From Hydrogenophaga taeniospiralis (GTDB lineage: Bacteria > Pseudomonadota > Gammaproteobacteria > Burkholderiales > Burkholderiaceae_C), in NCBI RefSeq assembly GCF_020510445.1, contig NZ_JAHBAG010000001.1, forward strand, positions 5,122,501-5,186,500: a stretch of DNA of 64,000 nt, given 5' to 3'. Below, piece by piece: positions 1 through 64,000 of this stretch (its first letter is position 1; every line of letters begins with the position of its first letter). Below the pieces are notes generated by a model, which saw nothing but the letters and a program-made list of their open reading frames with translations, did no database searches and had not been told where the DNA came from. The translations under genes and the position numbers were made by a program.

Positions 1-786
1 CGAACCGATGGCGCCCACGTAGAAGGCTTCGGACTGCAGCGCGTCGATCAGCGCCAGGTCGTCCAGCTTGGGGTCGTGCGTCAGCGCCACCACGGCGGTG
101 CGCGCGTCGGGCTTGAGGCGCAGGATCAGGTCGTCCGGCATCTCGTGGCTGAGCACCACGCCGTCCATCCGCCAGCTGGCGCGGTGTTCCTCGCGCGGGT
201 CGCAGACGATGACCTCGAAGCCCAGGCTCAGCGCCATCTGGCCCATGAAGCGCGAGAGGTCGCCCGCACCGATCAGGATGAGCCGGGCCTGCGGCCCGAG
301 GTAGGTGGTGAGGTGGTGCTCATCCAGTCGGGGCACGCCGTCCCGGCGGCCTTCGCTCAGCACCACCGCACCGGTGCGCAGGTCCAGCCGCCGCTCGGTG
401 CTGCGCCGCCGCTGGCAGGCCTGCAGCAGCTCGTCGAGCCGGCTGCGCCCGGACACCGGCTCCAGCACCAGCTCCACCGTGCCGCCGCAAGGCAGGCCGA
501 AGCGGTGCGCCTCGTCGGCCGAGATGCCGTAGCGCAGCACGGCGGGCGTGTCGGTGGCGCAGGCCGCCCGCACGCCGCCTTCGCGGATGCGCTGGATCAT
601 GTCGTCTTCGATGCAGCCGCCCGACACCGAACCGACCGTCTCGCCCTGCCCGTTGATGGCCATGAGCGAGCCGGGCGGCCGGGGCGAAGAGCCCCAGGTG
701 CGCGCGACGGTGACGAGCACCACCGGCAGGCCGGCGGCGCGCCAGCCCACGGCGGTGCGCAGCACCAGGGTGTCGAGGTCTTCCAT
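1..786 (-). CDS. XdhC/CoxI family Mo-hydroxylase maturation protein (partial)
   Basis: XdhC-family proteins bind molybdenum cofactor, support its sulfuration and insert it into xanthine-dehydrogenase-family enzymes. The 262 visible codons start at the ATG at 786 and run off the left edge of the window, so the C terminus is missing. The N-terminal XdhC_CoxI domain has the typical SGGCIEDD motif near residue 50. A Rossmann-like second half contains LILIGAGDLSRF. The gene lies 31 bp downstream of the Mo-cofactor subunit on the same strand, so it is most likely that enzyme's dedicated maturation factor. The family call is secure; the specific client is inferred from the neighbourhood. Confidence 0.88.
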   Translation of the reverse strand, partial: MEDLDTLVLRTAVGWRAAGLPVVLVTVARTWGSSPRPPGSLMAINGQGETVGSVSGGCIEDDMIQRIREGGVRAACATDTPAVLRYGISADEAHRFGLPCGGTVELVLEPVSGRSRLDELLQACQRRRSTERRLDLRTGAVVLSEGRRDGVPRLDEHHLTTYLGPQARLILIGAGDLSRFMGQMALSLGFEVIVCDPREEHRASWRMDGVVLSHEMPDDLILRLKPDARTAVVALTHDPKLDDLALIDALQSEAFYVGAIGS

Positions 787-817
787 GGTTGGCTTCCTCT
801 CAGGGTGGTGGCTCGGG

Positions 818-3061
818 TCAGGCCAGCTTGAAGGGCAGCTCGCGCATCGGCTTGCCGGTCAGGCGCGTCACCGCGTTGGCGAAAGCCGGCGCCAGCGGCG
901 GCAGGCCGGGCTCGCCCATGCCGGTGGGCGGTTCGGCGCTGGGCACGATGTGCACGGCGATCTGCGGCATGTCGGTGATGCGCGGGACCACGAAGTCCCC
1001 GAAGTTGCTCTGCTCGACCACGCCGTCCTTGAAGGTGATGGCCGCGCCCGGCAGGCACATCGACAGGCCCATCAGCGCGGCGCCCTGCACCTGCGCCTCC
1101 AGGGTGCGCGGGTTCACCGCCAGGTTGCAGTGCACGCCGGCGGTGGCGCGGTGCAACACCGGCTGGCCGTCCTTCAGCGAGGCCTCCACCACATAGGCCA
1201 CGACCGACTGGAACGACTCGTGCACGGCCACGCCCCAGGCCCGGCCCGCGGGCAGCTTCTTCTTGCCGTAGCCGCTCTTGTCGACCGCCATCTGCAGCGC
1301 CGCGCGGTGCCGCGGGTGTTTCTCGCCGAACATCTGCATGCGGTAGGCCACCGGGTCCTGCCGGTTGGTCCGCGCGATCTCGTCGATCAGCGTCTCCATC
1401 ACGAAGGCGGTGTGGGTGGAGCCGACGCTGCGCCACCAGAGCACGGGCACGTTGACCTTGGGGTGGTGCACCGTGAGGCGCATCGGCAAGTCGTAGGGCT
1501 CGCGCATGCCTTCCACGGCGGTCATGTCGATGCCGTTCTTCACCATGAAACCCTCGAAGGGGGAGCCGCTGAGGATCGACTGCCCGACGATCGTGTGGTC
1601 CCAGGCGAGCACCCGCCCCTGCGCATCGAGGCCGATGACCGCGCGGTGCAGGTGCATCGGGCGGTAGTAACCGCCCCGGATGTCGTCCTCGCGGCTCCAC
1701 AGCGTGCGCACCGGCGCGTCCAGGCCGGCCGCGCGGGCCGCCTTGGCCACCACGCAGGCCTCATACACGTAGTCGCTGGTGGGGATGGCGCGCCGCCCGA
1801 AGCCGCCGCCCGCCATCTGCACATGGACCTGGACCTGCTCGGGTTTGAGGCCCAGCACACCCGCGGCCATCATGCCGTCGAGGCCCGGCATCTGGCTGCC
1901 GAGCCAGAGCTCGGCGCCATCGGCGCCGATGCGCACCGTGCAGTTCAGCGGCTCCATCGGCGCGTGGGCCAGGTAGGGGAAGGCAAACTCCGCCACGATC
2001 TTTTGGGCGGCACCGGCCAGCGGCGCCATGTCGGCGTCGAAGTGGCGCGGGCCGGGTTGGCCGGCCTGCTCGCGGTACTGCGCGAGCTGGCGCGCGCTGT
2101 CGACCTTTTCGACGCCCGCGGTGTCCCATTGCACCTTCAGCGCGTCCCGGCCCTGCTTGGCGGGCCAGTAGCCCTCGGCCACGACGGCGACGCCCTCGGC
2201 GCCCCGGTCCAGCGGCACGCGCAGCACCGCCTTCACGCCCTTGATGGCGCGCGCCGCGCTGTCGTCCAGCGAGGCCACCTTGGCGCCGAACACCGGCGGG
2301 CGCATCACCACCGCCGTGAGCTGCCCGGGCAGGCGCATGTCGATGCCGTAGTCCTGCCGGCCGCTGCTCTTGGCTTTCGCGTCCAGCCGCGTGGTGGGCC
2401 GCCCGATGATGCGGAAGTCCTTCGGGTCCTTGAGCACCACCTTCTGCGGCACCGGTTGCGCCATGGCGGCCTCGGCCAGCTCGCCGTAGCCCAGTTTGCG
2501 ACCGTCGGCCGCGATGACCTCGCCGGCCGCGGTGCGCAGCGTGGCCGCGTCCACCTTCCAGCGCGCGGCCGCGGCGTTGATCAGCATCCACCGGGCGCGC
2601 GCGCCGAGCTCGCGGTATTGGGTGAAGCTGTTCTTGATGGAATTGGAGCCACCGGTCAGGTGCATGCCCATCATGGGGTCGACATAGGCGCCGGCGTTGC
2701 TGCCATGGCGGCTGCGCACCTTGGCCCAGTCGGCATCCAGTTCGTCGGCCAGGATCATCGGCAGCGCCGTCTGGACGCCCTGGCCGAAGTCGAGCCGGTT
2801 GATCGTCACGGTGACCTCGCCGTTGGGCGCGATCTCGACGAAGGCGGACGGCTGATGCGTCGGGCCCAATGGCTTGTCGGCCGGGGCATCGGTCTGCGCC
2901 AGGGCCATGCCCGGAAAAGCGCCCAGGGCAAAGCCGCCGACCCCGGCCAGCTTCAGGAAACTGCGGCGCGGCAGCGCGGCGGGCTCGTCGGCCGGGTCGC
3001 GGCTCAGCAGGTGCTGCAGGGCGCGGGGCATTTCAGCGCGGTCAAAGTGGTTGAACAGCAT
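818..3061 (-). CDS. Xanthine dehydrogenase family Mo-cofactor-binding subunit (isoquinoline 1-oxidoreductase beta type)
   Basis: This is the large catalytic subunit of a two-subunit molybdenum hydroxylase, which oxidises aldehydes or N-heterocycles with water-derived oxygen. It has 747 residues from the ATG at 3061, which is preceded by AAGGA. An upstream in-frame start exists but has no comparable ribosome site. The N terminus carries a twin-arginine signal ([12 protein letters not shown]), so a folded, cofactor-loaded enzyme is probably exported to the periplasm. Mo-pterin motifs GGGFGRRA and GMGEPGLPP are visible. It follows the 2Fe-2S subunit gene by 10 bp. The substrate cannot be told from sequence; IorB-like aldehyde dehydrogenases are the closest type. 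Confidence 0.9.
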
Positions 3062-3071
3062 GGGGAATCCT

Positions 3072-3545
3072 TCAGGCAAGGTTTTTCGCGGCATCGGCCA
3101 CGGCGGTGCGGATGCGGGCGTAGGTGCCACAGCGGCAGATGTTGCCGGCCATGGCCGAGTCGATCTCGGCGGCGCTGGGCTGCTTGCCGCGCGGCAGCGA
3201 CTTCAGGAACGCGGTGGCGCTCATGATCTGGCCGCTCTGGCAGTAGCCGCACTGCGCCACGTCGTGTTTGACCCAGGCCGCGTGCACGGCCGCGCCCACG
3301 CGGTCGGCACCGCCGGTGACGGCTTCGACCGTGGTGAGCCGCTTGCCTTCGGCGGCCGAGATGGGTGTCACGCAGGAGCGGATGGCGGCGCCGTCCAGGT
3401 GCACGGTGCAGGCGCCGCACAGCGCCGCGCCACAGCCGAACTTGGTGCCGGTCAGGCCCAGCGTGTCGCGCAGTGCCCAGAGGATGGGGGTGCCGGGGTC
3501 GGCATCGACCGTGTGGTTTCGGCCATTGACGTTCAAGGTGCTCAT
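3072..3545 (-). CDS. (2Fe-2S)-binding subunit of Mo hydroxylase (IorA type)
   Basis: This small electron-transfer subunit of 157 residues partners the downstream Mo subunit. Two iron-sulfur clusters are recognisable: a plant-ferredoxin type with Cys38, 43, 46 and 58 (motif GCGAALCGAC), and a C-terminal helical type with CGYCQSGQ and CRCGTY. The start is the ATG at 3545, preceded by GGAG; longer upstream frames contain low-complexity sequence and no such site. There is no signal peptide, so it probably crosses the membrane as a passenger with the Tat-tagged large subunit, as known for related periplasmic enzymes. It is the first gene of an operon divergent from an AraC regulator. Confidence 0.92.
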   Translation of the reverse strand: MSTLNVNGRNHTVDADPGTPILWALRDTLGLTGTKFGCGAALCGACTVHLDGAAIRSCVTPISAAEGKRLTTVEAVTGGADRVGAAVHAAWVKHDVAQCGYCQSGQIMSATAFLKSLPRGKQPSAAEIDSAMAGNICRCGTYARIRTAVADAAKNLA

Positions 3546-3837
3546 GGGGGGGTTCTCCGGGTCAGAAGTTGCCGTCGGTCGGCGTCGGGACGGGAAAGCG
3601 GGAAACGGCTCGCCCGACGGTTTCAAACGTCGAACGATGTCGGGAAGTGTCTGCGGCGGCCCCGCCTCGGGTTTGCCGGTTTTGACGCTTTTTTTGCCTT
3701 TTTCAACGCCATGCCCATGAAAAAGGAAATCGCCGGCGGCGCCGGAGGTACAGTGCCCCTGGGTGCTCCGCCCCCGGTGCGCCACCCTGCCTGGCGCTGT
3801 GCACCGAGACGAATCCCTCCGTTGAACCCCACCAACC
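3546..3837. promoter_or_regulatory. Divergent intergenic region, Mo hydroxylase operon / araC
   Basis: This 292-bp region separates the oxidoreductase operon (leftward) from the AraC gene (rightward) and must hold both promoters. A T-rich stretch lies around 3685-3705. No convincing inverted repeat or consensus -35/-10 pair was found by eye. AraC binding sites are typically direct repeats and are hard to call without alignment. Confidence 0.4.
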
Positions 3838-4749
3838 ATGCCCATTGAAACCCTGGCCCAGGCCATTGGAAAGTTTGCCCAAACCGATGGCGGCCACGCC
3901 ACCGGGATTGAGCGGCTCTCGCTTCTGCGGTGCAGCGTCAGGACCGAGCCCCTGCATTGCATCTACGGGCTCGGGCTGGCCGTGGTCGCGCAAGGGGGCA
4001 AGCAGGTCATCCACGGCGAATATGTGACCCAGTACGGCCCGGGCCAGTCCCTGGTGACGACGGTGGACATGCCCGTGGTGTCCCATGTCACGCACGCCGA
4101 CGCGGCCAGGCCCCTGCTGGCCATGATGCTCACGCTGGACGCACGCGCGCTGGTGCAGCTGGCGGCCGAGATGGGGTTGCCGGCCCCGCCGCGCGACCCG
4201 CCCCCGCGCGCGATCTCGCTCAGTCCGCTGGACGAGCCCTTGCTGGACGCGGTGACCCGCCTGGTGCGGCTGCTGGAGGAGCCGCTGCTCATCGCCAGCG
4301 TGGCGCCCTTGATCCAGCAGGAGATCATGGTGCGGGTCCTGCTCGGCCCGCATGGGCCGTTTCTGCGGCACCTGGTGGCCTCGGGATCGCCCGGCCATCA
4401 GGTCGCCCAGGCCATGGCCTGGCTCAAACAGAACTTCACGCGCGACGTGCTGATCGACGAGCTGGCCGCCCGCGCGCACATGAGCCCATCGAGCTTCCGG
4501 CTGCACTTCCGCGACCTCGCGGGCATGAGCCCCCTGCAATACCAGAAGCAGCTGCGCCTGCAGGAGGCCCGGCAACTGATGTTGAACCAGGCCCTGGACG
4601 CGGGCAGCACCGCGGCGCGCGTGGGCTACGAAAGCGCCTCGCAGTTCAGCCGGGACTACAGCCGCTTGTTTGGCGCGCCGCCCCAGCGCGACATCAAGCG
4701 CATGCAGCGCCTGCCCAACGGCGGCGTGGTGGGCGAGCCGGTGCCCTAG
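3838..4749 (+). CDS. AraC family transcriptional regulator, probable Mo hydroxylase operon activator
   Basis: This 303-residue regulator has an N-terminal AraC_N-type (cupin-like) ligand domain over roughly residues 20-180. A C-terminal AraC DNA-binding domain (two helix-turn-helix units) occupies about residues 195-290; the stretch ending GMSPLQYQKQLRLQEAR is typical. It is transcribed away from the molybdenum hydroxylase operon across a 292-bp gap, so that operon is the likely target. The inducer is unknown. The ATG at 3838 has no strong ribosome site, so the exact start is less certain than the family. Confidence 0.88.
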   Translation: MPIETLAQAIGKFAQTDGGHATGIERLSLLRCSVRTEPLHCIYGLGLAVVAQGGKQVIHGEYVTQYGPGQSLVTTVDMPVVSHVTHADAARPLLAMMLTLDARALVQLAAEMGLPAPPRDPPPRAISLSPLDEPLLDAVTRLVRLLEEPLLIASVAPLIQQEIMVRVLLGPHGPFLRHLVASGSPGHQVAQAMAWLKQNFTRDVLIDELAARAHMSPSSFRLHFRDLAGMSPLQYQKQLRLQEARQLMLNQALDAGSTAARVGYESASQFSRDYSRLFGAPPQRDIKRMQRLPNGGVVGEPVP

Positions 4750-4764
4750 AAGCCGGCCCGGGCT

Positions 4765-6183
4765 TCACGGGTGGGCGCCGCGCCGACCCCCGCCGCCCGG
4801 CGCTCCCGCGGGAAAGTGCAGGGAAAAGACGGTGTGCCGCTCGTCCGAGTCAACGGACACCCGGCCACCGTGGGCCTCCATGATCGCGCGGGTGATCGAC
4901 AGCCCGAGCCCCGTGCCATCCGAGTCCGGGTGGGCGCGCGACTTGTCGACCCGGTAGAAACGATCGAACAGCCGCAGCGGGTGCTCGGTGTGAATGGTTC
5001 CGGCGTTGGAAACGCTCAAGGCGGTCCCCTGATCGCTGCGCCGGATGGCCACCAGGACCTCGCCCGCCTCGGGGGAATGCCTCAGCGCGTTCGACAGCAG
5101 ATTGCTGATGGCGCGCCGCACCATCAGCCCGTCCCCGACGATCTCGGCGTCACCGTCCAGCGTCAAGCGGATCCGCTTCTCATCGGCCACAGCGTCGTAG
5201 AAGTCGAACAGCGCCCGCACCTCGCGGTCCAGCGATATGGCTTCGCGGTGGGGAAGCTCGATGCCGTGTTCGGTCTTGGCCAGGAACAGCATGTCGGACA
5301 CCATGCGCGCCAGGCGCTGGAACTCCTCGGCGTTGGAGGCCAGGATGTCGCGGTAGGCGTCGGCGTCGCGCTTTTGCGCCAGCGACACCTGGGTCTGGGT
5401 CAGCAGGTTGTTGATGGGGGTGCGCAGCTCGTGGGCCAGGTCGCTGGAGAACTCCTGCAGGCGCGCGAAATCCGCCTGCAGCCGCCCGAGCATGGTGTTG
5501 AGGCTTTCGGCGAGATCGGCGAACTCCACCGGCACGGCCTCGACGGGCATGCGCTGGTCCAGCTTCTGCGCGGTGACCGTCATGGCGCGCTCTTTCATGA
5601 CGCGCAGCGGCGCCAGGCCGCGCCGCGCCGCGCACCAGCCCAGCACGCCGCTGACCAGAATGGCGCCCAGCGAGTAGAGCGCCAGCGTCTGGCTCAGCGC
5701 GCGCATGAAATGCGCGTGGTGCCCCGTGTCCAGGGCGATCCGCAGTTGCAGGGGCTGGCCTGCGCTGTCCGGGCCGCCCGAAGCGGCCGGGGGCTCGACG
5801 CGCGCGCTCAGGCCGCGCAGCGTCTGGCCGTCGGTGGTCCAGTCGGTGGGGCCGGTGCCGGCGTCGACCGAAGCGAGCTTGGGGGGAAAGACCATGCCCT
5901 CGGTCCCGTGCACCAGGCGCTCGCCCTGGCGCAGGTCGATGAAGAGCCCATGGTGGCTGCCCAGCAGTTCATCCAGCCGGCTGGAGAGCTGCTCCGGCGA
6001 CGGCGACTCGGCGACGATCTTCTGAACCAGGCCGATCTTGTCCCGCAGATAGTCCCGGTCCAGTTCGACGAAGTGGCGGCTGGTCGCCAGCGCCACCAGC
6101 ACGGCGAGCCCCACCAGCACGGTGGCCGACACCAGCGCGTAGAAGGCGGTCAGGCGCGCGGTCAACGAGAGTCGGCCGGGCAT
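4765..6183 (-). CDS. copS: Heavy-metal sensor histidine kinase (CusS/CopS type)
   Basis: This membrane sensor kinase of 472 residues pairs with the response regulator encoded just upstream. It starts at the ATG at 6183, overlapping the regulator's stop as TGATG. The order is transmembrane helix (about 10-30), periplasmic sensing region, second transmembrane helix (about 180-200), HAMP linker, then HisKA with the phospho-accepting His in DLAHELRTP. The ATP-binding domain has an N-box SNLLSNALRHSP and a G2 box DGTGLGLSI. Length and architecture fit the CusS/CzcS group. Copper or silver as the signal is inferred from the surrounding copper genes and the CusR-like boxes. Confidence 0.9.
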   Translation of the reverse strand: MPGRLSLTARLTAFYALVSATVLVGLAVLVALATSRHFVELDRDYLRDKIGLVQKIVAESPSPEQLSSRLDELLGSHHGLFIDLRQGERLVHGTEGMVFPPKLASVDAGTGPTDWTTDGQTLRGLSARVEPPAASGGPDSAGQPLQLRIALDTGHHAHFMRALSQTLALYSLGAILVSGVLGWCAARRGLAPLRVMKERAMTVTAQKLDQRMPVEAVPVEFADLAESLNTMLGRLQADFARLQEFSSDLAHELRTPINNLLTQTQVSLAQKRDADAYRDILASNAEEFQRLARMVSDMLFLAKTEHGIELPHREAISLDREVRALFDFYDAVADEKRIRLTLDGDAEIVGDGLMVRRAISNLLSNALRHSPEAGEVLVAIRRSDQGTALSVSNAGTIHTEHPLRLFDRFYRVDKSRAHPDSDGTGLGLSITRAIMEAHGGRVSVDSDERHTVFSLHFPAGAPGGGGRRGAHP

Positions 6184-6869
6184 CAGTCGGAGGCCTCCGG
6201 CACTTCCAGCACATAGCCCATGCCGCGCACGGTCTGGATCAGGCGGGGCTCGAAGCCATCGTCCACCTTGCCCCGCAGGCGCCGCATGGCCACCTCGATC
6301 ACGTTGGTGTCGCTGTCGAAGTTCACGTCCCACACCTGCGAGGCGATCAGGGAGCGCGGCAACACCTCGCCGTGGCGGCGCATCAGCAGCTCCAGCAAGC
6401 CGAATTCCTTGGCGGTGAGGTCGATGCGTTTGCCCGACCGCGTCACGCGTCGGCGCAGCAGGTCCAGCTCCAGGTCGGCCACCTGCAGCGTGGTGGCTTC
6501 CAGCCCCGTGCGACCCCGGCGCAGGATGGTGCGCACCCGGGCCAGCAGCTCGGCAAACGAAAACGGCTTGACCAGGTAGTCGTCGGCCCCGAGCTCCAGG
6601 CCCTTGACGCGGTCTTCCACCTGATCGCGCGCGGTGAGAAACAGCACCGGCATCTCCCGCCCCTGGCCGCGCAGGCTGCGCAGGACCTGCCAGCCGTCCA
6701 TGCCCGGCAGCATGACGTCCAGGATCAACAGGTCGTGGTCGCCTTCGAGCCCGTGGTGCAGGCCATCGATGCCGTTGGTGACGAGATCCACCACATAGCC
6801 CGCCTCGCGCAGGCCTTGCCGCAAATAGTCGCCCGCCTTGGGCTCGTCTTCAACAATCAGAATCTTCAC
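6183..6869 (-). CDS. copR: Heavy-metal response regulator (CusR/CopR type, OmpR family)
   Basis: This 228-residue regulator has a receiver domain with phospho-acceptor Asp51 ([10 protein letters not shown]) and conserved Lys in LVKPFSF, followed by an OmpR-type winged helix from about residue 125. The start codon is GTG at 6869, supported by AGGAG eight bases upstream. It is co-transcribed with the kinase gene and divergent from the copper operon starting at 7015. A perfect inverted repeat ATGACA-N4-TGTCAT in the intergenic region resembles the CusR box of E. coli, supporting regulation of that operon and possibly autoregulation. Confidence 0.92.
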
Positions 6870-6922
6870 GGTCGCGCTCCTGGTCGCTAGTTTGCCTGCG
6901 CATACAGCCGCGCGGACGAAAA

Positions 6923-6936
6923 TGACAGCTTTGTCA
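6923..6936. promoter_or_regulatory. CopR/CusR box 1 (TGAC-N6-GTCA)
   Basis: TGACAGCTTTGTCA sits in the centre of a longer inverted repeat, ATGACA-gctt-TGTCAT at 6922-6937, between copR and the oxidase operon. The E. coli CusR box is TGACAA-NN-TTGTCA, so spacing and half-sites match. A -10-like CAGAAT lies at 6971-6976, exactly 34 bp downstream, the same distance as at the two other boxes in this window. Confidence 0.75.
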
Positions 6937-7014
6937 TCAAGCCGACAGGATGATGACGGAGAGCCCCCCGCAGAATCCGTCCCGTTTGATCCAAATCAAA
7001 AAGGAGCGATTGCC

Positions 7015-8112
7015 GTGAATTCCCCTTTCCATGTTCGGGCGACCCGCCGGCTGCTGGTGGCGGCCGCGCTCGCCGGGCCTTTGGCCTTGTCGGCCCAGAC
7101 CGCGCCCCCGGAGCTTGACTGGCGACAGGCCAACGAGGCCGTCGGGACGCTCAAGCGCGGCCACGCCGATGTGCTCAAGTGGGAACAGGCCAACCCGTCG
7201 GCCGAGCCGGCGCAACCCGCCGCCACCGGCTGGGCCCTGCCCACGCCCGAGCACGCCGTTCGCCAGGCCTGGCGGCTGCACCGCGACCTGGCCAGCCCGC
7301 TGGCCCGCCTCGGCAACCAGAACGGGCAGTGGATCGCGAGCGGTCGCTGGACCGAGCTGGACCCGGGCCTGCAGCGCCGCATCGACGACATGGACGAACT
7401 GCTGGAGGTGGCGGCCGAGGCCCGCAAGGCCTGGTTCCAGGCCGTGGCCGCGCAGCAGATCCTGAAGCACCAGCGCGACCTGCTGGACGCCGCCCAGGCG
7501 GCCAGCGAACTGGGCCAGCGCATGGTGAGTGTGGGCAACTGGAGCCGGCTGCAGCAGTCCCGGGTGCAACTGGCCACATCGGCGGCGCGCATGGACCACC
7601 GGCGCGCCCAGTACGCGGCCGTTCAGGCACAGGCCAAGCTGCTGACGCTGCTGGGCCTGTCCGGTGAACACGACGCGGTGGCGCTGCCCGACCGCCTGCC
7701 CGACCCGCCGGCGCAGGCGCTGGAGGCGTCCGATCTGCGGCAACGCGCGGCCGCCGTGCAGGCCCAACTGCCCGCGGCCGAGCGCATGCGCAACCGGGCC
7801 CTCACCAGCGTGGCCCTGGGCGCCTACCAGGCCAGCCATGCGCTGGCGCAGGCCAGCCGGGACGACGTATTGAAAGAGCGGACCTTCATCACCGAAGAAA
7901 CCGTGCTGCACTACAACGGCATGCTCAAGAGCGTGTGGGATCTGCTGGACGAAGTCCGCAACCAGGCGCAGGCCACCATCGACGCCATCGGCGCCCAGCG
8001 CGATTTCTGGATCGCCGACACCGACCTGCAGTGGGTACTGCAAGGCGGCAGCCCCGACAGCTTTGTATCGCTGGGCGGTGGCGCTGAAGCCCCCGCAGCC
8101 GCAGCGCATTGA
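7015..8112 (+). CDS. TolC-like outer membrane efflux protein of copper operon
   Basis: This exported protein of 365 residues is alpha-helical with long coiled-coil-prone segments, like the TolC/CusC family, but shorter than a typical 420-480 residue TolC. The start is GTG at 7015: AAGGAG lies eight bases upstream, and the protein then begins with a signal peptide (about residues 1-27, ending LSAQ). An ATG further upstream would add sequence across the regulatory region and is rejected. It is the first gene of the operon behind CopR box 1, followed 12 bp later by a multicopper oxidase. The shortened length leaves it open whether it forms a true channel or serves as a periplasmic accessory. Confidence 0.75.
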   Translation: MNSPFHVRATRRLLVAAALAGPLALSAQTAPPELDWRQANEAVGTLKRGHADVLKWEQANPSAEPAQPAATGWALPTPEHAVRQAWRLHRDLASPLARLGNQNGQWIASGRWTELDPGLQRRIDDMDELLEVAAEARKAWFQAVAAQQILKHQRDLLDAAQAASELGQRMVSVGNWSRLQQSRVQLATSAARMDHRRAQYAAVQAQAKLLTLLGLSGEHDAVALPDRLPDPPAQALEASDLRQRAAAVQAQLPAAERMRNRALTSVALGAYQASHALAQASRDDVLKERTFITEETVLHYNGMLKSVWDLLDEVRNQAQATIDAIGAQRDFWIADTDLQWVLQGGSPDSFVSLGGGAEAPAAAAH

Positions 8113-8124
8113 CAGGACCCCTTC

Positions 8125-9513
8125 ATGACCATCAACAACCCAAGACGACAGTTTTTCGCCGGCGCCGCGGCCTCCGTGGCCGGTCTCGCGGTGGCGCGCT
8201 CCGCGCTGGCGGGCCTGCCCGAGCCCGTCATCCAGACCTCGGTGGAAACCGCGCCGCCGCTGGTACCCACCACCGGCCGGCCCTACAACCCGGTGGTGAC
8301 CCTCAACGGCTGGACGCTGCCCTGGCGCATGAACAACGGTGTGAAGGAATTCCACCTGGTGGCCGAGCCGGTGGTGCGCGAGGTGTCGCCCGGCTTCAAG
8401 GTCAACATGTGGGGCTACAACGGCCAGAGCCCGGGCCCGACGATCGAGGTGGTCGAGGGCGACCGCGTTCGCATCTTCGTGACCAACAAGCTGCCCGAGC
8501 ACACCACCATCCACTGGCACGGCCAGCGCCTGCCCAGCGGCATGGACGGCGTGGGCGGGCTGACCCAGCGCGCCATTCCCGTGGGCAAGACCTACGTCTA
8601 TGAGTTCGAGGCGCGCCGCCCCGGCAGCTTCATGTACCACCCGCACGCCGACGAGATGGTGCAGATGGCCATGGGCATGATGGGCATGTGGGTGACGCAC
8701 CCCAAGGCCCAACACCCCCACATCAGCGCCGTGGACCGGGACTTCTGCTTCCTGCTCAACGCCTTCGACGTGGAGCCCGGCAGCAAGACGCCGAAAATCA
8801 ACACCATGACGGACTTCAACATCTGGTGCTGGAACAGCCGCGTGTTCCCGGCCATCGACAGCCTGAACGTGCGCCTGAACGACCGCGTGCGCATCCGCAT
8901 CGGCAACCTCACCATGACCAACCACCCGATCCACCTGCACGGGCACGAGTTCCTGGTCACGGGCACCGACGGCGGCCCGACGCCGCCCAGCACGCGCTGG
9001 CCCGAGGTGACCACCGATGTGGCCGTGGGCCAGATGCGCCAGATCGAGCTGATCGCCGACGAAGAGGGCGACTGGGCGATGCACTGCCACAAGAGCCACC
9101 ACACCATGAACGCCATGGGGCACGACGTGCCGACCATGATCGGCGTGGACCACCGCGGCCTGGTCGGCAAGATCCAGAAGGTCGCGCCCGACTACATGCT
9201 GATGGGCGAGCGCGGCATGGCCGACATGGGCGAGATGCAGATGCCCATCCCCGACAACACGGCGCCCATGATGACCGGCACCGGCCAGTTCGGCCCGCTG
9301 GAGATGGGCGGCATGTTCACGGTGTTCAAGGTGCGCAAGGACCAGAAGCCCGGCGACTACAAAGACCCCGGGCCTTACAAGTTTCCCGAAGGCACCGTGG
9401 CTTACGAGTGGAACGGCACACTCCCTCCAGCACCGCGCCCCGCCGCCAGCCGCGACACCACGCCGGCCGCCGCCAAGGCGATCAAGCCCACGAGCAAAAG
9501 CATGCAGCATTGA
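8125..9513 (+). CDS. Periplasmic multicopper oxidase (copper resistance, Tat-exported)
   Basis: This 462-residue oxidase probably oxidises Cu(I) to less toxic Cu(II) in the periplasm. The N terminus is a Tat signal (RRQFFAGAAAS). All four copper-ligand motifs are present: HWHG at 130-133, HPHAD at 172-176, HPIHLHGHEF from 267, and HCHKSHH from 320 with the type-1 Cys at 321. Met-rich stretches (EMVQMAMGMMGM and GMADMGEMQMP) suggest extra copper contacts, as in CueO-like enzymes. It lies in an operon with a TolC-like protein, cupredoxin, CusF-like protein and cytochrome c. It is unlike the second oxidase at 11100 in length and domain spacing, so it is not a recent duplicate. Confidence 0.92.
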   Translation: MTINNPRRQFFAGAAASVAGLAVARSALAGLPEPVIQTSVETAPPLVPTTGRPYNPVVTLNGWTLPWRMNNGVKEFHLVAEPVVREVSPGFKVNMWGYNGQSPGPTIEVVEGDRVRIFVTNKLPEHTTIHWHGQRLPSGMDGVGGLTQRAIPVGKTYVYEFEARRPGSFMYHPHADEMVQMAMGMMGMWVTHPKAQHPHISAVDRDFCFLLNAFDVEPGSKTPKINTMTDFNIWCWNSRVFPAIDSLNVRLNDRVRIRIGNLTMTNHPIHLHGHEFLVTGTDGGPTPPSTRWPEVTTDVAVGQMRQIELIADEEGDWAMHCHKSHHTMNAMGHDVPTMIGVDHRGLVGKIQKVAPDYMLMGERGMADMGEMQMPIPDNTAPMMTGTGQFGPLEMGGMFTVFKVRKDQKPGDYKDPGPYKFPEGTVAYEWNGTLPPAPRPAASRDTTPAAAKAIKPTSKSMQH

Positions 9514-9562
9514 GATCTCAGTTTTCCGTTCCCCTTCCTACCCCTCCCCTGAAAGAACCCAC

Positions 9563-10054
9563 ATGAGCTTTGCACGATCCTTCCTGCCCTCCCGCTCCGC
9601 GCTGTTTTTCTCCGGCGTCTTGTTGGCCACGACGGCCGCCCTGGCGGGCGGCAACCACGCCGGTGGGCACCACGACTCCCCGATCGGGAAACCCGGCGTG
9701 GCTTCCCAGGTCAATCGCACGATCCAGGTGGACATGGCTTCCGGGATGCGCTTCAAGCCGGCGGACATTCCGGTCAAAAAGGGCGAGACGATCCGCTTCG
9801 TTTTGAAGAACACCGACGTCGTCAAGCACGAGTTCAGCCTGGGCACCCAACAGGAGCTGCTGGAGCACTACGAGGTGATGAAGAAATTCCCCGACATGGA
9901 ACACGACGAACCCAACAAGATTTCGCTGGCACCCGGTCAACAGGGCGAAGTGATCTGGACATTCACCAAGGCCGGCGCCGTGGACTTCGCCTGCCTGCAC
10001 GTCGGGCACTTCGACGCCGGCATGAAGGGCCAGGTCAAGGTGGCGGCGAAATGA
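9563..10054 (+). CDS. copI: Periplasmic blue-copper cupredoxin, CopI-like
   Basis: This 163-residue protein has a signal peptide (about 1-27) and one cupredoxin domain. The type-1 copper ligands are visible as His89 (KHEF) and the C-terminal C-x4-H-x4-M set Cys144, His149, Met154. A His-rich segment (GGNHAGGHHD) follows the signal cleavage site. CopI proteins of Rubrivivax and Vibrio protect periplasmic and membrane enzymes from copper; the ligand pattern and copper operon context fit that family. An electron-transfer role with the neighbouring oxidase and cytochrome c is possible. The symbol rests on recognition of the type rather than on an alignment. Confidence 0.82.
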   Translation: MSFARSFLPSRSALFFSGVLLATTAALAGGNHAGGHHDSPIGKPGVASQVNRTIQVDMASGMRFKPADIPVKKGETIRFVLKNTDVVKHEFSLGTQQELLEHYEVMKKFPDMEHDEPNKISLAPGQQGEVIWTFTKAGAVDFACLHVGHFDAGMKGQVKVAAK

Positions 10055-10110
10055 CACGGGTCAGCGTCGGCTCGCCCCTTCCCCGCGTTCATTCACAAAA
10101 GGAACTCCCC

Positions 10111-10452
10111 ATGAAGACCCTCCCTGCCGCATTGGCCACCCTGGCCGTCGCCCTCTCGTTCTGGGCGGTGGGCCCGGCGTTCGCCCAAACGACCTCGGAC
10201 CCCGGCAAAGCGGGCGTGGCCGCCATGCCCGCCTTGACCGACGGCGAAGTCAAGAAAATCGACAAGGACGCCGGCAAGATCACCATCAAGCACGGTGAGA
10301 TCAAGCACATGGAAATGCCCGGCATGACCATGGTCTTCGTGGTCAAGGACAAGGCCTTGCTGGACACGGTGTCGGTCGGCGCCAAGATCCGGTTCATGGC
10401 CGCCAACGAGAACGGTCGGATGGTGGTGACCGACATACAGCCCGCGAAGTGA
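10111..10452 (+). CDS. CusF-like periplasmic copper-binding protein
   Basis: This 113-residue protein has a signal peptide (about 1-24, ending AFAQ) and a single CusF-type OB-fold domain. In E. coli CusF, Cu(I) is held by one His and two Met, with a Trp stacking on the metal. Here the corresponding stretch reads IKHMEMPGMTMVF: the His and both MTM methionines are kept, but the Trp position appears to be Met, so metal capping may differ. The start at 10111 is supported by AAAAGGAA; a longer in-frame start at 10051 overlaps the cupredoxin gene. It probably chaperones copper inside the periplasm. Confidence 0.85.
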   Translation: MKTLPAALATLAVALSFWAVGPAFAQTTSDPGKAGVAAMPALTDGEVKKIDKDAGKITIKHGEIKHMEMPGMTMVFVVKDKALLDTVSVGAKIRFMAANENGRMVVTDIQPAK

Positions 10453-10940
10453 CCACCCGACCCCGGTGGGTTTTCCTGGTCGCCACCGGCCTGGCGTTGG
10501 CGGGTCTGGTGGCGGCCTGGGCGCTGTGGTGGGGCCCAGCGGCGCCACCGCCCGCCCTGTTGCGCACGGACGATGCGCAGTTGCTGGAACGGGGGCGCCA
10601 GGTCTATGTGGCCCAGTGCGCCAGTTGCCACGGCGTCAACCGGGAGGGGCAGGCCCACTGGCGCGAGCGCGGCGCCGACGGGCGCCTGCCCGCACCGCCC
10701 CACGACGAGACCGGGCACACCTGGCACCACCCGGACGAACTGCTGTTCCGGATCACCAAGGAAGGCGTGGCCCAGGCTGCGGGTTTGACGGACTACGAAT
10801 CCAACATGCCGACCTACGGCGGGACGCTCAGCGACGCCGACATCGTGGCCGTGCTGTCGTGGATCAAGTCGCAATGGCCCGCGCAAACGCAGGCCCAACA
10901 CGACGCCATCAACCGGCAGGCCTGGGAAGCCCGGCGCTGA
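10449..10940 (+). CDS. Membrane-anchored c-type cytochrome of copper operon
   Basis: This 163-residue protein has an N-terminal hydrophobic anchor or uncleaved signal (about 8-30) and one c-type heme site CASCH with Cys57, Cys60 and His61. The likely axial Met is in the SNMPTYGG segment. The start is GTG at 10449, overlapping the CusF-like stop codon as GTGA, which implies translational coupling. In copper operons such cytochromes probably accept electrons from Cu(I) oxidation or from the cupredoxin; that role is inferred. It is the last gene before the promoter of the next copper operon. Confidence 0.85.
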   Translation: MTTRPRWVFLVATGLALAGLVAAWALWWGPAAPPPALLRTDDAQLLERGRQVYVAQCASCHGVNREGQAHWRERGADGRLPAPPHDETGHTWHHPDELLFRITKEGVAQAAGLTDYESNMPTYGGTLSDADIVAVLSWIKSQWPAQTQAQHDAINRQAWEARR

Positions 10941-11046
10941 ATCTGACTTTTTTGTCATCCCGGCGTCATCTCGCCAACCCGATCCCCTTTCTACAGTGTC
11001 CCCATGGCTTGGCGGTTCCGGCAGCCCACCAAGGGTCCGATACCCG
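10938..11046 (+). repeat. Copper promoter-leader repeat, copy A
   Basis: This 109-bp segment is repeated without gaps at 21694-21802, with about 14 mismatches. It contains a CopR box, the -10-like TACAGT and the start of a short reading frame. The two copies stand in front of two separate copper-associated operons and lie in the same orientation, 10,756 bp apart. In the bases preceding the short reading frame only four positions differ. The 3' part folds weakly (GGGT-N5-ACCC at 11034-11046). Confidence 0.9.
10944..10957 (+). promoter_or_regulatory. CopR/CusR box 2 (TGAC-N6-GTCA) and promoter
   Basis: TGACTTTTTTGTCA matches the CusR-type half-site pattern. The -10-like TACAGT follows at 10992-10997, leaving the same 34-bp gap as at box 1 and box 3. 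There is no -35 consensus, which fits an activator-dependent promoter. The predicted transcription start falls at or next to the ATG at 11004. Confidence 0.72.
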
Positions 11047-11087
11047 CCAGACCGGCTCCAGGCGCTTTTGCCTGGGTTCTGTCATGA
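11004..11087 (+). CDS. Candidate leader peptide MAWRFRQ-A upstream of multicopper oxidase
   Basis: This 27-codon frame begins ATG at 11004 and encodes a peptide starting MAWRFRQPTKGPIPA. A counterpart at 21760 starts MAWRFRQATGGRIPT. Between the two copies, the three base changes in the first seven codons are all silent (Phe, Arg, Gln), which suggests the reading frame is under selection. There is no ribosome site: the ATG lies six bases after the -10-like hexamer, so the mRNA may be leaderless. The stop at 11085-11087 is directly followed by the AAGGAA ribosome site of the oxidase gene at 11100. It lacks Cys and His, so it is unlike the CXXC-containing CruR copper uORF of Bordetella. Function as a regulatory uORF is inferred. 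Confidence 0.5.
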   Translation: MAWRFRQPTKGPIPARPAPGAFAWVLS

Positions 11088-11099
11088 AAGGAAATCGGT

Positions 11100-12773
11100 A
11101 TGTTCCAGTGGATGCCCACGGTCACGCGACGCCACTTCCTCGGCAGCCTGGGCGCGCTGGGCGCGGCCGGGTCCGTGCCGGGGGTTCTGGCCGCCACCCC
11201 CGGTGTCTCCGATACCACGGCCGCAGCCATCACCGGCATTGAAAAAGAAGCGGCGGGCTTCGCCAACCCGCTGCGGCTGCCCGGCGGCAGCGGCCTCTAT
11301 GGCGTGCTGCCCGCGTCCGAATTCCGGGAGGTGCATGTGGTGCGCAGCGCCATCGAGGTGCTGCCCGGCCGGCGCACCCCCATCCTGGCCTATGCGGTGG
11401 AGTCGGGCGGCAAGACCTTCCTGAACCCCGCTCTGTTGGCCCGCCGGGGTGACGAGATGCGGGTGCGGCTGATCAACGACATCGATCAGCCCACCGTCAT
11501 CCACTGGCACGGCCTGAGCGTGGATTCGCGCAACGACGGCAACGGTCTCAACGTGGTGCCCCCTGGGGGCCGCATGGACTACGCCTTTGCCCTGCGCGAC
11601 CGCGCGTCCATGTACTGGTACCACCCGCATGCGCACGGTTACATCCCGCAGCAGGCCTACCACGGGCTGGCCAGCCTGCTGTTCGTCGAAGACGACGAAG
11701 AGGCCGCGCTGCGCAAGGAGCTGGACCTGGCCCTGGGCGACAGCGAAATCCCCCTGGTGCTGCAGGACCGCGAGTTCGACGCACAGGGCCGGCTGCGCTA
11801 TGCGCCGACCGCGGCCCAGTCCTTCGGGGGCTGGGTGGGCGACCGTCTGCTGGTCAACCTGACCGAGCGACCGTTCATCCAGGCCGGGCGCCGCATCGTG
11901 CGCTTTCGCATCCTCAACGGCTGCAACGCGCGCAGCTACCGGCTCGCGTTCGTGCAGGGCGGGCGCCGCCTGGGCTTCTTCCTGGCGGGCACCGACGGTG
12001 GCCTGCTGGCCCGGCCACTGCGCATCGACCAGACCTTCATCTCCCCCGGCCAGCGGCTGGACGTGCTGGTGGACCTGCGCGAAGCCGACCCCGGCCGGCC
12101 GGTGACGCTGGCCTCGCTCGCCTTCGACCCCATGCACGCCGAGGGCGGCCATGACATGGGCCAAGCAGCAGGCCCTGCCATGGCCGGCATGGACCACAGC
12201 CAGCACGGCGCGGCGCCCACGGCGGAGCCGTCCACCCCGATGGCGATGGAGGGCGACGCGCGTGCGCTGATGCGCATCGACCTGAAACCTTCGGCCACAT
12301 ACGAGCGCCGCATGCCCACGGTGCTGTCCAGCCTGCCCGCTGCGATCACGTCCCCGAACCCGCCGCGCCGCCTGCGGCTCGGCCACAACGGCCAGGGCAA
12401 CTGGACGATCAACGGCGGGCTCTTCGACCCGAAGGTGGCGGCGCTGAGCGTACAGCGCGGTGCCCGCGAGACCTGGCTGATCGAAAACGCCGAACGCAGC
12501 ATGCCCCACCCCATGCACATCCATGGCTTTTCGTTTCGCGTGATCGAGCGCCTGGGCAGCCCCGCGCTGGTGCGCGAACTGGCCGGCGCCCGGGGCCTGC
12601 TGCCGCAGGACCAGGGCGTGGTGGACACCGTGCACGTGTGGCCCGGCGAATCGGTGCGCATCGCCATCGACTTCACCCACCCGCACGCAGGTGACCAGGA
12701 CTACGTTTTTCACTGCCACTCGCTGGAACACGCCGAAGCGGGGATGATGCTGCGGTATACGGTAAAGATATGA
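11100..12773 (+). CDS. Multicopper oxidase with Met/His-rich insert (CueO/CotA-like)
   Basis: This 557-residue, Tat-exported (TRRHFLGSLG) three-domain oxidase probably oxidises Cu(I). Ligand motifs are HWHG at 135-138, HPHAHG from 175, HPMHIHGFSF from 470 and HCHSLEH from 538, with the type-1 Cys at 539. Between domains two and three, about residues 340-385, is a Met/His-rich segment (HDMGQ, MAGMDHSQH, MAMEG), like the methionine-rich copper-binding region of CueO. The start at 11100 has AAGGA just upstream, immediately after the leader-peptide stop. It opens an operon that continues to 21673. It shares the HPH and HCH signatures with the oxidase at 8125 but is longer and of a different subfamily. 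Confidence 0.93.
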   Translation: MFQWMPTVTRRHFLGSLGALGAAGSVPGVLAATPGVSDTTAAAITGIEKEAAGFANPLRLPGGSGLYGVLPASEFREVHVVRSAIEVLPGRRTPILAYAVESGGKTFLNPALLARRGDEMRVRLINDIDQPTVIHWHGLSVDSRNDGNGLNVVPPGGRMDYAFALRDRASMYWYHPHAHGYIPQQAYHGLASLLFVEDDEEAALRKELDLALGDSEIPLVLQDREFDAQGRLRYAPTAAQSFGGWVGDRLLVNLTERPFIQAGRRIVRFRILNGCNARSYRLAFVQGGRRLGFFLAGTDGGLLARPLRIDQTFISPGQRLDVLVDLREADPGRPVTLASLAFDPMHAEGGHDMGQAAGPAMAGMDHSQHGAAPTAEPSTPMAMEGDARALMRIDLKPSATYERRMPTVLSSLPAAITSPNPPRRLRLGHNGQGNWTINGGLFDPKVAALSVQRGARETWLIENAERSMPHPMHIHGFSFRVIERLGSPALVRELAGARGLLPQDQGVVDTVHVWPGESVRIAIDFTHPHAGDQDYVFHCHSLEHAEAGMMLRYTVKI

Positions 12774-13054
12774 AACACGCTGCATCGCCCCAGACGCACG
12801 GACCCAGAAGCCTGTGGCGAACGCGTTTTGGCGTCGGTTGGCTGGTGCTGGGCGCGGTGGCGGCGTTCTTTCTGCTGACCGAGCACCGGGCCCACCTCTT
12901 CGGCGCCCTGCCGTATCTGCTGGTCCTGGCCTGTCCGTTGATGCATCTGTTCATGCACCGCGGCCATGGCACCCATGGTCATCACGGAAGTCCTGAGCAA
13001 CCGCGGACCGGGGCCGATGAGATAGACCAGACGAACCCGGGAGATCGATCATGA
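12770..13054 (+). CDS. DUF2933 small membrane protein, copy 1
   Basis: This 94-residue protein has two predicted transmembrane segments (about 20-40 and 45-62) and a His-rich tail (HLFMHRGHGTHGHHG) that could bind metal. The form matches DUF2933 proteins found with copper and silver resistance genes; no biochemical function is established that I know of. Its ATG overlaps the oxidase stop as ATGA. A paralogue of similar layout follows at 13806, on the other side of the methyltransferase gene. Copper-binding membrane accessory is a reasonable inference. Confidence 0.75.
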   Translation: MKHAASPQTHGPRSLWRTRFGVGWLVLGAVAAFFLLTEHRAHLFGALPYLLVLACPLMHLFMHRGHGTHGHHGSPEQPRTGADEIDQTNPGDRS

Positions 13055-13719
13055 ATCCCAGCGAAACGGCCTATGGCCTGTGGTCCCTGGTGGTCCTCAA
13101 CTCGGCCGTTTTCATCCTGTTCGCCTTCAGCTTCTTCAAACCGGCCACCGCGCGCGACTGGCGCAGCTTTGGCGCCTTTTCCGCTTTCATCGTGGCCCTG
13201 TTTGTCGAGATGTACGGCTTCCCGCTGACCATCTACCTGATGTCGGGATGGCTGGCAACCCGGTTCCCGGGCCTTGACCTGTTGACCCATGACAGCGGCC
13301 ACCTGTGGTCCACCTTGCTGGGCGAAACAGGCGATCCCCATTTCGGTGTACTGCATATCGCCAGCTATGTCTTTCTGGGATACGGCTTCTACTTGCTGTC
13401 GAGCGCGTGGCATGTGCTGTACCACGCACAGCGCCAGCACTCGCTGGCGACCACCGGGCCATACGCCCGCGTCCGGCATCCGCAGTACCTGGCCTTCGTG
13501 CTGATCCTGCTGGGTTTCTTGCTGCAGTGGCCCACGTTGCTGACCCTGCTCATGTTCCCTGTCTTGCTTGTGATGTACAGGCGCCTCGCCATCACCGAAG
13601 AGCAGGAAATGCACAAGCAGTTCGGGGAGACGTACGATGCATACGCCCAGTCCATACCTCGGTTCATCCCTCGCTTGGGCAAGGCACGGTCGACGGCCGA
13701 CGCTGAGCCAAAGAAGTGA
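13051..13719 (+). CDS. Isoprenylcysteine carboxyl methyltransferase-like membrane protein
   Basis: This 222-residue integral membrane protein has about five transmembrane segments. A C-terminal PEMT/ICMT-type signature around residues 145-160 includes GPYARVRHPQYLAF, which forms the S-adenosylmethionine site in this family. Its ATG overlaps the preceding stop as ATGA. Bacterial members of this family occur beside copper P-type ATPases and DUF2933 genes, but the methylated substrate is not known. A lipid or membrane-protein methylation role in metal tolerance is only inference. Confidence 0.8.
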   Translation: MNPSETAYGLWSLVVLNSAVFILFAFSFFKPATARDWRSFGAFSAFIVALFVEMYGFPLTIYLMSGWLATRFPGLDLLTHDSGHLWSTLLGETGDPHFGVLHIASYVFLGYGFYLLSSAWHVLYHAQRQHSLATTGPYARVRHPQYLAFVLILLGFLLQWPTLLTLLMFPVLLVMYRRLAITEEQEMHKQFGETYDAYAQSIPRFIPRLGKARSTADAEPKK

Positions 13720-13805
13720 CCTGGGCTCTTGCAGGCAGCAAGCGTTTCGTTCGTTCAGGGGTTGGATCCAGGAGAAATGGTCTTTTGCTTCTGAAAGGGG
13801 GTTCC

Positions 13806-14063
13806 ATGAATCAGCCTGACAACGGCGCCCAGACGCCATCGTTCTGGCGCCGCCCGGCCGGCATGGCGCTGGCAACGGTGGCCTTGATCGCCGGCTTTTT
13901 CCTGCTGCGTGAGCACTGGGGCCATGTCCTGGGTTACTGGCCCTACCTGCTGTTGCTCGCCTGTCCGCTGATGCACCTGATGCACGGCCATGGCCATGGA
14001 GGCCATGGAGGCCATGGCGGGCACCGGCGGCCGCCGGAGCGCACCGACAACAACAGGGAATAG
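13806..14063 (+). CDS. DUF2933 small membrane protein, copy 2
   Basis: This 85-residue paralogue of the protein at 12770 shares the pattern of hydrophobic segment, the sequence (L)[16 protein letters not shown], a second segment ending LACPLMHL, and a His/Gly-rich tail ([13 protein letters not shown]). The start at 13806 is chosen because GAAAGGGGG precedes it; the longer in-frame extension from 13716 overlaps the methyltransferase end and lacks such a site. It is followed five bases later by the copper ATPase gene. The two copies differ mostly in the tail, so they may have diverged in metal preference. Confidence 0.75.
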
Positions 14064-14067
14064 GCTC

Positions 14068-16407
14068 ATGAACATGAACGAACACCACCACCACGGCAGC
14101 GGTGCACCGTCCCCTTCGGCCGCTCCAACGGATCTGAAGGACCCCGTGTGCGGCATGACCGTCACGGCGCAGTCCGCTCACACGCTGACGCACGAAGGTC
14201 GGCCCTATTACTTCTGCAGCGCCAAGTGCCAGGGCAAGTTCGCGGCGAACCCGCGGCAATATCTCGCGCCCGAGCCCCCGGTAGAGACGGCTCCAGCGGC
14301 GGCCGGCACGGTCTACACCTGCCCCATGCATCCGGAGATTCGCCAGGACCATCCCGGCAACTGCCCCAAGTGCGGCATGACGCTGGAGCCCCTGCTGCCC
14401 GAACTCGACGACGATGACAACCCCGAGTTGCGCGATTTCCAGCACCGCTTCTGGTGGACCTTGCCGCTCACCGTGGTCGTCACCGTGCTGGCCATGTTCG
14501 GCCACCAGTTGCAGTGGTTCGAGTCCACGACCCAGACCTGGATCGAACTGCTGCTGTCGATCCCCATCGTGCTGTGGGCCGGCTGGCCGTTCTTCTCGCG
14601 CGGCTGGCAGTCCGTGGTGAACCGCAGCCCCAACATGTGGACCTTGATCGGTCTGGGCACGGGGGCGGCTTTCGTCTACAGCGTGGTCGCCACGGTCGCG
14701 CCCCAGGTGTTCCCGGACTCGTTCGTCTCCATGGGCCGCGTCGCCGTGTACTTCGAGGCTGCTGCGGTCATCATCTCGCTCACGCTGCTGGGGCAGGTGC
14801 TCGAACTCAAGGCCCGCTCGCAGACCTCGGCGGCCATCAAGTCGTTGCTGGGCCTGGCGCCCAAGACCGCCCGGCGCATCCGGTCGGACGGCACCGAAGA
14901 GGACGTGCCGCTGACCCATGTGCATGTGGGCGACCTGCTGCGCGTGCGCCCCGGCGAAAAAGTCCCGGTGGACGGCGAGGTCACGGAAGGCGGCAGTTCG
15001 GTCGACGAATCCATGCTCACGGGCGAGCCGATGCCGGTGGCCAAACGCGTGGGCGACAAGGTGATCGGCGCCACGCTCAACACCAGCGGCGCGCTGGTGA
15101 TGCGTTCGGAGCGCGTCGGCGCGTCCACCGTGCTGTCGCAGATCGTGCAGATGGTGGCGCAGGCACAGCGCTCCCGCGCGCCCATGCAGCGCATGGCCGA
15201 CGTGGTGGCGGGCTACTTCGTCGTCACGGTGGTGGGCATTGCGCTTCTGACCTTTTTCGGCTGGGGCCTGTTCGGCCCCGAACCGCGCTGGGTGTTCGGC
15301 CTGATCAACGCGGTGGCGGTGCTGATCATTGCCTGCCCCTGCGCGCTGGGCCTGGCCACCCCCATGTCCATCATGGTCGCCACCGGCCGCGGCGCCACGC
15401 AAGGTGTGCTGTTCCGGGACGCTGCGGCCATCGAGAACATGCGCAAGATCGACACCCTCATCATCGACAAGACCGGCACGCTCACCGAAGGCCGCCCGAC
15501 CTTCGAGCGCGCCGTTCCCGCGCCCGGTTTTGACGCCGACGAGGTGCTGCGCCTGGCCGCCAGCCTGGACCAGGGCAGCGAACACCCGCTGGCCGAGACC
15601 ATCGTGCGCGCCGCGCGGGAGCGCGGCATGGCGCTGGACAAGCCCGAGAACTTCGAATCCGGCTCGGGCATCGGCGTGCGGGGGCAGGTGGCCGGGCGCC
15701 AGCTGGCGCTGGGCAACACCACGCTGATGGAACAGGCCGGTGTCTCGGTGGCCGCCCTGGTGCCGCAGGCCGAGGCCCTGCGCGCCGAAGGGGCCAGCGT
15801 GATGCACCTGGCGGTCGATGGCCAGCTGGCGGGCCTGCTGGCGGTGTCCGATCCGGTCAAGGCCAGCACGCCGGAAGCGTTGGCCACGCTCAAGGCCTCC
15901 GGGCTGCGCATCGTGATGGCCACCGGCGACGGCCTGACCACGGCCCGGGCGGTGGCGGCCCGCCTGGGCATCGACGAGGTGCATGGCGAGGTCAAGCCGG
16001 CCGACAAGCTGCTGCTGGTGGAACGGTTGCAGAAGGAAGGGCGCGTGGTGGCCATGGCCGGCGACGGCATCAACGACGCGCCAGCGCTGGCCAAGGCCGA
16101 CGTCGGCGTGGCCATGGGCACCGGGACCGATGTGGCGATGAACAGCGCGCAGGTCACGCTGGTCAAAGGCGATCTGCGCGGGATCGCGATTGCGCGGGCG
16201 CTGTCGGAAGCGACCGTGGGCAACATGAAGCAGAACCTGGTGTTTGCCTTCTTCTACAACGCGCTGGGCATCCCGGTTGCGGCCGGCGTGCTGTATCCGC
16301 TCACCGGCTGGCTGCTGTCGCCATTGATCGCCGCGCTGGCCATGAGCCTGAGCTCGGTGTCGGTGATCGGCAATGCGCTGCGTCTGCGGGGAACGGCGCT
16401 CAAATAG
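14068..16407 (+). CDS. Cu(I)-type P1B ATPase with YHS and heavy-metal-binding N-terminal domains
   Basis: This 779-residue copper-exporting P-type ATPase pumps Cu(I) from cytoplasm to periplasm. In place of the usual HMA domain, the N terminus has a His run (HHHH), a YHS domain ([14 protein letters not shown], about 25-70) and a heavy-metal-binding domain ([20 protein letters not shown], about 88-113). The metal site CPC is at 423-425, the phosphorylated Asp at 467 (DKTGTLTEG), the actuator TGEPMPV, and the hinge [10 protein letters not shown]. The last helix has MSLSSVSV, as in Cu(I)-transporting subgroup members. It sits in the CopR-box operon after a DUF2933 gene. Confidence 0.92.
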
Positions 16408-16439
16408 CCTCTGGATGCTGCGCACGAAAGGTCGTCACC

Positions 16440-17261
16440 ATGCCGATTGATTGCGCCGCGTCACCCAACACCGGCAAGGCGGTGCAAGCCGGCAAACGCC
16501 GCGCCTGCGGGGTCCTGCTGCAGGCGACCCTCGCCGCCCTGGCCTGGGACGCCATGCCGGCTGCGCACGCGCAGGAGCCGGATGGGCGCGACATCATCGA
16601 GCGGGTCGAGCACCTGCTGTGGGGCAGCACCGTGCAGGGCCAGTACCAGATGACCATCACCACGCCACGCTGGCAGCGCACGCTCGCGTTGCGGGTCTGG
16701 ATCGAGCGGCCCCGGCGCTCCTTTGTGCGCATCTTGTCGCCGGCCAAGGAGGCCGGCATCGGTTCGTTGCGCATCGGCACCGACATGTGGAACTACCTGC
16801 CCAACGTGGAACGGGTGGTCAAGATTCCACCGTCGATGATGTTGCAGCCCTGGATGGGCTCGGACTTCACCAACGACGATCTGGTCAAGGAGAGCAGCGT
16901 TCTGGAGGACTACACCCACAAGGTACTCGGCACCTCGACCGTGGACGGCCAGGACGCTTACCAGGTCGAAGCCACGCCCAAGCCCGAAGCGGCCGTGGTC
17001 TGGGGTCGGGTGCTGTACTCGGTGCGCAAGGGCGACTTCATGCCCTTGAAGCAGGCGTACTTCAGCGAGCGCGGGGAATTGGTGCGGGTACTGAGCTTTT
17101 CCGAAGTGCGCCAGCTGGGCGGGCGCACCCTGCCTACGCGCTGGGAGATGCGACCGCTGGCCAAACCCGGCAACGTCACCACCGTGCTGCTGAAGGAAGC
17201 GGTTTTCGACCGCCCCGTGGACGAGGCGGTTTTCACCCAAAGCCATTTGCAGAATCCATGA
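16440..17261 (+). CDS. LolA-like outer membrane lipoprotein-sorting protein
   Basis: This 273-residue periplasmic protein has an N-terminal signal (about 20-45, ending AHAQ) and a LolA/LppX-like half-barrel fold typical of outer membrane lipoprotein-sorting proteins (about 250 residues). The visible family stretch is YQMTITTPRWQRTLALRVW, followed by DMWNYLPNVERVVKIPPSM. It opens a four-gene block: this protein, an ABC ATPase, an FtsX-type permease and a beta-barrel, with overlapping stops and starts. Such proteins ferry lipid or lipoprotein cargo. The gap from the copper ATPase is only 32 bp, so it is probably co-transcribed with the copper operon. The cargo is unknown. Confidence 0.82.
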   Translation: MPIDCAASPNTGKAVQAGKRRACGVLLQATLAALAWDAMPAAHAQEPDGRDIIERVEHLLWGSTVQGQYQMTITTPRWQRTLALRVWIERPRRSFVRILSPAKEAGIGSLRIGTDMWNYLPNVERVVKIPPSMMLQPWMGSDFTNDDLVKESSVLEDYTHKVLGTSTVDGQDAYQVEATPKPEAAVVWGRVLYSVRKGDFMPLKQAYFSERGELVRVLSFSEVRQLGGRTLPTRWEMRPLAKPGNVTTVLLKEAVFDRPVDEAVFTQSHLQNP

Positions 17262-18040
17262 GCGCGCGCCTGAGCCCGACCTTCCCTCCGCCGCTCAGCG
17301 TGGCGGCGGATCGTGCCGGGGCTCCTTCAGCCGAGCTGGTGGTGCGACTGGAACGGGTCACGCGTGTGTACCAGCAAGACGGTATGGCGGTGCGTGCGCT
17401 CGATGGTGTCGATCTGGCGATTTCTCGTGGCGACTTTGCCGTGCTGGTGGGCCCTTCGGGCTCGGGCAAGACCACCTTGCTGAACGTGATGGGCGGACTG
17501 GATTCGCCCACGACGGGGCGCATCTGGATCGCAGGCGTCGAAACCGGCCGCATGAGCAAGGCCGAACTGTCGCAGATGCGCCTGCGCCAGATTGGCTTCG
17601 TGTTTCAGGAGTTCAACCTGATTCCGGTGTTGTCGGCGCTGGAGAACGTCGAGTTCGTGATGTTGCTGCAGGGCGTTCCCGAGGCGCAGCGCCGTGCCCG
17701 CGCCATGGACATGCTGCAGGAACTGGGCCTGCGGGGTCTGGAGCATCGGCGCCCGGCCGAGCTCTCGGGTGGGCAGCAGCAGCGCGTCGCGGTGGCGCGG
17801 GCGATTGCCGCCGAACCCGTGATCGTGCTGCCCGATGAGCCCACCGCCAACCTGGACTCCAAAGCCGGCGCCGCGCTGATGGACCTGATGCTGCGCTTGA
17901 ATGAAGAGAAGGGCGTGACCTTTGTCTTCTCCACCCACGACCCGATGGTGGTGGAGCGTGCACGGCGGGTGATCCGGATGCGCGACGGGCGGGTTGAGTC
18001 GGATGAGCGCAAGCCCACGGCGCAGGCAGGCCGGCCATGA
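17258..18040 (+). CDS. ABC transporter ATP-binding protein (LolD/MacB type)
   Basis: This 260-residue ATPase powers the permease encoded next. Walker A is GPSGSGKTT, the Q-loop is FQEFNLIP, the signature is LSGGQQQR, and Walker B is VIVLPDEPTANLD (Pro replaces the usual Ala before DEPT). The H-loop is FVFSTHD. The N terminus carries about 35 extra residues before the ABC domain. Its ATG overlaps the LolA-like stop as ATGA and its own stop overlaps the permease start as ATGA, which implies tight coupling. MacB/LolD-type ATPases drive mechanotransmission across the periplasm rather than classical transmembrane import. Confidence 0.92.
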   Translation: MSARLSPTFPPPLSVAADRAGAPSAELVVRLERVTRVYQQDGMAVRALDGVDLAISRGDFAVLVGPSGSGKTTLLNVMGGLDSPTTGRIWIAGVETGRMSKAELSQMRLRQIGFVFQEFNLIPVLSALENVEFVMLLQGVPEAQRRARAMDMLQELGLRGLEHRRPAELSGGQQQRVAVARAIAAEPVIVLPDEPTANLDSKAGAALMDLMLRLNEEKGVTFVFSTHDPMVVERARRVIRMRDGRVESDERKPTAQAGRP

Positions 18041-20535
18041 TGCTCGGCAAACTCGCCTGGTGCAACGTGCTGCGCAACCGGCGGCGTTCGGCGATCACGG
18101 TGTTGTCGATCGCCACCGGGCTAGCGGCGCTCACCTTCATCTGGGCCTTCATCGATGGCATGAACCAGCAGATGATTCAAAACAGCACGCGCTTCCTGAC
18201 GGGCGACATGCAGGTGCACCAGCGCGGCTACCACGCCGACCCCACGCTCGACCTGACCATGGAGCAAGTCGCGCCTGTGCTGGCGGCGGTGCGCGCCGAC
18301 CCCAACGTGGAAGCCGCTGCCATTCGCCTGGAGGGAAAAGCCCTGGCCAGCCGCGGGGACAAGTCGCGCGGCATCGTGTTGGTGGGGGTGCAGCCGCGCG
18401 AGGAGGCGCTTGTGAGCGTGTTGTTCAGCGCGGTTGTCAGTGGTCGGGCCTTGCAGGACGACCAGCGCGGCGTCTTGATCGGCGAGCAGTTCGCGCAGGC
18501 CCTGGGCCTGGCGGTGGGCGACGATTTGCTGCTGATCGGGCAGGCCTATGACGGCTCGGTGGCCAGCGGACGCTTTCCGGTGCGCGGCGTGTTTCGCACC
18601 CGCATCGACGAGCTGGATGACCGGGTGGCGGTGATGCCCCTGGAGGCGGTGCGCGAGTTCTTCGCCGCGCCAACCGGTGCCAGCGCCATCGCGCTGCGGC
18701 TGCGCGAGCGAGGGCGGATCGACGCAACCCAGGCGCGTCTGTCCCAGCGTCTGGGTGTGGGCTACGAGGCACTGGCCTGGCCGCAACTGCTGCCCCTGGT
18801 GGCGGTCAGCGCGCGCTTCCACGAGGTCATGGCCTGGGTGGTGCTGGTGGTGTTTTTCGGCATCGTGGCGGCGGCCGTGGCCAACCCGATTCTGATGGCG
18901 GTGCTGGAACGCACGCGTGAGTTCGGCATCATGTTGGCGCTGGGCACCAGCCGCGCCCGCTTGCTCGGGCTGGTGTTGCTCGAAGCCCTGTTGCTGGGCG
19001 CGCTCGGTCTGCTGGTGGGCAACCTGCTGGGTTTGTCCGTCACGGCGCTGTTTGCCCGCGTGGGTATCAACCTGGGTGCCTTTGGCGCGGCCCTGCGCAC
19101 CATGCCGGGGCTGGAGGATGTGATCTTCCCGGTGATCCGCTGGGAACGCAGCGCCATGGTCTCGCTGCTGGTGTTCGCCACGGCGTGTATCGCCGCGCTG
19201 TATCCGGCGGCAAAGGCGGCGCGGCTGGAGCCAGTGGCCGCCATCCGGGGGCTCACGGGGTCACGCTCTGCGAGGGCACCGCGTGGCGGCGCACCGGGGC
19301 GGGGCTGGCCGGTGTTTCTGTTGATCGCCGCGCGCAACATCCTGCGCAACCGCCGGCGCACCGCCATCACCGCCGGCGGCACGGCGTTTGGCATCGTCGC
19401 CTTCGTTTTTCTGTTCAGCTACTTCGACGGGTTTGGCGAGGAGTTGATCGAGAACTCCACCCGCTATGTCACCGGCCACGTGCAGATGGAGCCCCGTGGT
19501 TTTCGGCAGGACTACGCGCCCGAGTTGGCGTTTGACGGCGCGCAGGCGCTGCTGCAACAGCTGCGCGCGGCGCCCGAGGTGGCGGCGGCGGCACCGAGGG
19601 TGCAGGCGCAGGCACTGGCCAGCAGCGCGGCCAAGTCCGAAGGCATCCTGCTGGTGGGCATCGTGCCCGAGGTCGAGCGCGAGGTCACCTTCATCCACCG
19701 CACACTGGTCGAAGGCAAGCCGCTCAGCAGTGGCGCGGACCGCGATATCCTGATCGGCCGCAAGCTGGCCGAGCGCCTGGGTGTTCGCCTGGGGGAAAAG
19801 GTGGTGGTGATGGCGCAAGCCGCCAATGGCGAACTCGGCACCAGCGCTTTGCGTGTTGCCGGAATCTTCGCCACCGAGAGCGGTTCCTTCGACAGCGCGA
19901 TGGCTTTTGTCACGCTGCCGGCGGCGCAGTCGCTGCTGGCCCTGGACTCCAGGGTGTCCACCATCAATCTGCGATTGCGTGACCGCGCCATGCTGGACGC
20001 CAGTCTGCCGGCTTTGCGCCAACGGCTCGCCAACCCCTCGCTGACCTTGGAGCCCTGGCAAACGCTGTTGCCACAGGTGCAGGAGATGGTGCGCATGAAC
20101 CGCGTCATCGGCAACATCGTGCTGGCGATTGCCTTCCTGGTGATCGCGATCGCCATCATGAACACGGTTTTCATGGCGGTGGCCGAGCGCACGCGTGAGT
20201 TTGGCGTGATGATGGCGCTGGGCGCACCGCCCGCCGCGATTCAACGCATGGTGGTGTACGAGACCCTGGCGCTGATGCTGCTCGCTTCCTTCATCGGTTA
20301 CGGCGTGGGCGTGTTGCTGGTGGCCTACTTTGGGCGCCAGGGCATTGACCTGTCGGGCTTCTTTCGCGGCTACTCGGCCATCCCGGGGCTCACCGGCATC
20401 GTCCACCCCAAGCTGGTGCTCAGCCACATCGGTCCGCCGGGCCTGGTGTTGTTTGTGGCCAGCGTCCTGGTGTCGCTGTACCCCGCCGCCCGTGCGGCCC
20501 GGCTGGACCCGGTGCGGGCGATTCGCCATGTGTAG
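18037..20535 (+). CDS. FtsX/MacB-type ABC permease, internally duplicated
   Basis: This 832-residue protein contains two complete permease units in tandem. Each has an N-terminal helix, a periplasmic MacB_PCD-like domain and three C-terminal helices. Unit 1 begins NVLRNRRRSAIT and unit 2 (from about residue 420) begins NILRNRRRTAIT. Both continue with similar stretches (STRFLTGDMQVHQRG versus STRYVTGHVQMEPRG). It looks like a fused LolC-LolE-style heterodimer, with the neighbouring LolD-type ATPase and LolA-like protein. The fusion would fix the 1:1 stoichiometry. Export of a lipid or lipoprotein from inner to outer membrane is inferred. Confidence 0.9.
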   Translation: MMLGKLAWCNVLRNRRRSAITVLSIATGLAALTFIWAFIDGMNQQMIQNSTRFLTGDMQVHQRGYHADPTLDLTMEQVAPVLAAVRADPNVEAAAIRLEGKALASRGDKSRGIVLVGVQPREEALVSVLFSAVVSGRALQDDQRGVLIGEQFAQALGLAVGDDLLLIGQAYDGSVASGRFPVRGVFRTRIDELDDRVAVMPLEAVREFFAAPTGASAIALRLRERGRIDATQARLSQRLGVGYEALAWPQLLPLVAVSARFHEVMAWVVLVVFFGIVAAAVANPILMAVLERTREFGIMLALGTSRARLLGLVLLEALLLGALGLLVGNLLGLSVTALFARVGINLGAFGAALRTMPGLEDVIFPVIRWERSAMVSLLVFATACIAALYPAAKAARLEPVAAIRGLTGSRSARAPRGGAPGRGWPVFLLIAARNILRNRRRTAITAGGTAFGIVAFVFLFSYFDGFGEELIENSTRYVTGHVQMEPRGFRQDYAPELAFDGAQALLQQLRAAPEVAAAAPRVQAQALASSAAKSEGILLVGIVPEVEREVTFIHRTLVEGKPLSSGADRDILIGRKLAERLGVRLGEKVVVMAQAANGELGTSALRVAGIFATESGSFDSAMAFVTLPAAQSLLALDSRVSTINLRLRDRAMLDASLPALRQRLANPSLTLEPWQTLLPQVQEMVRMNRVIGNIVLAIAFLVIAIAIMNTVFMAVAERTREFGVMMALGAPPAAIQRMVVYETLALMLLASFIGYGVGVLLVAYFGRQGIDLSGFFRGYSAIPGLTGIVHPKLVLSHIGPPGLVLFVASVLVSLYPAARAARLDPVRAIRHV

Positions 20536-21673
20536 CGGAGCGTGCCGGGTGATCGGGCTGCTGAGCCTTTTGGCGGGGGTGGCGGCGCCGGTGGCGGCCC
20601 AGGACGCGCCGGTCGTGCGCGTCTCGGGCCACTACAAGAATGCGCTGCTGCGTTCAAAGACCTGGGCCGCCGAGCCCTATACCCTGGATGTCAACCGCTT
20701 GCGGCTGGAACTCAAGGGCCAGCTCAATACCGCGCTGGGTTTCGATCTGCAATACGACAACGAAGTCCTGCTGGGCAGCTACCTGCGCACCGCGCAGTTC
20801 AGCCAGCAGAAGGAGGGGCCGGTGCCGCAATACTGGCAGGCCCAGGCCAGCTACGTGGACCGGGCTTCGTTCCATGGTGTGCACCGCTTGTACCGGGCCC
20901 AGCTGCGCGGCGAGTGGGGCGACACCACCTTGCGTATCGGCAGACAACGCATCGCCTGGGGCACCGGTCGTTTCTGGAGCCCGATCGATTTGCTCAACCC
21001 GATCAGTCCGCTGGCGCTGGAGCGTGAGGAGCGTCCGGGTGTGGACGCCGTGTTGGTGGAGCAGCGCTTTGGCCCGGTCGCGCGTTGGTCGGGCGTCTAT
21101 GCGCCCAGCCGGCAAAGCGGCCAGGACAGCCGCGCCCTGCAATGGCACAACAACACCCATGGCATCGATTATTCGGTGACGGCCGGCCGGTTTCGAGGTG
21201 ACGAGGTGATCGGGCTGGACCTCGCGAGCCAGGTTGGCACGACCGGCGTGCGCGCCGAGTTCAGCCACACGCGCCCACCCCATGGTCCAGCCTTTCGTCG
21301 CACCCTGCTCGGTATCGACCACGCTTTTGCCAACACCCTGACACTCAGCGCCGAGCTGTACCACGACAGCAGCGGCGCCACCAGCCCGATGGCCTACGAC
21401 TTCAGCGCCTTGGCAACAGGCCGCCGCCAGACGCTGGCACGGCGCTATGTGGGCCTGCGCGCCAGCTATGCCCTGACCCCCTGGCTCAAGCTCCACGCCG
21501 ATCTCGTGCAGAACCTGGCCGATCGCAGCCATTACCTGGCCCCTTCCGTCACCTACTCGCTGCAAGACGACCTGGACCTGACGTTGGGATGGCAATACTT
21601 CGGCGGCGCCCCAGGCAGCGAACTGGCACGCCCGCCGGATGTGGTCCACGCCAGTGTGCAGTGGTTCTTTTGA
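20528..21673 (+). CDS. Outer membrane beta-barrel protein of LolA/ABC export block
   Basis: This 381-residue protein has a signal peptide (about 1-22, ending VAAQ) followed by alternating amphipathic strands typical of a beta-barrel, ending in the aromatic terminal motif ASVQWFF with a final Phe, the recognition signature for outer membrane insertion. The segment LRIGRQRIAWGTGRFWSPIDLLNP resembles DUF1302/porin-like proteins. The start ATG at 20528 overlaps the permease gene by eight bases. It completes a set of periplasmic carrier, ABC engine and outer membrane barrel, possibly the acceptor end of an envelope transport route. Family assignment is tentative; topology is clear. Confidence 0.75.
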   Translation: MCSGACRVIGLLSLLAGVAAPVAAQDAPVVRVSGHYKNALLRSKTWAAEPYTLDVNRLRLELKGQLNTALGFDLQYDNEVLLGSYLRTAQFSQQKEGPVPQYWQAQASYVDRASFHGVHRLYRAQLRGEWGDTTLRIGRQRIAWGTGRFWSPIDLLNPISPLALEREERPGVDAVLVEQRFGPVARWSGVYAPSRQSGQDSRALQWHNNTHGIDYSVTAGRFRGDEVIGLDLASQVGTTGVRAEFSHTRPPHGPAFRRTLLGIDHAFANTLTLSAELYHDSSGATSPMAYDFSALATGRRQTLARRYVGLRASYALTPWLKLHADLVQNLADRSHYLAPSVTYSLQDDLDLTLGWQYFGGAPGSELARPPDVVHASVQWFF

Positions 21674-21693
21674 GGCAGGACATCGACCCGCCA

Positions 21694-21802
21694 TGAACCT
21701 GACTTTTTTGTCATTCCGGCGTCATCTCGCCAACCCGATCCCCTTTCTACAGTGCCCTCATGGCTTGGCGGTTTCGACAAGCCACCGGGGGTCGGATACC
21801 CA
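21694..21802 (+). repeat. Copper promoter-leader repeat, copy B
   Basis: This is the second copy of the 109-bp element at 10938-11046, in the same orientation. It carries a CopR box (21700-21713), -10-like TACAGT (21748-21753), and the first codons of a short reading frame. Here the stem GGCTTG/CAAGCC and the small hairpin GGGT-N5-ACCC are intact, whereas the first stem is weaker in copy A. Confidence 0.9.
21700..21713 (+). promoter_or_regulatory. CopR/CusR box 3 (TGAC-N6-GTCA) and promoter
   Basis: TGACTTTTTTGTCA is identical to box 2. The -10-like TACAGT begins 34 bp after the box. The predicted start of transcription is at the ATG of the short frame at 21760. It should drive the operon beginning at 21838. 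Confidence 0.72.
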
Positions 21803-21834
21803 CGGCAGGTGTTTCATTTTTTTTTGGAGGTTGA
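21760..21834 (+). CDS. Candidate leader peptide MAWRFRQ-B upstream of secreted protein gene
   Basis: This 24-codon frame starts MAWRFRQATGGRIPT and ends VSFFFGG; it pairs with the 27-codon frame at 11004. The terminal codons GGA GGT TGA contain the GGAGG ribosome site of the gene at 21838, so ribosomes finishing the leader would cover or expose that site, a layout suited to translational coupling. There is no own ribosome site and the ATG is six bases after the -10-like hexamer, so leaderless initiation is possible. It contains a run of Phe codons (TTT TTT TTT) near its end. Coding status is inferred from conservation between the two copies. Confidence 0.5.
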   Translation: MAWRFRQATGGRIPTAGVSFFFGG

Positions 21835-21837
21835 TGC

Positions 21838-22314
21838 ATGCGAAACGATCTTTTATTCAGGGAGCGCACCATGGCTTTTGAAAACGACGGCGCGACGGGC
21901 CGGCGCCGTTGGTGGATGGCTTCCATGGCCCTGGCCGGCCTGCTGATGGTCGCGGCGCCCTGGGTCGGTTGGGCCCAGACAAGCCCCGCCGCCGAGCAGT
22001 CGTCCAGCGAACGGGGCGTGACGGTCAAGGTGACCGCGAAGTCGATCGGGGTGCCGGGCAGCCCGTGGGAATTCGCGGTCGTTCTGGACACGCACAGCGC
22101 CGACCTGAGCGACGACCTCGTTCAAAGCGCCACCTTGACGACCGACGACGGGCGCACGTTCAAGCCCACGGGCTGGCTGGGCGCGCCACCGGGCGGCCAC
22201 CACCGCGAAGGCGTGCTGGCTTTCGATGTGCCGGCGCCGCGCCCGGCCGCGGTCGAACTGCGGATTCACCGGCCGGGCGAAGCCGCTCCCCGCAGCTTTC
22301 GCTGGCAACTCTGA
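21838..22314 (+). CDS. Secreted protein of unknown function, copper operon 3
   Basis: This 158-residue protein has one N-terminal membrane or signal segment (about residues 27-48, ending GWAQ) and a small beta-rich domain with VTVKVTAKSIG, WEFAVVLDTHSADLSDDL and GWLGAPPGGHHREGVLAFDV. Similar secreted proteins occur next to metal-resistance genes, but I cannot name a family with confidence. The His pair in GGHHREG and the Asp-rich loop could bind metal. The ATG at 21838 follows GGAGG by seven bases; an alternative start at 21871 would shorten the cytoplasmic tail. The gene overlaps the next frame's upstream start as TGATG. Confidence 0.6.
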   Translation: MRNDLLFRERTMAFENDGATGRRRWWMASMALAGLLMVAAPWVGWAQTSPAAEQSSSERGVTVKVTAKSIGVPGSPWEFAVVLDTHSADLSDDLVQSATLTTDDGRTFKPTGWLGAPPGGHHREGVLAFDVPAPRPAAVELRIHRPGEAAPRSFRWQL

Positions 22315-22337
22315 TGTTTCAACAAGGACGGTCCGTG

Positions 22338-23381
22338 ATGACAAGCAAGAACAACTGGCTTTTGACGGCGGTGCAGATGGGCCTGCTGGCCTGGTCGGGT
22401 GCCACCTGGGCCGCCGACCAGGTCTATGTGGCCAATGAAGGCGCCGACACGGTGAGCGTGCTCGATGCCGCCTCGTTCAAGACGCTGGCGAGCGTGCGCG
22501 TGGGCAAGATGCCGCACAACGTGCAGGTATCGCCCGACGGCCAGTTCGCCTGGGTGACCAACAACGGCGAGCCCGGCCCGATGAGCGACGCCTCCGCGCA
22601 CAAGGGCATGGCCCCAGGCGCCCACGGGGCGATGGCGCAACCCGGGGCGGTCTGGGTCATCGACACCGGCACCCAGGCCGTCGTCGCCCGGGTGCCGGTG
22701 GGCATGCACCCGGCCCATGTGGTGGTGTCGCCCGATGGCCGTCTGGCCTACGTCACCAACGGTGGCGACAACACGGTCAGCGTGGTCGACACGTCGACGC
22801 GCAGCCCCGTGGCGAGCATTCCGGTCGGCCAGTTTCCCCATGGCCTTCGGATCAGCCCGGACGGCAAAGAGGTCTACGTCGCCAACCTCAAGGGAGGCAC
22901 GGTGTCGGTCATCGACACCGCCAGCCAGAAGGAGGTGGCGCAGGTGCCGGTTGGCCAGGGCCCGGCCCAGACCGGCTTCACGCCAGACGGCCGCCTGGCC
23001 TTTGTCTCGCTGTCGCAGGAAAACGCCGTCGCCGTGATCGACCCGGCCACGCGCCAGGTGATTCGCAAGGTCGCCGTCGGAGCGGTCCCCATCCAGCTGT
23101 ACGCCACGCCGGACTCGCGCACGCTGCTGGTGGCCAACCAAGGCGCGCGCCAGAAACCCGGCAACACCGTCAGCCTGATCGATCTGGAGAGCTTCAAGGT
23201 CACCAACACCGTCGTGACCGGCGCCGGCGCCCATGGCGTGGTCGTTGACCGGGAAGGCCGGTACGCCTATGTGACCAACACCTACGCCAACACCGTCTCC
23301 GTGATTGATGTGAAAGACCGCAGGGTCGTGAAGACGGTTCCCGTGGGCAAGGCGCCCAACGGCATCAGCATCGCGCCTTGA
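22338..23381 (+). CDS. Periplasmic YVTN-repeat beta-propeller protein
   Basis: This 347-residue secreted protein has a signal peptide (about 1-26, ending TWAAD) and about seven blades of the YVTN type. Repeats of the form AYVTNGGDNTVSVVDTST and VYVANLKGGTVSVIDTAS are visible. An insert in the second blade is Met/His/Gly-rich (SAHKGMAPGAHGAMAQ) and may bind metal. The start at 22338 is chosen because AAGGA precedes it and a signal peptide follows; an upstream start at 22314 overlaps the previous stop. Such propellers are found in copper operons and may scaffold oxidases or act as chaperones; that is inferred. Confidence 0.85.
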   Translation: MTSKNNWLLTAVQMGLLAWSGATWAADQVYVANEGADTVSVLDAASFKTLASVRVGKMPHNVQVSPDGQFAWVTNNGEPGPMSDASAHKGMAPGAHGAMAQPGAVWVIDTGTQAVVARVPVGMHPAHVVVSPDGRLAYVTNGGDNTVSVVDTSTRSPVASIPVGQFPHGLRISPDGKEVYVANLKGGTVSVIDTASQKEVAQVPVGQGPAQTGFTPDGRLAFVSLSQENAVAVIDPATRQVIRKVAVGAVPIQLYATPDSRTLLVANQGARQKPGNTVSLIDLESFKVTNTVVTGAGAHGVVVDREGRYAYVTNTYANTVSVIDVKDRRVVKTVPVGKAPNGISIAP

Positions 23382-23438
23382 TGGCTGTGTGCGTAAGATG
23401 CGGCAGGGGGCCGCGCGGGCGGCCATGGGAAAGGTCCG

Positions 23439-24719
23439 ATGAACGGCTACGAACTGCTACCTGGCGCCCAGGGTCTTGTCGCCGCACTGGCCGTCGGCCT
23501 GGTGATCGGTCTGGAACGTGGCTGGCACAACCGCGAGCTGCCGGAAGGGGGGCGTGTTGCGGGCCTGCGCACCTTCGCGCTGACCGGTCTGCTCGGTGGT
23601 GTGCTCGGGCATCTGCAGCCTGATTTCGGTGCCTGGCCTTTGCTCGGTGCGCTGCTCGGGCTCTCCCTGCTGCTGACGGTGTCCTACACCCGCCGCGCCA
23701 AACTGTCGGGCGATCTCAGCGCCACCACCCCCGTGGCAATGCTGTTGACGCTGGCGCTGGGCGCCTTTGCGGCCCACGGCAACATCACCCTGGCCTTGTC
23801 GGCCGCCGTGATTGGCGCCGTGCTGCTGGACCTCAAGCCGACCTTGCACGGCTGGCTGCGCGTGATCGATCACCGCGAATTGACGGCTTCGCTGCAGCTG
23901 CTGGTGTTGTCCATGGTGATCCTGCCCTACCTGCCCAACACCGGTCTGGGGCCCTACGCCGCGCTCAATCCCTACCAGCTGTGGTGGGCGGTCATCCTGA
24001 TCGCGGGCCTGTCGCTGACGGGCCACTTCGCGATGCGCATCACCGGCGCACAAAGAGGCGTCCTGTGGACCGGAATTCTGGGTGGGCTGGCCTCTTCCAC
24101 GGCCGCCACACTGGCTTTGGCCCGGTACGCACGCCAGCAGCCGCGCCTGGCGGATGCGGCAGCGGCTGGCTCGCTGGCCGCGTGTGGCGTCATGTTCTTT
24201 CGCATGCTCGTCCTGCTGGCCGCGGTGCAGCCGTCGCTGCTGTCCACCCTGGGCAACAGCCTGGTGGTCTCGGGCGTGGTGTTGCTGGGGGTGGCGCTCT
24301 GGCGGTGGCGCAAGCAGGCCAACACCCCGGTGGGGGAAGGTGCCGTCGACACGATGGCGCCGTTTGACCTCGGCACCGCGCTCGGCTTTGGCGCGCTGCT
24401 CGCCGTCATGAGCGTCCTGGTGCCTGCGGCGAAACAGTGGCTGGACACCAGCGGCCTCTACGTGCTGTCGGCGGTGTCTGGCCTGGTGGACGTGGACGCG
24501 ATCCTGATCTCGCTCGCCCGGCTGCACGGAACGGGTGGCCTGTCCACGGTCGCCAGTGTCACGGCGCTCGGTCTCGCGACCTTGGCGAACATGGTGACCA
24601 AAATCGGCATCGCCTGGACGACGGGTGGCCCGCAGGTCGGCAAGCCCGTGCTCCTGGGCTACCTGGCCGCGATGGCGTGCGGAGCGATCGTGTTGGCGCT
24701 GAGCGTGGCGCTTGTGTGA
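23439..24719 (+). CDS. MgtC/SapB family membrane protein with DUF4010 domain
   Basis: This 426-residue polytopic membrane protein has an N-terminal MgtC/SapB-like domain (about 10-140, with GLVIGLERGWHNRE and RTFALTGLLGG) and a C-terminal DUF4010-type domain. About 12 transmembrane helices are predicted by eye. Proteins of this type occur widely; the short MgtC virulence protein is only its N-terminal domain, and transport activity is not established. It follows the beta-propeller gene by 57 bp, so it may belong to the copper-box-3 operon. Nothing in the sequence ties it directly to copper. Confidence 0.85.
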   Translation: MNGYELLPGAQGLVAALAVGLVIGLERGWHNRELPEGGRVAGLRTFALTGLLGGVLGHLQPDFGAWPLLGALLGLSLLLTVSYTRRAKLSGDLSATTPVAMLLTLALGAFAAHGNITLALSAAVIGAVLLDLKPTLHGWLRVIDHRELTASLQLLVLSMVILPYLPNTGLGPYAALNPYQLWWAVILIAGLSLTGHFAMRITGAQRGVLWTGILGGLASSTAATLALARYARQQPRLADAAAAGSLAACGVMFFRMLVLLAAVQPSLLSTLGNSLVVSGVVLLGVALWRWRKQANTPVGEGAVDTMAPFDLGTALGFGALLAVMSVLVPAAKQWLDTSGLYVLSAVSGLVDVDAILISLARLHGTGGLSTVASVTALGLATLANMVTKIGIAWTTGGPQVGKPVLLGYLAAMACGAIVLALSVALV

Positions 24720-24786
24720 GGCTTGCGTGAAGCTTCTCCGGCCACGTCTTCGGATGTTGTGTGTTTGAACCACAAGGACCCCCACC

Positions 24787-25032
24787 ATGGAAAAGTCATT
24801 CCACCGTTTCTCTGAACTCTTTTCCCAGCTGGGCCTGCCCATGGACGAGGCCGGTATTCGGGCCTTCCTGAAAACGCACTCGCCCCTGCCAGACGATGTG
24901 CTGCTGGCCGATGCGCCCTTCTGGACACCGGCTCAGGCGGCTCTGTTGCGCGAAGAGCTGCTGGAGGACGCGGACTGGGCCGAGGTGGTGGATCAGCTGA
25001 ACACCGCTCTGCGCGCGCCCGTCCGCGGTTGA
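24787..25032 (+). CDS. DUF2789 family protein
   Basis: This 81-residue cytoplasmic protein matches the DUF2789 pattern throughout, including LFSQLGLPMDEAGIRAFL, DAPFWTPAQAALLREELLEDADWAEVVDQL. The function of this proteobacterial family is unknown. It is acidic and mostly helical, with no Cys. AAGGA precedes the ATG at 24787. It sits between the MgtC-like gene and a convergent Crp/Fnr regulator and is probably transcribed alone or by read-through. Confidence 0.9.
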   Translation: MEKSFHRFSELFSQLGLPMDEAGIRAFLKTHSPLPDDVLLADAPFWTPAQAALLREELLEDADWAEVVDQLNTALRAPVRG

Positions 25033-25099
25033 GACACCGACCGGGGCCGTGAGCGCCCGCGGGTCGCGGGGTTCTGCCTCCGTTCACCGGCTGGCAGGC

Positions 25100-25708
25100 T
25101 TACCGTGGTGGCTTCCACAACAAATGGCCGTCCACCCGCTGCAACTTGCCCTCGCGCTCCAGCGCCGCAACGGCGCGGTAGAGCGCTTCATGGGTCACCG
25201 CCAAGTCCCCTGCGAGGCTCTTCAACCCGGAGGCCATGGGCAAGCTGCCTTGGACGCCTTCGGTGCGAATCAGATGCACCAGCCGTTCACCCACCCCTTT
25301 CAGGGACAGCCGCTCGCACTGAAGGCGTGCTTGCCGGAGTTCAGCGCTCAGCATGGTGATCCACTTCTGCGAGAAGCGGGCGTCTGAGGCCAGCGCCATC
25401 CGGAGGTCTGCCAACGGAAGGCGAACCAGTTGGGACGGTGTCGCCGCGATCGCATCGCAGTGGTAGGCGACCGCCTGGAGGCTGGCTTCGGCGACAAAGC
25501 CATGCCGCACCCGCTGCAGCACCAATGCGGAACCTTGTTCGTCCATGCGCTGCAGCAGCACTTCGCCCATGACGACGAAGTGCATGAACCTGGGTTTTTG
25601 CCGCTGCCTGAACAGAGGGGTGCCCCGGTCCACCTTCACAGGTTCCGCGGCCTCCATCAGCGCTGGGGTGAGGAGTGTTTCCAGCTCCAGAGGGAATTCG
25701 ATCTGCAT
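25100..25708 (-). CDS. Crp/Fnr family transcriptional regulator
   Basis: This 202-residue regulator has an N-terminal cyclic-nucleotide-type effector domain (about 20-120) and a C-terminal Crp-type helix-turn-helix (about 150-195, with SLAGDLAVTHEALYRAVAALEREGKL). It lacks the N-terminal four-Cys set of FNR, so it is not an oxygen-sensing iron-sulfur regulator, and the cAMP-binding residues are not evident. A perfect inverted repeat TATGAT-N4-ATCATA directly abuts its start codon, a site that this or another Crp/Fnr member may bind. It is divergent from a Spy/CpxP-like gene. The effector is unknown. Confidence 0.85.
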   Translation of the reverse strand: MQIEFPLELETLLTPALMEAAEPVKVDRGTPLFRQRQKPRFMHFVVMGEVLLQRMDEQGSALVLQRVRHGFVAEASLQAVAYHCDAIAATPSQLVRLPLADLRMALASDARFSQKWITMLSAELRQARLQCERLSLKGVGERLVHLIRTEGVQGSLPMASGLKSLAGDLAVTHEALYRAVAALEREGKLQRVDGHLLWKPPR

Positions 25709-25723
25709 ATGATCAAAATCATA
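25708..25723. promoter_or_regulatory. Crp/Fnr-type operator between regulator and Spy-like gene
   Basis: TATGAT-CAAA-ATCATA is a perfect 6-4-6 inverted repeat containing the TGAT-N4-ATCA core of FNR/Dnr boxes. It overlaps the first base of the Crp gene's start codon and lies 64 bp before the Spy-like ATG at 25788. Binding would block the regulator's own expression and could activate the divergent gene. Confidence 0.6.
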
Positions 25724-25787
25724 CGGTGCACGCCGCTTGAACTGGGATCATCGGTGCCCCATGCAACGACCCAACGGAGTTCTGCAG

Positions 25788-26336
25788 ATGCACCCCTCGA
25801 TTCTTTTCACCGCGCTGCTGTCGGGACCGCTCCTGGCCGCAGCGCCATCGGCGGCGCTCGCCCAGCACACCGCCCATCAGCCAGCGGCGCCGGAATGGGC
25901 CTCGCCCTACGCAGGCATGCAGGGCCGCGACATCAAGGCGCTCTCGCCCCAGCAGATCGCCGATCTTCGTGAGGGCAAGGGCATGGCCCTTGCCTTGGCG
26001 GGCGAGCTCAATGGCTTTCCAGGCCCATCGCACGTGCTGGAAATGGCGGACGCCCTGGGCCTGAGCGCCGAACAGCGCGCGACGACCCAGCAACTGTTGG
26101 AGCAGATGAAGACACAGGCGCGGACGTTGGGCGCCGAGGTCATCGCCGCCGAAGGCAGACTGGACGCCCTTTTCAAGGAGCGCAGGGTCACGCGGGACAA
26201 CCTGATGACCGCGACCTTGCAAGTGGCCAACGCACAGGGGCGGCTTCGTGCCGCCCACCTCGGGTATCACTTGACGATGGCGGAGCTGCTGACCGCTGGG
26301 CAGATCGAGATCTACAACCAGCTCAGAGGCTATTGA
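25788..26336 (+). CDS. Spy/CpxP-like periplasmic protein
   Basis: This 182-residue protein has a signal peptide (about 1-25, ending ALAQ), a His-containing segment (HTAHQPA), and a helical body resembling LTXXQ/heavy-metal-resistance proteins of the Spy/CpxP/ZraP group: SPQQIADLREGKGMALALAGELNGFPGPSHVLEM is the region of match. Related proteins act as periplasmic chaperones or metal sensors' accessory factors. The start at 25788 has GGAG eight bases upstream; a longer frame from 25737 would put sequence before the signal peptide. It is divergent from a Crp/Fnr gene with a shared operator. A stress-response function is inferred. Confidence 0.72.
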   Translation: MHPSILFTALLSGPLLAAAPSAALAQHTAHQPAAPEWASPYAGMQGRDIKALSPQQIADLREGKGMALALAGELNGFPGPSHVLEMADALGLSAEQRATTQQLLEQMKTQARTLGAEVIAAEGRLDALFKERRVTRDNLMTATLQVANAQGRLRAAHLGYHLTMAELLTAGQIEIYNQLRGY

Positions 26337-26351
26337 TCCCCCAGCCAAGCG

Positions 26352-28175
26352 TCATCCGGCGGTGGCCCGCTCCGACGCGTACCAGCGCTGGTCGCCCAGC
26401 ATCATTTCCTGGTGCCCGCGTCCCGCCGGAATCATGGGGTAGCAGTTCTCCTGCGGCACCACGCGCACGTCGAGGAAGAACGGGCCGTCGTGGGTCAGGC
26501 ATTCGGCCAGCGCATCCGCGAGTTCACCGGGCGCGTCCACGCGGCGCGCGCCCCAGCCAAAGGCCCGTGCCAGCGCCACGAAGTCCGGCAACGCGGCGTT
26601 CCAGCTGTGGCTGATGCGGTTGCCATGCACCAGCTCCTGCCACTGGCGGACCATGCCCATGTAGCCGTTGTTGCACAGCACCACCTTCACCGGCGTGCCG
26701 TGTTGCACGGCGGTCGACAGCTCCTGGATGTTCATGAGGATGGAGGCGTCGCCGCTCACGCAGACCACGGTCCGGTCGGGGTGCGCGATCTGCGCGCCGA
26801 TGGCCGCGGGCAGGCCGTAGCCCATGGTGCCCGCGCCGCCCGAGGTCAGCCAGCGCCTGGGCTGCTCGAAACGCAGGTGCTGCGCCGCCCACATCTGGTG
26901 TTGGCCCACGTCGGTGGCCACGATGGCGTCGCGGGGCGCCAGTTGCCGCTGCAGTTCGTGCATCAGCTGCTGCGGCAGGATGGCGTCGCTGCGCGGCGTG
27001 AAGCCCAGGCTGTCGAAGCCGCGCCAGCCGGCGATGCGCTGCCACCAGGCGTCCAGCCGCTGCGCCGGCGGCGGCTCGGCGGGCAGGCTGGCGAGCAGGG
27101 CCTGCAGCACGGCGCCGCAGTCGCCATGCAGGGCCACATCCACCGGCACCACCTTGTTGATGTTCTTCGCGTCGATGTCGATATGGATCTTGCGGGCGCG
27201 CGGCGCGAAATCGGCGAGCTTGCTGGTCACGCGGTCGTCGAAGCGCGCGCCCACGCAGAGGATCAGGTCGGCGTGGTGCATGGCCTGGTTGGCTTCGAGC
27301 GTGCCGTGCATGCCCAGCATGCCGAGAAAGCGCGGGTCCGACGCGGGGAAGGCGCCCAGGCCCATGAGGGTCAGCGTGGTCGGCAGGTGCAGCCGGCGCG
27401 CCAGACGGGTGAAGGTCTCGCAGGCCTCGGGCCCCGCGCTGATCAGGCCACCGCCCCCGTACAGCACCGGCTGGCGCGCGGCGCCGATCAGCTCAACCGC
27501 GCGCTGCAGGGCCGCCGCGGCCGGCAGCGGGGGCAACACCGTGAGCAGATCGCCACCGTCTTCAGGGGCCGACGCCGTGGCGCACTGGAGCTGGACGTCC
27601 TTGGGCACGTCCAACAGCACCGGCCCCGGCTTGCCCGAGGCGGCGATGCACAAGGCCTTGCGCACGGCGGCCACCACCTCGCTGGCGTCGCGCAGCTGGT
27701 GGTTCCACTTGGTCACGGGGCGCGACATGCCGATCGCGTCGCATTCCTGGAAAGCCTGCGTGCCGATCACGCCGGTGGCCACCTGGCCGCTGATGCACAA
27801 CACCGGGATCGCGTCGCTGTGGGCGTCCAGCAAACCGGTGAGGGTGTTGCTGACCCCAGGCCCCGAGGTGACGAGCACCACCCCCACACGGCCGGTGCAA
27901 CGCGCGTAGCCCTCGGCCGCGTGCACGGCGGCCTGTTCGTGGCGCACCAGCACATGGCGCAGGGCCGGCCGCTGGTACAGCGCGTCGTAGAGCGGCAGCG
28001 CGGCGCCGCCGGGGTAACCAAAGACCGTGTCGATGCCACAGGCCAGCAGGGTGTCGAGCAGCAGCTCGGCCCCGTTGCGGGCGGCCAGCGGCCCGGTAGC
28101 GGCGATCGGATCTTGCGAAGGCGAAGCCTCTGAAAGCGGCGTTTCCGAAAAGTGTTCGGCGGTGGTGGTGTTCAT
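26352..28175 (-). CDS. Acetolactate synthase large subunit (thiamine-diphosphate enzyme)
   Basis: This 607-residue enzyme condenses two pyruvates (or pyruvate and 2-ketobutyrate) in branched-chain amino acid synthesis. The N-terminal Pyr domain has the catalytic Glu in [17 protein letters not shown], the central domain follows, and the C-terminal PP domain has the ThDP-binding [19 protein letters not shown]. The start is taken as the ATG at 28175; the ATG at 28181 is equally possible because neither has a clear ribosome site. No small regulatory subunit gene is adjacent, unlike the usual ilvBN/ilvIH pair. The gene is divergent from an Lrp-type regulator, a likely controller. A related ThDP enzyme function cannot be excluded. 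Confidence 0.88.
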
Positions 28176-28191
28176 TGGCATATTTTTCTGC

Positions 28192-28209
28192 AAACATGCC
28201 AGAATGTTT
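28192..28209. promoter_or_regulatory. Inverted repeat operator, acetolactate synthase / lrp intergenic
   Basis: AAACAT-GCCAGA-ATGTTT is a perfect 6-6-6 inverted repeat lying between the two divergent genes, about 17 bp from the acetolactate synthase start and 22 bp before the GTG of the Lrp gene. Lrp/AsnC sites are commonly short imperfect palindromes in AT-rich context, so this is a reasonable operator candidate. Confidence 0.55.
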
Positions 28210-28231
28210 TCGATTTATTGGAGACGTTCTG

Positions 28232-28741
28232 GTGGCAAAGCCGAAAATCCATCTTCCAAAGCAGCCCATCGACGAAGATTCGCCGGCCAGCTTCGACCGC
28301 CACGACATGGCCATCTTGCGCGAGCTGCTGGCCGATTCGCGCAAGACCCTGCAAGAGATCGGTGCGGCGGTGCACCTCTCGCCCACCACCTGCTGGAGCC
28401 GGATCAAGCGCCTGGAGGCGGAGGGCGTGATCAAGCGCTACACGGCGGACCTGAACCGCGCCAAGCTGGGCTGGCAGGACACGGTCATCGTGCAGCTCAC
28501 GCTGGACAGCCACACCGACGAGGCGCTCTACGAGTTCGGCAAAACGCTGGCCACCATTCCCGAGGTGATGGAGGCCTACCTGATCTCGGGCGACTACGAC
28601 TACTACATCCGCATCGCGGTGAAGAACACCCGCGACTACGAGCGGCTGCTGCGCGAGAAGCTCTACAAGATTCCCGGCATCCGCCACAGCAAATCGAGCT
28701 TCGTGCTGCGCGTGCTCAAGGACGAGCGCATGCCGCTGTGA
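28232..28741 (+). CDS. Lrp/AsnC family transcriptional regulator
   Basis: This 169-residue regulator has an N-terminal helix-turn-helix (about 20-65, LLADSRKTLQEIGAAVHLSP) and a C-terminal ligand-binding RAM domain (about 75-160, EVMEAYLISGDYDYYIRIAV). The start is taken as GTG at 28232, with GGAG eight bases upstream; longer frames reach into the divergent start of the acetolactate synthase gene. Lrp members respond to amino acids, so feedback control of branched-chain synthesis through the adjacent enzyme is a natural hypothesis. The ligand is unknown. Confidence 0.9.
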   Translation: MAKPKIHLPKQPIDEDSPASFDRHDMAILRELLADSRKTLQEIGAAVHLSPTTCWSRIKRLEAEGVIKRYTADLNRAKLGWQDTVIVQLTLDSHTDEALYEFGKTLATIPEVMEAYLISGDYDYYIRIAVKNTRDYERLLREKLYKIPGIRHSKSSFVLRVLKDERMPL

Positions 28742-28845
28742 AAGCGGCATGGGTCTTTGCGCGTCAGCGTGTTCGGGATTTGTGCGTAACGCTGTTTCAC
28801 GGAAAGGCTTCGAGCGCCATGGGCCGGTCACGCATGCCGCAGGCG

Positions 28846-29235
28846 TCACTGCCCCCAGAAGGCATCCTCTTGCGTCTGGTCGCTGGAGAACAGCCGCACT
28901 TCAACGATCTTGCCGCCCTCGATGCGGATGAGGTCCACGCCCGGCTGCTTGAGCTGGATGCCGTCGCGCTCACCGGCAAATTCAATGGTGATGGCCACCC
29001 AGTCACCATTGGCCATGTAGTGGTCGGCACGGGTGATGGCGAACGTGCCTTTGGACACTTCCATCATCTTGCCCAGCATCGGGCCCACAGCGGCCATGCC
29101 GCGATGTGTGCCGGAAAACCGGTTGTTGCCGGGCTGGTGCCAGATCACGTCGGGCGAAATGGTGCTGCCCAGCGTGGCCTGGTCGCCGGTTTGCACGGCT
29201 TTGATGTAGGTCTTGGCGATGTCGATGTTGTTCAT
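28846..29235 (-). CDS. SnoaL-like/NTF2-fold protein
   Basis: This 129-residue protein has the small NTF2-like alpha-beta cone fold of SnoaL-type polyketide cyclases and ketosteroid isomerase relatives. Visible pieces are DIAKTYIKAVQTGD at the N terminus, PDVIWHQPGNNRFSG, and VDLIRIEGGKIVEVRLF. AGGAG precedes the ATG at 29235; an upstream in-frame start adds only a basic, low-similarity tail. It is divergent from an AraC regulator, which probably controls it. Substrate cannot be named; such proteins often act as small hydrolases or isomerases or just bind ligands. Confidence 0.8.
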   Translation of the reverse strand: MNNIDIAKTYIKAVQTGDQATLGSTISPDVIWHQPGNNRFSGTHRGMAAVGPMLGKMMEVSKGTFAITRADHYMANGDWVAITIEFAGERDGIQLKQPGVDLIRIEGGKIVEVRLFSSDQTQEDAFWGQ

Positions 29236-29449
29236 GGTGCGCTCCTGTGTTGACGCGGTTGTGGAAGATGGCTGTGCCAGCGCCGGGGTTGGCTGTCCTT
29301 CTCGGACGATTTCAATATGGTTATTTTTGGACAAATAAGATCGATTGAAACGGTATATAAGCGACAATGACGGATACTTTCAGGACATTTTCAGAAAACA
29401 GCCATCCAAGGCCTCGGAAGCGATTCAGTCCGCATCAGGAAGCACGCAG

Positions 29450-30331
29450 GTGAACACGGAGATTCAGCGCCTGGGCTATCAACCGCAGGCGCCCTACCAG
29501 CTCGACCTCGAAGTCTTTTCTGTGGCCGACCTCAGACACCGGGGCAAGGAACAGGTGCGCGTGACCCACAGGTACGAGTTCCACACCTTGGTGTGCGTCA
29601 CGCAGGGAAGATGTACCCAGATGGTCGACTTCAAGTCGATCTCTTGTGAGCCGGGGTCGCTGCTGGTGTTGCGGGCAGGACAGGCCCACAACTACGGAGA
29701 AGATGAAGACTGGGACGGCTGGAACCTGTTGTTCCGCCCGGAGTTTGTCTTGCCCGTTTCCACGACGTCTCACGACCTCAAGCTCGCGCTCAATCTGGAG
29801 AGGTTGCCTGAACACATGGTCCTCAGCAGCCAGGAGCTGCGCAAGGCCACGGACCTGTTTCAGCAGATGCGTGAGGACACACTGATCGACGCGCCGCAGG
29901 AAGATGTGCATGCCTTGCTGCGTCATCAGCTCCACACGCTCTTGACGCGGCTGAGCATCCTCCAAGGTCGGCAACAGGTACAAGGGCTTCCGGTCTCCGC
30001 GGCCTTGCAACGCTTCAACCGGTTCCAGCAACTGGTGGACGAGCGCTTCGCGCAATGGCACCAGGTGGCCGACTACGCCAGCCACCTCGGCTATACCGAG
30101 AAGACGCTGGCGCGCGCCGTGGCGGCGTCCATGGGCACGACGGCCAAGGCCTTCATCGCGGCGCGCATCCATCTGGAAGCCAAGCGCCTGCTGGTGCACA
30201 CGGACTTGCCTGTCGCCACCATCGCCGAGAAGCTGGGCTTCGACGAGGCGACCAACTTCAGCAAGTTCTTCCGGCGCGAGGGGGACTGCACCCCGGCAGA
30301 ATTTCGAAGGCAGCAAAGAATGTCTCTTTGA
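29450..30331 (+). CDS. AraC family transcriptional regulator
   Basis: This 293-residue regulator has an N-terminal cupin-type sensor (about 20-150, with SCEPGSLLVLRAGQAHNYGED) and a C-terminal AraC DNA-binding pair of helix-turn-helix units (about 190-290, LGFDEATNFSKFFRREGDCTPAEFRR). The start is GTG at 29450 with AGGA nine bases upstream; the longer frame from 29345 uses TTG and has no ribosome site. It is divergent from the SnoaL-like gene across 214 bp, so that gene is the likely target. The effector is unknown. Confidence 0.85.
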   Translation: MNTEIQRLGYQPQAPYQLDLEVFSVADLRHRGKEQVRVTHRYEFHTLVCVTQGRCTQMVDFKSISCEPGSLLVLRAGQAHNYGEDEDWDGWNLLFRPEFVLPVSTTSHDLKLALNLERLPEHMVLSSQELRKATDLFQQMREDTLIDAPQEDVHALLRHQLHTLLTRLSILQGRQQVQGLPVSAALQRFNRFQQLVDERFAQWHQVADYASHLGYTEKTLARAVAASMGTTAKAFIAARIHLEAKRLLVHTDLPVATIAEKLGFDEATNFSKFFRREGDCTPAEFRRQQRMSL

Positions 30332-30343
30332 CGCCCTGAGCGG

Positions 30344-30372
30344 TGTAACGATTCGGCGACCTGCGGCGACTG
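30344..30372 (+). promoter_or_regulatory. Putative ECF-sigma promoter before KCG lipoprotein
   Basis: TGTAAC at 30344-30349 is followed after 17 bp by CGACTG at 30367-30372. The sigma operon (minus strand, 32607-32579) has TGTAAC-N17-CGACCA with the same first nine bases TGTAACGAT, and the buf operon has TGTAAG-N16-CGACTA. The pattern is close to the Caulobacter sigma-F motif as I remember it (GTAACC-N16-CGAA). Confidence 0.6.
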
Positions 30373-30448
30373 AACCCCACCAAGGCTTGTACACGCCCGT
30401 CTGGCGCTGCACGAGACCCTGGCATGTCCATCACATCAGGAGCTTTCC

Positions 30449-30646
30449 ATGTCCACGTTCTCTTCCCGCCTGTCCATGAGCCTGGCCGCCGCCGTTGTCA
30501 CCACCGCCGCCCTCGGGGGCTGCGCCATGGCCTGCCGCGCCTGCGGTGGCGCCAAATGCGGCCCGGCCAAATCCATGTCCAAATGCGGCGCCGCCGCCAA
30601 GTGCGGTGCCTGCAAGGCCAAGTGCGGCGCCTGCAAAGCGCAATAA
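30449..30646 (+). CDS. Cys-rich KCG-repeat lipoprotein, candidate metallophore
   Basis: This 65-residue protein has a lipoprotein signal with lipobox LGGC (lipidated Cys25), leaving a 41-residue mature part that contains nine Cys. The tripeptide KCG occurs four times (36-38, 45-47, 51-53, 58-60) between Ala, Lys and Gly. The arrangement recalls HvfA/oxazolin precursors, whose GKCG motifs are modified by HvfBC, the BufBC relatives. AGGAG precedes the ATG. An upstream promoter resembles those of the sigma and buf operons at 32.3-34.9 kb. It is followed by a DUF6969-like gene. Metal binding is very likely from composition; post-translational modification is inference. Confidence 0.75.
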   Translation: MSTFSSRLSMSLAAAVVTTAALGGCAMACRACGGAKCGPAKSMSKCGAAAKCGACKAKCGACKAQ

Positions 30647-30714
30647 GCCCCGGGTCTTGCGCCCGATCCCCCGGGGCCCGTCGGCGGTCCCGGGGATTCC
30701 TTCACCGAGGCCCC

Positions 30715-31434
30715 ATGTCCGCATCCCCTGTTTTGCGCCGCCACTGGCGCTCGACCTCGCTGGCCGAACTCAACACCGCCCTCCGCCACGGCCTGTCCAG
30801 CGTGGACGCGTTCGAGCGGGCGACCACCGCGTCGGGCTCGCTGCTGCAGAGCTGGGTGCGGGGCGCCCAGGTGGTGGCGTACGAACACTACCCGCCGGCG
30901 GACGTGATCGATCTGCGCAGCGGCGCCCAGTTCTATTACCACGCCCACCGCAACCACGGCGACGAGCACGGCCACCTGCATGTGTTCTGGCATGCCACCG
31001 CGTCGGGCCGCCGCCGTCGGCCCACGCTGGACCGCACGGTGTGGAAACGCACCGCCCCCACCCACCTGCTGGCCATCGCGCTCGACGCCCAGGGCCTGCC
31101 CGTGAACCTCTTCACCACCAACCAATGGGTCACCGACGGTCATTGGTTCGACGCGGCGCGCACGCTGGCCTGCCTGGACCGCTGCAGCCCCGGCCCGGTG
31201 ACCGGGCATGAACACGCATGCGCCTGGCTGACCCATTTCCTGGCCTTCTACCGGCCATTGATCGCCGACCTGCTGGTGCGGCGCGACGCCCGCCTGCACG
31301 CCCATGGCCCGTTGGCCGACGCGCTGAACAACCGGCGGCTGGACGTGCTCAGCCACCGCCGCATCGACTGGGCCGCCGATCTGGATGCGCTGCAGGCCGA
31401 AGCGAGCCGGCGCGGGCTGCCCGCCCCTCGATGA
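30715..31434 (+). CDS. DUF6969-like protein with HGH-x-H motif
   Basis: This 239-residue cytoplasmic protein lacks a signal peptide. The conserved-looking core is HYPPADVIDLRSGAQFYYHA followed by HRNHGDEHGHLHVFW (about 62-95), a cluster of His that could hold a metal ion. I associate this with DUF6969, a family of unknown function, from memory. It follows the KCG lipoprotein gene by 68 bp on the same strand, with no obvious terminator between, so both are probably one transcript under the sigma-factor-type promoter. It may process or modify the Cys-rich peptide; this is a hypothesis from position only. Confidence 0.7.
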   Translation: MSASPVLRRHWRSTSLAELNTALRHGLSSVDAFERATTASGSLLQSWVRGAQVVAYEHYPPADVIDLRSGAQFYYHAHRNHGDEHGHLHVFWHATASGRRRRPTLDRTVWKRTAPTHLLAIALDAQGLPVNLFTTNQWVTDGHWFDAARTLACLDRCSPGPVTGHEHACAWLTHFLAFYRPLIADLLVRRDARLHAHGPLADALNNRRLDVLSHRRIDWAADLDALQAEASRRGLPAPR

Positions 31435-31459
31435 GCCGGCACCCGGCCGGACAAGGCGC

Positions 31460-31696
31460 TCAGGGCTCGCCGTCCCCTTGGGGCCGGGCCGGCGCATCGG
31501 CTGCGCCGTCCACCACATCATCCACCCGCTCGGCGTAGGCCCGCATGGCCCGGCGCAGGAAGGGCACCTGCAGGCTGAAGTTCTTGCAGCCGTCGCACAT
31601 CATCAGGTGCAGGTTGAGCGACAGCCGCTCCGCGACCGACAGCTTGCGCTCCTGGGATTCGGACACCAGGCGGGTCACCTCACGACAGTTCAGCAT
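31460..31696 (-). CDS. Zinc-finger (zf-HC2) anti-sigma factor
   Basis: This 78-residue protein is the likely antagonist of the sigma factor encoded upstream. It shows the zf-HC2/ZAS pattern: Cys4 near the N terminus, then HLMMCDGCKNF at about residues 30-40, giving H-x3-C-x2-C. It has no transmembrane helix, so it is a soluble anti-sigma factor that probably senses metal or thiol state through its zinc site. AAGGAGG precedes the ATG at 31696. It overlaps the sigma gene by 17 bp. The same pair type accompanies bufABC operons elsewhere. Confidence 0.88.
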   Translation of the reverse strand: MLNCREVTRLVSESQERKLSVAERLSLNLHLMMCDGCKNFSLQVPFLRRAMRAYAERVDDVVDGAADAPARPQGDGEP

Positions 31697-32288
31697 GTTG
31701 CCCTCCTTGCGCAAACCAGCGGTTCTCCAGGCACTCGCGCAGCCGCAGCCTCGAGCGGTGGAGCATCACATTCAGATTGGTCGAGGTGATGCCCACCTCG
31801 GTGCAGATCTCGCGCGCGTCCAGCCCGATGTACTCGCGCATCATGAACACGCGCGCCTGCTGCCCGGGCAGCCCCTCCAGGCACAGCTCGAACACCTTCC
31901 AGAACTGCTTGTCGTGCAGCGACTCCGTGGGGTTGCCCCAGGTGGCCGGCCGCTCATCGGACTCCCACATGCCACGGGCATCGAACAGCTCGTTCAGGTC
32001 CGCTTCTTCGTCGGCGTCGCCCACCACCTGCTGCGACGACACGTGGCGCTGCTTGTGGCGCAGGATGTCGGTGATCTTGTTCTTGAGGATGGCGAACACC
32101 CAGGTCTTCAGGCTGGCCTTGCCGGCGAACGTGGCCGTGTTCTTGAAGGCGCCGAGCAGGGCTTCCTGCACGGCGTCTTCGGCCAGCTGGGCGTCGCCCA
32201 GCTGCAGCGCCGCGAACTTGAGCATCTTGCCCCGTAGGGCGCTGAGTTCAGCCGGATCGACCCCCGGCGGCAGGCCCGTCGCGCTCAC
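31680..32288 (-). CDS. ECF RNA polymerase sigma factor
   Basis: This 202-residue sigma factor has region 2 (about 20-85, GDAQLAEDAVQEALLGAFKN) and region 4 (about 140-195, DAREICTEVGITSTNLNVML). The start is taken as GTG at 32288, which overlaps the stop of a short upstream frame as GTGA and would explain the missing ribosome site. A longer in-frame start at 32540 has a good GGAGG but adds 84 residues that look unlike sigma factor sequence. It faces the bufA operon and should recognise TGTAA-N16/17-CGAC promoters before its own operon, bufA and the KCG lipoprotein gene. Confidence 0.87.
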   Translation of the reverse strand: MSATGLPPGVDPAELSALRGKMLKFAALQLGDAQLAEDAVQEALLGAFKNTATFAGKASLKTWVFAILKNKITDILRHKQRHVSSQQVVGDADEEADLNELFDARGMWESDERPATWGNPTESLHDKQFWKVFELCLEGLPGQQARVFMMREYIGLDAREICTEVGITSTNLNVMLHRSRLRLRECLENRWFAQGGQHAELS

Positions 32289-32407
32289 GGTGCGGCCCGG
32301 TTCGTCAACGGGTTGCGGGCCGCGCTGTCGCTGGACACCACGAACGACACGCGCAGCGCGCCGATCACGATCGGTCGGGAAAACACCGTGCTGAAAAAAC
32401 CCTGCAT
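32285..32407 (-). CDS. Short frame coupled to sigma factor gene
   Basis: This 40-codon frame begins ATG at 32407 with GGAG nine bases upstream, and its TGA overlaps the sigma GTG as GTGA. The peptide starts MQGFFSTVFSRPIVIGALRV and ends NRAAP. Its first half is hydrophobic and vaguely recalls the start of NrtS-type small membrane proteins, then becomes polar, so it may be a shortened relative. Translational coupling to the sigma factor is the best argument that it is translated. It could also be a simple chance frame. Confidence 0.4.
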   Translation of the reverse strand: MQGFFSTVFSRPIVIGALRVSFVVSSDSAARNPLTNRAAP

Positions 32408-32774
32408 GGACCACTCCGATGAAACGATGCGATGCGCGGCACCACGCTCCCGTGGCACCGCAGGGGCGGATTCTCGCGCATGCGTCCGCGCGCCTGGCGT
32501 CGGCGTCCAGGCGCGCCCCGCGAAGCAGCAGCCAACCCATGGGGACCTCCGGTGTGAAACGGTGTGTGATGAGCTGCTTGGTCGTTCGGCCACGGCCCAT
32601 CGTTACAGCCCTCCCTTGCGGTCATCGACGAAGGCCTACGCCGGCCTGGGCCTCACCGGCCGCCAGACGGAATTTTCAGGTCCGCTGTAAGAACCGCCGC
32701 ATGGCCGCGACTACACCTTGCAAGCCCATCTTGTTGGCGAGCAACCCACCCCCCAACCGTTTCAGGAGATCACC
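32408..32774. promoter_or_regulatory. Divergent intergenic region, sigma factor / buf operon
   Basis: This 367-bp stretch has no secure gene. It holds two oppositely oriented ECF-type promoters: TGTAAC-N17-CGACCA on the minus strand (32607 down to 32579) towards the sigma gene, and TGTAAG-N16-CGACTA on the plus strand (32686-32713) towards bufA. A frame with a good GGAGG site starts at 32540 on the minus strand and runs into the sigma gene in frame; its sequence looks non-native. The leader of the sigma transcript would therefore be near 280 nt, unusually long. Confidence 0.6.
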
Positions 32775-33095
32775 ATGAACCACACCCTCACCCGCCGCCA
32801 CGCCGCCCGCATCGCTTCGGGCACCGCCCTCGCCATGGCCATGGGCGCCGCCCTGACGCTGGCCGCCAGCCCGGCCGCCGCCCAGAGCGCCGACAAGGAA
32901 AAATGTTTTGGCGTGGCCCTCAAAGGCAAGAACGACTGCGCCGCCGGCCCCGGCACCACCTGCGCCGGCACCTCCAAGGTGGACCACCAGGGCAACGCCT
33001 GGTCGCTGGTGCCCAAGGGCAGCTGCGAGAAGACCGCATCGCCCACGTCGCCCACCGGATTTGGCCAGCTCAAGGCCTTCCAGGAAAAGGCCTGA
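32775..33095 (+). CDS. bufA: Bufferin-type metallophore precursor BufA (DUF2282)
   Basis: This 106-residue precursor has a signal peptide (about 1-37, ending AAAQ) and the DUF2282 core with four Cys at 44, 55, 63 and 84 ([14 protein letters not shown], then C-x20-C). Known bufferins are RiPPs in which Cys residues are converted to copper-binding thiooxazole groups by the BufB-BufC pair and then exported, buffering periplasmic copper. Both partners are encoded immediately downstream. AGGAG precedes the ATG. The promoter resembles the ECF-type site of the adjacent sigma operon. The symbol follows the published bufferin nomenclature. Confidence 0.9.
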
Positions 33096-33132
33096 CCCAG
33101 GCCACGCGGCCGCCGCACACCGGAGAACCCCC

Positions 33133-34110
33133 ATGAGCCTTCACCCCGCTTCTGCCTCCGGTCCCGTCGCGCCGGCCGCGCTCAGCCAGCCCCGCGCACC
33201 CGTTCCCGGGCCGCTGCCGCAGCGCGCCGGGCTGGGCCTCAAACCTGAACACTTTGCCCACATCCACGCGCACCGGCCCGACGTGGGTTTCTTTGAAGTG
33301 CATGCGGAAAACTACCTGGTGGCCGGTGGCCCCATGCACCACCACCTCACCCGCATCCGCGAAAGCTACCCGCTGAGCATCCACGGCGTGGGCCTGTCCA
33401 TTGGCGGCGAGGACCCGCTCGACGCCGAACACCTGGACGCGATGGCCCGGCTGGTGAAACGCTACCAGCCCGCGCTGTTTTCCGAACACCTGGCCTGGTC
33501 AAGCCATGGCGGCGTGTTCTTCAACGACCTGCTGCCCCTACCCTACAACCTGCCCACGCTGCGGCGCGTGTGCGACCACATCGACCAGGTGCAGACCCGG
33601 CTGGGCCGCCCCATGCTGCTGGAGAACCCGTCCACCTATGTGGCGTTCGCCAGCTCCACCTGGAGCGAAGGCGACTTCCTGCGCGAGGTGATCCAGCGCA
33701 CCGGCTGCGGCCTGCTGCTGGACGTGAACAACGTCTACGTCTCCAGCATCAACCACGGCCGCGATCCCCAGCGCAGCCTGTGCGAACTGCCCTGCCACGC
33801 CACCGGCGAAATCCACCTCGCGGGTTTTGCCGAGGACGTCGATGGCGCGGGCGACCGCCTGCTGATCGACGCCCACGGCTCGCCGGTGGCCGAGGCGGTC
33901 TGGGCGCTGTACGACACCGCGCTGGCCCTCGCCGGCGCGCAGCCCACGCTGATCGAGCGCGACAACGACCTGCCCGGCTTCGAGGTGCTGCTCCACGAGG
34001 CCCGGCTGGCGGAACAGCACCTTGCGGGTGCAGCTCTGGCGACGCCCCCAGCGCGGCCCTGCCCACGCACGCGCACCCGCTACGCCCCGTCGCTGGAGGC
34101 CTCCCCATGA
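33133..34110 (+). CDS. bufB: BufB, DUF692 multinuclear-iron maturation enzyme
   Basis: This 325-residue enzyme is a DUF692/MbnB-type TIM-barrel protein that, with BufC, oxidises precursor Cys residues using a multinuclear iron centre. Metal-site stretches are [41 protein letters not shown] and [12 protein letters not shown]. About 30 Pro/Ala-rich residues precede the barrel and about 20 follow. The ATG at 33133 follows GGAG. It comes 37 bp after bufA and overlaps bufC as ATGA. The substrate should be BufA and possibly the KCG lipoprotein at 30449. Confidence 0.93.
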
Positions 34111-34877
34111 GCACGCAACACAGCTGGGCCCAGGCCCTGCTCGACCCGGCGCAGGCCGCCCCCAGCGGCCTCGTCACCTGGAACCACAGCGACCCACAGC
34201 GCCGCCTGGCCGTGCACCGCAACAACGTGATGGTGTCGCTGGTGGACGCGCTGGCCCACACCTTCCCGGTCACGCAAGAGCTGGTGGGCGAAACCTTCTT
34301 CCGCGCCATGGCCCAGGTCTTCGTGCGCGCCCACCCGCCCCGCACCCGGGTGCTCAGCCACTACGGCGCCGAGCTGCCCGGGTTCATCGCCCGCTTCGCT
34401 CCCGCGGCCAGCCTGCCCTACCTGGCCGACGTGGCGCAACTCGAAATGCTGCGCCTGCAGGCCCTGCACGCCGCCGACGCCCGCGCCATGGACGCCCAGG
34501 CCATCGCGGCGGTCATGCACGACGCGCGGGCGCTGCCCACGCTGCGCTGGCGGCTGGCCCCCAGCCTGCACCTCCTGCGCTCCGCGCACGCGGCCGTCTC
34601 GCTTTGGGCGGCCCACCAGGAGGGCAGCGGCCTCGCGCTGGAAGACATCGACCCCGCGCAGGCCGAGTCGGCCCTGGTGTTTCGCAGCGGCCTGGACGTG
34701 ATGGTCTGGCAGACCCCGCCCGGCATGGCCGAGCTGGTGGTGGGCCTGCTGCTGGACGACCCCTTTGGCCAGGCCCTGGAGCGGGCCCTGGCCGCTGAGC
34801 CCGACTTCGACCTCACCCAGGCCCTGGCCACCCTGATCCGCCACGAACTGTTGATCGGGGTGGAGCACGCCCACTGA
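34107..34877 (+). CDS. bufC: BufC, DUF2063 partner protein
   Basis: This 256-residue protein has the DUF2063 (HvfC/BufC-type) N-terminal domain (about 1-95, [24 protein letters not shown] and FIARF), followed by a C-terminal extension found in the longer members. Partner proteins of this type guide the peptide precursor into the DUF692 enzyme. Its ATG overlaps the bufB stop as ATGA, as expected for a tight complex. The four-gene order DUF2282, DUF692, DUF2063, DoxX matches the buf operon in other proteobacteria. Confidence 0.92.
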
Positions 34878-34918
34878 GCCACTGGCCACCTTTCAACCAC
34901 AACACCCAGGAGACCGCC

Positions 34919-35455
34919 ATGAACACCCTCACCACCCCCTCCCCCGCCAACGCCGCCACCGGCGGCACCATGGCGCGCCTGAGCGCGCTGCTGCAGAGCG
35001 TGCACCGCCTGATGGGCCATCTGCCCAACACCCTGCTGGCCTTCATCGCGCGCTTCTCCATCGCCGCGGTGTTCTGGAAATCGGGTCAGACCAAGATCGA
35101 AGGCCTGGCCATCGACATCGTCGGCGGCCAGTTCACGCTGGACATGCCCCGGCTGTCGGACAACGCGGTGTTCCTGTTCAAGGAGGAATACAAGCTGCCC
35201 CTGCTGTCGCCCGAACTGGGCGCGACCCTGGCCGCCCTGGGCGAGCACATCCTGCCCATTTTCATCCTGCTCGGCCTGGCCACGCGCCTGTCGGCCCTGG
35301 GCCTGCTGGGCATGACGCTGGTGATCCAGCTCTTCGTCTACCCCGACGCCTACCCCACCCACGGCACCTGGGCCGCCGTGCTGCTCTACCTGATGGCGCA
35401 CGGCCCGGGCAAGCTGTCCATCGACACCTGGATCGCGCGCCGCTGCGCGGCCTGA
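34919..35455 (+). CDS. DoxX family membrane protein of buf operon
   Basis: This 178-residue inner membrane protein has four predicted helices and the DoxX pattern (FIARFSIAAVFWKSGQTKI near residue 45, then LGLATRLSALGLLG). Members often close DUF692 operons (HvfD/BufD position) and may carry electrons or assist maturation; the exact role is not established. It lies 41 bp after bufC on the same strand. No terminator was seen after its stop at 35455, before the TetR operators. Confidence 0.88.
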   Translation: MNTLTTPSPANAATGGTMARLSALLQSVHRLMGHLPNTLLAFIARFSIAAVFWKSGQTKIEGLAIDIVGGQFTLDMPRLSDNAVFLFKEEYKLPLLSPELGATLAALGEHILPIFILLGLATRLSALGLLGMTLVIQLFVYPDAYPTHGTWAAVLLYLMAHGPGKLSIDTWIARRCAA

Positions 35456-35474
35456 CACCGCCCCATTGACGACG

Positions 35475-35519
35475 TAGGACAACTGTCCTATATTCGTGAT
35501 CCATAGGACAACCGTCCTA
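35475..35519. promoter_or_regulatory. Two TetR operators, TAGGACA-N2-type palindromes
   Basis: TAGGACAACTGTCCTA (35475-35490) is a perfect palindrome and TAGGACAACCGTCCTA (35504-35519) differs by one base. Their centres are 29 bp apart, close to three DNA turns, so two dimers could bind on one face. A half-site TAGGATCC follows at 35523. They lie upstream of the TetR gene at 35621, indicating autoregulation. Confidence 0.82.
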
Positions 35520-35620
35520 AATAGGATCCAAGAACCTGTGCAGTTCCGTGACGGCCGACCATGGACCACGAGCGGCCGCGGTTCTCGGTGAGTGCCAAAT
35601 TTCCTCAGGAACGCCTCTTC

Positions 35621-36196
35621 ATGGGTGACAAGCAGACACGTGACCACATCGTTGAAGCCGCCGACCGGCTGTTCTACGAAAACGGCTACGGGCACACCTC
35701 GTTCGCCCACATCGCCGACTCGGTGCAGATCTCGCGCGGCAACTTCTACTACCACTTCAAGAGCAAGGACGAGATCCTGGACGCGGTGATCGCGCTGCGT
35801 CTGGCCAACACCCAGCGGATGCTGGACCGCTGGGAGCAGGACGCCGCCTCCCCCCTGGAACGCCTGCGTCGGTTCATCGACATGCTGATCGTCAACCAGG
35901 CGCCGATCCTGCGGTACGGCTGCCCGGTCGGCACGCTGTGCACCGAGCTCGCCAAGCTCAACCACGCCGGAAAGGAACAGGCCAATGCGCTGTTCACGCT
36001 GTTTCGCACCTGGTTGAAGCGGCAGTTCGTGGCGCTGGGGCGCAAGTCCGACGCCGATGCGCTGGCGATGCACCTGCTGGGCCGCAGCCAGGGCATCGCC
36101 ACCCTCGCGAATGCCCTGGGCGACAAGCGCTTCCTGCACCGCGAAGTCCGGCAGTTGCACGCGTGGCTGGAGCAAGACATGGCGTCCCCGGGTTGA
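35621..36196 (+). CDS. TetR/AcrR family transcriptional regulator
   Basis: This 191-residue repressor has an N-terminal TetR helix-turn-helix (about 8-55, IVEAADRLFYENGYGHTSFAHIADSV). The C-terminal domain contains two Cys in YGCPVGTLCTELAK, typical of TetR members that sense electrophiles or thiol stress, such as NemR-like proteins. Two 16-bp palindromes lie upstream. The start at 35621 is preceded by AGGA; a longer frame from 35561 lacks a ribosome site and would begin with non-family sequence. It heads an apparent operon with a YciI-like gene. The inducer is unknown, but reactive chemicals are plausible. Confidence 0.88.
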   Translation: MGDKQTRDHIVEAADRLFYENGYGHTSFAHIADSVQISRGNFYYHFKSKDEILDAVIALRLANTQRMLDRWEQDAASPLERLRRFIDMLIVNQAPILRYGCPVGTLCTELAKLNHAGKEQANALFTLFRTWLKRQFVALGRKSDADALAMHLLGRSQGIATLANALGDKRFLHREVRQLHAWLEQDMASPG

Positions 36197-36243
36197 CCCC
36201 TCGGGCAAGCGCGAGATCAACCATTCAACAGGAGTCGAATCCC

Positions 36244-36531
36244 ATGTTTGTCGTATTGCTCAGGTTCTCGAACAACCGATCACAGGCCAGTCGTTTCCTG
36301 GAGGGGCACAAGCGCTGGCTCGACCGCGGCTTCGATGACGGCGTCTTCCTGCTGGCGGGAAGCATCCAGCCCCATCAGGGAGGGGGCCTGCTCGCACGCC
36401 ACACGACGAGACAGGAGCTTCTGGACCGGGTGAACGAAGACCCGTTTGTTGCCGAAGATGTCGTGACAGCCGAGATCGTTGAAATCGCCCCGTCGAGAAT
36501 GGATCAACAGCTGCAGTCCCTGCTCAGTTGA
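36244..36531 (+). CDS. YciI-like (YCII-related) protein
   Basis: This 95-residue protein has the ferredoxin-like dimeric alpha-beta fold of YciI-related proteins, with FVVLLRFSNNRSQASRFLEGHKRWLDRGFDDG at its start and FVAEDVVTAEIVE near the end. The His and Asp found near the putative active site of the family are present (GHKRWL and DDGVF). Biochemical function of most members is unknown. It follows the TetR gene by 47 bp and is likely co-regulated. Confidence 0.85.
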   Translation: MFVVLLRFSNNRSQASRFLEGHKRWLDRGFDDGVFLLAGSIQPHQGGGLLARHTTRQELLDRVNEDPFVAEDVVTAEIVEIAPSRMDQQLQSLLS

Positions 36532-36597
36532 ACCTCCGTCCAATGACAGCATCAGACAAGGCCATCGAAACATGAGTGCAGCACGGAGGGTCGTCCA

Positions 36598-37218
36598 ATG
36601 AGCACAACCATCATCGGCCCCGACGGGGCAGCACGGTGCCGCTGGTGCGCGGCGGCGCCCGAGTTCCTCGCGTACCACGACCACGAGTGGGGCTTCCCGG
36701 TCGACGACGACCGGCGCCTCTTCGAGAAGATCAGCCTGGAGGCTTTCCAGTCGGGGCTGAGCTGGCGCACCATCCTCGCCAAACGCGACCACTTCCGGGC
36801 CGCCTTCGACGGCTTCGACTTCCACCGGGTCGCGCGCTACACCCAGAGCGACGTCGAGCGGCTGCTGCAGGACAAGGGCATCGTGCGCCACCGAGGCAAG
36901 ATCGAGGCGGTGATCCACAACGCCGCACACGCGGTGGAGCTCGTCCAGCAAGAAGGCTCGCTGGCCGCGTTCATCTGGCGCTACGAGCCCGAGGCGGCGC
37001 AACTGGCGACGCCCCAGACGGTCTCGACCTCGGCGCAGTCGGAGCGGCTGTCGCGCGACCTGAAAAAGCTCGGCTGGAAATTCGTGGGACCCACCACCGT
37101 GTACGCCTTCATGCAGGCCATGGGGCTGATCAACGACCACGCCGAACCATGCGCGATCCGCCCGAAGGCCGAGCGCGCACGCCAGGCCTTCAAGCGGCCG
37201 GGCATCCGCCCAGTTTGA
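36598..37218 (+). CDS. tag: DNA-3-methyladenine glycosylase I
   Basis: This 206-residue base-excision enzyme removes 3-methyladenine from alkylated DNA. It has the Tag pattern: [20 protein letters not shown] at the N terminus, with a Cys and His that contribute to the zinc site, [20 protein letters not shown], and [23 protein letters not shown] near the end. Its stop at 37218 lies inside the convergent nagAb gene, giving a 29-bp tail-to-tail overlap. It follows the TetR/YciI pair, so induction by alkylating or electrophilic stress is conceivable but unproven. Confidence 0.92.
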
Positions 37219-37522
37219 GCCACACGCGCCGGTTCTCGACCTTCACCGGGTAGGTCCGGATGTTCTCGGTCAGCGGCGCGCACAGGGCCTGGCCGGTGCA
37301 GACGTCGAACTTGCCCTGGTGCAGCGGGCATTCGATTTCGCGCCCTTCCAGAAAGCCGTCGCTCATGCGCGCCGCGCCGTGGGTGCACAGGTTGGAGGTG
37401 GCGTACACCTGCCCGTCCACCTCGTAGAGCGCGACCTCCTGGCCGGCCACCACAATGCCCATCACATCGCCCTCGGGCACGTCTTCGAACGCCACCGCGT
37501 CGGTCCAGTTGTCTTCTGCCAT
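37190..37522 (-). CDS. nagAb: Rieske ferredoxin of salicylate 5-hydroxylase
   Basis: This 110-residue Rieske-type [2Fe-2S] ferredoxin shuttles electrons from the reductase to the oxygenase. The Rieske motifs are C-x-H in [10 protein letters not shown] and C-x2-H in [11 protein letters not shown]. Sequence and context resemble NagAb of Ralstonia sp. U2. The C terminus is a few residues longer than that protein (ending GGCPAA). It is the last gene of nagAa-nagG-nagH-nagAb and overlaps convergent tag by 29 bp. Confidence 0.92.
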
Positions 37523-37531
37523 GGGCTTGCC

Positions 37532-38023
37532 TCAGATCGGGTAGATGATGGAATTGGCGATCATTTCGCTGTCGTACACGCACAGGCGCGACAGCAGCTT
37601 CAGGCCCTCGGGCCGGCGCACGATCACGTCGCGGTAGAAACCGGCGCTCAGCACGATGGACTCGGCGTCGATCTTGGTGCGGATGACGGCGTAGTTGGCC
37701 TCGGACTCGATGCGTTCGCCGTCGGCCGTCTGCTCGATCCGGATCACGCGCGGCGTGCCCACGATGTGGCGCTGGTAGTACGGGTCGTGGTACATGGTTT
37801 CCTTCACGCCGTACACCCGGTCGCGGATCATGGCCTGGCTCTCCAGCGCCAGCAGGCACAGGGGCAGGCCTTGCTCGTGGTTCTCGCGGGGCTGCAGCCG
37901 GTAGCTGCCCTCCTCGACGAAGAATTCGGGCCACTGCTCCCAGTCGGCCGAGTCGCACACCATGGCGTAGTCGCTGTAGAGATTGAGCAGTTCGAAGTAG
38001 GTCTTGAAGTCGATCATGTTCAT
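37532..38023 (-). CDS. nagH: Salicylate 5-hydroxylase small (beta) subunit
   Basis: This 163-residue oxygenase beta subunit has the NTF2-like fold and a structural role in the alpha3-beta3 enzyme. It has [26 protein letters not shown] at the start, consistent with NagH. Its ATG overlaps the nagG stop as ATGA, so subunits should be made in equal amounts. It lies nine bases before nagAb. Confidence 0.92.
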
Positions 38024-39285
38024 TCCCCCATCACCTTGCGCCAGTAGCCGTACATGCCGCGAATCAGGGTCTCGGTCACCATGTGATCGGTGTCACCGAT
38101 GTCGTGCCCGCCCATTTCGAGCACGGTGCGGTGCGCGGGCTTCTGCTCGAAGCCCTCTTGCGACCACTCGATCACCTCGCCGTCGTCGGCCGAGACGAAG
38201 CCGGCCGGGCCGAACAGATTGGCCTGGATCAGGCGGCGCTGCTCCATCTCGGGCGTGTCGTCCTCGAAGCCGAAGTGGGTCCAGACGAAGTCGAACGAGC
38301 CATGCCCGTTGGGCTGGATGTGGCGCGTGGACACGCTGTTGACCTGCTGCTGGATGATCACGCTGGGGAAGATGGTGGTCATCACCGCGGTCGGGCCGGC
38401 CCACCAGGGCTCGGGCACGATGTCGAGCAGGCGCGGGTCGTTGAGCTTCATGGACTCCTTGAAGCTGTCCACACCGGCCACCACCTCCTCGTTCCTGCCG
38501 CCCTGCCCCCGCGTGGAGATCATGGCGGCGTGGCGGAAGTGCGCGTCCATCTTGAGCTCGGACTTGTTGTCGGCGCGCCAGAGGCCGAAGGTGGAAAACC
38601 AGGTGTGCAGCAGACCGGGGTGGTAGGGGTCCTTGATGTTCTCCTGCATCAGCTTCCAGTTGCCCGGAATGCGCTGGCGCCGGTAGCCCAGCACCTTGAG
38701 CGCGCGGCCATCGAAGACGCGGTCGAAGTAGCGCAGGATGGTCGGGCCGAGGAAGGCCTCCAGCGGCTCCACGTCGTGGTCGAACGACGCGAAGACCACG
38801 CCGCCGCGGATGGCCACCTTGAGCTTGGTCAGCCCGTGGTCTTCGAGCTTGAAGTCCTTGGGCATGCCGCCGTTGACCTTGCCGTCCTGCTTGACGCCGC
38901 GGCGGAACGGCACGCCCTGCAGGTCGCCCTTGAGGCTGTAATTCCACTGGTGGTAGGGGCAGAAGAAGTCTTTCGCCGCCTTGCCGCTGCGCTCGCGGCA
39001 GAAGCGCATGCCGCGGTGGGCGCACACGTTCTCCACCACGTTGATGCCGCCGTCGGGGTCGCGCACCATGATGACCGAGCGCTCGCCGATCACCGAGCGC
39101 CTGAAGTCACCCGGGTTGGGGATCTCGGCCTCCAGGCCCACGTAGCACCAGTGGCCGGCATAGAAGAAGCGGTCCAGCTCGCGCCGGTAGAGGTCGTCGC
39201 GGGTATAGGCCCAGAACGGGACGCGGCTGGTGCCTTCGCCCGGCCATGCCGGGTCCTGGGGAAACACGGTGGGGGTTTCGCTCAT
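38020..39285 (-). CDS. nagG: Salicylate 5-hydroxylase large (alpha) subunit
   Basis: This 421-residue Rieske non-heme iron oxygenase hydroxylates salicylate at C5 to gentisate. The Rieske cluster motifs are CAHRGMRFC and CPYHQWNYS (about 85-110). The mononuclear iron ligands are His residues in [13 protein letters not shown], with a downstream Asp. Extended stretches ([17 protein letters not shown] and [17 protein letters not shown]) are close to NagG of Ralstonia sp. U2. Unlike the U2 operon, no naphthalene dioxygenase genes (nagAcAd) follow, so the pathway here probably starts from salicylate rather than naphthalene. Confidence 0.94.
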
Positions 39286-39333
39286 CGTGGGGTCTCCTGT
39301 GGTTGGGTTCTGCGTGGGGCTGGGCGGCGCGGA

Positions 39334-40320
39334 TCAGACGCCGCCGGGGTAGAAAGCGTCGGCGTGCACATGCTCGGGGGCCATGCCCATCTGGCGCACC
39401 AGCAGGCCGAGCGCCTCCACCATCGCGGGCGCGCCGCACAGGTAGGCGCGCCAGCCGGCGAGCGAGGCGATGTCCTGCGCGATGGCGTCGGTCACCAGGC
39501 CGCGGCGCTGGCCGGCCTCCACCGGACCGGTGGCCACCACGATGTGGACGCGCAGGTTGGGGTGGCGCTGCGCCATCGCGCTCAGGCGGTCGGCGTCGTA
39601 CAGGTCGTGCTGGCTGCGCACCCCGAAGTACAGGTGGATCGGGTTCTCCATGCCCCCTTCGAGCGCACCGCGCACGATCGAGAGCACGGGCGCCAGCCCG
39701 GTGCCGCCGCCCACGCACAGCATGGGCCCCGTGTGTCTGCGGCGCAGGTAGGCCGTGCCCAGCGGGCCGCTGAGGCGGATGGTCGAACCGGGCTTGAGCT
39801 CGTCGAACACGTACGCCGAGACCTGGCCCCCAGGCACGCGGCGGATCTGGAACTCCATGTCGGTGTCGTCGGGCAGGCCCGCCATGGAATAGGGCCGGAT
39901 GTGTTCGGGCGTGAACTGCAGCGTGGCGTACTGCCCCGGGCTGAAGGCCAGCGGCTTGGCCAGCCGCACCCGCAGGCGCTGGACGTCGTGCGTGGCGTCT
40001 TCGATGGCGGTGACCGTGCCTTTGATGATGCGCGCCGGGTGCACCACGACCTCGTCCACCTCGGGCACTTCGATGGTGCAGTTGTCGGTCAGCACCGCCT
40101 GGCAGGCCAGCACGTAGCGGCCCGCGCCGATCTGCGGGCGGCCGGCTTCGGGGCCGGCGTCCATCAGGTCACCGTCCACCACGCGGCAGCGGCAGGTGCC
40201 GCAGCGCCCCGACATGCAGCTGTAGGAGATGGGAACCTCGTTGGCCCGCAGCACGTCCAGCAGGTTCTTTCCACTGTCCACGTTCAGGCGCAGCTTGAGC
40301 GGTTCTACGACGAGTTCCAT
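39334..40320 (-). CDS. nagAa: Ferredoxin-NAD(P)+ reductase component of salicylate 5-hydroxylase
   Basis: This 328-residue reductase passes electrons from NAD(P)H via FAD and a plant-type [2Fe-2S] cluster to the ferredoxin. The N-terminal cluster motif is C-x4-C-x2-C in [12 protein letters not shown] with a further Cys in YVLACQ. The FAD motif is RPYSMAG and the NAD motif [12 protein letters not shown]. The start ATG at 40320 gives exactly the NagAa length; the in-frame extension to 40392 crosses the promoter. It is first in the operon, divergent from nagR. Confidence 0.94.
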
Positions 40321-40406
40321 GGCGGTTTGTGTCTCGATGTCTCCGATGTGGGGCGATTCTGGAGCGCCGAGTCTTATCAGTCGATAAAGCAAACCGCATA
40401 GATAGA

Positions 40407-40421
40407 ATCACCATCATGAAT
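40407..40421 (-). promoter_or_regulatory. NagR/NahR-type LysR box
   Basis: Read on the minus strand the site is ATTCATGATGGTGAT, close to the NahR/NagR consensus as I remember it (ATTCACGCTN2TGAT). It lies between nagR and nagAa, about 86-100 bp upstream of the nagAa start, where such activators bind. A second palindrome TTATC-AGTC-GATAA at 40374-40387 sits between this box and the start and could be the proximal contact. Confidence 0.65.
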
Positions 40422-40435
40422 ATGACGGCCACCCC

Positions 40436-41341
40436 ATGGACCTGCGCGACATCGACCTGAACCTGCTGGTGGTGTTCAACCAGCTGCTGCTCGACCGCAG
40501 CGTGTCCACGGCCGCCGACAAGCTCGGGCTCTCGCAGCCGGCGGTGAGCAACGCGCTCAAGCGCCTGCGCGCGGTGCTGAAGGACGAACTGTTCCTGCGC
40601 ACCTCGCGCGGCATGGAGCCCACACCCTATGCCCTGCACCTGGCCGAGCCGGTGGTGTACGCGCTCAACGCGCTGCAGACCGCCCTGTCGCGGCGCGATT
40701 CGTTCGACCCGCTGACCAGCCAGCGCACCTTCAACCTGGCCATGACCGACATCGGCGAGATGTACTTCATGCCGCCGCTGATGGACGCCCTGTCGCGCCT
40801 GGCGCCGCAGGTGCGGGTCCATACCCACCGGCCGAACGCCGACCAGCTGCGGGAAGACATGGCCTCGGGGTCGGTGGACCTCGCACTGGGCCTGATGCCC
40901 CATCTGCAGGCCGGTTTTTTCCAGCGCCGGCTGTTCCGGCAACGCTATGTGTGCATGTTCCGCCAGGGCCACCCCACGGCCCGCTCGCCCATGAGCCTGG
41001 CGCAGTTCTGCAAGCTGGAGCACGTGGGCGTGGTGGCGCCGAACACCGGCCACGGCGAGGTGGACGGCCTGCTGGCGCGCGCCGGCATCGAGCGGCGCAT
41101 GCGCCTGGTGGTGCCGCACTTCATCGCCGTGGGCCACATCCTGCAGAGCACCGACCTGATCGCGACGCTGCCTGAGCGCTTCGCGCAGCGCTGCCAGGAG
41201 CCGTTCAAGCTGGTGATCTCCCCACACCCGGTGAAACTGCCCGAGATCGCCATCAACCTGTTCTGGCACGCCAAGTACAACCGCGACCCGGACAGCGTGT
41301 GGCTGCGCCAGCTGATCGTCGAACTGTTCGCCGACCCCTGA
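40436..41341 (+). CDS. nagR: LysR-type regulator NagR/NahR
   Basis: This 301-residue activator has the LysR helix-turn-helix (about 6-65, LNLLVVFNQLLLDRSVSTAADKLG) and a substrate-binding domain. Long stretches such as GMEPTPYALHLAEPVVYALN, FNLAMTDIGEMYFMPPLM and NLFWHAKYNRDP match NagR/NahR, which respond to salicylate. It is divergent from the salicylate 5-hydroxylase operon with a matching box between them. Salicylate is therefore the expected inducer. Confidence 0.93.
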   Translation: MDLRDIDLNLLVVFNQLLLDRSVSTAADKLGLSQPAVSNALKRLRAVLKDELFLRTSRGMEPTPYALHLAEPVVYALNALQTALSRRDSFDPLTSQRTFNLAMTDIGEMYFMPPLMDALSRLAPQVRVHTHRPNADQLREDMASGSVDLALGLMPHLQAGFFQRRLFRQRYVCMFRQGHPTARSPMSLAQFCKLEHVGVVAPNTGHGEVDGLLARAGIERRMRLVVPHFIAVGHILQSTDLIATLPERFAQRCQEPFKLVISPHPVKLPEIAINLFWHAKYNRDPDSVWLRQLIVELFADP

Positions 41342-41415
41342 CGCCGGCGCGGGGCCCTGCGTTGGCCGCCCATCTACAATTCGCGCCCCCAAGCCACGCC
41401 CCGAACCCCGACCCC

Positions 41416-42252
41416 ATGAACATCACCGTCAACCCGGACCTCAAAGCCTATATCGACCCCCTGACCCCGGAGGAACACGAGGCGCTGGAGCGCAGCCTGC
41501 TGGCCGAGGGCTGCCGCGATGCGCTGGTGCTCTGGGGCGACGTGCTGGTGGACGGGCACAACCGCTACGGCATCTGCCAGAAACACGGCCTGCCCTTCCA
41601 GACGGTGCAGAACCCGCGCTTCCAGTCCATGGAGGATGTGCACCTGTGGATGATCGACCAGCACCTGGGCCGGCGCAGCGTGTCGGACTTCCAGCGCGGC
41701 GTGCTGGCGCTGCGCAAGCGCGAGATCATCGCCGAGCGGCGCTCGCGGGCGCTGGCCGCGCCGGCGGCGGACGCGCTGCCGGATCAACCCGAGCCGGCCA
41801 CGCCGTCGGGCAGCCCGGCCGCCACCGCGCCCGCGCTGGAGCCCAAGCCGCTGCACAGCCGCGAAGACATCGCCAAGGCGGCGCGGCTCAGCAGCAGCCA
41901 GGTGGTGATGATCGAAAAGATCCAGAAGCAGGCCGAGCCCGAGCTGGTCGCGGCCCTGAAGTCCGGCACCATCTCGCTCAACGCGGCGGCGGCTGTGGCG
42001 AGCCTGCCGGCCGAAGAACAGAAGGCCGCCGCGCTGGCCGGCAAGGACGAACTCAAGCTGGCGGCCAAGCGGGTGCGCGAATCGCGGCGCAAGCCGCAGG
42101 ACGCGGACGCCGACACCCCACTGCAAGAGGCACAGCCCACCGACGAACTGACGGCCTTGCGCCAACAGGTGGCGCAGCTGCAGGCCGAGAACACCGCCCT
42201 GCGCCAGCAGGTGCAGGCCCTGCGCGGCCAGCTGGAAGAAGCGTCGGCGTAG
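41416..42252 (+). CDS. ParB/Srx-fold plasmid replication/partition-related protein
   Basis: This 278-residue protein has an N-terminal ParB/sulfiredoxin-like domain with the loop LVDGHNRYGIC (about 45-60), a central helix-turn-helix-like region (about 145-190, EDIAKAARLSSSQVVMIEKIQ), and a C-terminal Leu-zipper-like coiled coil (ELTALRQQVAQLQAENTALRQQ). Similar orphan proteins are annotated as plasmid replication/partition related in Burkholderiales. There is no parA nearby, so a partition role is not supported here. A DNA-binding regulatory protein is equally possible. Confidence 0.8.
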   Translation: MNITVNPDLKAYIDPLTPEEHEALERSLLAEGCRDALVLWGDVLVDGHNRYGICQKHGLPFQTVQNPRFQSMEDVHLWMIDQHLGRRSVSDFQRGVLALRKREIIAERRSRALAAPAADALPDQPEPATPSGSPAATAPALEPKPLHSREDIAKAARLSSSQVVMIEKIQKQAEPELVAALKSGTISLNAAAAVASLPAEEQKAAALAGKDELKLAAKRVRESRRKPQDADADTPLQEAQPTDELTALRQQVAQLQAENTALRQQVQALRGQLEEASA

Positions 42253-42261
42253 GCCCCGCGC

Positions 42262-43389
42262 CTACGGCGCCAGCCCGTGTTTCAGGCGCCAGACCAGCAC
42301 CGCGCCCGCCACCGTGGCGGCAAACAGGCCCATGGCCACGGCGTTGAACAAAGCGCCGCTGGCGCGCAGGCCCAGGTCCGCGAGCCCCGGCCCGAGGCGC
42401 ACCAGCAGCGACAGGTGCAGGGCCGCCAGCGGCAGGTAGAACAGCCCGCCGAACTGCAGCTTGACCCGCGCGATGGCCGGCAGGATCACCGGCGCGTGCC
42501 CCATCATCATGCTGACGATGAAGCCCAGTCCCAGGGCGTGCAGCGCGGCGTCGCGCAGCGGCAGGCCCAGCGCGGCCCCAGCCCAGGCGAGGCCCGCGAT
42601 GGCGAGCCAGGCATAACCGCCCAACAGGCACACGGCCATGTAGCGCGTCAGGCCGTCGGCGTGGATGGTGCGGCGGGCGATGTCGAACACCCCCAGCCAG
42701 ACGGCCAGCAGGAACAGCGCCACGCCGTAGAGCACGCCCCCGGCCATGGGCGCGAACATCGACCAGCCGGCGCCCCCGACCACGGCGGCCAGCACCAGGA
42801 GCAGCGAGAACCGGGCGCCGGGGCGCGCCCGCATCAGCCGGGTCATTTCCAGCCGCTCGGCGGCGATCGTCATCACCAGAAAACCGAACCACCAGGGCAG
42901 GCTGGCCACGTCACCCGGCCGGAACAGGAACACCAGGCCGCCCGCGAGCCAGGCCAGCGCGGCGGCCAGCAGCAGCACCGTGTGGGCCGCGCGCTGGCGG
43001 CGGACGATCACCAGGTTGACGGCCACGAAGACGGCCGCGGCCACCACGATCAGGACCGCGGCCACACCACCGAACCCGAGCAGCAGGCACAGCCCGCCCA
43101 GGCCCGAGGCCAGCGGCGCCAGCCAGGCCCCCGCGGCCTTGACGGCCACGGCCCGCTCGATGCCGATGACCGTGCCCAGGAAGCCGCAGATCATCAGGGC
43201 CGCGTGCGACAGCGCGGCGCGCCCCAGCCATGCGTGGGACTGCAACAGCTCGGGCAGCTGCACGCCGGCCCGCAACAGCCCCCCGGCGATGCCGCCCAGC
43301 AGGGCCATGGCCACGAGGGCCAGCAGCAGCGGCGCCAGCCGGCCACGGCGCGGTCGCGGGCGGGCGATGCGTGAGGCGCGTTCGGCCAT
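42262..43389 (-). CDS. Polytopic membrane protein, NnrS-like
   Basis: This 375-residue protein has roughly 10-12 transmembrane helices and many Gly, Ala and Leu. The visible pieces GHAPVILPAIARVKL and SHAALMICGFLGTVIGIERAVA resemble NnrS-family heme/copper membrane proteins linked to nitric oxide stress. The start at 43389 overlaps the DUF59 stop as TGATG. It is the last gene of a DUF2249-DUF59-membrane protein operon behind a consensus FNR/DNR box, which supports an anaerobic or NO-related role. Assignment to NnrS is tentative because the family is diverse. Confidence 0.7.
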   Translation of the reverse strand: MAERASRIARPRPRRGRLAPLLLALVAMALLGGIAGGLLRAGVQLPELLQSHAWLGRAALSHAALMICGFLGTVIGIERAVAVKAAGAWLAPLASGLGGLCLLLGFGGVAAVLIVVAAAVFVAVNLVIVRRQRAAHTVLLLAAALAWLAGGLVFLFRPGDVASLPWWFGFLVMTIAAERLEMTRLMRARPGARFSLLLVLAAVVGGAGWSMFAPMAGGVLYGVALFLLAVWLGVFDIARRTIHADGLTRYMAVCLLGGYAWLAIAGLAWAGAALGLPLRDAALHALGLGFIVSMMMGHAPVILPAIARVKLQFGGLFYLPLAALHLSLLVRLGPGLADLGLRASGALFNAVAMGLFAATVAGAVLVWRLKHGLAP

Positions 43390-43721
43390 CAACGGTCCAT
43401 GAAGCGCCGGGCGCGCTCGCTCAGGCGCTCCTCGCTCCAGGGCGGCTCCCAGACCAGCTCCACCTGGATCAGCATCTCGGGCGGCAGGTCCCGGTCCAGC
43501 TCGTTTTCGATCTCTTCGATGATCAGGTCGGTCACCGGGCAGGCGGCCGAGGTCATGGTCACCCGGGCATGCACCTTGTTGTCGGCCACGCTCACCCGGT
43601 AGATCAGGCCCAGATCCACCACGTTGATGGACACCTCCGGGTCCACGACCCGTCGCAGCGCCTTGGCGATCGGTTCGAGCAGGGCGTCCGGGCCGTCGTA
43701 GGGAAAGGGGGTGGGTGTCAT
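43389..43721 (-). CDS. DUF59/MIP18-family metal-sulfur cluster protein
   Basis: This 110-residue protein has the DUF59 fold (PaaD/SufT/MIP18-like). The pattern RRVVDPEVSINVVDLGLIYRV and the Cys in TSAACPVTDLI, about residues 25-72, is characteristic of factors that help assemble iron-sulfur clusters. AGGAG precedes the ATG at 43721. It sits between a DUF2249 gene and an NnrS-like gene, an arrangement seen in denitrification gene neighbourhoods. It may help repair clusters damaged by nitric oxide; this is inferred. Confidence 0.88.
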   Translation of the reverse strand: MTPTPFPYDGPDALLEPIAKALRRVVDPEVSINVVDLGLIYRVSVADNKVHARVTMTSAACPVTDLIIEEIENELDRDLPPEMLIQVELVWEPPWSEERLSERARRFMDR

Positions 43722-43757
43722 GGAAGGCTCCTGCGCGCCGGGCGGCACGCCCGGTAT

Positions 43758-44009
43758 TCAACCAACGACGCAGAAGTCGAGCACCACTTCGCCCGGTTCC
43801 CGACGCAGGTATTCCAGGGACACGGCGTCCCCGAAGGTCTGGCGGATCTGCGCCAGCAGGGGGATGGGATCGTGGTCGTTGACGAAGCGCATGGTTTCCC
43901 CCGGCTGCAGGCTTTTCAGCGCGCCGAAGATGGCGGCGTGGCGAAAGCGCTTGGCCACCCCGCGGGCGTCGAAGAGGTGAACGTTCTGGAGAGTCTGGGT
44001 GTTGCTCAT
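43758..44009 (-). CDS. DUF2249 domain protein
   Basis: This 83-residue cytoplasmic protein is a single DUF2249 domain, with LFDARGVAKRFRHAAIFGALKSL, ETMRFVNDHDPIPLLAQI and EVVLDFCVVG. Its fold resembles the sulfur-carrier TusA family. Function is unknown, but it is repeatedly linked with nitric oxide and denitrification genes. GAGG precedes the ATG. It heads the operon behind the FNR/DNR-type promoter at 44140-44190. Confidence 0.88.
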   Translation of the reverse strand: MSNTQTLQNVHLFDARGVAKRFRHAAIFGALKSLQPGETMRFVNDHDPIPLLAQIRQTFGDAVSLEYLRREPGEVVLDFCVVG

Positions 44010-44331
44010 GGGAACCTCGTGAAGAAGAAAGGGACGGAGTGGGACGGAAAGCACCGGTTGGCATCCCGCCGCCAGGCGCTGCGGTGATCGGCATGGGTGC
44101 CAGACAAAGCCGATCACACGCTTAAAGATGCATTTTTTATGAATCTATTTTAGACGCCACCAGAAAAAGGTTCATTTGATATGCATCAAATTCAGACCAA
44201 CGGCATGTCCCGGATGTCCGCCCACCGCAGGACCACGCAGGCCCCCTGCCCGGCGCAGGCCGAGAGCGACGGCGTGACCGTTGGTCGGGTGCCTTTCGCT
44301 CAACATTCAAATAATCAATAGAATGTTTCCC
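44010..44331. promoter_or_regulatory. Divergent intergenic region with FNR/DNR box and ArsR operator
   Basis: This 322-bp region has no gene. It contains a perfect FNR/DNR box TTGAT-ATGC-ATCAA at 44176-44189 (extended to TTTGAT/ATCAAA). A -10-like TAAAAT at 44152-44147 on the minus strand places the box near -41.5 for the DUF2249 operon, the classic activating position. On the other side, AACATTC-N12-GAATGTT at 44302-44327 overlaps the 5' end of the ArsR gene and is a candidate autoregulatory operator. Confidence 0.78.
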
Positions 44332-45003
44332 ATGAACCAACGCAAACTCAAAGACCTGCTGTACGAGCAGGTGGCCCGCATCGGCAAGGCCCTGGGCAGC
44401 CCCAAGCGGCTGGAGCTGCTGGAGATGCTGGCGCAGGGCGAAAAGTCGGTGGACGTGCTCGCGGCCGAGCTGTCGATCGACATCAAGCTCGCCAGCGCCC
44501 ACCTGAAGGCGCTGCGCGATGCGCGCCTGGTCACCAGCCGGCGCGAGGGCAAGTTCATCCACTACCGCCTGAGCGGGCCGGACGTGGCGGGCCTGGGCGT
44601 GAAACTGCGCGAGGTGGCCGAAGAACACCTGCTGGAGCTGCGCATGGCGCTGAACCAGATGGTGGCGCAACCGGACCAGCTCGCCTCGGTGGACCGCCAG
44701 GCGCTGATGGCGCAGGCGCAGCGCGGCGAGGTGGTGGTGATCGACGTGCGGCCGCAGGACGAGTTCGATGCGGCCCACCTGCCGTATGCGCGCTCCATGC
44801 CGCTGGCCGAGATCGAAAAGCGGCTGGCCGCGCTGCCGCGCGACAAGGAGATCGTCGCCTACTGCCGCGGGCCGTTCTGCCTGCTGTCGGACGAAGCCGT
44901 GGCGCTGCTGCTCTCGCGCGGCTACCGCGCGCGCAAGGTGTCCGACGGCGTGAGCGAGTGGCAGGCCGCGGGTCTGCCACTGGTGCTGCCATCGGCCGGG
45001 TGA
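44332..45003 (+). CDS. ArsR family regulator fused to rhodanese domain
   Basis: This 223-residue protein joins an ArsR/SmtB winged helix (about 5-95, SPKRLELLEMLAQGEKSVDVLAAEL) to a C-terminal rhodanese domain (about 115-215). The rhodanese loop is YCRGPFCLLSDEA with a catalytic Cys and a second Cys, suited to sensing persulfide or polysulfide. The ATG at 44332 is preferred because family members begin there; an ATG at 44323 is nine bases upstream, and neither has a good ribosome site. A long inverted repeat overlaps the start. It leads a cluster with DsrE, rhodanese and metallo-beta-lactamase genes. Confidence 0.87.
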   Translation: MNQRKLKDLLYEQVARIGKALGSPKRLELLEMLAQGEKSVDVLAAELSIDIKLASAHLKALRDARLVTSRREGKFIHYRLSGPDVAGLGVKLREVAEEHLLELRMALNQMVAQPDQLASVDRQALMAQAQRGEVVVIDVRPQDEFDAAHLPYARSMPLAEIEKRLAALPRDKEIVAYCRGPFCLLSDEAVALLLSRGYRARKVSDGVSEWQAAGLPLVLPSAG

Positions 45004-45025
45004 CCCCTTTCTTCAGGAACCCTCC

Positions 45026-45376
45026 ATGCGTTCGGTGCTTTTCATCCTCAACGACGCGCCCTATGGCAACGAGCGCGCCTACAACGGCCTGCGACTGGCC
45101 GGTGCCCTGACCGCCAAGGAAGGCGTGCAGGTGCGGGTGTTCCTCATGGCCGATGCCGTGGGCTGCGCCAAGGCGGGCCAGAAGGTGCCCGAGGGCTACT
45201 ACAACCTGCAGCTCATGCTGGGCAAGGTCTTGCGCAAGGGCGAGGTGGCGCTGTGCGGCACCTGCATGGACGCGCGGGGCCTGGGCGCGGCGGAGCTGAT
45301 GGAGGGCGCGCAGCGCTCCACCCTCGCGCAGCTCGCCGACTGGACCACCGAGGCCGACCAGGTCCTGGTCTTCTGA
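45026..45376 (+). CDS. DsrE family sulfur-relay protein
   Basis: This 116-residue protein has the DsrE/DsrF fold: FILNDAPYGNERAYNGLRLAGAL at the start and the Cys pair in LCGTCMDARG (about 75-85), at the position where the family carries sulfur. It lies 22 bp after the ArsR-rhodanese gene. Together with the rhodanese genes it suggests persulfide transfer. The specific partner is unknown. Confidence 0.88.
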   Translation: MRSVLFILNDAPYGNERAYNGLRLAGALTAKEGVQVRVFLMADAVGCAKAGQKVPEGYYNLQLMLGKVLRKGEVALCGTCMDARGLGAAELMEGAQRSTLAQLADWTTEADQVLVF

Positions 45377-45394
45377 ATCCCACGAAAGCCCACC

Positions 45395-46576
45395 ATGTTT
45401 GCAGGTCGCCGCAACGTGCTTCTGCTGGCCAGCAGCCAGGCCCTGATGCTCTCGGCCATCGTGCTGTCGATGAGCCTGGCCGCCATCCTGGGCGCCCTGC
45501 TGGCGCCCGACAAAAGCCTCGCCACGCTGCCGGTGGCGGCGATGGTGGTCGGCACGGCCATCGCGTCGTTGCCCGCGGCCCTGCTGATGCGCCGCTGGGG
45601 CCGCCGCTCGGGTTTCCTGATCGGCGCCAGCCTGGGGGTGGCGGGCAGCGCATTGGCCGGGCTGGGCCTGTGGCAGGGCTCGTTTGGGCTGTTCACCCTG
45701 GGGCACCTGCTGCTGGGCAGTTACCAGGGTTTTGCCAACTACTACCGCTTCGCCTCCGCGGAGGCGGTGGACGCGGCGCACACCACCCGCGCGATTTCCT
45801 GGGTGGTGGCCGGCGGGGTGGTGGCCGCGTTTGTAGGACCGCAACTGGGGCAGTGGGGGCGCGACTGGTTCATCGCCGGGCCGTTCGTGGGCTCGTACCT
45901 GGCGCAGGCCGTGCTCAGCGTGGTGGCGCTGGGCCTGCTGACGCAGGTGCGGCTCAAACCGGTGGCGACGGCCGCCACGGGCACGGCCCGTTCCGTGCGG
46001 GAGCTCCTGTCCCAGCCTTTGCTGCTCACGTCGATCCTGGGCGCGGCGGTGGGCTACTCCGTGATGATCATGGTGATGACGGCCACGCCGCTGGCCATGC
46101 TGGGCTGCGGCCTGCCGGGGCAGAGCGTCACGCCGGTGATCCAGTGGCACGTGGTGGGCATGTTCGCGCCATCGTTCTTCACCGGCCACTTCGTCAAGCG
46201 CTTTGGCGCGCCACGCATCATGCAGACCGGCTTCGTGCTGCTGCTGGTGCATGTGGCCGTGGCGCTCTCGGGGCTGGAGTTCCTGCATTTCGTCTCGGCG
46301 CTGGTCCTGCTCGGCGTGGGCTGGAATTTCGCCTTCGTGGGCGGCACCGCCCTGCTCACGCAGACCTACCGACCGGCCGAACAGCTCAAGGTGCAGGCGA
46401 TCAACGAGTTCCTGGTGTTCGGGCTCGTGGCCACCGCCAGCCTGTCCGCGGGCTGGCTGTACGACCGCGCCGGCTGGGCCGCGCTGAACCTGGCCGTGGT
46501 GCCGTTTCTGCTGCTGGCCTTGCTGGCGTCCGTCGGCACCGAGCTGAAAACCGCCCGGCTGCGGGAGGCACTGTGA
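45395..46576 (+). CDS. MFS transporter
   Basis: This 393-residue protein has about 12 transmembrane helices and the MFS cytoplasmic loop signature LLMRRWGRRSGFLIGASLG (about 65-85). It is in line with the ArsR-rhodanese and DsrE genes (gap 18 bp) and overlaps the sterol-desaturase gene as GTGA. Substrate is unknown; transport of a sulfur compound or another anion would fit the neighbours but is not shown by sequence. Confidence 0.88.
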   Translation: MFAGRRNVLLLASSQALMLSAIVLSMSLAAILGALLAPDKSLATLPVAAMVVGTAIASLPAALLMRRWGRRSGFLIGASLGVAGSALAGLGLWQGSFGLFTLGHLLLGSYQGFANYYRFASAEAVDAAHTTRAISWVVAGGVVAAFVGPQLGQWGRDWFIAGPFVGSYLAQAVLSVVALGLLTQVRLKPVATAATGTARSVRELLSQPLLLTSILGAAVGYSVMIMVMTATPLAMLGCGLPGQSVTPVIQWHVVGMFAPSFFTGHFVKRFGAPRIMQTGFVLLLVHVAVALSGLEFLHFVSALVLLGVGWNFAFVGGTALLTQTYRPAEQLKVQAINEFLVFGLVATASLSAGWLYDRAGWAALNLAVVPFLLLALLASVGTELKTARLREAL

Positions 46577-47445
46577 GCTTTGAGCAGTTCGTCATCGGCA
46601 ACGAGCCCCTCATCCGGGTGGGCTTCTTCGTCGGCGTGTTCGCCCTGGTGGCCCTGTGGGAGCTGGCGTCGCCACGCCGGGTGCTCCAGTTGCCGCGCGC
46701 GCAACGCTGGGCCAGCAACCTCGGCATCGTGCTGCTCAACACCGTGATCGTGCGCCTGCTGTTCCCCACGGCGGCGGTGGGCATGGCGGCCCTGGGCGTC
46801 GAGAGGGGCTGGGGGCTGCTGAACCATTTCGCCGTGCCGTTCTGGCTCGCGGTGCCGCTGGCCGTGGTGGCGATGGATTTCGTGATCTGGATGCAGCACG
46901 TGATGGTGCACGCCGTGCCCGCGCTGTGGCGGCTGCACCGCGTGCACCACGCCGACCTGGACTACGACCTCACCACCGGAGCGCGCTTTCACCCGCTGGA
47001 GATCGTGCTCTCCATGGGCATCAAGTTCGCCACCATCGCGCTGCTGGGTGCGCCGGTGCTGGCGGTGGTGGTCTTTGAGGTGCTGCTGAGCGCCTGCGCG
47101 CTGTTCAACCACGGCAACATCCGCCTGCCCGACGGCGTGGACCGCGCCTTGCGCTGGTTCCTCGTCACGCCCGACATGCACCGCGTGCACCACTCGGTGG
47201 AAGACGACGAGAGCAATTCCAACTTCGGTTTCAACCTGACCTGGTGGGACCGCCTGTTCGGCACCTACCGCGAGCAACCGCGCGGGGGCCAGCTCGGCAT
47301 GGTCATCGGCATCCACGGCCACGCCGACCCGCACGAAGTGGCGCGCCTGCCGGGCATGCTGATGCTGCCTTTCAAGAGTCGGGGCACCGACGGTGCGATC
47401 AAGCGCCGCCCCTTCACCGAACACGACGCCGGAGCGAACCACTGA
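46573..47445 (+). CDS. Sterol desaturase/fatty acid hydroxylase family protein
   Basis: This 290-residue integral membrane diiron-type protein starts with GTG at 46573, supported by GGGAGG and overlapping the previous stop. The His clusters of the family are visible: QHVMVH, HRVHHAD, and DMHRVHHS, with HG in between. Members hydroxylate or desaturate lipids using a non-heme diiron site. The bacterial members beside persulfide genes have no settled role. It is the fourth gene of the ArsR-rhodanese operon. Confidence 0.88.
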   Translation: MSFEQFVIGNEPLIRVGFFVGVFALVALWELASPRRVLQLPRAQRWASNLGIVLLNTVIVRLLFPTAAVGMAALGVERGWGLLNHFAVPFWLAVPLAVVAMDFVIWMQHVMVHAVPALWRLHRVHHADLDYDLTTGARFHPLEIVLSMGIKFATIALLGAPVLAVVVFEVLLSACALFNHGNIRLPDGVDRALRWFLVTPDMHRVHHSVEDDESNSNFGFNLTWWDRLFGTYREQPRGGQLGMVIGIHGHADPHEVARLPGMLMLPFKSRGTDGAIKRRPFTEHDAGANH

Positions 47446-47561
47446 GCGTTTTTCCTGCGCGGGTGAGGGGAAACACCGGTCCGTACCACCCCGCCACTCT
47501 GAGAAAATATCAGTTAATGCTGATAAACCACTTGATTCAAAACACTTCCACTGGAAACCCC

Positions 47562-48026
47562 ATGAAACCACAACACCTGGCGCTCGCCGCCCTCACCGCC
47601 GCCAGCCTGTGGCTGGCCCCCGCCGCCCACGCCGACAACCAGGCCATCGCCGTGGACGAGATGGCGGCGTATCTCGAATTCGTGGACTACGGCGGCGGCG
47701 TGATCTTTGCCGAGCAGATCCCCAAGGACGAATGGCCGAAGATGGTCGTCATCGACGCGCGCGACGCCGGCCAGTTCGCCAAAGGCCACATCCCCGGCGC
47801 CATCAACATGGACTGGCGCCAGGTGCTGGCCCAGCGCAACACCATCCCCAAAGACAAACCCGTGCTGATCTACTGCAACAGCGGTTCGCTCTCGGCCCAG
47901 GCCGGTTTCGCCCTGCGCGTGGCGGGCTGGGACAACCTGCGCATCCTGCAGGGCGGCATGGAAGAATGGAAGGCCAAGGGCGGCTTCGACGCCGCGGCCC
48001 GGGCCACCGCGCCGGCCAGACACTGA
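47562..48026 (+). CDS. Periplasmic rhodanese-like sulfurtransferase
   Basis: This 154-residue exported protein has a signal peptide (about 1-24, ending AHAD) and one rhodanese domain with active-site loop YCNSGSLSAQAG, which contains the catalytic Cys, and the structural motif VIDARDAGQFAKGHIPGAINM. The start is the ATG at 47562; a longer frame from 47517 would put residues before the signal. It is 116 bp after the desaturase gene and directly before a metallo-beta-lactamase gene, a common pairing in sulfide oxidation. Confidence 0.88.
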   Translation: MKPQHLALAALTAASLWLAPAAHADNQAIAVDEMAAYLEFVDYGGGVIFAEQIPKDEWPKMVVIDARDAGQFAKGHIPGAINMDWRQVLAQRNTIPKDKPVLIYCNSGSLSAQAGFALRVAGWDNLRILQGGMEEWKAKGGFDAAARATAPARH

Positions 48027-48057
48027 CACCCCGGGCCACGCGCCTCAGGAGGCTCAC

Positions 48058-49047
48058 ATGACGACATCCACCCGCTCGCATCTGCGCCGGCTTGCGCGGC
48101 CATGGCTCGGGGGCCTGCTCGGCCTGTGTGCCGCCTGCGCCAGCACCTGGGCGCTGGCGCAGGCCGTACCCGAGATGGCGCTGAAGCAGGTCGGCGCCCA
48201 CACCTACTACGTGGAAGGCCTCGCGGCACTGGGCTCGCCGGCCAACCAGAACTTCATCAGCAACGCCGGCTTCGTGGTGGCGCGCGACGGCGTGGTGGTG
48301 ATCGACACGCTGGGCTCGCCCGCGCTGGCCCGGCGGCTCGTGGAGAAGATCGCCGCGGTCACACCCAAGCCCGTCACGCATGTGATCCTGACGCACTACC
48401 ACGCCGACCACATCTACGGCCTGCAGGTGTTCAAGCAGCTGGGCGCCCAGATCATCGCCCATCAAAACGGGCGGGAGTACCTGCATTCCGAAACCGCCGA
48501 GCAGCGGCTGGTGGCCTCGCGCACCGACCTGGCACCCTGGGTGGACGGGAGCGTCCAGCTGGTGCCGGCCGACCGCTGGCTGGACGGATCGACCACGCTC
48601 GAACTGGCCGGCACCCGCTTCGTGGTGGAACAGGTGGGCCCTTCGCACACGCCCGAAGACCTGGCCATCTACGTGCCCAGCGAGCGCGTGCTGTTCGCGG
48701 GCGACCTCATCTTCAGCGGTCGACTGCCTTTCGTGGGCAAGGCCAACAGCGACCAGTGGATCACCGCACTGAACCGCCTGCTGGGCTTTGATGCCCAGGT
48801 CGTGGTGCCCGGGCACGGTGGCGCGTCCACCGACCCGCGCAAGGACATCGGCTTCATCCGCGACTACCTGGGCCACCTGCGCAGGACCATGGGCCAGGCC
48901 AGCAGCGACATGCAGCCCTTCGACGAGGCCTACGCCCAGACCGACTGGAGCGCCTACGAGCACATGCCGATGTTCCCGTTCGCCAACCGCATGAACGCCT
49001 ACAACACCTACTTGCTGATGGAGCAAGAAGGCATGCGGGGCAAGTAG
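48058..49047 (+). CDS. MBL-fold metallohydrolase, exported (SoxH-like)
   Basis: This 329-residue protein has an N-terminal signal (about 1-35, ending ALAQ) and a metallo-beta-lactamase domain. The metal motif is THYHADHIYG (H-x-H-x-DH), followed by GPSHTPED, AGDLIF and PGHGG. It looks more like SoxH/quinoprotein-relay hydrolases than antibiotic-degrading enzymes. With the preceding periplasmic rhodanese gene it may process thiols or persulfides. Substrate is unknown. Confidence 0.88.
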   Translation: MTTSTRSHLRRLARPWLGGLLGLCAACASTWALAQAVPEMALKQVGAHTYYVEGLAALGSPANQNFISNAGFVVARDGVVVIDTLGSPALARRLVEKIAAVTPKPVTHVILTHYHADHIYGLQVFKQLGAQIIAHQNGREYLHSETAEQRLVASRTDLAPWVDGSVQLVPADRWLDGSTTLELAGTRFVVEQVGPSHTPEDLAIYVPSERVLFAGDLIFSGRLPFVGKANSDQWITALNRLLGFDAQVVVPGHGGASTDPRKDIGFIRDYLGHLRRTMGQASSDMQPFDEAYAQTDWSAYEHMPMFPFANRMNAYNTYLLMEQEGMRGK

Positions 49048-49118
49048 CCCGCGCACCGCGGTGTCGGTGGCGAAAGAGAAGCCACCGGCATGACCGGCCA
49101 GCGCTTCATCCGACACCA

Positions 49119-52100
49119 TCACGCCGGGCGCCGCCGCATCAGCCGGTACACCGCCGGGATCACCAGCATCGACAGCAGCGGCGCGCTGAGCATGCCGCCC
49201 ACCATGGGCGCGGCGATGCGCTGCATCACCTCGCTGCCAGCGCCATCGCCCCAGAACAGGGGCAGCAAGCCGGCCACGATCACGGCCACCGTCATGGCCT
49301 TGGGCCGCACCCGCAACACCGCGCCCTCGCGGATCGCCTCCAGCAGGTCGGCATCGGTTGCCTGCCCGGCGTCCAGCCGCGTGACCCAGGCCTGCTTCAG
49401 GTACAGCAGCATGATCACGCCGAACTCGGCCGCCACACCAGCCAGCGCGATGAAGCCCACCGCGCTGGCCACCGAGAGGTTGTGCCCCAGCGCCCACAGC
49501 AGCCAGACGCCCCCCACCAGCGCGAACGGCAGCGTGCTCATGATCAGCAGTGCCTCGTCAAAGCGGCGGAAGGTCAGGTACAGCAGCACGAAGATGATCA
49601 GCAGCGTGAACGGCACCACCAGCTTGAGCTGGGCGCTGGCCCGTTCCAGAAACTCGAACTGACCGGACCACGACACCGAGTAGCCCGCCGGCAGCACCAC
49701 CCGCTCGGCCACCACGCGCTGCATCTCCAGCACCGCGCCACGCAGGTCGCGCCCGCGGATGTCCACGTAGACGAAGCCCGCCAGGCGCGCGTTTTCGCTG
49801 CGCAGCATGGGCGGACCGTCGGCGACCGCGATGCGCGCCACGTCCGACAACACCAGGCGCTGGCCGCTCGGGCTGACGATGGGCAGCGCGCGCAGCGCCG
49901 CCAGCGAGTCCCGCAGCTCGCGCGGGTAGCGCAGGTTGATGGGGTAGCGCTGCAGGCCTTCGACGGTCTGTCCGATCTCCATGCCGCCCACCGCGCCGGC
50001 GATGACGTCCTGCACATCGGCGATGTTCAGGCCATAGCGCGCCGCGTCGTCACGCCGGATGTCCACGTCGATGTAGCGCCCGCCGGTCAGGCGCTCGGCC
50101 AGCGCGCTGCTCACGCCGGGCACGGTCTTGACCGCGGCCTCGATCTGGCCCGTGAGACGGTCGATGGTGGCCAGGTCGGCCCCGGCCACCTTCACGCCCA
50201 CCGGGCTTTTGATGCCGGTGGCCAGCATGTCGATGCGGTTGCGGATCGGTGGCACCCAGATGTTGGACAGGCCGGGCACGCGCACGGTGCGGTCCAGCTC
50301 TTCCACCAGCTTGTCCGGCGTCATGCCCGCACGCCACGCGCTGCGTGGCTTGAACTGGATCGTGGTCTCGAACATCTCCAGCGGGGCGGGGTCGGTGGCG
50401 CTGTCCGAACGACCGGCCTTGCCGTAGACACGGTGCACCTCGGGCACGGTCTTGATCAGGCGGTCGGTCTGCTGCAGCAGCTCGGCGGCCTTGCCGGCCG
50501 ACAACCCGGGCAGCGCGGTCGGCATGTACAGCAGATCGCCCTCGTCCAGCCGCGGCATGAACTCGGCGCCAATGTGCCGCAGGGGCCACAGGCTCGCCAG
50601 CAGCAGCAGGGCCGCCACCACGAGCGTCAGCCTGGGCGCCCGCAGCACGGCGTCGAGGCAGGGGCGGTACCCTGCGATCAGCAGCCGGTTCAGAGGGTTG
50701 GCGGTCTCCTCGGGAATGCGCCCGCGGATCAGGTAACCCATCAGCACCGGAATCAGCGTCACGGCCAGTCCGGCCGCGGCCGCCATGGCATAGGTCTTGG
50801 TGTAGGCCAGGGGCGCGAACAGCCGGCCCTCCTGCGCCTGCAACGTGAACACCGGGATGAAGCTCAGCGTGATGATGAGCAGCGAAAAGAATAGCGCGGG
50901 CCCCACCTCGGCGGCGGCCTCGCCGACGACGCGCCAGCGCGGCTCGCCGTCCAGAATCTGACCGGGGTGTTCATGGGCCCAGCGTTCCAGGTGCTTGTGC
51001 GCGTTCTCGATCATCACCACCGCGGCGTCGACCATCGCACCGATGGCGATCGCGATCCCGCCCAGCGACATGATGTTGGCGTTCACGCCCTGCTGCTGCA
51101 TCACGATGAACGCCGCCAGGATGCCCAGCGGCAGCGAGACGATGGCCACCAGGGCGCTGCGCAGGTGAAACAGAAACAGCGCGCACACCAGCGCCACCAC
51201 CAGGAACTCCTCCAGCAGCTTGAAGCCGAGGTTGTCCACCGCGCGCTCGATCAGCCCCGAGCGGTCGTACACCGGCACGATCTCCACGCCTTCGGGCAGC
51301 CCCCGCTGCAACTCGGCGAGCCTGGCCTTGACGGCGCGGATGGTCTGCAGCGCGTTCTTGCCCGAGCGCATCACGATCAGGCCGCCCGCGGCTTCGCCCT
51401 CGCCATCGAGTTCACCGATGCCCCGGCGCATCTCGGGACCGAGCTGGACCCGGGCCACGTCGCCCAGACGCACCGAAATGCCCGCGTCGGTGGTCGTCAG
51501 CGGGATGGCACGGAAATCGTCGAGTGTCTTCAGGTAACCGTTGGCGCGCACCGCGTATTCGGCCTCGCCGAGTTCGAGCACCGAACCGCCCGCCTCCTGG
51601 TTAGCGCGTCCCACCGCCTGGCTCACCATCGCCTGCGTGATGCGGTAGGCGGCCAGCTTGTCGGGGTCGAGCACGATCTGGTATTGGCGCACCATGCCAC
51701 CGAGGCTGGCGACCTCGGCCACGTCGGGCACGGTCTTGAGCTCGAAGCGCAGGAACCAGTCCTGCAGCGCGCGGAGCTGGTCCAGGCTCTGCCGGCCGCT
51801 GCGGTCCACCAGCGCGTACTGGTAGATCCAGCCCACGCCGGTGGCGTCGGGCCCCAGCGACGACCTGGCCGCGGACGGCAGCCGCGACTGCACCTGGTTC
51901 AGGTACTCCAGCACCCGCGAGCGCGCCCAGTAGAGGTCCACGCCGTCGTCGAACAGCACATAGACGAAGCTGTCGCCGAACATCGAATAGCCACGCACCG
52001 CCCTGGCGCCGGGCACCGACAGCATGGTGGTGGTCAGCGGGTAGGTGACCTGGTTCTCGACGATCTGCGGCGCCTGGCCGGGCCAGCTGGTGCGGATGAT

Positions 52101-52241
52101 GACCTGGGTGTCCGACAGGTCGGGCAGCGCGTCCAGCGGCGTGCGCAGCATGGACACCACACCCCAGGCGGTGATCAACACGGCGGCCAGCAGCACCAGG
52201 AAGCGGTTGGCGATGCTCCAGTGGATGAGGCGCGCGATCAT
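49119..52241 (-). CDS. cusA: CusA, Cu(I)/Ag(I) RND efflux pump
   Basis: This 1040-residue inner membrane pump expels copper or silver from the periplasm. Twelve helices and the two large periplasmic loops are recognisable. The three Met that form the E. coli CusA metal site are in identical context: [19 protein letters not shown] and [12 protein letters not shown], which supports monovalent metal rather than zinc/cobalt specificity. The start ATG at 52241 overlaps the cusB stop as ATGA. It is last in the operon hyp-cusC-cusB-cusA. Confidence 0.95.
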
Positions 52242-53845
52242 CGGGCCGCTCCCGTGGCCGCCGGCGCCACACGCTCGATCGCCGTGATCTGCGGTTCGGC
52301 GCCCTCCTGCACGCGAAATTCGATCCGCACCTTGTCGCCGCTGGCCAGCGCGCGTGGCCGCTGCCCGGGCGGCGGCAGGCGGAACGCCATCGTCATCCCG
52401 GGCCATTTCAACGCCGGGATCGCGGGGTGGGTGAGCCTGGCGGTGTCGCCCTCGATGGCATCGATCACCGCGTCGGTGCGGTGCAGGTCGGCCGCCGGCA
52501 TCGGCGTCTGGTTCAGCCGCGCCTCCAGCCCGCGCAGGCTGGCCTCGGAGTCGATCAGGAACTGGCCCGACAGCACCACCCGCTGGCCGGCCTGCAGGCC
52601 CTGCACGATCTCGGTCTGCGCTCCCGCTTCGCGGCCCACGCCGACCTCCACGGGCCGGAAGTGCCCGCCCTCCTCGGCCAGCATCACCACGCTGCGGCGC
52701 CCGGTGTGGATCACGGCGTCGCTCGGAACCAGCAGGACGGGCCGGCCCACCGGATCGGCAAAACGCATTTGCACGAACATGCCCGGCACCAGTCGGCCAC
52801 CCGGGTTGGCCAGCTCCAGCCGCGCCTTGAGCGTGCGCGTGGCGGGGTCCACTTGCGGCAGCACGGCCTGCACGCGCCCGTCAAAGCGCTGCCCCGGCAC
52901 CGCCGGGCTGGTGGCGCTGACCCGGGCGCCGGGCTGGAGCTGCGCCACCTGGCTCTCGGGCACCTGGCCCTCGGCCCAGACCGTGTCCGTGCCCTGCAGG
53001 CGCAGCAGCGCCATGCCGGGCATCACGGTCGCGCCCTCGCGCACCATCAACTCAGTCATGGTCCCGCTGATCGGCGCCCGCAGGGTGAAGCGTGGCTGCA
53101 GCGTGCCGGTGCGCACCACGCGGTCGATCTGTGCCGCGTCCATGCCGGCCTGGCGCATGCGCTGGGACGCGGCTTCGCGCAACGGCCCCAGGTCGGAACC
53201 GGCCATGCGGGCCACCGCCAGGTACTCCTCTTGCGCGGCCACCCAGTCGGGCACGTAGATCTCGGCCAGGGGCGCGCCGGCCACCACCCGGTCGAGCGTG
53301 GCGCGCACATGCAGCCGCTCCACAAAACCCATGGACCGGGCGCTGACCACCACCTGGTCGCGTTCGTTCCAGGCCACGTTGCCCGCCACCGTGACGGCAC
53401 CATCGAGCGGGCCTTCCACCACGGCCACGCTGCGCAGCCCCAGGTTTTGCTGGATGCGCGAGCTCACCGACACACCGCCGGCGTCCGCGCTGTCGCCACC
53501 GGCGTAGCGCGGCACCAGCATCATGTCCATGAAGGGCGATTTGCCCGGTGCGTCGAAGTTCTTGCCCGGCACCATGGGGTCGTGGTAGTTCAGGATCGCG
53601 CGGCCGGTGACCGGATCCACGTCGCCCGCGCGCAGTCCGTCGCGGATATGGCGGGCGGTGGCGTCCCCACCTTGCGCCACGGTCCAGGTGCCCGGGTCCT
53701 GGGGCGTGCCGGGCGCGCTCTGCACGGCCGCGCCACCGCCCATGTCCATGCCTGCGCGCATGCCGGCGGTCCATGCGCCATAACCCACGGCGCCCAGGGC
53801 CGCCGCGGCCACGATGCCGATCCCGATCGTTGTCTGGTATTTCAT
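52238..53845 (-). CDS. cusB: CusB periplasmic adaptor with fused CusF domain
   Basis: This 535-residue adaptor bridges the pump and the outer membrane channel. It starts with a membrane anchor/signal (about 5-28), then a Met-rich stretch (MRAGMDMGG), a heavy-metal-binding motif ([21 protein letters not shown], about 90-115), then barrel-sandwich and hairpin domains. The last 80 residues form a CusF-type domain with [12 protein letters not shown], including the Trp and both Met. Thus the copper chaperone that E. coli makes as a separate protein is attached here. The stop overlaps the cusA start. Confidence 0.94.
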
Positions 53846-53849
53846 GGTG

Positions 53850-55199
53850 TCATTCCTGTTCCGGCCGCACCGTGGCGGCCACTGTGTTTTCGGTCGGGAT
53901 GAGATACGCCAGCCGGGCCCACAGACGGGCGGTGGACAACCGCAGGTCGATGCGCTCCATCCGCAGGTCCAGCGCCATGCGCCGCGCGGCCAGCACCTCC
54001 CGCAGCGGGGCCCGGCCACCCCGGTAGGCGGCCAGGGTGGCCTGTATGCGCTGCTCGGCCAGCGGCAGCCGGCCGGTGTCGATCAGGGCCAGCTGGGCGA
54101 GGCCGGCACGCCAGGCCACCAGCCAGCGCTCGGTCTCGGCCTGGTGTTCGCGCGCGCGCTCCTCGCGCTCGTCGCGCAACTCGTCGACCCGCGCCAGCCG
54201 GGCCGCGAGTTCCCGGTCCTGCCGCTGGGGACGGTCCCACTGCCAGGGCACCGAGACGGCCAGAGAGACCATGTTCGCGTAGCCCGGGCCGCGCAGACCG
54301 AACATCAGCTCGGTGCTCCAGTCGGGATCGCGCTCGCGGCGCGCCACCTCGGCTTCGGCCGCCGCCGCGGCCTCCCGCGCGGCGAGCTGCACGAGTTCGG
54401 GGTGGTGCGCCAGACGCCCGCTCACGCCCGTCGCCGCGGGCGGGAGCTCGGCGAGTTCGGGTGGTGCGGCCAGTGGTTGCTCGGGAGGCCCCCCGGTCCA
54501 GCGGGCCAGGGCATGGCGGGCGTTGGTGCGCTCGGCCTCGACGGCCAACAGGGTCTGCTGCAACTGCGCCACCGCGTCGCGCGCCGCGATCCAGTCGGCC
54601 AGCGCCCCTCCACCACCGCGGGCCGCGGCTTCGGAGGCCTGCACCAGCAGGCGAGCCTCGTCGAGCTGCACCTGCAGCAGTGCCACCCTCTGCTCCAGCG
54701 CGTGGCGCTCCAGCCAGGCCATGGCGGTCTCGCGCTGGATGGCGGCGGACCGCACGCCACGCTCGGCCCGGGCCGCGTCGGCCTCGCGCTCGAAACGGGC
54801 CGTTCGCGCCCGTCGCTTGTCTTCGCTGGGGAACGTCTGCATCAGCGAGACCGCCTTCGAGGTCATGAAATCGCGTGTGGTGCTGAAACGCTCCGGCCCT
54901 TCGACGGGCAGGTTCTCCAGCGACAGACGCAGCACGGGGTCGGGGCGCTGGCCGGCGGCCACGGCCATCTCGCGCGCCGAGCGGGCGGCGGCATCCTGGG
55001 CGCTCAGGGCCGGCGAACGCGCCAGTGCCGCCTCAACGGCCTGGGGCAATGTCAGCGGTTCGGCGGCGCGCGCCAGTGGCGCTGCCGCCAGGCCGATCAG
55101 GAGCGCGAGGCGCGCGGGGACGATCAAGGCGTGCCAGCGGCTGACGGCATGGCCACGGGGGCGAAGGCGCCCGCCGGACGCCGGGGAAAGGGGTTCCAT
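53850..55199 (-). CDS. cusC: CusC/TolC-family outer membrane efflux protein
   Basis: This 449-residue protein has a signal peptide (about 20-46, ending ARAAE) and two TolC-type OEP repeats, with long helices rich in Ala and Arg. GGAG precedes the ATG at 55199; longer frames precede a good start without family sequence. It is four bases from cusB. It forms the outer membrane tunnel of the Cus complex. Confidence 0.92.
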   Translation of the reverse strand: MEPLSPASGGRLRPRGHAVSRWHALIVPARLALLIGLAAAPLARAAEPLTLPQAVEAALARSPALSAQDAAARSAREMAVAAGQRPDPVLRLSLENLPVEGPERFSTTRDFMTSKAVSLMQTFPSEDKRRARTARFEREADAARAERGVRSAAIQRETAMAWLERHALEQRVALLQVQLDEARLLVQASEAAARGGGGALADWIAARDAVAQLQQTLLAVEAERTNARHALARWTGGPPEQPLAAPPELAELPPAATGVSGRLAHHPELVQLAAREAAAAAEAEVARRERDPDWSTELMFGLRGPGYANMVSLAVSVPWQWDRPQRQDRELAARLARVDELRDEREERAREHQAETERWLVAWRAGLAQLALIDTGRLPLAEQRIQATLAAYRGGRAPLREVLAARRMALDLRMERIDLRLSTARLWARLAYLIPTENTVAATVRPEQE

Positions 55200-55307
55200 A
55201 TTTCTGCTCCGAAGGAATGCACACGGGCTGAGCGCGCACGGGACGCGCGACAGCCGCTGCTGACCCAGGGCCGGCCTCAAAGGCCGTGCGCGGTCAGGGT
55301 GAAAGCT

Positions 55308-55664
55308 TCAGAGCAGGGAGGGGGGTCGCCAGATGCTGGCGGGAGCGCCGCGCGGCGGCACCAGCGGCACGGGCGCGAGCAGATCGCTCAAGGGCAGCGC
55401 CTGCGCCATGGCAATGGCCGGAGGCGCCACCCAGCCGGTGGGGGCCGGGCATTCCTGACCGGCCTTGCACAGCTGGCCGGTCCGCCGGGCGGTGTCCACA
55501 TCGTTGCAGCAATCGCCCTGGGGCATGTCGCTGTCGATGCCGGTCAGGCCGTCCGGCAAGGCCATGGCGGCCTCCATGGGACAAGGCGTCTGCACGCTCG
55601 CGCCGGCGGCCCATCCCTGCAGGGGGATCGCCAGGCACAGCAGCAGGGCAAGGAACAGACGCAT
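55308..55664 (-). CDS. Small secreted Cys-containing protein upstream of cusC
   Basis: This 118-residue protein has a signal peptide (about 1-20, ending GWAAG) and a mature part with several Cys (CPMEA, CCNDVD, LCKAGQECP), ending Pro-rich. Small proteins of this layout often precede cus or czc operons in betaproteobacteria. No function is known; periplasmic metal binding is plausible. It is 108 bp before cusC on the same strand and only 61 bp after alcE. No TGAC-N6-GTCA box was found before it. Confidence 0.65.
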   Translation of the reverse strand: MRLFLALLLCLAIPLQGWAAGASVQTPCPMEAAMALPDGLTGIDSDMPQGDCCNDVDTARRTGQLCKAGQECPAPTGWVAPPAIAMAQALPLSDLLAPVPLVPPRGAPASIWRPPSLL

Positions 55665-55725
55665 GCATGGATTCTAGGACAGGGTGGCCAGGTTCCGCGC
55701 TGGAATCCGCATCCCGCCTCGCCAC

Positions 55726-56880
55726 TCAGGGCAGGAACGCAGCGCCCATGGTGCGGCGGTACCACGCGTGGAAATGCTGCATGCCATCCTCCAGCGGCGA
55801 CTGGTAGGGCCCGGCGTCGGACGCGCCCCGCGCCAGCAGCGCGCGTCGGCCCGCGTCCATGCGCTCGCCGATCTCGTCGTCTTCCCTGGCCGTCTCCATG
55901 TAGGCGGCGCGGTGTGCCTCGATGAAGTCCCGCTCGAAGGCCACGATCTCCTCGGGGTAATAGAACTCCACCACGTTGACGGTGTCCTGCGGCCCCTTGG
56001 GGTAGAGCGTGGACAGGACCAGCACATGCGGGTACAGCTCGATCATGTGGGTGGGGAAATAGGTGACCCACACCGCGCCGAAGTCGGGCGGGGTGCCGGT
56101 GCGGTAGCTCAGCAGCCGATCGTGCCAGGTGCTGTAGACATCCGACCCCGGCGAGTTCAACGACGCATGCACGCCGACACGCTGCATGCTGTACCAGTCG
56201 GCGAGTTCCCAGCTCAGGTCGTCGCAGGTGACAAAGCTGCCCAGGCCGGGATGAAATGGGGCGACGTGGTAGTCCTCCAGATAGACCTCGATGAAGGTCT
56301 TCCAGTTGTAGTTGCACTGGTGGATCTCCACGTGGTCGAGCACGTAGTCCGAGAAATCGAACTCCGGCCGTCTGAACAGCGGCGCCATGTCCTGCGCCGG
56401 GTCGCGCGCGCCTTCGAACAGTTGGCCATGGCAGTTGCGCAGCGCAAACCGCTGCAGGTTCCTGCAAGGTTTGGATTCGAACTGCGGCGCGCCCAGCAAC
56501 TCGCCGGCGCTGTTGTACGTCCACCGATGCAGCGGGCAGACGATGTGCCCGCCCGCCGCCGACAGGTTGCCCCGGGTGTTGGTCGACCCGGCCACGTCGC
56601 CGGCCTCTCCGCCCAGCATCAGTGCCTGGCGATGCCGGCAGACATTGGAGATCAGCTCCACGCCCTGCGGGTTGCGCACCAGGACGCGGCCGCCGTCCTC
56701 CTGCACGAGCCGGTGCCAGTCCCCCACCTGCGGGACGGCCTTTTCATGGCCCACATACCGGGCGGACCGGTTGAAGATCAACGCCTGCTCGCGGGCAAAC
56801 AGGGCTTCGTCAAAGTAGGCGCCGACAGGCAACTGCGGGAACGCCGGCAGGACATGCACCAGGCGGGCAATATCGTTCAT
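55726..56880 (-). CDS. alcE: Rieske-type iron-sulfur oxygenase-like protein, AlcE
   Basis: This 384-residue protein has Rieske motifs in NVCRHRQALML and CPLHRWTYN, and the mononuclear iron site ENxxD-like NWKTFIEVYLEDYHVAPFHPG. It is the AlcE-type Rieske protein of alcaligin operons, where its exact role is unclear, with siderophore iron release or modification as suggestions. The start at 56880 is taken because it begins the conserved region. It follows alcD by 72 bp and is the last gene of the operon. Confidence 0.85.
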   Translation of the reverse strand: MNDIARLVHVLPAFPQLPVGAYFDEALFAREQALIFNRSARYVGHEKAVPQVGDWHRLVQEDGGRVLVRNPQGVELISNVCRHRQALMLGGEAGDVAGSTNTRGNLSAAGGHIVCPLHRWTYNSAGELLGAPQFESKPCRNLQRFALRNCHGQLFEGARDPAQDMAPLFRRPEFDFSDYVLDHVEIHQCNYNWKTFIEVYLEDYHVAPFHPGLGSFVTCDDLSWELADWYSMQRVGVHASLNSPGSDVYSTWHDRLLSYRTGTPPDFGAVWVTYFPTHMIELYPHVLVLSTLYPKGPQDTVNVVEFYYPEEIVAFERDFIEAHRAAYMETAREDDEIGERMDAGRRALLARGASDAGPYQSPLEDGMQHFHAWYRRTMGAAFLP

Positions 56881-56952
56881 GGAAATCTCCAGGGCGTGGC
56901 GAAGCACACCGGCCTGGACGGCACGGCGGCATCGCGGAATCAAAGGCCCCGA

Positions 56953-57744
56953 CTACGCAGCGTCGGCCAGCAGGCGGGCGATGCGCTTGTCGAGCGGGAG
57001 CTTGGGGCAGGTGCTGCATGGCTCACCGTCGTGGCGGCGATAGTGGTGACAGCACACCTTGCGGTCCAGGGCGAGCGCGGGCGTCCCGTCGCGGGCCCGG
57101 TAGGCAAAAAACCCGCAACCGCCGGCAATGCCGAGCTGCGCCAGCCAGAGCTCCCCCCACGCGGCAACGTCGTCCGCGTCGCCCAGGTCAGGCCTGCTGC
57201 GCCGCACCAGCAGCAGCGCGCCCAACACACACTCCGCCTGCAATCGGTCGGCGGCGCGGGCGTGCAGGGTCACCAGCGGCATCAGCGCCGCGCGCATGGA
57301 CTGGCACAGGGCCCGCAGCTCGTCCGCCGCCAGGCGGATGCGCGACGACAGCGCGGCGGCCTGCGCGGGGGCATGCACCGGCAACTGGAAGCCATTGGGA
57401 AACCCGTTCTCCACGGGCTGCGCCAGGCCGGCCAGCCTGGGCACATGCGTGTCGAGATGCGCGGCAATCACGCTGAGATAGACCGGTTGCCAGATCGCCA
57501 GCCCCCAGCAGCGCAGCGCCACATAGTGCGCGCCGGCTTCCGGGTACGACCGGGCCCAGTGGCGGCACAGCGCCGCCAGCGCGCCCGGCCCGGGCGACGC
57601 CTCATCGCCATGGCGCAACGCACCGGGCAGCGGTGCACCGCCCTGTTCGCCGCGCAGCGCGGGTGCGATGCGCCGGGCCAGCTGCAACACGCGGGCGAGG
57701 TCGGCGTCGTGCAACGAACCCCCGGCCCGCGCGCCCAGGTTCAC
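56953..57744 (-). CDS. alcD: FhuF-like siderophore ferric reductase, AlcD
   Basis: This 263-residue protein has a C-terminal Cys signature CC-x10-C-x2-C (VCCHHYRRHDGEPCSTC), the iron-sulfur motif of FhuF-type ferric-siderophore reductases. Upstream, the body is mostly helical. The start is GTG at 57744, overlapping the alcC stop as GTGA. Its place after alcC matches AlcD in the Bordetella alcaligin operon. It probably frees iron in the cytoplasm. Confidence 0.85.
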   Translation of the reverse strand: MNLGARAGGSLHDADLARVLQLARRIAPALRGEQGGAPLPGALRHGDEASPGPGALAALCRHWARSYPEAGAHYVALRCWGLAIWQPVYLSVIAAHLDTHVPRLAGLAQPVENGFPNGFQLPVHAPAQAAALSSRIRLAADELRALCQSMRAALMPLVTLHARAADRLQAECVLGALLLVRRSRPDLGDADDVAAWGELWLAQLGIAGGCGFFAYRARDGTPALALDRKVCCHHYRRHDGEPCSTCPKLPLDKRIARLLADAA

Positions 57745-59624
57745 TCGACGCTTTCCGCGACCGCTGGCGCCGCGGCCCGGGCCGTGGCATGGCGGCGCAA
57801 GCCGGCGATCGGATTCACGAGGTGGCCGGCCATCTTCAGGCTGGAGGCCGGATCGGCCAGGTTGACCATCTGCACGTTGTTGCCGAGCTGCAGGCGGTTC
57901 AGACAGGAGTGCAGGAACTCGGGCACGAACATGTCGTGGTGCGCGAACTTTGCGGCCAGCTCGGGGTGGGCGTCCTGGTAGTCGCACACGCAGTCGGCCA
58001 CCGCGCGCCAGAAGTCGTCCTCGCGGCAGCAGCCGTTTTCCACCAGCACCTGGTTGATGTGGCGCAGCACGCCGTCGAACACATCGATGAAGATGCCCAG
58101 CAGCTTGAAGTGGTCGGGCACGTCCACCGCCAGGCGCTGGACGCGTTCCGGCAGCCACGCCTTGGCCCCGATGTCGAGGATGGCGCATTCCTCGGCGATG
58201 TCTTTCATGATGGCGCGCACCGGCACGTGTTGGTCCAGCACCAGGATCAGGTTCTCGCCGTGCGGCATGAAGGTCAGGTCGTGCTTGTAGAAGCAATGCA
58301 GCAGCGGCGTCAGGTAAGACGCCAGATAGCGCTGCAGCCACGCCACCGTTCCCAGCCCGGACCGGCGGATCAGTTCGGGCAGCAGGGCGTGGCCGTCCTT
58401 GTCCACATGCAGCAGCGCGGCCATGGTCATCAGGCGCTCGCCCGGCTGGAGCAGCGGCAGCGGGCTTTCGCGCCACAGCGCGGAAAACATCTTCTTGTAC
58501 GGTGTGTCGACCGGTATCGCAGCCTCGTAATAGTGGTTGCGAAACCCGATGGAGGCCACCTCCTGGAGGATGGTGAAACCGTTGGCGCGCAGGAAGGCGT
58601 CGCCGCTCACCAGTTCCTTGATGAACTCGTTGATGGCCGGCGTGCCCGACATGTAGTACGGCGACAGGCCACGCATGAAGCCCATGTTCAGGATGGACAG
58701 CGAGGTCTTGACGTAGCGCTTGCTGCGGTCGCTGGTGTTGAAGAAGGTGCGGATCGACTGCTGGGCGATGTAGTGGTCGCGACCGTAGGCCAGGCAGATG
58801 ATCTTGCGCTGGGCCACATAACCGGCGAACGCAATCGACAGCTTGTTGAACCACTGCCAGGGGTGGGCCGGCATGAAGTGGTAGTCGGTCGGGTCCAGGC
58901 CGAGCGCGGCCACCTCGCGGGTGAAGCCGTCCACCGTGTCCTGCCCGAGCTCTTCGGCCAGCAACTGCTCGTAGCTCAGCGTGGAGATGCTGGAGAAAGC
59001 GGCGTGGTCCTTGTGCACGGCCAGCCAGATCACGCGGATGGCCGAGCCGGCTTCCGGCGCATAGGCGCGGTAGTCGGCCGCGGTGAAACCCAGCCGCCCG
59101 TTGTTGGCGACGAAACCCGGGTGGCCTTCGGTCATGGCGACTTCAATGGTCTGGAAGTCGGTGGCCTCGGCCAGCTGGGCGCTGCTGGGCGCGTCGGCCT
59201 TCATGCGCTTGTAGGCGCTGCCGAACAAGGTGCTGCTGATCTCGTCGAGGTAGATGGGCAGCAGGTCTTCGCGAATCCCCAGGCGCTGGCGGCACTCGAT
59301 GATGAACTGCAGCGCGTCCAGCGGCTGCTCGGCGCCGTTGACCCGCTTGCGGATGGACTCGGGCTTGATGTGCCAATGGCGCAGCGCCAGGCATTGCGCC
59401 TCGAACCGGTAGCAGGCGGCGCCGTCGTCCGAGAACAGCTGGTACTGCGCAAAGCCGCCCTGCCCCGGGCCCAGCAACTCGGGCTCGACGATGAGTTCGT
59501 GGGCGTATTCGGCGATGGCCTTGCGCAGCAGCAGGCGGTTGGCCTGGGCCCAGACCTCCGGCGTCAGGTGGTCGGCGAAATGGGCCGGGTCGTGCGCGAT
59601 CTGGTGGGCGATGGTGACGTTCAT
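57741..59624 (-). CDS. alcC: NIS siderophore synthetase, AlcC/DesD type
   Basis: This 627-residue IucA/IucC-family enzyme makes hydroxamate siderophores by ATP-dependent amide formation, and AlcC closes the alcaligin macrocycle. Family pieces are GHPGFVANNGRLGF (ATP site), PAHPWQW, RTFFNTSDRSKRYVKTSLSI and LHCFYKHDLTFMPHGENLIL. It overlaps alcB as ATGA and alcD as GTGA. The start at 59624 is preferred because it directly follows the overlapping stop. Length and sequence suit the type C, dihydroxamate class. Confidence 0.92.
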   Translation of the reverse strand: MNVTIAHQIAHDPAHFADHLTPEVWAQANRLLLRKAIAEYAHELIVEPELLGPGQGGFAQYQLFSDDGAACYRFEAQCLALRHWHIKPESIRKRVNGAEQPLDALQFIIECRQRLGIREDLLPIYLDEISSTLFGSAYKRMKADAPSSAQLAEATDFQTIEVAMTEGHPGFVANNGRLGFTAADYRAYAPEAGSAIRVIWLAVHKDHAAFSSISTLSYEQLLAEELGQDTVDGFTREVAALGLDPTDYHFMPAHPWQWFNKLSIAFAGYVAQRKIICLAYGRDHYIAQQSIRTFFNTSDRSKRYVKTSLSILNMGFMRGLSPYYMSGTPAINEFIKELVSGDAFLRANGFTILQEVASIGFRNHYYEAAIPVDTPYKKMFSALWRESPLPLLQPGERLMTMAALLHVDKDGHALLPELIRRSGLGTVAWLQRYLASYLTPLLHCFYKHDLTFMPHGENLILVLDQHVPVRAIMKDIAEECAILDIGAKAWLPERVQRLAVDVPDHFKLLGIFIDVFDGVLRHINQVLVENGCCREDDFWRAVADCVCDYQDAHPELAAKFAHHDMFVPEFLHSCLNRLQLGNNVQMVNLADPASSLKMAGHLVNPIAGLRRHATARAAAPAVAESVE

Positions 59625-60226
59625 GAATGGGCTTCCTCTGGTGTGGTGGCCGTGGCCTGTTGAAAATCCCGCCCGGTGCAAAAGGCGAGGCTGGCGATCT
59701 TCTCGGGGAAGACCACATCACGGTCGTAGACAAAACCCGCCGAGCGGTTCAGGGCATGGACCTTGTGATTGGTGGCGTCGGGCTCCACGACGATGCGCCG
59801 CGCACCCAGGTGCGTGAACATGAAGCGCATCAAGGCATGGAACGCGGCGCGCGAGAAACCGGCGATGCGCCGTTCGGGCGGCCCGATGAAGATGTGCATG
59901 CCCAGGTCGCCGGGCTGCACCGGGTAGAAGGCCCGGATGCGGTCCTGCGCGGGGTCGTAGCACTCGGCCAAGAAGGCCGGCCGGCTCCCCTGCCACCCGA
60001 TGTAGGCCGTGGCGGTGCCGGAGTCCATCATGCGCTGGTAGGCCTCGCGCACCTGCGCCTCGGTCTTGTCCTGCATCAGCCAGAAGGCGGCACGCGGCTG
60101 GGTGAACCAGTGGTGCAGCGTCGGGATGTCGTTCGGGACCCGCAGCGGGCGGAAAACGAAGCCGGTCTCATCGCGGTAGGGCCGGTGGTCGGCGTCGGCG
60201 CGGCGGTGCAGGGTGTCAGTTGGCAT
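59621..60226 (-). CDS. alcB: Siderophore acyltransferase, AlcB (GNAT)
   Basis: This 201-residue GNAT-fold enzyme probably acylates N-hydroxyputrescine with succinyl-CoA. The family pattern is RPLRVPNDIPTLHHWF, then AFWLMQDKT and HKVHALNRSAGFVYDRD, as in IucB/AlcB. It overlaps the MFS stop by 11 bp and alcC by four bp. The order alcA, exporter, alcB differs from Bordetella alcAB by the inserted transporter. Confidence 0.9.
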   Translation of the reverse strand: MPTDTLHRRADADHRPYRDETGFVFRPLRVPNDIPTLHHWFTQPRAAFWLMQDKTEAQVREAYQRMMDSGTATAYIGWQGSRPAFLAECYDPAQDRIRAFYPVQPGDLGMHIFIGPPERRIAGFSRAAFHALMRFMFTHLGARRIVVEPDATNHKVHALNRSAGFVYDRDVVFPEKIASLAFCTGRDFQQATATTPEEAHS

Positions 60227-61454
60227 GGGCGGGCACCTCCAGGGGCGTGGGGTTGGCGGCGCCGTCGGCCCCGGCGACGTGGCCGGCGCTGGGCACTCTG
60301 AGGATCAGGCGGTCCAGCAGCGCGGTGAGCACAAAACCGCCGGCCGCCAGCAGAAAGGGCACATGCAGCCCGTGGTGCTTGACGATGGCGCCCGCGGCGA
60401 ACGAGGACAGCAGCACCCCCATGTTCTGGAAGAAGTTGGTGATGCTGTAGTCCTGCGCGTAGCGCTGGGGCGTGGACAGGCGAAACAGGTTGACTTCGAG
60501 CTTGACGATGATCTGGAAGAAGGCCCAGCCATACAGCACGCGCCCCAGCACGACCAGCATCGGATCGGGCGCGGCATGCAGCAGCAGGCCGGCCGCGCCC
60601 AGCAGCAGGTTGCCCACCGTGTGGTCGGGCAGGTGGCCGCCACGCGCCCGTATCCAGGCATGCAAGCGCAGTGCGACGATGGCCACCACCCCCGGAATGG
60701 CGAAGGCCATGCCGGACACCAGCTCGCTGTCGTTGCCGGTCAAGGTCTGCCAGTACAGGGCGAAGAAGGGGCGGATCAGGTAGGCGCTGAAGTCGAACAT
60801 CAGCATCACCAGCGCCAGCTTCAGGACCGGCAGTCGGGCCAGCAGCCCGAGGCGGCGCGCCTCGGCGGCCTCGGCCCGGGCCTGCTCGCCGGTGTTGACG
60901 CGCACGATCTTTCCACTGCGGATCAGATAGGCGCAGACCACCATCTGGAAGTAGTCACCCGCGGCCATGGCCAGGATGCTGGCGCGCGGCCCCCAGGTCT
61001 CCAGCACGAAGCCGCCCACCACCGCCCCGAAGATGGCGCCGAAGTGCACCACCACCGACAGAATCCCGATGGTGGCGGCATGCTGCTCCTTGGGCGTCAG
61101 GCGCATCAGGTACGGGTACATCAGCAGGTAGCTGCTTTTGCACATGAACATCAGCATCGACAGCACCCAGTAGCTCTGCACGGTGGGCGCCCAGTCGCTC
61201 AGCAGGCTGAAGGTGCCGGCGGCAAACTGCGTGTAGACCAGCAGGTGCAGCGGCTCCACGCGGCGCGCCACGCGCGCCCAGAGCGGCAGCGTGCACATCA
61301 CGGCGATGGAGATGGCCGCCACGTAGGCGCCCACGTGCACGGGGCTGTCCATCCCGTATCGCGCGCTGAAGAACTGCGGGTAGAAGGGAATCAGGATGGC
61401 GTCGCTGATGACGGCCAGCACCGTCATCGTGATGATGTGGAATCGCAGGTTCAT
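60216..61454 (-). CDS. MFS transporter, probable siderophore exporter
   Basis: This 412-residue protein has about 12 helices and an MFS-like architecture with loop sequence ARVARRVEPLHLL. It lies nine bases after alcA and overlaps alcB, so it is made with the siderophore enzymes. Bordetella exports alcaligin with AlcS, encoded after the operon, whereas here the exporter is inside it. Export of the siderophore is inferred from position. The last 25 residues are Pro/Ala-rich. Confidence 0.85.
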   Translation of the reverse strand: MNLRFHIITMTVLAVISDAILIPFYPQFFSARYGMDSPVHVGAYVAAISIAVMCTLPLWARVARRVEPLHLLVYTQFAAGTFSLLSDWAPTVQSYWVLSMLMFMCKSSYLLMYPYLMRLTPKEQHAATIGILSVVVHFGAIFGAVVGGFVLETWGPRASILAMAAGDYFQMVVCAYLIRSGKIVRVNTGEQARAEAAEARRLGLLARLPVLKLALVMLMFDFSAYLIRPFFALYWQTLTGNDSELVSGMAFAIPGVVAIVALRLHAWIRARGGHLPDHTVGNLLLGAAGLLLHAAPDPMLVVLGRVLYGWAFFQIIVKLEVNLFRLSTPQRYAQDYSITNFFQNMGVLLSSFAAGAIVKHHGLHVPFLLAAGGFVLTALLDRLILRVPSAGHVAGADGAANPTPLEVPAHAN

Positions 61455-61463
61455 GCGTGCGCC

Positions 61464-62777
61464 TCAGAGCAGGACGAAGTCCGCGGTGGCCGGGATGGAG
61501 AAGTCCTGGATCGCCACGCGCCGCTCGATCTTGTAGTGCTCGACCCCGGTGAGCTCGCGCAGGATGTAGGAGTTGCGGTAGCAGCTCATGCCCAGGTCCT
61601 GGTTGGTCATGCCGTGGGTGTGCTGGCCGGCGTTCTGCACGAAGATTTCGTTGCCGTTGAAGTCGGCGGCGTAGTTGCGTGCCAGCCGGTAGCGCCCCTG
61701 CTCGTCCCAGCGCAGGCGGTGGCGGATGCCGTTGACGAAAGGCGGGATGTTCTCGCGGTAGCCGGTGGCGAAGACCAGCCCCTCACTGCGGTGCGCGTAG
61801 CGCGCCTCGCAATCGAGCTGGCGGAACTCGATCTCGTAGCGGCCCTGTTCCGCGTCGTAGCGGCAGCCCTGCAGTTCGCAGTTGGTGATGAGGTGGGTGC
61901 GCAGCGACCCCTGCTTTCGCCGGTCGTCCAGCAGGTCGTAGATCTGGTTGATGAGGCTGGCGTTGACGCCCTTGTACAGGCTGTCCTGCGCGCGGATGAC
62001 GCGCTCCTTCTTGCCATCGTCCAGCTTGTAGAAGTAGTCGATGTAGTCCGGGGAAAACATCTCCAGCGTGAGCTTGGTGGTCTCCATCTGGAAGAAGCGC
62101 GAGGAGCGGGTGATCCAGGTGAGGCTGTAGCCGTGCACGTCGGCTTCCTTGAGCAGGTCGTGGTAGACCTCGGCCGCGCTCTGGCCGCTGCCGACGATGG
62201 TGATGGAACGCTTTTGCTGCAGCTGCTCCTTGCTCGTGATGTAGTCGGCGGTGTGCAGGTAGCGGTGGCCGTCGGACGCGCAGCACTGGGGGAACAACGG
62301 CCTGGACCCCACGCCCAGCACGAGCTTTCGGCCGCGCATGATGAAGGGCTCGCGCCGCGGCCCCTGCACCCCGGTCACCACATAGCAGCCGCTCTCGGCG
62401 TCGTGGACGATCTCCTGCACCTCGTGCTCGAAGCGGGCGTTGGACAGCCGCGCCGCCGCCCAGCGGCAATAGGCGTTGTATTCGGCGCGCGTGAGGTAGA
62501 AGCTCTCGCGGAAGTAGTACGAATAGATCTTGCCCTCTTCCTTGCAGTAGTTGAGGAAGCTGAAGCCGCTCTTGGGGTCCGCCAGGCTGACCAGGTCGGC
62601 CAGGAAGGGGTTCTGCAGCGTGGTGTTGTCGATCAGCATCCCGGGGTGCCAGTTGAACTCGGCAGCGCGCTCCAGGAAGACCGCGTTCACCCCGGTGATC
62701 GGCTCGGTCAGACAGGCCAGGCTCAGATTGAAAGGCCCAAGCCCGATCCCGACGAAGTCATAGATGTTCGTGTTCAT
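61464..62777 (-). CDS. alcA: N-hydroxylating monooxygenase, AlcA
   Basis: This 437-residue FAD/NADPH enzyme hydroxylates a diamine or ornithine/lysine; in the alcaligin pathway the substrate is putrescine. The FAD motif is GIGLGPFNLSLACL, the NADPH motif IVGSGQSAAEVYHDLL, and the ATGY motif is present. The start at 62777 is the ATG directly before the FAD domain. It is preceded by a hairpin that may attenuate read-through from the receptor gene. Confidence 0.92.
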   Translation of the reverse strand: MNTNIYDFVGIGLGPFNLSLACLTEPITGVNAVFLERAAEFNWHPGMLIDNTTLQNPFLADLVSLADPKSGFSFLNYCKEEGKIYSYYFRESFYLTRAEYNAYCRWAAARLSNARFEHEVQEIVHDAESGCYVVTGVQGPRREPFIMRGRKLVLGVGSRPLFPQCCASDGHRYLHTADYITSKEQLQQKRSITIVGSGQSAAEVYHDLLKEADVHGYSLTWITRSSRFFQMETTKLTLEMFSPDYIDYFYKLDDGKKERVIRAQDSLYKGVNASLINQIYDLLDDRRKQGSLRTHLITNCELQGCRYDAEQGRYEIEFRQLDCEARYAHRSEGLVFATGYRENIPPFVNGIRHRLRWDEQGRYRLARNYAADFNGNEIFVQNAGQHTHGMTNQDLGMSCYRNSYILRELTGVEHYKIERRVAIQDFSIPATADFVLL

Positions 62778-62830
62778 TGCACTCAACTCCCTGATGGACT
62801 GGCACGCCGGACGGCGGCACATGGTGATCA

Positions 62831-62858
62831 AAAGAACGCGCGCGGCGGGCCGCCGCGC
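62831..62858 (-). terminator. Hairpin with T-run between receptor and alcA
   Basis: A perfect 8-bp stem GCGCGGCG/CGCCGCGC with a 3-nt loop (62840-62858) is followed on the minus strand by GCGTTCTTTT. It lies 12 bp after the receptor stop and could end most receptor transcripts while letting some continue into alcA. The T-run is interrupted, so efficiency may be partial. Confidence 0.5.
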
Positions 62859-62870
62859 CGGGACGCGCCG

Positions 62871-64000
62871 TTACCAGCGATACGCCACGGTCGCGGTCAC
62901 GCTGCGCGCGTCGCCCCAGTAGCAGTACTGCTGGCTCAGGCACGAGGCCACATAGGTCTTGTCGAACAGGTTGTTGACGCTCAGACGGAGGTTGGCACCC
63001 CTGAGCGACGGGCTCAGCTGGGCCAGGTCGATGCGCAGCATCAGGTCCACCAGCGTGTAGGGGGCCACCTTGAGGCTGTTGGCGTTGTCGACCCAGCTGG
63101 AGCCCACGTAGCGCGCGCCCGCGCCCATGGTGTAACCCGGCATGAAGTTCCAGTCGCCCCAGATCGAGGCCATGTGGCGCGGCGCCTGGTACGGCGTGTT
63201 GCCGGTGAAGCCGTCGGAGGACTCGACGAACTTCATGTCGGTGAAGGTGTAGCTCGTCAGCACCGACACCTTGCTGCTGAGCTGCGAACGGGCCTCCAGC
63301 TCCAGACCGCGCGAGCGCACCTTGCCGGTCGGTTCAAAGTACGAGGCCCCCACCGGGCGCGTGGCGACATTCTTTTGCGACAGGTCGTACACCGCCGCCG
63401 ACAGCAAGGTGTTCGAGCCCTTGGGCTGGTAGCGGATGCCGGCCTCGACCTGATCGGTCTCGGCGGGTTGCAGGTTGTTGCCCTGCTGGTCGTTGCGCAG
63501 GCTCGGGTTGAAGCCGTCCGAATAGCCCACATAGGGAGCCACCCCGTTGTCAAACAGATAGACAACGCCGGCCCGCTTGGTGAACCTGGAGCCACTCCAC
63601 CGCGCCGGGTCGCCGGCGCCCATCCGGTTGGAGGCCTTGGCCCAGTCCATGCGCCCGCCCAGCGTGAGGCGCCAGCGGTCCAGCGCCGTCTGGTTCTGCA
63701 GGTACAGACCGGTCTGCTCCAGCTGGCGATCGATGGGGTCGCTGGTCACGCCGCTCAGGCCCGGAGCACCGTAGCTCGGGGCCAGCACGTTGATCGGCAG
63801 CGCGCTGCCCGATTGCCAGCTCCCTGTCACGTGGCGCTTCTGGTGGTCCAGCCCGGTCAGCAGGGTGTGTTTGAGCGCGCCCGTCTGGAACCGACCTTCC
63901 AGCTGGTTGTCGACCGTGTTGCCGCTGGTCGACTCATCGGCGCCCGCGTAGTAGCGCGTCAGCTCATCGGCGCTGGCCCAGCCGTAGCCATAGATCTGCC
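62871..64000 (-). CDS. TonB-dependent siderophore receptor (partial, C-terminal part)
   Basis: The visible 376 codons are the C-terminal barrel of a ferric-siderophore receptor, cut by the right edge of the window; the plug domain is missing. Barrel strands with aromatic ends are visible, and the protein ends TATVAYRW with the terminal aromatic residue needed for assembly. The segment LDRWRLTLGGRMDWAKAS and the later VEAGIRYQPKGSNTLLS are typical of FhuE/FoxA/FauA-like receptors. It is the gene before alcA on the same strand, so it probably imports the alcaligin-type siderophore. Confidence 0.9.
   Translation of the reverse strand, partial: QIYGYGWASADELTRYYAGADESTSGNTVDNQLEGRFQTGALKHTLLTGLDHQKRHVTGSWQSGSALPINVLAPSYGAPGLSGVTSDPIDRQLEQTGLYLQNQTALDRWRLTLGGRMDWAKASNRMGAGDPARWSGSRFTKRAGVVYLFDNGVAPYVGYSDGFNPSLRNDQQGNNLQPAETDQVEAGIRYQPKGSNTLLSAAVYDLSQKNVATRPVGASYFEPTGKVRSRGLELEARSQLSSKVSVLTSYTFTDMKFVESSDGFTGNTPYQAPRHMASIWGDWNFMPGYTMGAGARYVGSSWVDNANSLKVAPYTLVDLMLRIDLAQLSPSLRGANLRLSVNNLFDKTYVASCLSQQYCYWGDARSVTATVAYRW

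Follow-up and report, generated by a model that had tools for sequence, protein, structure and literature searches.

Bufferins are copper-binding (PMC12452194), and both they and the captophorins have been explained by a single enzyme family, the MNIO. In Buf1 bufferin systems the DUF2282 precursor is accompanied by the MNIO BufB, the DUF2063 protein BufC and a DoxX protein (PMC12452194), and the gigPABT-rpoQ-rsqA genes of Cupriavidus metallidurans combine such buf genes with divergent sigma and anti-sigma genes (PMC10304878). The gig/rpoQ region is induced by copper, although a dependence on RpoQ was not demonstrated in that work (PMC10304878). The captophorins or Buf_EGKCG-oxazolins of the Lys-Cys group are Sec-exported, contain repeated Lys-Cys-Gly and are in some cases lipidated.

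The whole stretch of 64 kb analysed here (the window) carries a buf operon and divergent sigma and anti-sigma genes arranged as in the Buf1 and the C. metallidurans systems. Next to them lies a second unit, in which a Cys-rich protein with KCG repeats is encoded directly before a protein of the DUF6969 family. The sigma and anti-sigma genes are located between DUF6969 and bufABC, a placement that the first-pass annotation of this DNA had missed:

ends at 30331: AraC-type regulator, first gene in the order, before the KCG gene
30344..30371, plus strand: ECF-type promoter TGTAAC-N17-CGACT of the KCG-DUF6969 unit, 77 nt 5' of the KCG start codon
30449..30646, plus strand: KCG-repeat Cys protein gene, predicted lipoprotein of 65 aa with lipobox LGGC
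30647..30714, plus strand: GC-rich hairpin between KCG and DUF6969, from folding energy and z score
30715..31434, plus strand: DUF6969 gene (PF22308), 239 aa, Pfam match with invariant His, Glu and Asp
31460..31714, minus strand: zf-HC2 anti-sigma factor (NF052368)
31680..32288, minus strand: ECF sigma factor, TIGR02943 family; start codon uncertain (the frame is open up to 32600, GTG at 32288 taken as start)
32580..32607, minus strand: promoter TGTAAC-N17-CGACC, 5' of the sigma and anti-sigma genes, from pattern search
32686..32712, plus strand: buf operon promoter TGTAAG-N16-CGACT, from pattern search
32775..33095, plus strand: bufA, DUF2282 bufferin precursor of Buf1 type (Pfam)
33133..34110, plus strand: bufB, MNIO bufferin maturase (Pfam and NF050167)
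34107..34877, plus strand: bufC, DUF2063 partner protein (HvfC model matched below cut-off)
34919..35455, plus strand: DoxX protein of the buf operon (Pfam/NCBIfam)

The KCG protein

The gene at 30449 had been described as encoding a lipidated protein with nine Cys in 41 mature residues and four KCG tripeptides, and these counts and coordinates are right: the 41 residues after the LGG|C lipobox hold nine Cys and the tripeptides in the contexts AKCG, SKCG, AKCG and AKCG. A signal peptide followed by LGGC with Cys at +1, recognised by eye, is what a bacterial lipoprotein would carry, and the protein is probably membrane-anchored, its lipidation and location being predictions from the sequence. 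Two forms of the KCG protein occur among the loci described below, a lipoprotein with LxGC and a soluble form with an AxA-like site; the +1 Cys of the lipobox is present in 13 of the 21 rows of the KCG profile A2, and the other eight have Asn, Gln or Ser there, with a signal part closing in an AxA-like site.

Searches of the KCG protein against Pfam and NCBIfam returned no family up to an E value of 1. Like the Buf1 bufferins it appears to be a Sec-exported, Cys-containing precursor (PMC12452194); it differs from them by its repeats, its lipobox, its DUF6969 partner and the absence of DUF2282, the domain by which Buf1 bufferins are recognised and which places the product of bufA at 32775 among them. 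Buf2 bufferins have 6 or 12 Cys; the mature KCG protein has nine. With the Lys-Cys captophorins it shares the repeated Lys-Cys-Gly and the predicted export; in contrast to them it has AKCG and SKCG instead of the EGKCG motif, the BufB of the window is without the reported Lys-Cys determinants, and no MNIO directly follows the precursor in the window. Within the literature searched on KCG and NPCAAK repeats and on captophorin, AKCGA was found in PMC13097082 and in its preprint, and none of the other matches listed was relevant by title; KCG precursors may be included in the supplementary tables of PMC12452194 and PMC13097082.

The KCG-DUF6969 pair and the buf regulon

A DUF6969 query against a collection with one genome per species yielded 48 loci, and in 19 of them (L010-L026, L034 and L057) one or two KCG ORFs are located just 5' of DUF6969. 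By title these 19 come from Burkholderiales, Comamonadaceae, Betaproteobacteria, a genus of these or, once, an uncultured bacterium, and they comprise every one of the 48 that is not alphaproteobacterial or Proteobacteria-only by title. Together with the window, L111 and L117-L119 they make up a set of 24 KCG loci from 23 genomes. In 21 of the 24, buf or sigma genes were found on the available stretch, which is up to 20 kb long, with the MNIO more than 10 kb away in L117 and L118; the remaining three are L012, L018 and L119, of which L018 and L119 come from contigs of 3.4 and 10.5 kb. Among 100 relatives the KCG profile matched five, all of them within the seven that have DUF6969, vs none of the 93 without it, where the Fisher value of 2.8e-7 is inflated because the profile contains rows from four of its five matched relatives; after removal of these, one of three stands against 0 of 93 (0.031). 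In the host genome the profile matches the window copy only. The KCG-DUF6969 pair is thus a conserved one, the co-occurrence with DUF6969 and with MNIO/buf genes in other genomes, which had been proposed as a check, was found for both, and the finding is real and broader than the first-pass annotation had stated.

The sequence TGTAACGAT occurs at 30344 (+) and at 32607 (-), 2263 bases apart, so that nine bases and the TGTAAC-N17-CGAC spacing are common to the KCG unit (TGTAACGATTC...CGACT) and to the site 5' of the sigma gene (TGTAACGATG...CGACC); a match to the sigma operon 2.2 kb away in the first nine bases and the spacing had been claimed and is present as described. A third matching promoter, at 32686 (+) before bufA, was absent from that account. 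The pattern TGTAAN-N15-17-CGAC[TC] has exactly these three sites (30344, 32607 and 32686) in the 64 kb, vs 0.15 expected from 40 first-order Markov sequences. KCG, the sigma gene and bufA of the window therefore have a promoter motif in common, as genes of a buf ECF sigma regulon would.

Across the 24 KCG loci, the strict pattern was found 76-93 nt 5' of the first KCG start codon (as taken) in 13, and with L118, whose promoter is a CGACA variant, a buf-type promoter of its own precedes KCG in 14. In nine others (L017, L021, L022, L023, L024, L025, L034, L057 and L111) the KCG gene is located 3' of doxX on the same strand, and L012 is the lone locus with neither arrangement. The bufA gene could be read in 10 of the KCG loci; the motif lies at 53-96 nt before it in five (L011, L014, L015, L020 and L026) and is missing in the other five (L022, L023, L024, L034 and L057, of which L023 and L034 are near-identical), where the motif before KCG is likewise missing. 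This survey of KCG and bufA indicates that KCG has either its own promoter copy or a position behind doxX. The proposal that KCG-DUF6969 belongs to the buf sigma regulon is therefore well supported, by the promoter motif and by the doxX placement across loci, and the unit may be controlled by the neighbouring ECF sigma factor. A second Cys-peptide gene pair beside bufABC, with the same type of promoter and a probably membrane-anchored product, had been suggested as well, and this suggestion holds.

The hairpin at 30647-30714 between KCG and DUF6969 (-37.5 kcal/mol, z -1.84) had been overlooked. One in the same position is found in the three same-genus loci L117-L119 with z scores of -2.9 to -3.8; it is kept within the genus, and its sequence differs in the window. 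Perhaps such a hairpin separates the expression levels of the peptide gene and of DUF6969.

A FAD-dependent oxidoreductase gene was seen in the neighbourhood of L010, L011, L013-L016, L018-L020, L025 and L026, and its transcription could be driven by a TGTAA-N-CGAC site that several of them carry on the strand opposite to KCG.

DUF6969 beside other Cys-repeat proteins

The gene that follows KCG, described earlier as a His-rich DUF6969-like gene, is confirmed as DUF6969 by its match to PF22308 (191.3 bits vs a cut-off of 27, E 1.9e-56, profile positions 10-201 of 201). Among 38 DUF6969 sequences 24 columns are invariant, which include H58, D66, Q72, Y74, H76, H78, E84, H87, H89, H117, R190 and D191. 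In the structural model (pLDDT 88.3, pTM 0.87) most of residues 58-135 form strands with flanking helices. On adjacent strands Q72/Y74/H76/H78 and H87/H89/F91 alternate, so that their side chains would share one face if the strand assignment is right. Since no signal peptide was apparent by eye, DUF6969 is probably cytosolic. Comparison with the PDB gave no clear fold match, and DUF6969 was named nowhere in the literature searched, where no described function for the family was found either.

Elsewhere in the phylum, Alphaproteobacteria included, DUF6969 frequently adjoins secreted proteins with NPCAAK, NPCGP, CAAC, CCAAEG or KKCAAC repeats. From 76 DUF6969 loci with flanks, 45 were retained after dropping DUF6969s at >=80% identity, a set which still includes near kin (L113-L115 are one genus). 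Of the 45, 33 have a Cys-repeat ORF no more than 1.6 kb from DUF6969, 29 by rule and four added by hand (L017, L026 and L117 with KCG, L106 with NPC), whose ORFs the automatic start/repeat rule had missed. By this rule, which was composed after the repeats had been seen, 34 Cys-repeat ORFs were counted in 139 kb near DUF6969 vs 0 in 467 kb at 1.6-8 kb; these distance bins do not cover one rule match of L117, which is 13.7 kb off on the opposite strand from bufA. On plasmids, a DUF6969 relative was present in 167 of 72,556 records, and in four of six plasmid loci read (Burkholderia glumae, Sinorhizobium meliloti, S. medicae and Ciceribacter), which were found separately from the 45, a Cys-repeat ORF is located directly 5'.

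No Cys-repeat ORF was found within 1.6 kb in 12 of the 45 loci (L029, L032, L033, L042, L052, L053, L095, L097, L104, L107, L112 and L116), L104 being cut by a contig end 130 bp before the DUF6969 gene. DUF6969 genes without such a neighbour would be expected if the KCG protein were an unmodified metallothionein-like lipoprotein and DUF6969 an unrelated member of the same regulon, for instance in sensing or housekeeping; the pair is, however, retained across different genomes and repeat types, and we give this explanation little credence.

In two Azospirillum plasmids (L159 and L164) DUF6969 is preceded by a lipid transporter cluster of the MlaE/MlaD type and followed by DUF2336, with no Cys-repeat gene present, and L095 (DUF2336) and L097 (ABC auxiliary lipoprotein) have parts in common with this arrangement.

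The NPC-repeat proteins (NPCAAK, NPCGP) resemble KCG in being secreted and in bearing Cys repeats beside DUF6969, some with a SoxA/TsdA-type cytochrome domain; they differ from it in the repeat itself, in the absence of an MNIO from some of the genomes and in sulfur-related neighbours at several loci. The NPC-type profile A3, which has rows from five genomes of the phylum sample, matched 41 of 397 Pseudomonadota genomes, 15 of the 22 with DUF6969 and 26 of the 375 without; leaving out the row genomes and three Thalassospira-like ones, 7 of 14 with DUF6969 stand against 26 of 375 (3.8e-5). G115 and G175, which are among the 15 genomes with both, do not have their NPC match adjacent to DUF6969. 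The 26 genomes without DUF6969 come in 22 cases from one family (f78), and the six f78 loci that were read show NPC[AS]M-type repeats, five of them in cytochrome-looking proteins with further Cys. The association of NPC repeats with DUF6969 is strong yet one-sided; Cys-repeat proteins can exist without DUF6969, and since 26 of the 41 NPC-profile genomes have no DUF6969 match, DUF6969 is not needed by every one of them.

Further NPC-repeat proteins were seen in DUF6969-free genomes (L137, L139, L142, L145, L149, L151 and L152), several with cytochrome-like motifs and many adjoining another cytochrome-like protein; in L139 and L142 an arsenite-methyltransferase-like gene, recognised by eye, lies beside the NPC-repeat protein. 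In Thalassospira and other Alphaproteobacteria (L027, L028, L030-L033, L035-L038, L040, L041, L043-L051, L053 and L056) DUF6969 is flanked by an FGE-sulfatase-type protein and a cytochrome c, and most of these loci have a divergent NPC-repeat gene at a distance of about 1.3 kb. Buf1 fused to FGE-sulfatase-type and cytochrome c domains has been reported (PMC12452194).

Maturation, metal and sulfur

The first-pass annotation had also suggested that BufBC matures the KCG peptide. The KCG lipoprotein would then be an additional, captophorin-like substrate of BufBC, the Cys of its KCG repeats would be converted to 5-thiooxazoles, and DUF6969 would be an accessory protein. An MNIO is present in 20 of the 23 KCG genomes vs 176 of the 397 genomes of the phylum sample, a comparison that mixes two ways of sampling, and the three KCG genomes without a match (L010, L013 and L017) each show bufC or doxX at a contig end. 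The location of KCG 3' of doxX in nine of the 24 loci points in the same direction. Moreover, AKCGA is one of the motifs common in precursors, and a single case of its modification by FonBC is described (PMC13097082), MNIO modification has been demonstrated for a lipidated EGKCG peptide (PMC12636315), and tandem precursors served by one MNIO have been reported (PMC12452194). In the Lys-Cys MNIOs, however, two Arg are reported to be conserved, as is a Phe adjacent to the catalytic Asp, and the DUF2282 MNIOs show no conservation at these determinant positions (PMC13097082). At the places of the reported RR and DF, the window BufB reads KP and DN, and Phe after the catalytic Asp was found in none of 13 KCG-linked MNIOs, the window included, which have KP and DN, DQ or DH; the FonB positions were placed by motif, without aligning FonB, and the mapping is one that we infer. 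The sole DF among the aligned MNIO rows, together with RR, belongs to the second MNIO of G467 (L093).

DUF6969 together with NPC-type peptides also occurs without any MNIO, which likewise argues against BufBC as the maturation system. DUF6969 was detected in 22 of 397 Pseudomonadota genomes; an MNIO, which an MNIO-dependent RiPP would have wherever the system occurs, is present in 12 of the 21 besides the host and absent from nine. Two genomes without MNIO that consist of a single contig (G270 and G417) encode NPCGP peptides 8-11 bp from the DUF6969 frame. Given the residues of BufB and the DUF6969/Cys-repeat pairs in MNIO-free genomes, maturation of the KCG peptide by BufBC is not supported, and we regard it as unlikely that the KCG protein is a BufBC substrate.

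A genome-wide tie between DUF6969 and MNIO across the phylum was considered and rejected (13 of 22 with the host counted in vs 163 of 375, Fisher 0.19). The gene order of L099 (thioredoxin, CcdA, two NPC precursors and DUF6969, followed by frames matching BufA, BufB, BufC and DoxX) shows that DUF6969 can directly precede an MNIO cluster. The host has a second MNIO-family match (C1:723730-724359), which is partial and divergent, and a rule-based search of 17.5 kb around it gave as Cys-repeat frames merely two long ones of RCR/ACA type.

The single pointer to a copper role of KCG-DUF6969 is the buf regulon. Of the copper or metal peptide system proposed earlier, the placement in this regulon stands, and the metal is called into question by sulfur-related neighbours which recur around DUF6969 generally. 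The Cys repeats might instead carry sulfur, as a periplasmic relay or store of persulfide or thiosulfate, with DUF6969 acting in sulfur transfer. Pfam matches among 122 picked DUF6969 neighbours include Sulf_transp (10, where some transporters are counted as two separate halves), SoxA-TsdA cytochrome c (6), rhodanese (5) and DsbD (5); the 122 were taken from 211 listed frames with most buf-operon genes and repeated lineages excluded, and since the buf genes were mostly excluded, this tally cannot weigh sulfur against copper. Within 7 kb, YeeE-like frames were found in 10 and rhodanese in seven of the 45 deduplicated loci (TsdA-like neighbours in eight of the 45 were partly produced by the repeats themselves and were not used), and the three same-genus KCG loci each have a YeeE-like gene on the opposite strand, 301-364 bp from the DUF6969 frame. 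Several NPC-repeat proteins bear a cytochrome domain. Against a sulfur carrier, the window gave no match to YeeE, rhodanese, Burkholderiales CcdA or FAD oxidoreductase, and the KCG unit has the promoter motif of the operon for bufferins, which bind copper (PMC12452194). We consider a sulfur carrier improbable for the KCG protein.

Of the 24 KCG loci, 17 have CcdA-like frames and 16 have thioredoxin-like frames at a distance of up to 7 kb; the window belongs to neither group. Such neighbours suit periplasmic thiols which need to be kept reduced, and the CcdA-like frames are compatible with copper and sulfur alike.

We tentatively favour an envelope-anchored, thiol-rich peptide that binds Cu(I), with DUF6969 as its cytosolic partner and perhaps its modifying enzyme. 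According to this proposal, which was derived from sequence, the KCG lipoprotein would be exported by Sec and held in a membrane, probably the outer one, by the first Cys of its mature part; the eight further Cys, half of them within [AS]KCG[AP], would be exposed as a thiol-rich sponge for Cu(I) as a soft metal. The neighbouring ECF sigma factor would turn on the KCG unit together with bufABC-doxX. DUF6969 might be a dedicated, metal-dependent partner that would recognise precursors with Cys repeats and, ahead of their export, modify these repeats or make them ready, in a role like that of MNIO and DUF2063 for the bufferins and with a different protein family. Both the metal binding and the action of DUF6969 on the peptide are predicted here. 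A wider proposal, which we offer with considerable doubt, is that DUF6969 represents a new, MNIO-independent class of metal-dependent enzymes modifying Cys in secreted Cys-repeat proteins (KCG, NPCAAK, CAAC, APCAA) before export; the modified peptides would make up an undescribed, Pseudomonadota-wide family that handles metal or sulfur and that in Burkholderiales was drawn into the bufferin regulon.

DUF6969 is a second conserved family found beside Cys-repeat precursors, with or without an MNIO. If it modifies these precursors, many small ORFs would become a defined class of peptides with a testable enzyme; if it does not, a partner would still have been identified for an unannotated, thiol-rich envelope protein that recurs, and the bufferin regulon would be extended.

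Further genes were seen around some of the loci. A gene for 5'-methylthioadenosine phosphorylase is located within 7 kb of DUF6969 in L022, L023, L024, L034, L057, L111 and L160, and in part of these loci, as well as in L106, arsenosugar-type glycosyltransferase genes are found within the same distance; in the plasmid record of B. glumae such glycosyltransferases are those of TIGR04282/TIGR04283. In the window, positions 25737-26336 encode a small secreted-looking protein, which by eye we take to resemble a periplasmic metal sensor of the CpxP/ZraP type.
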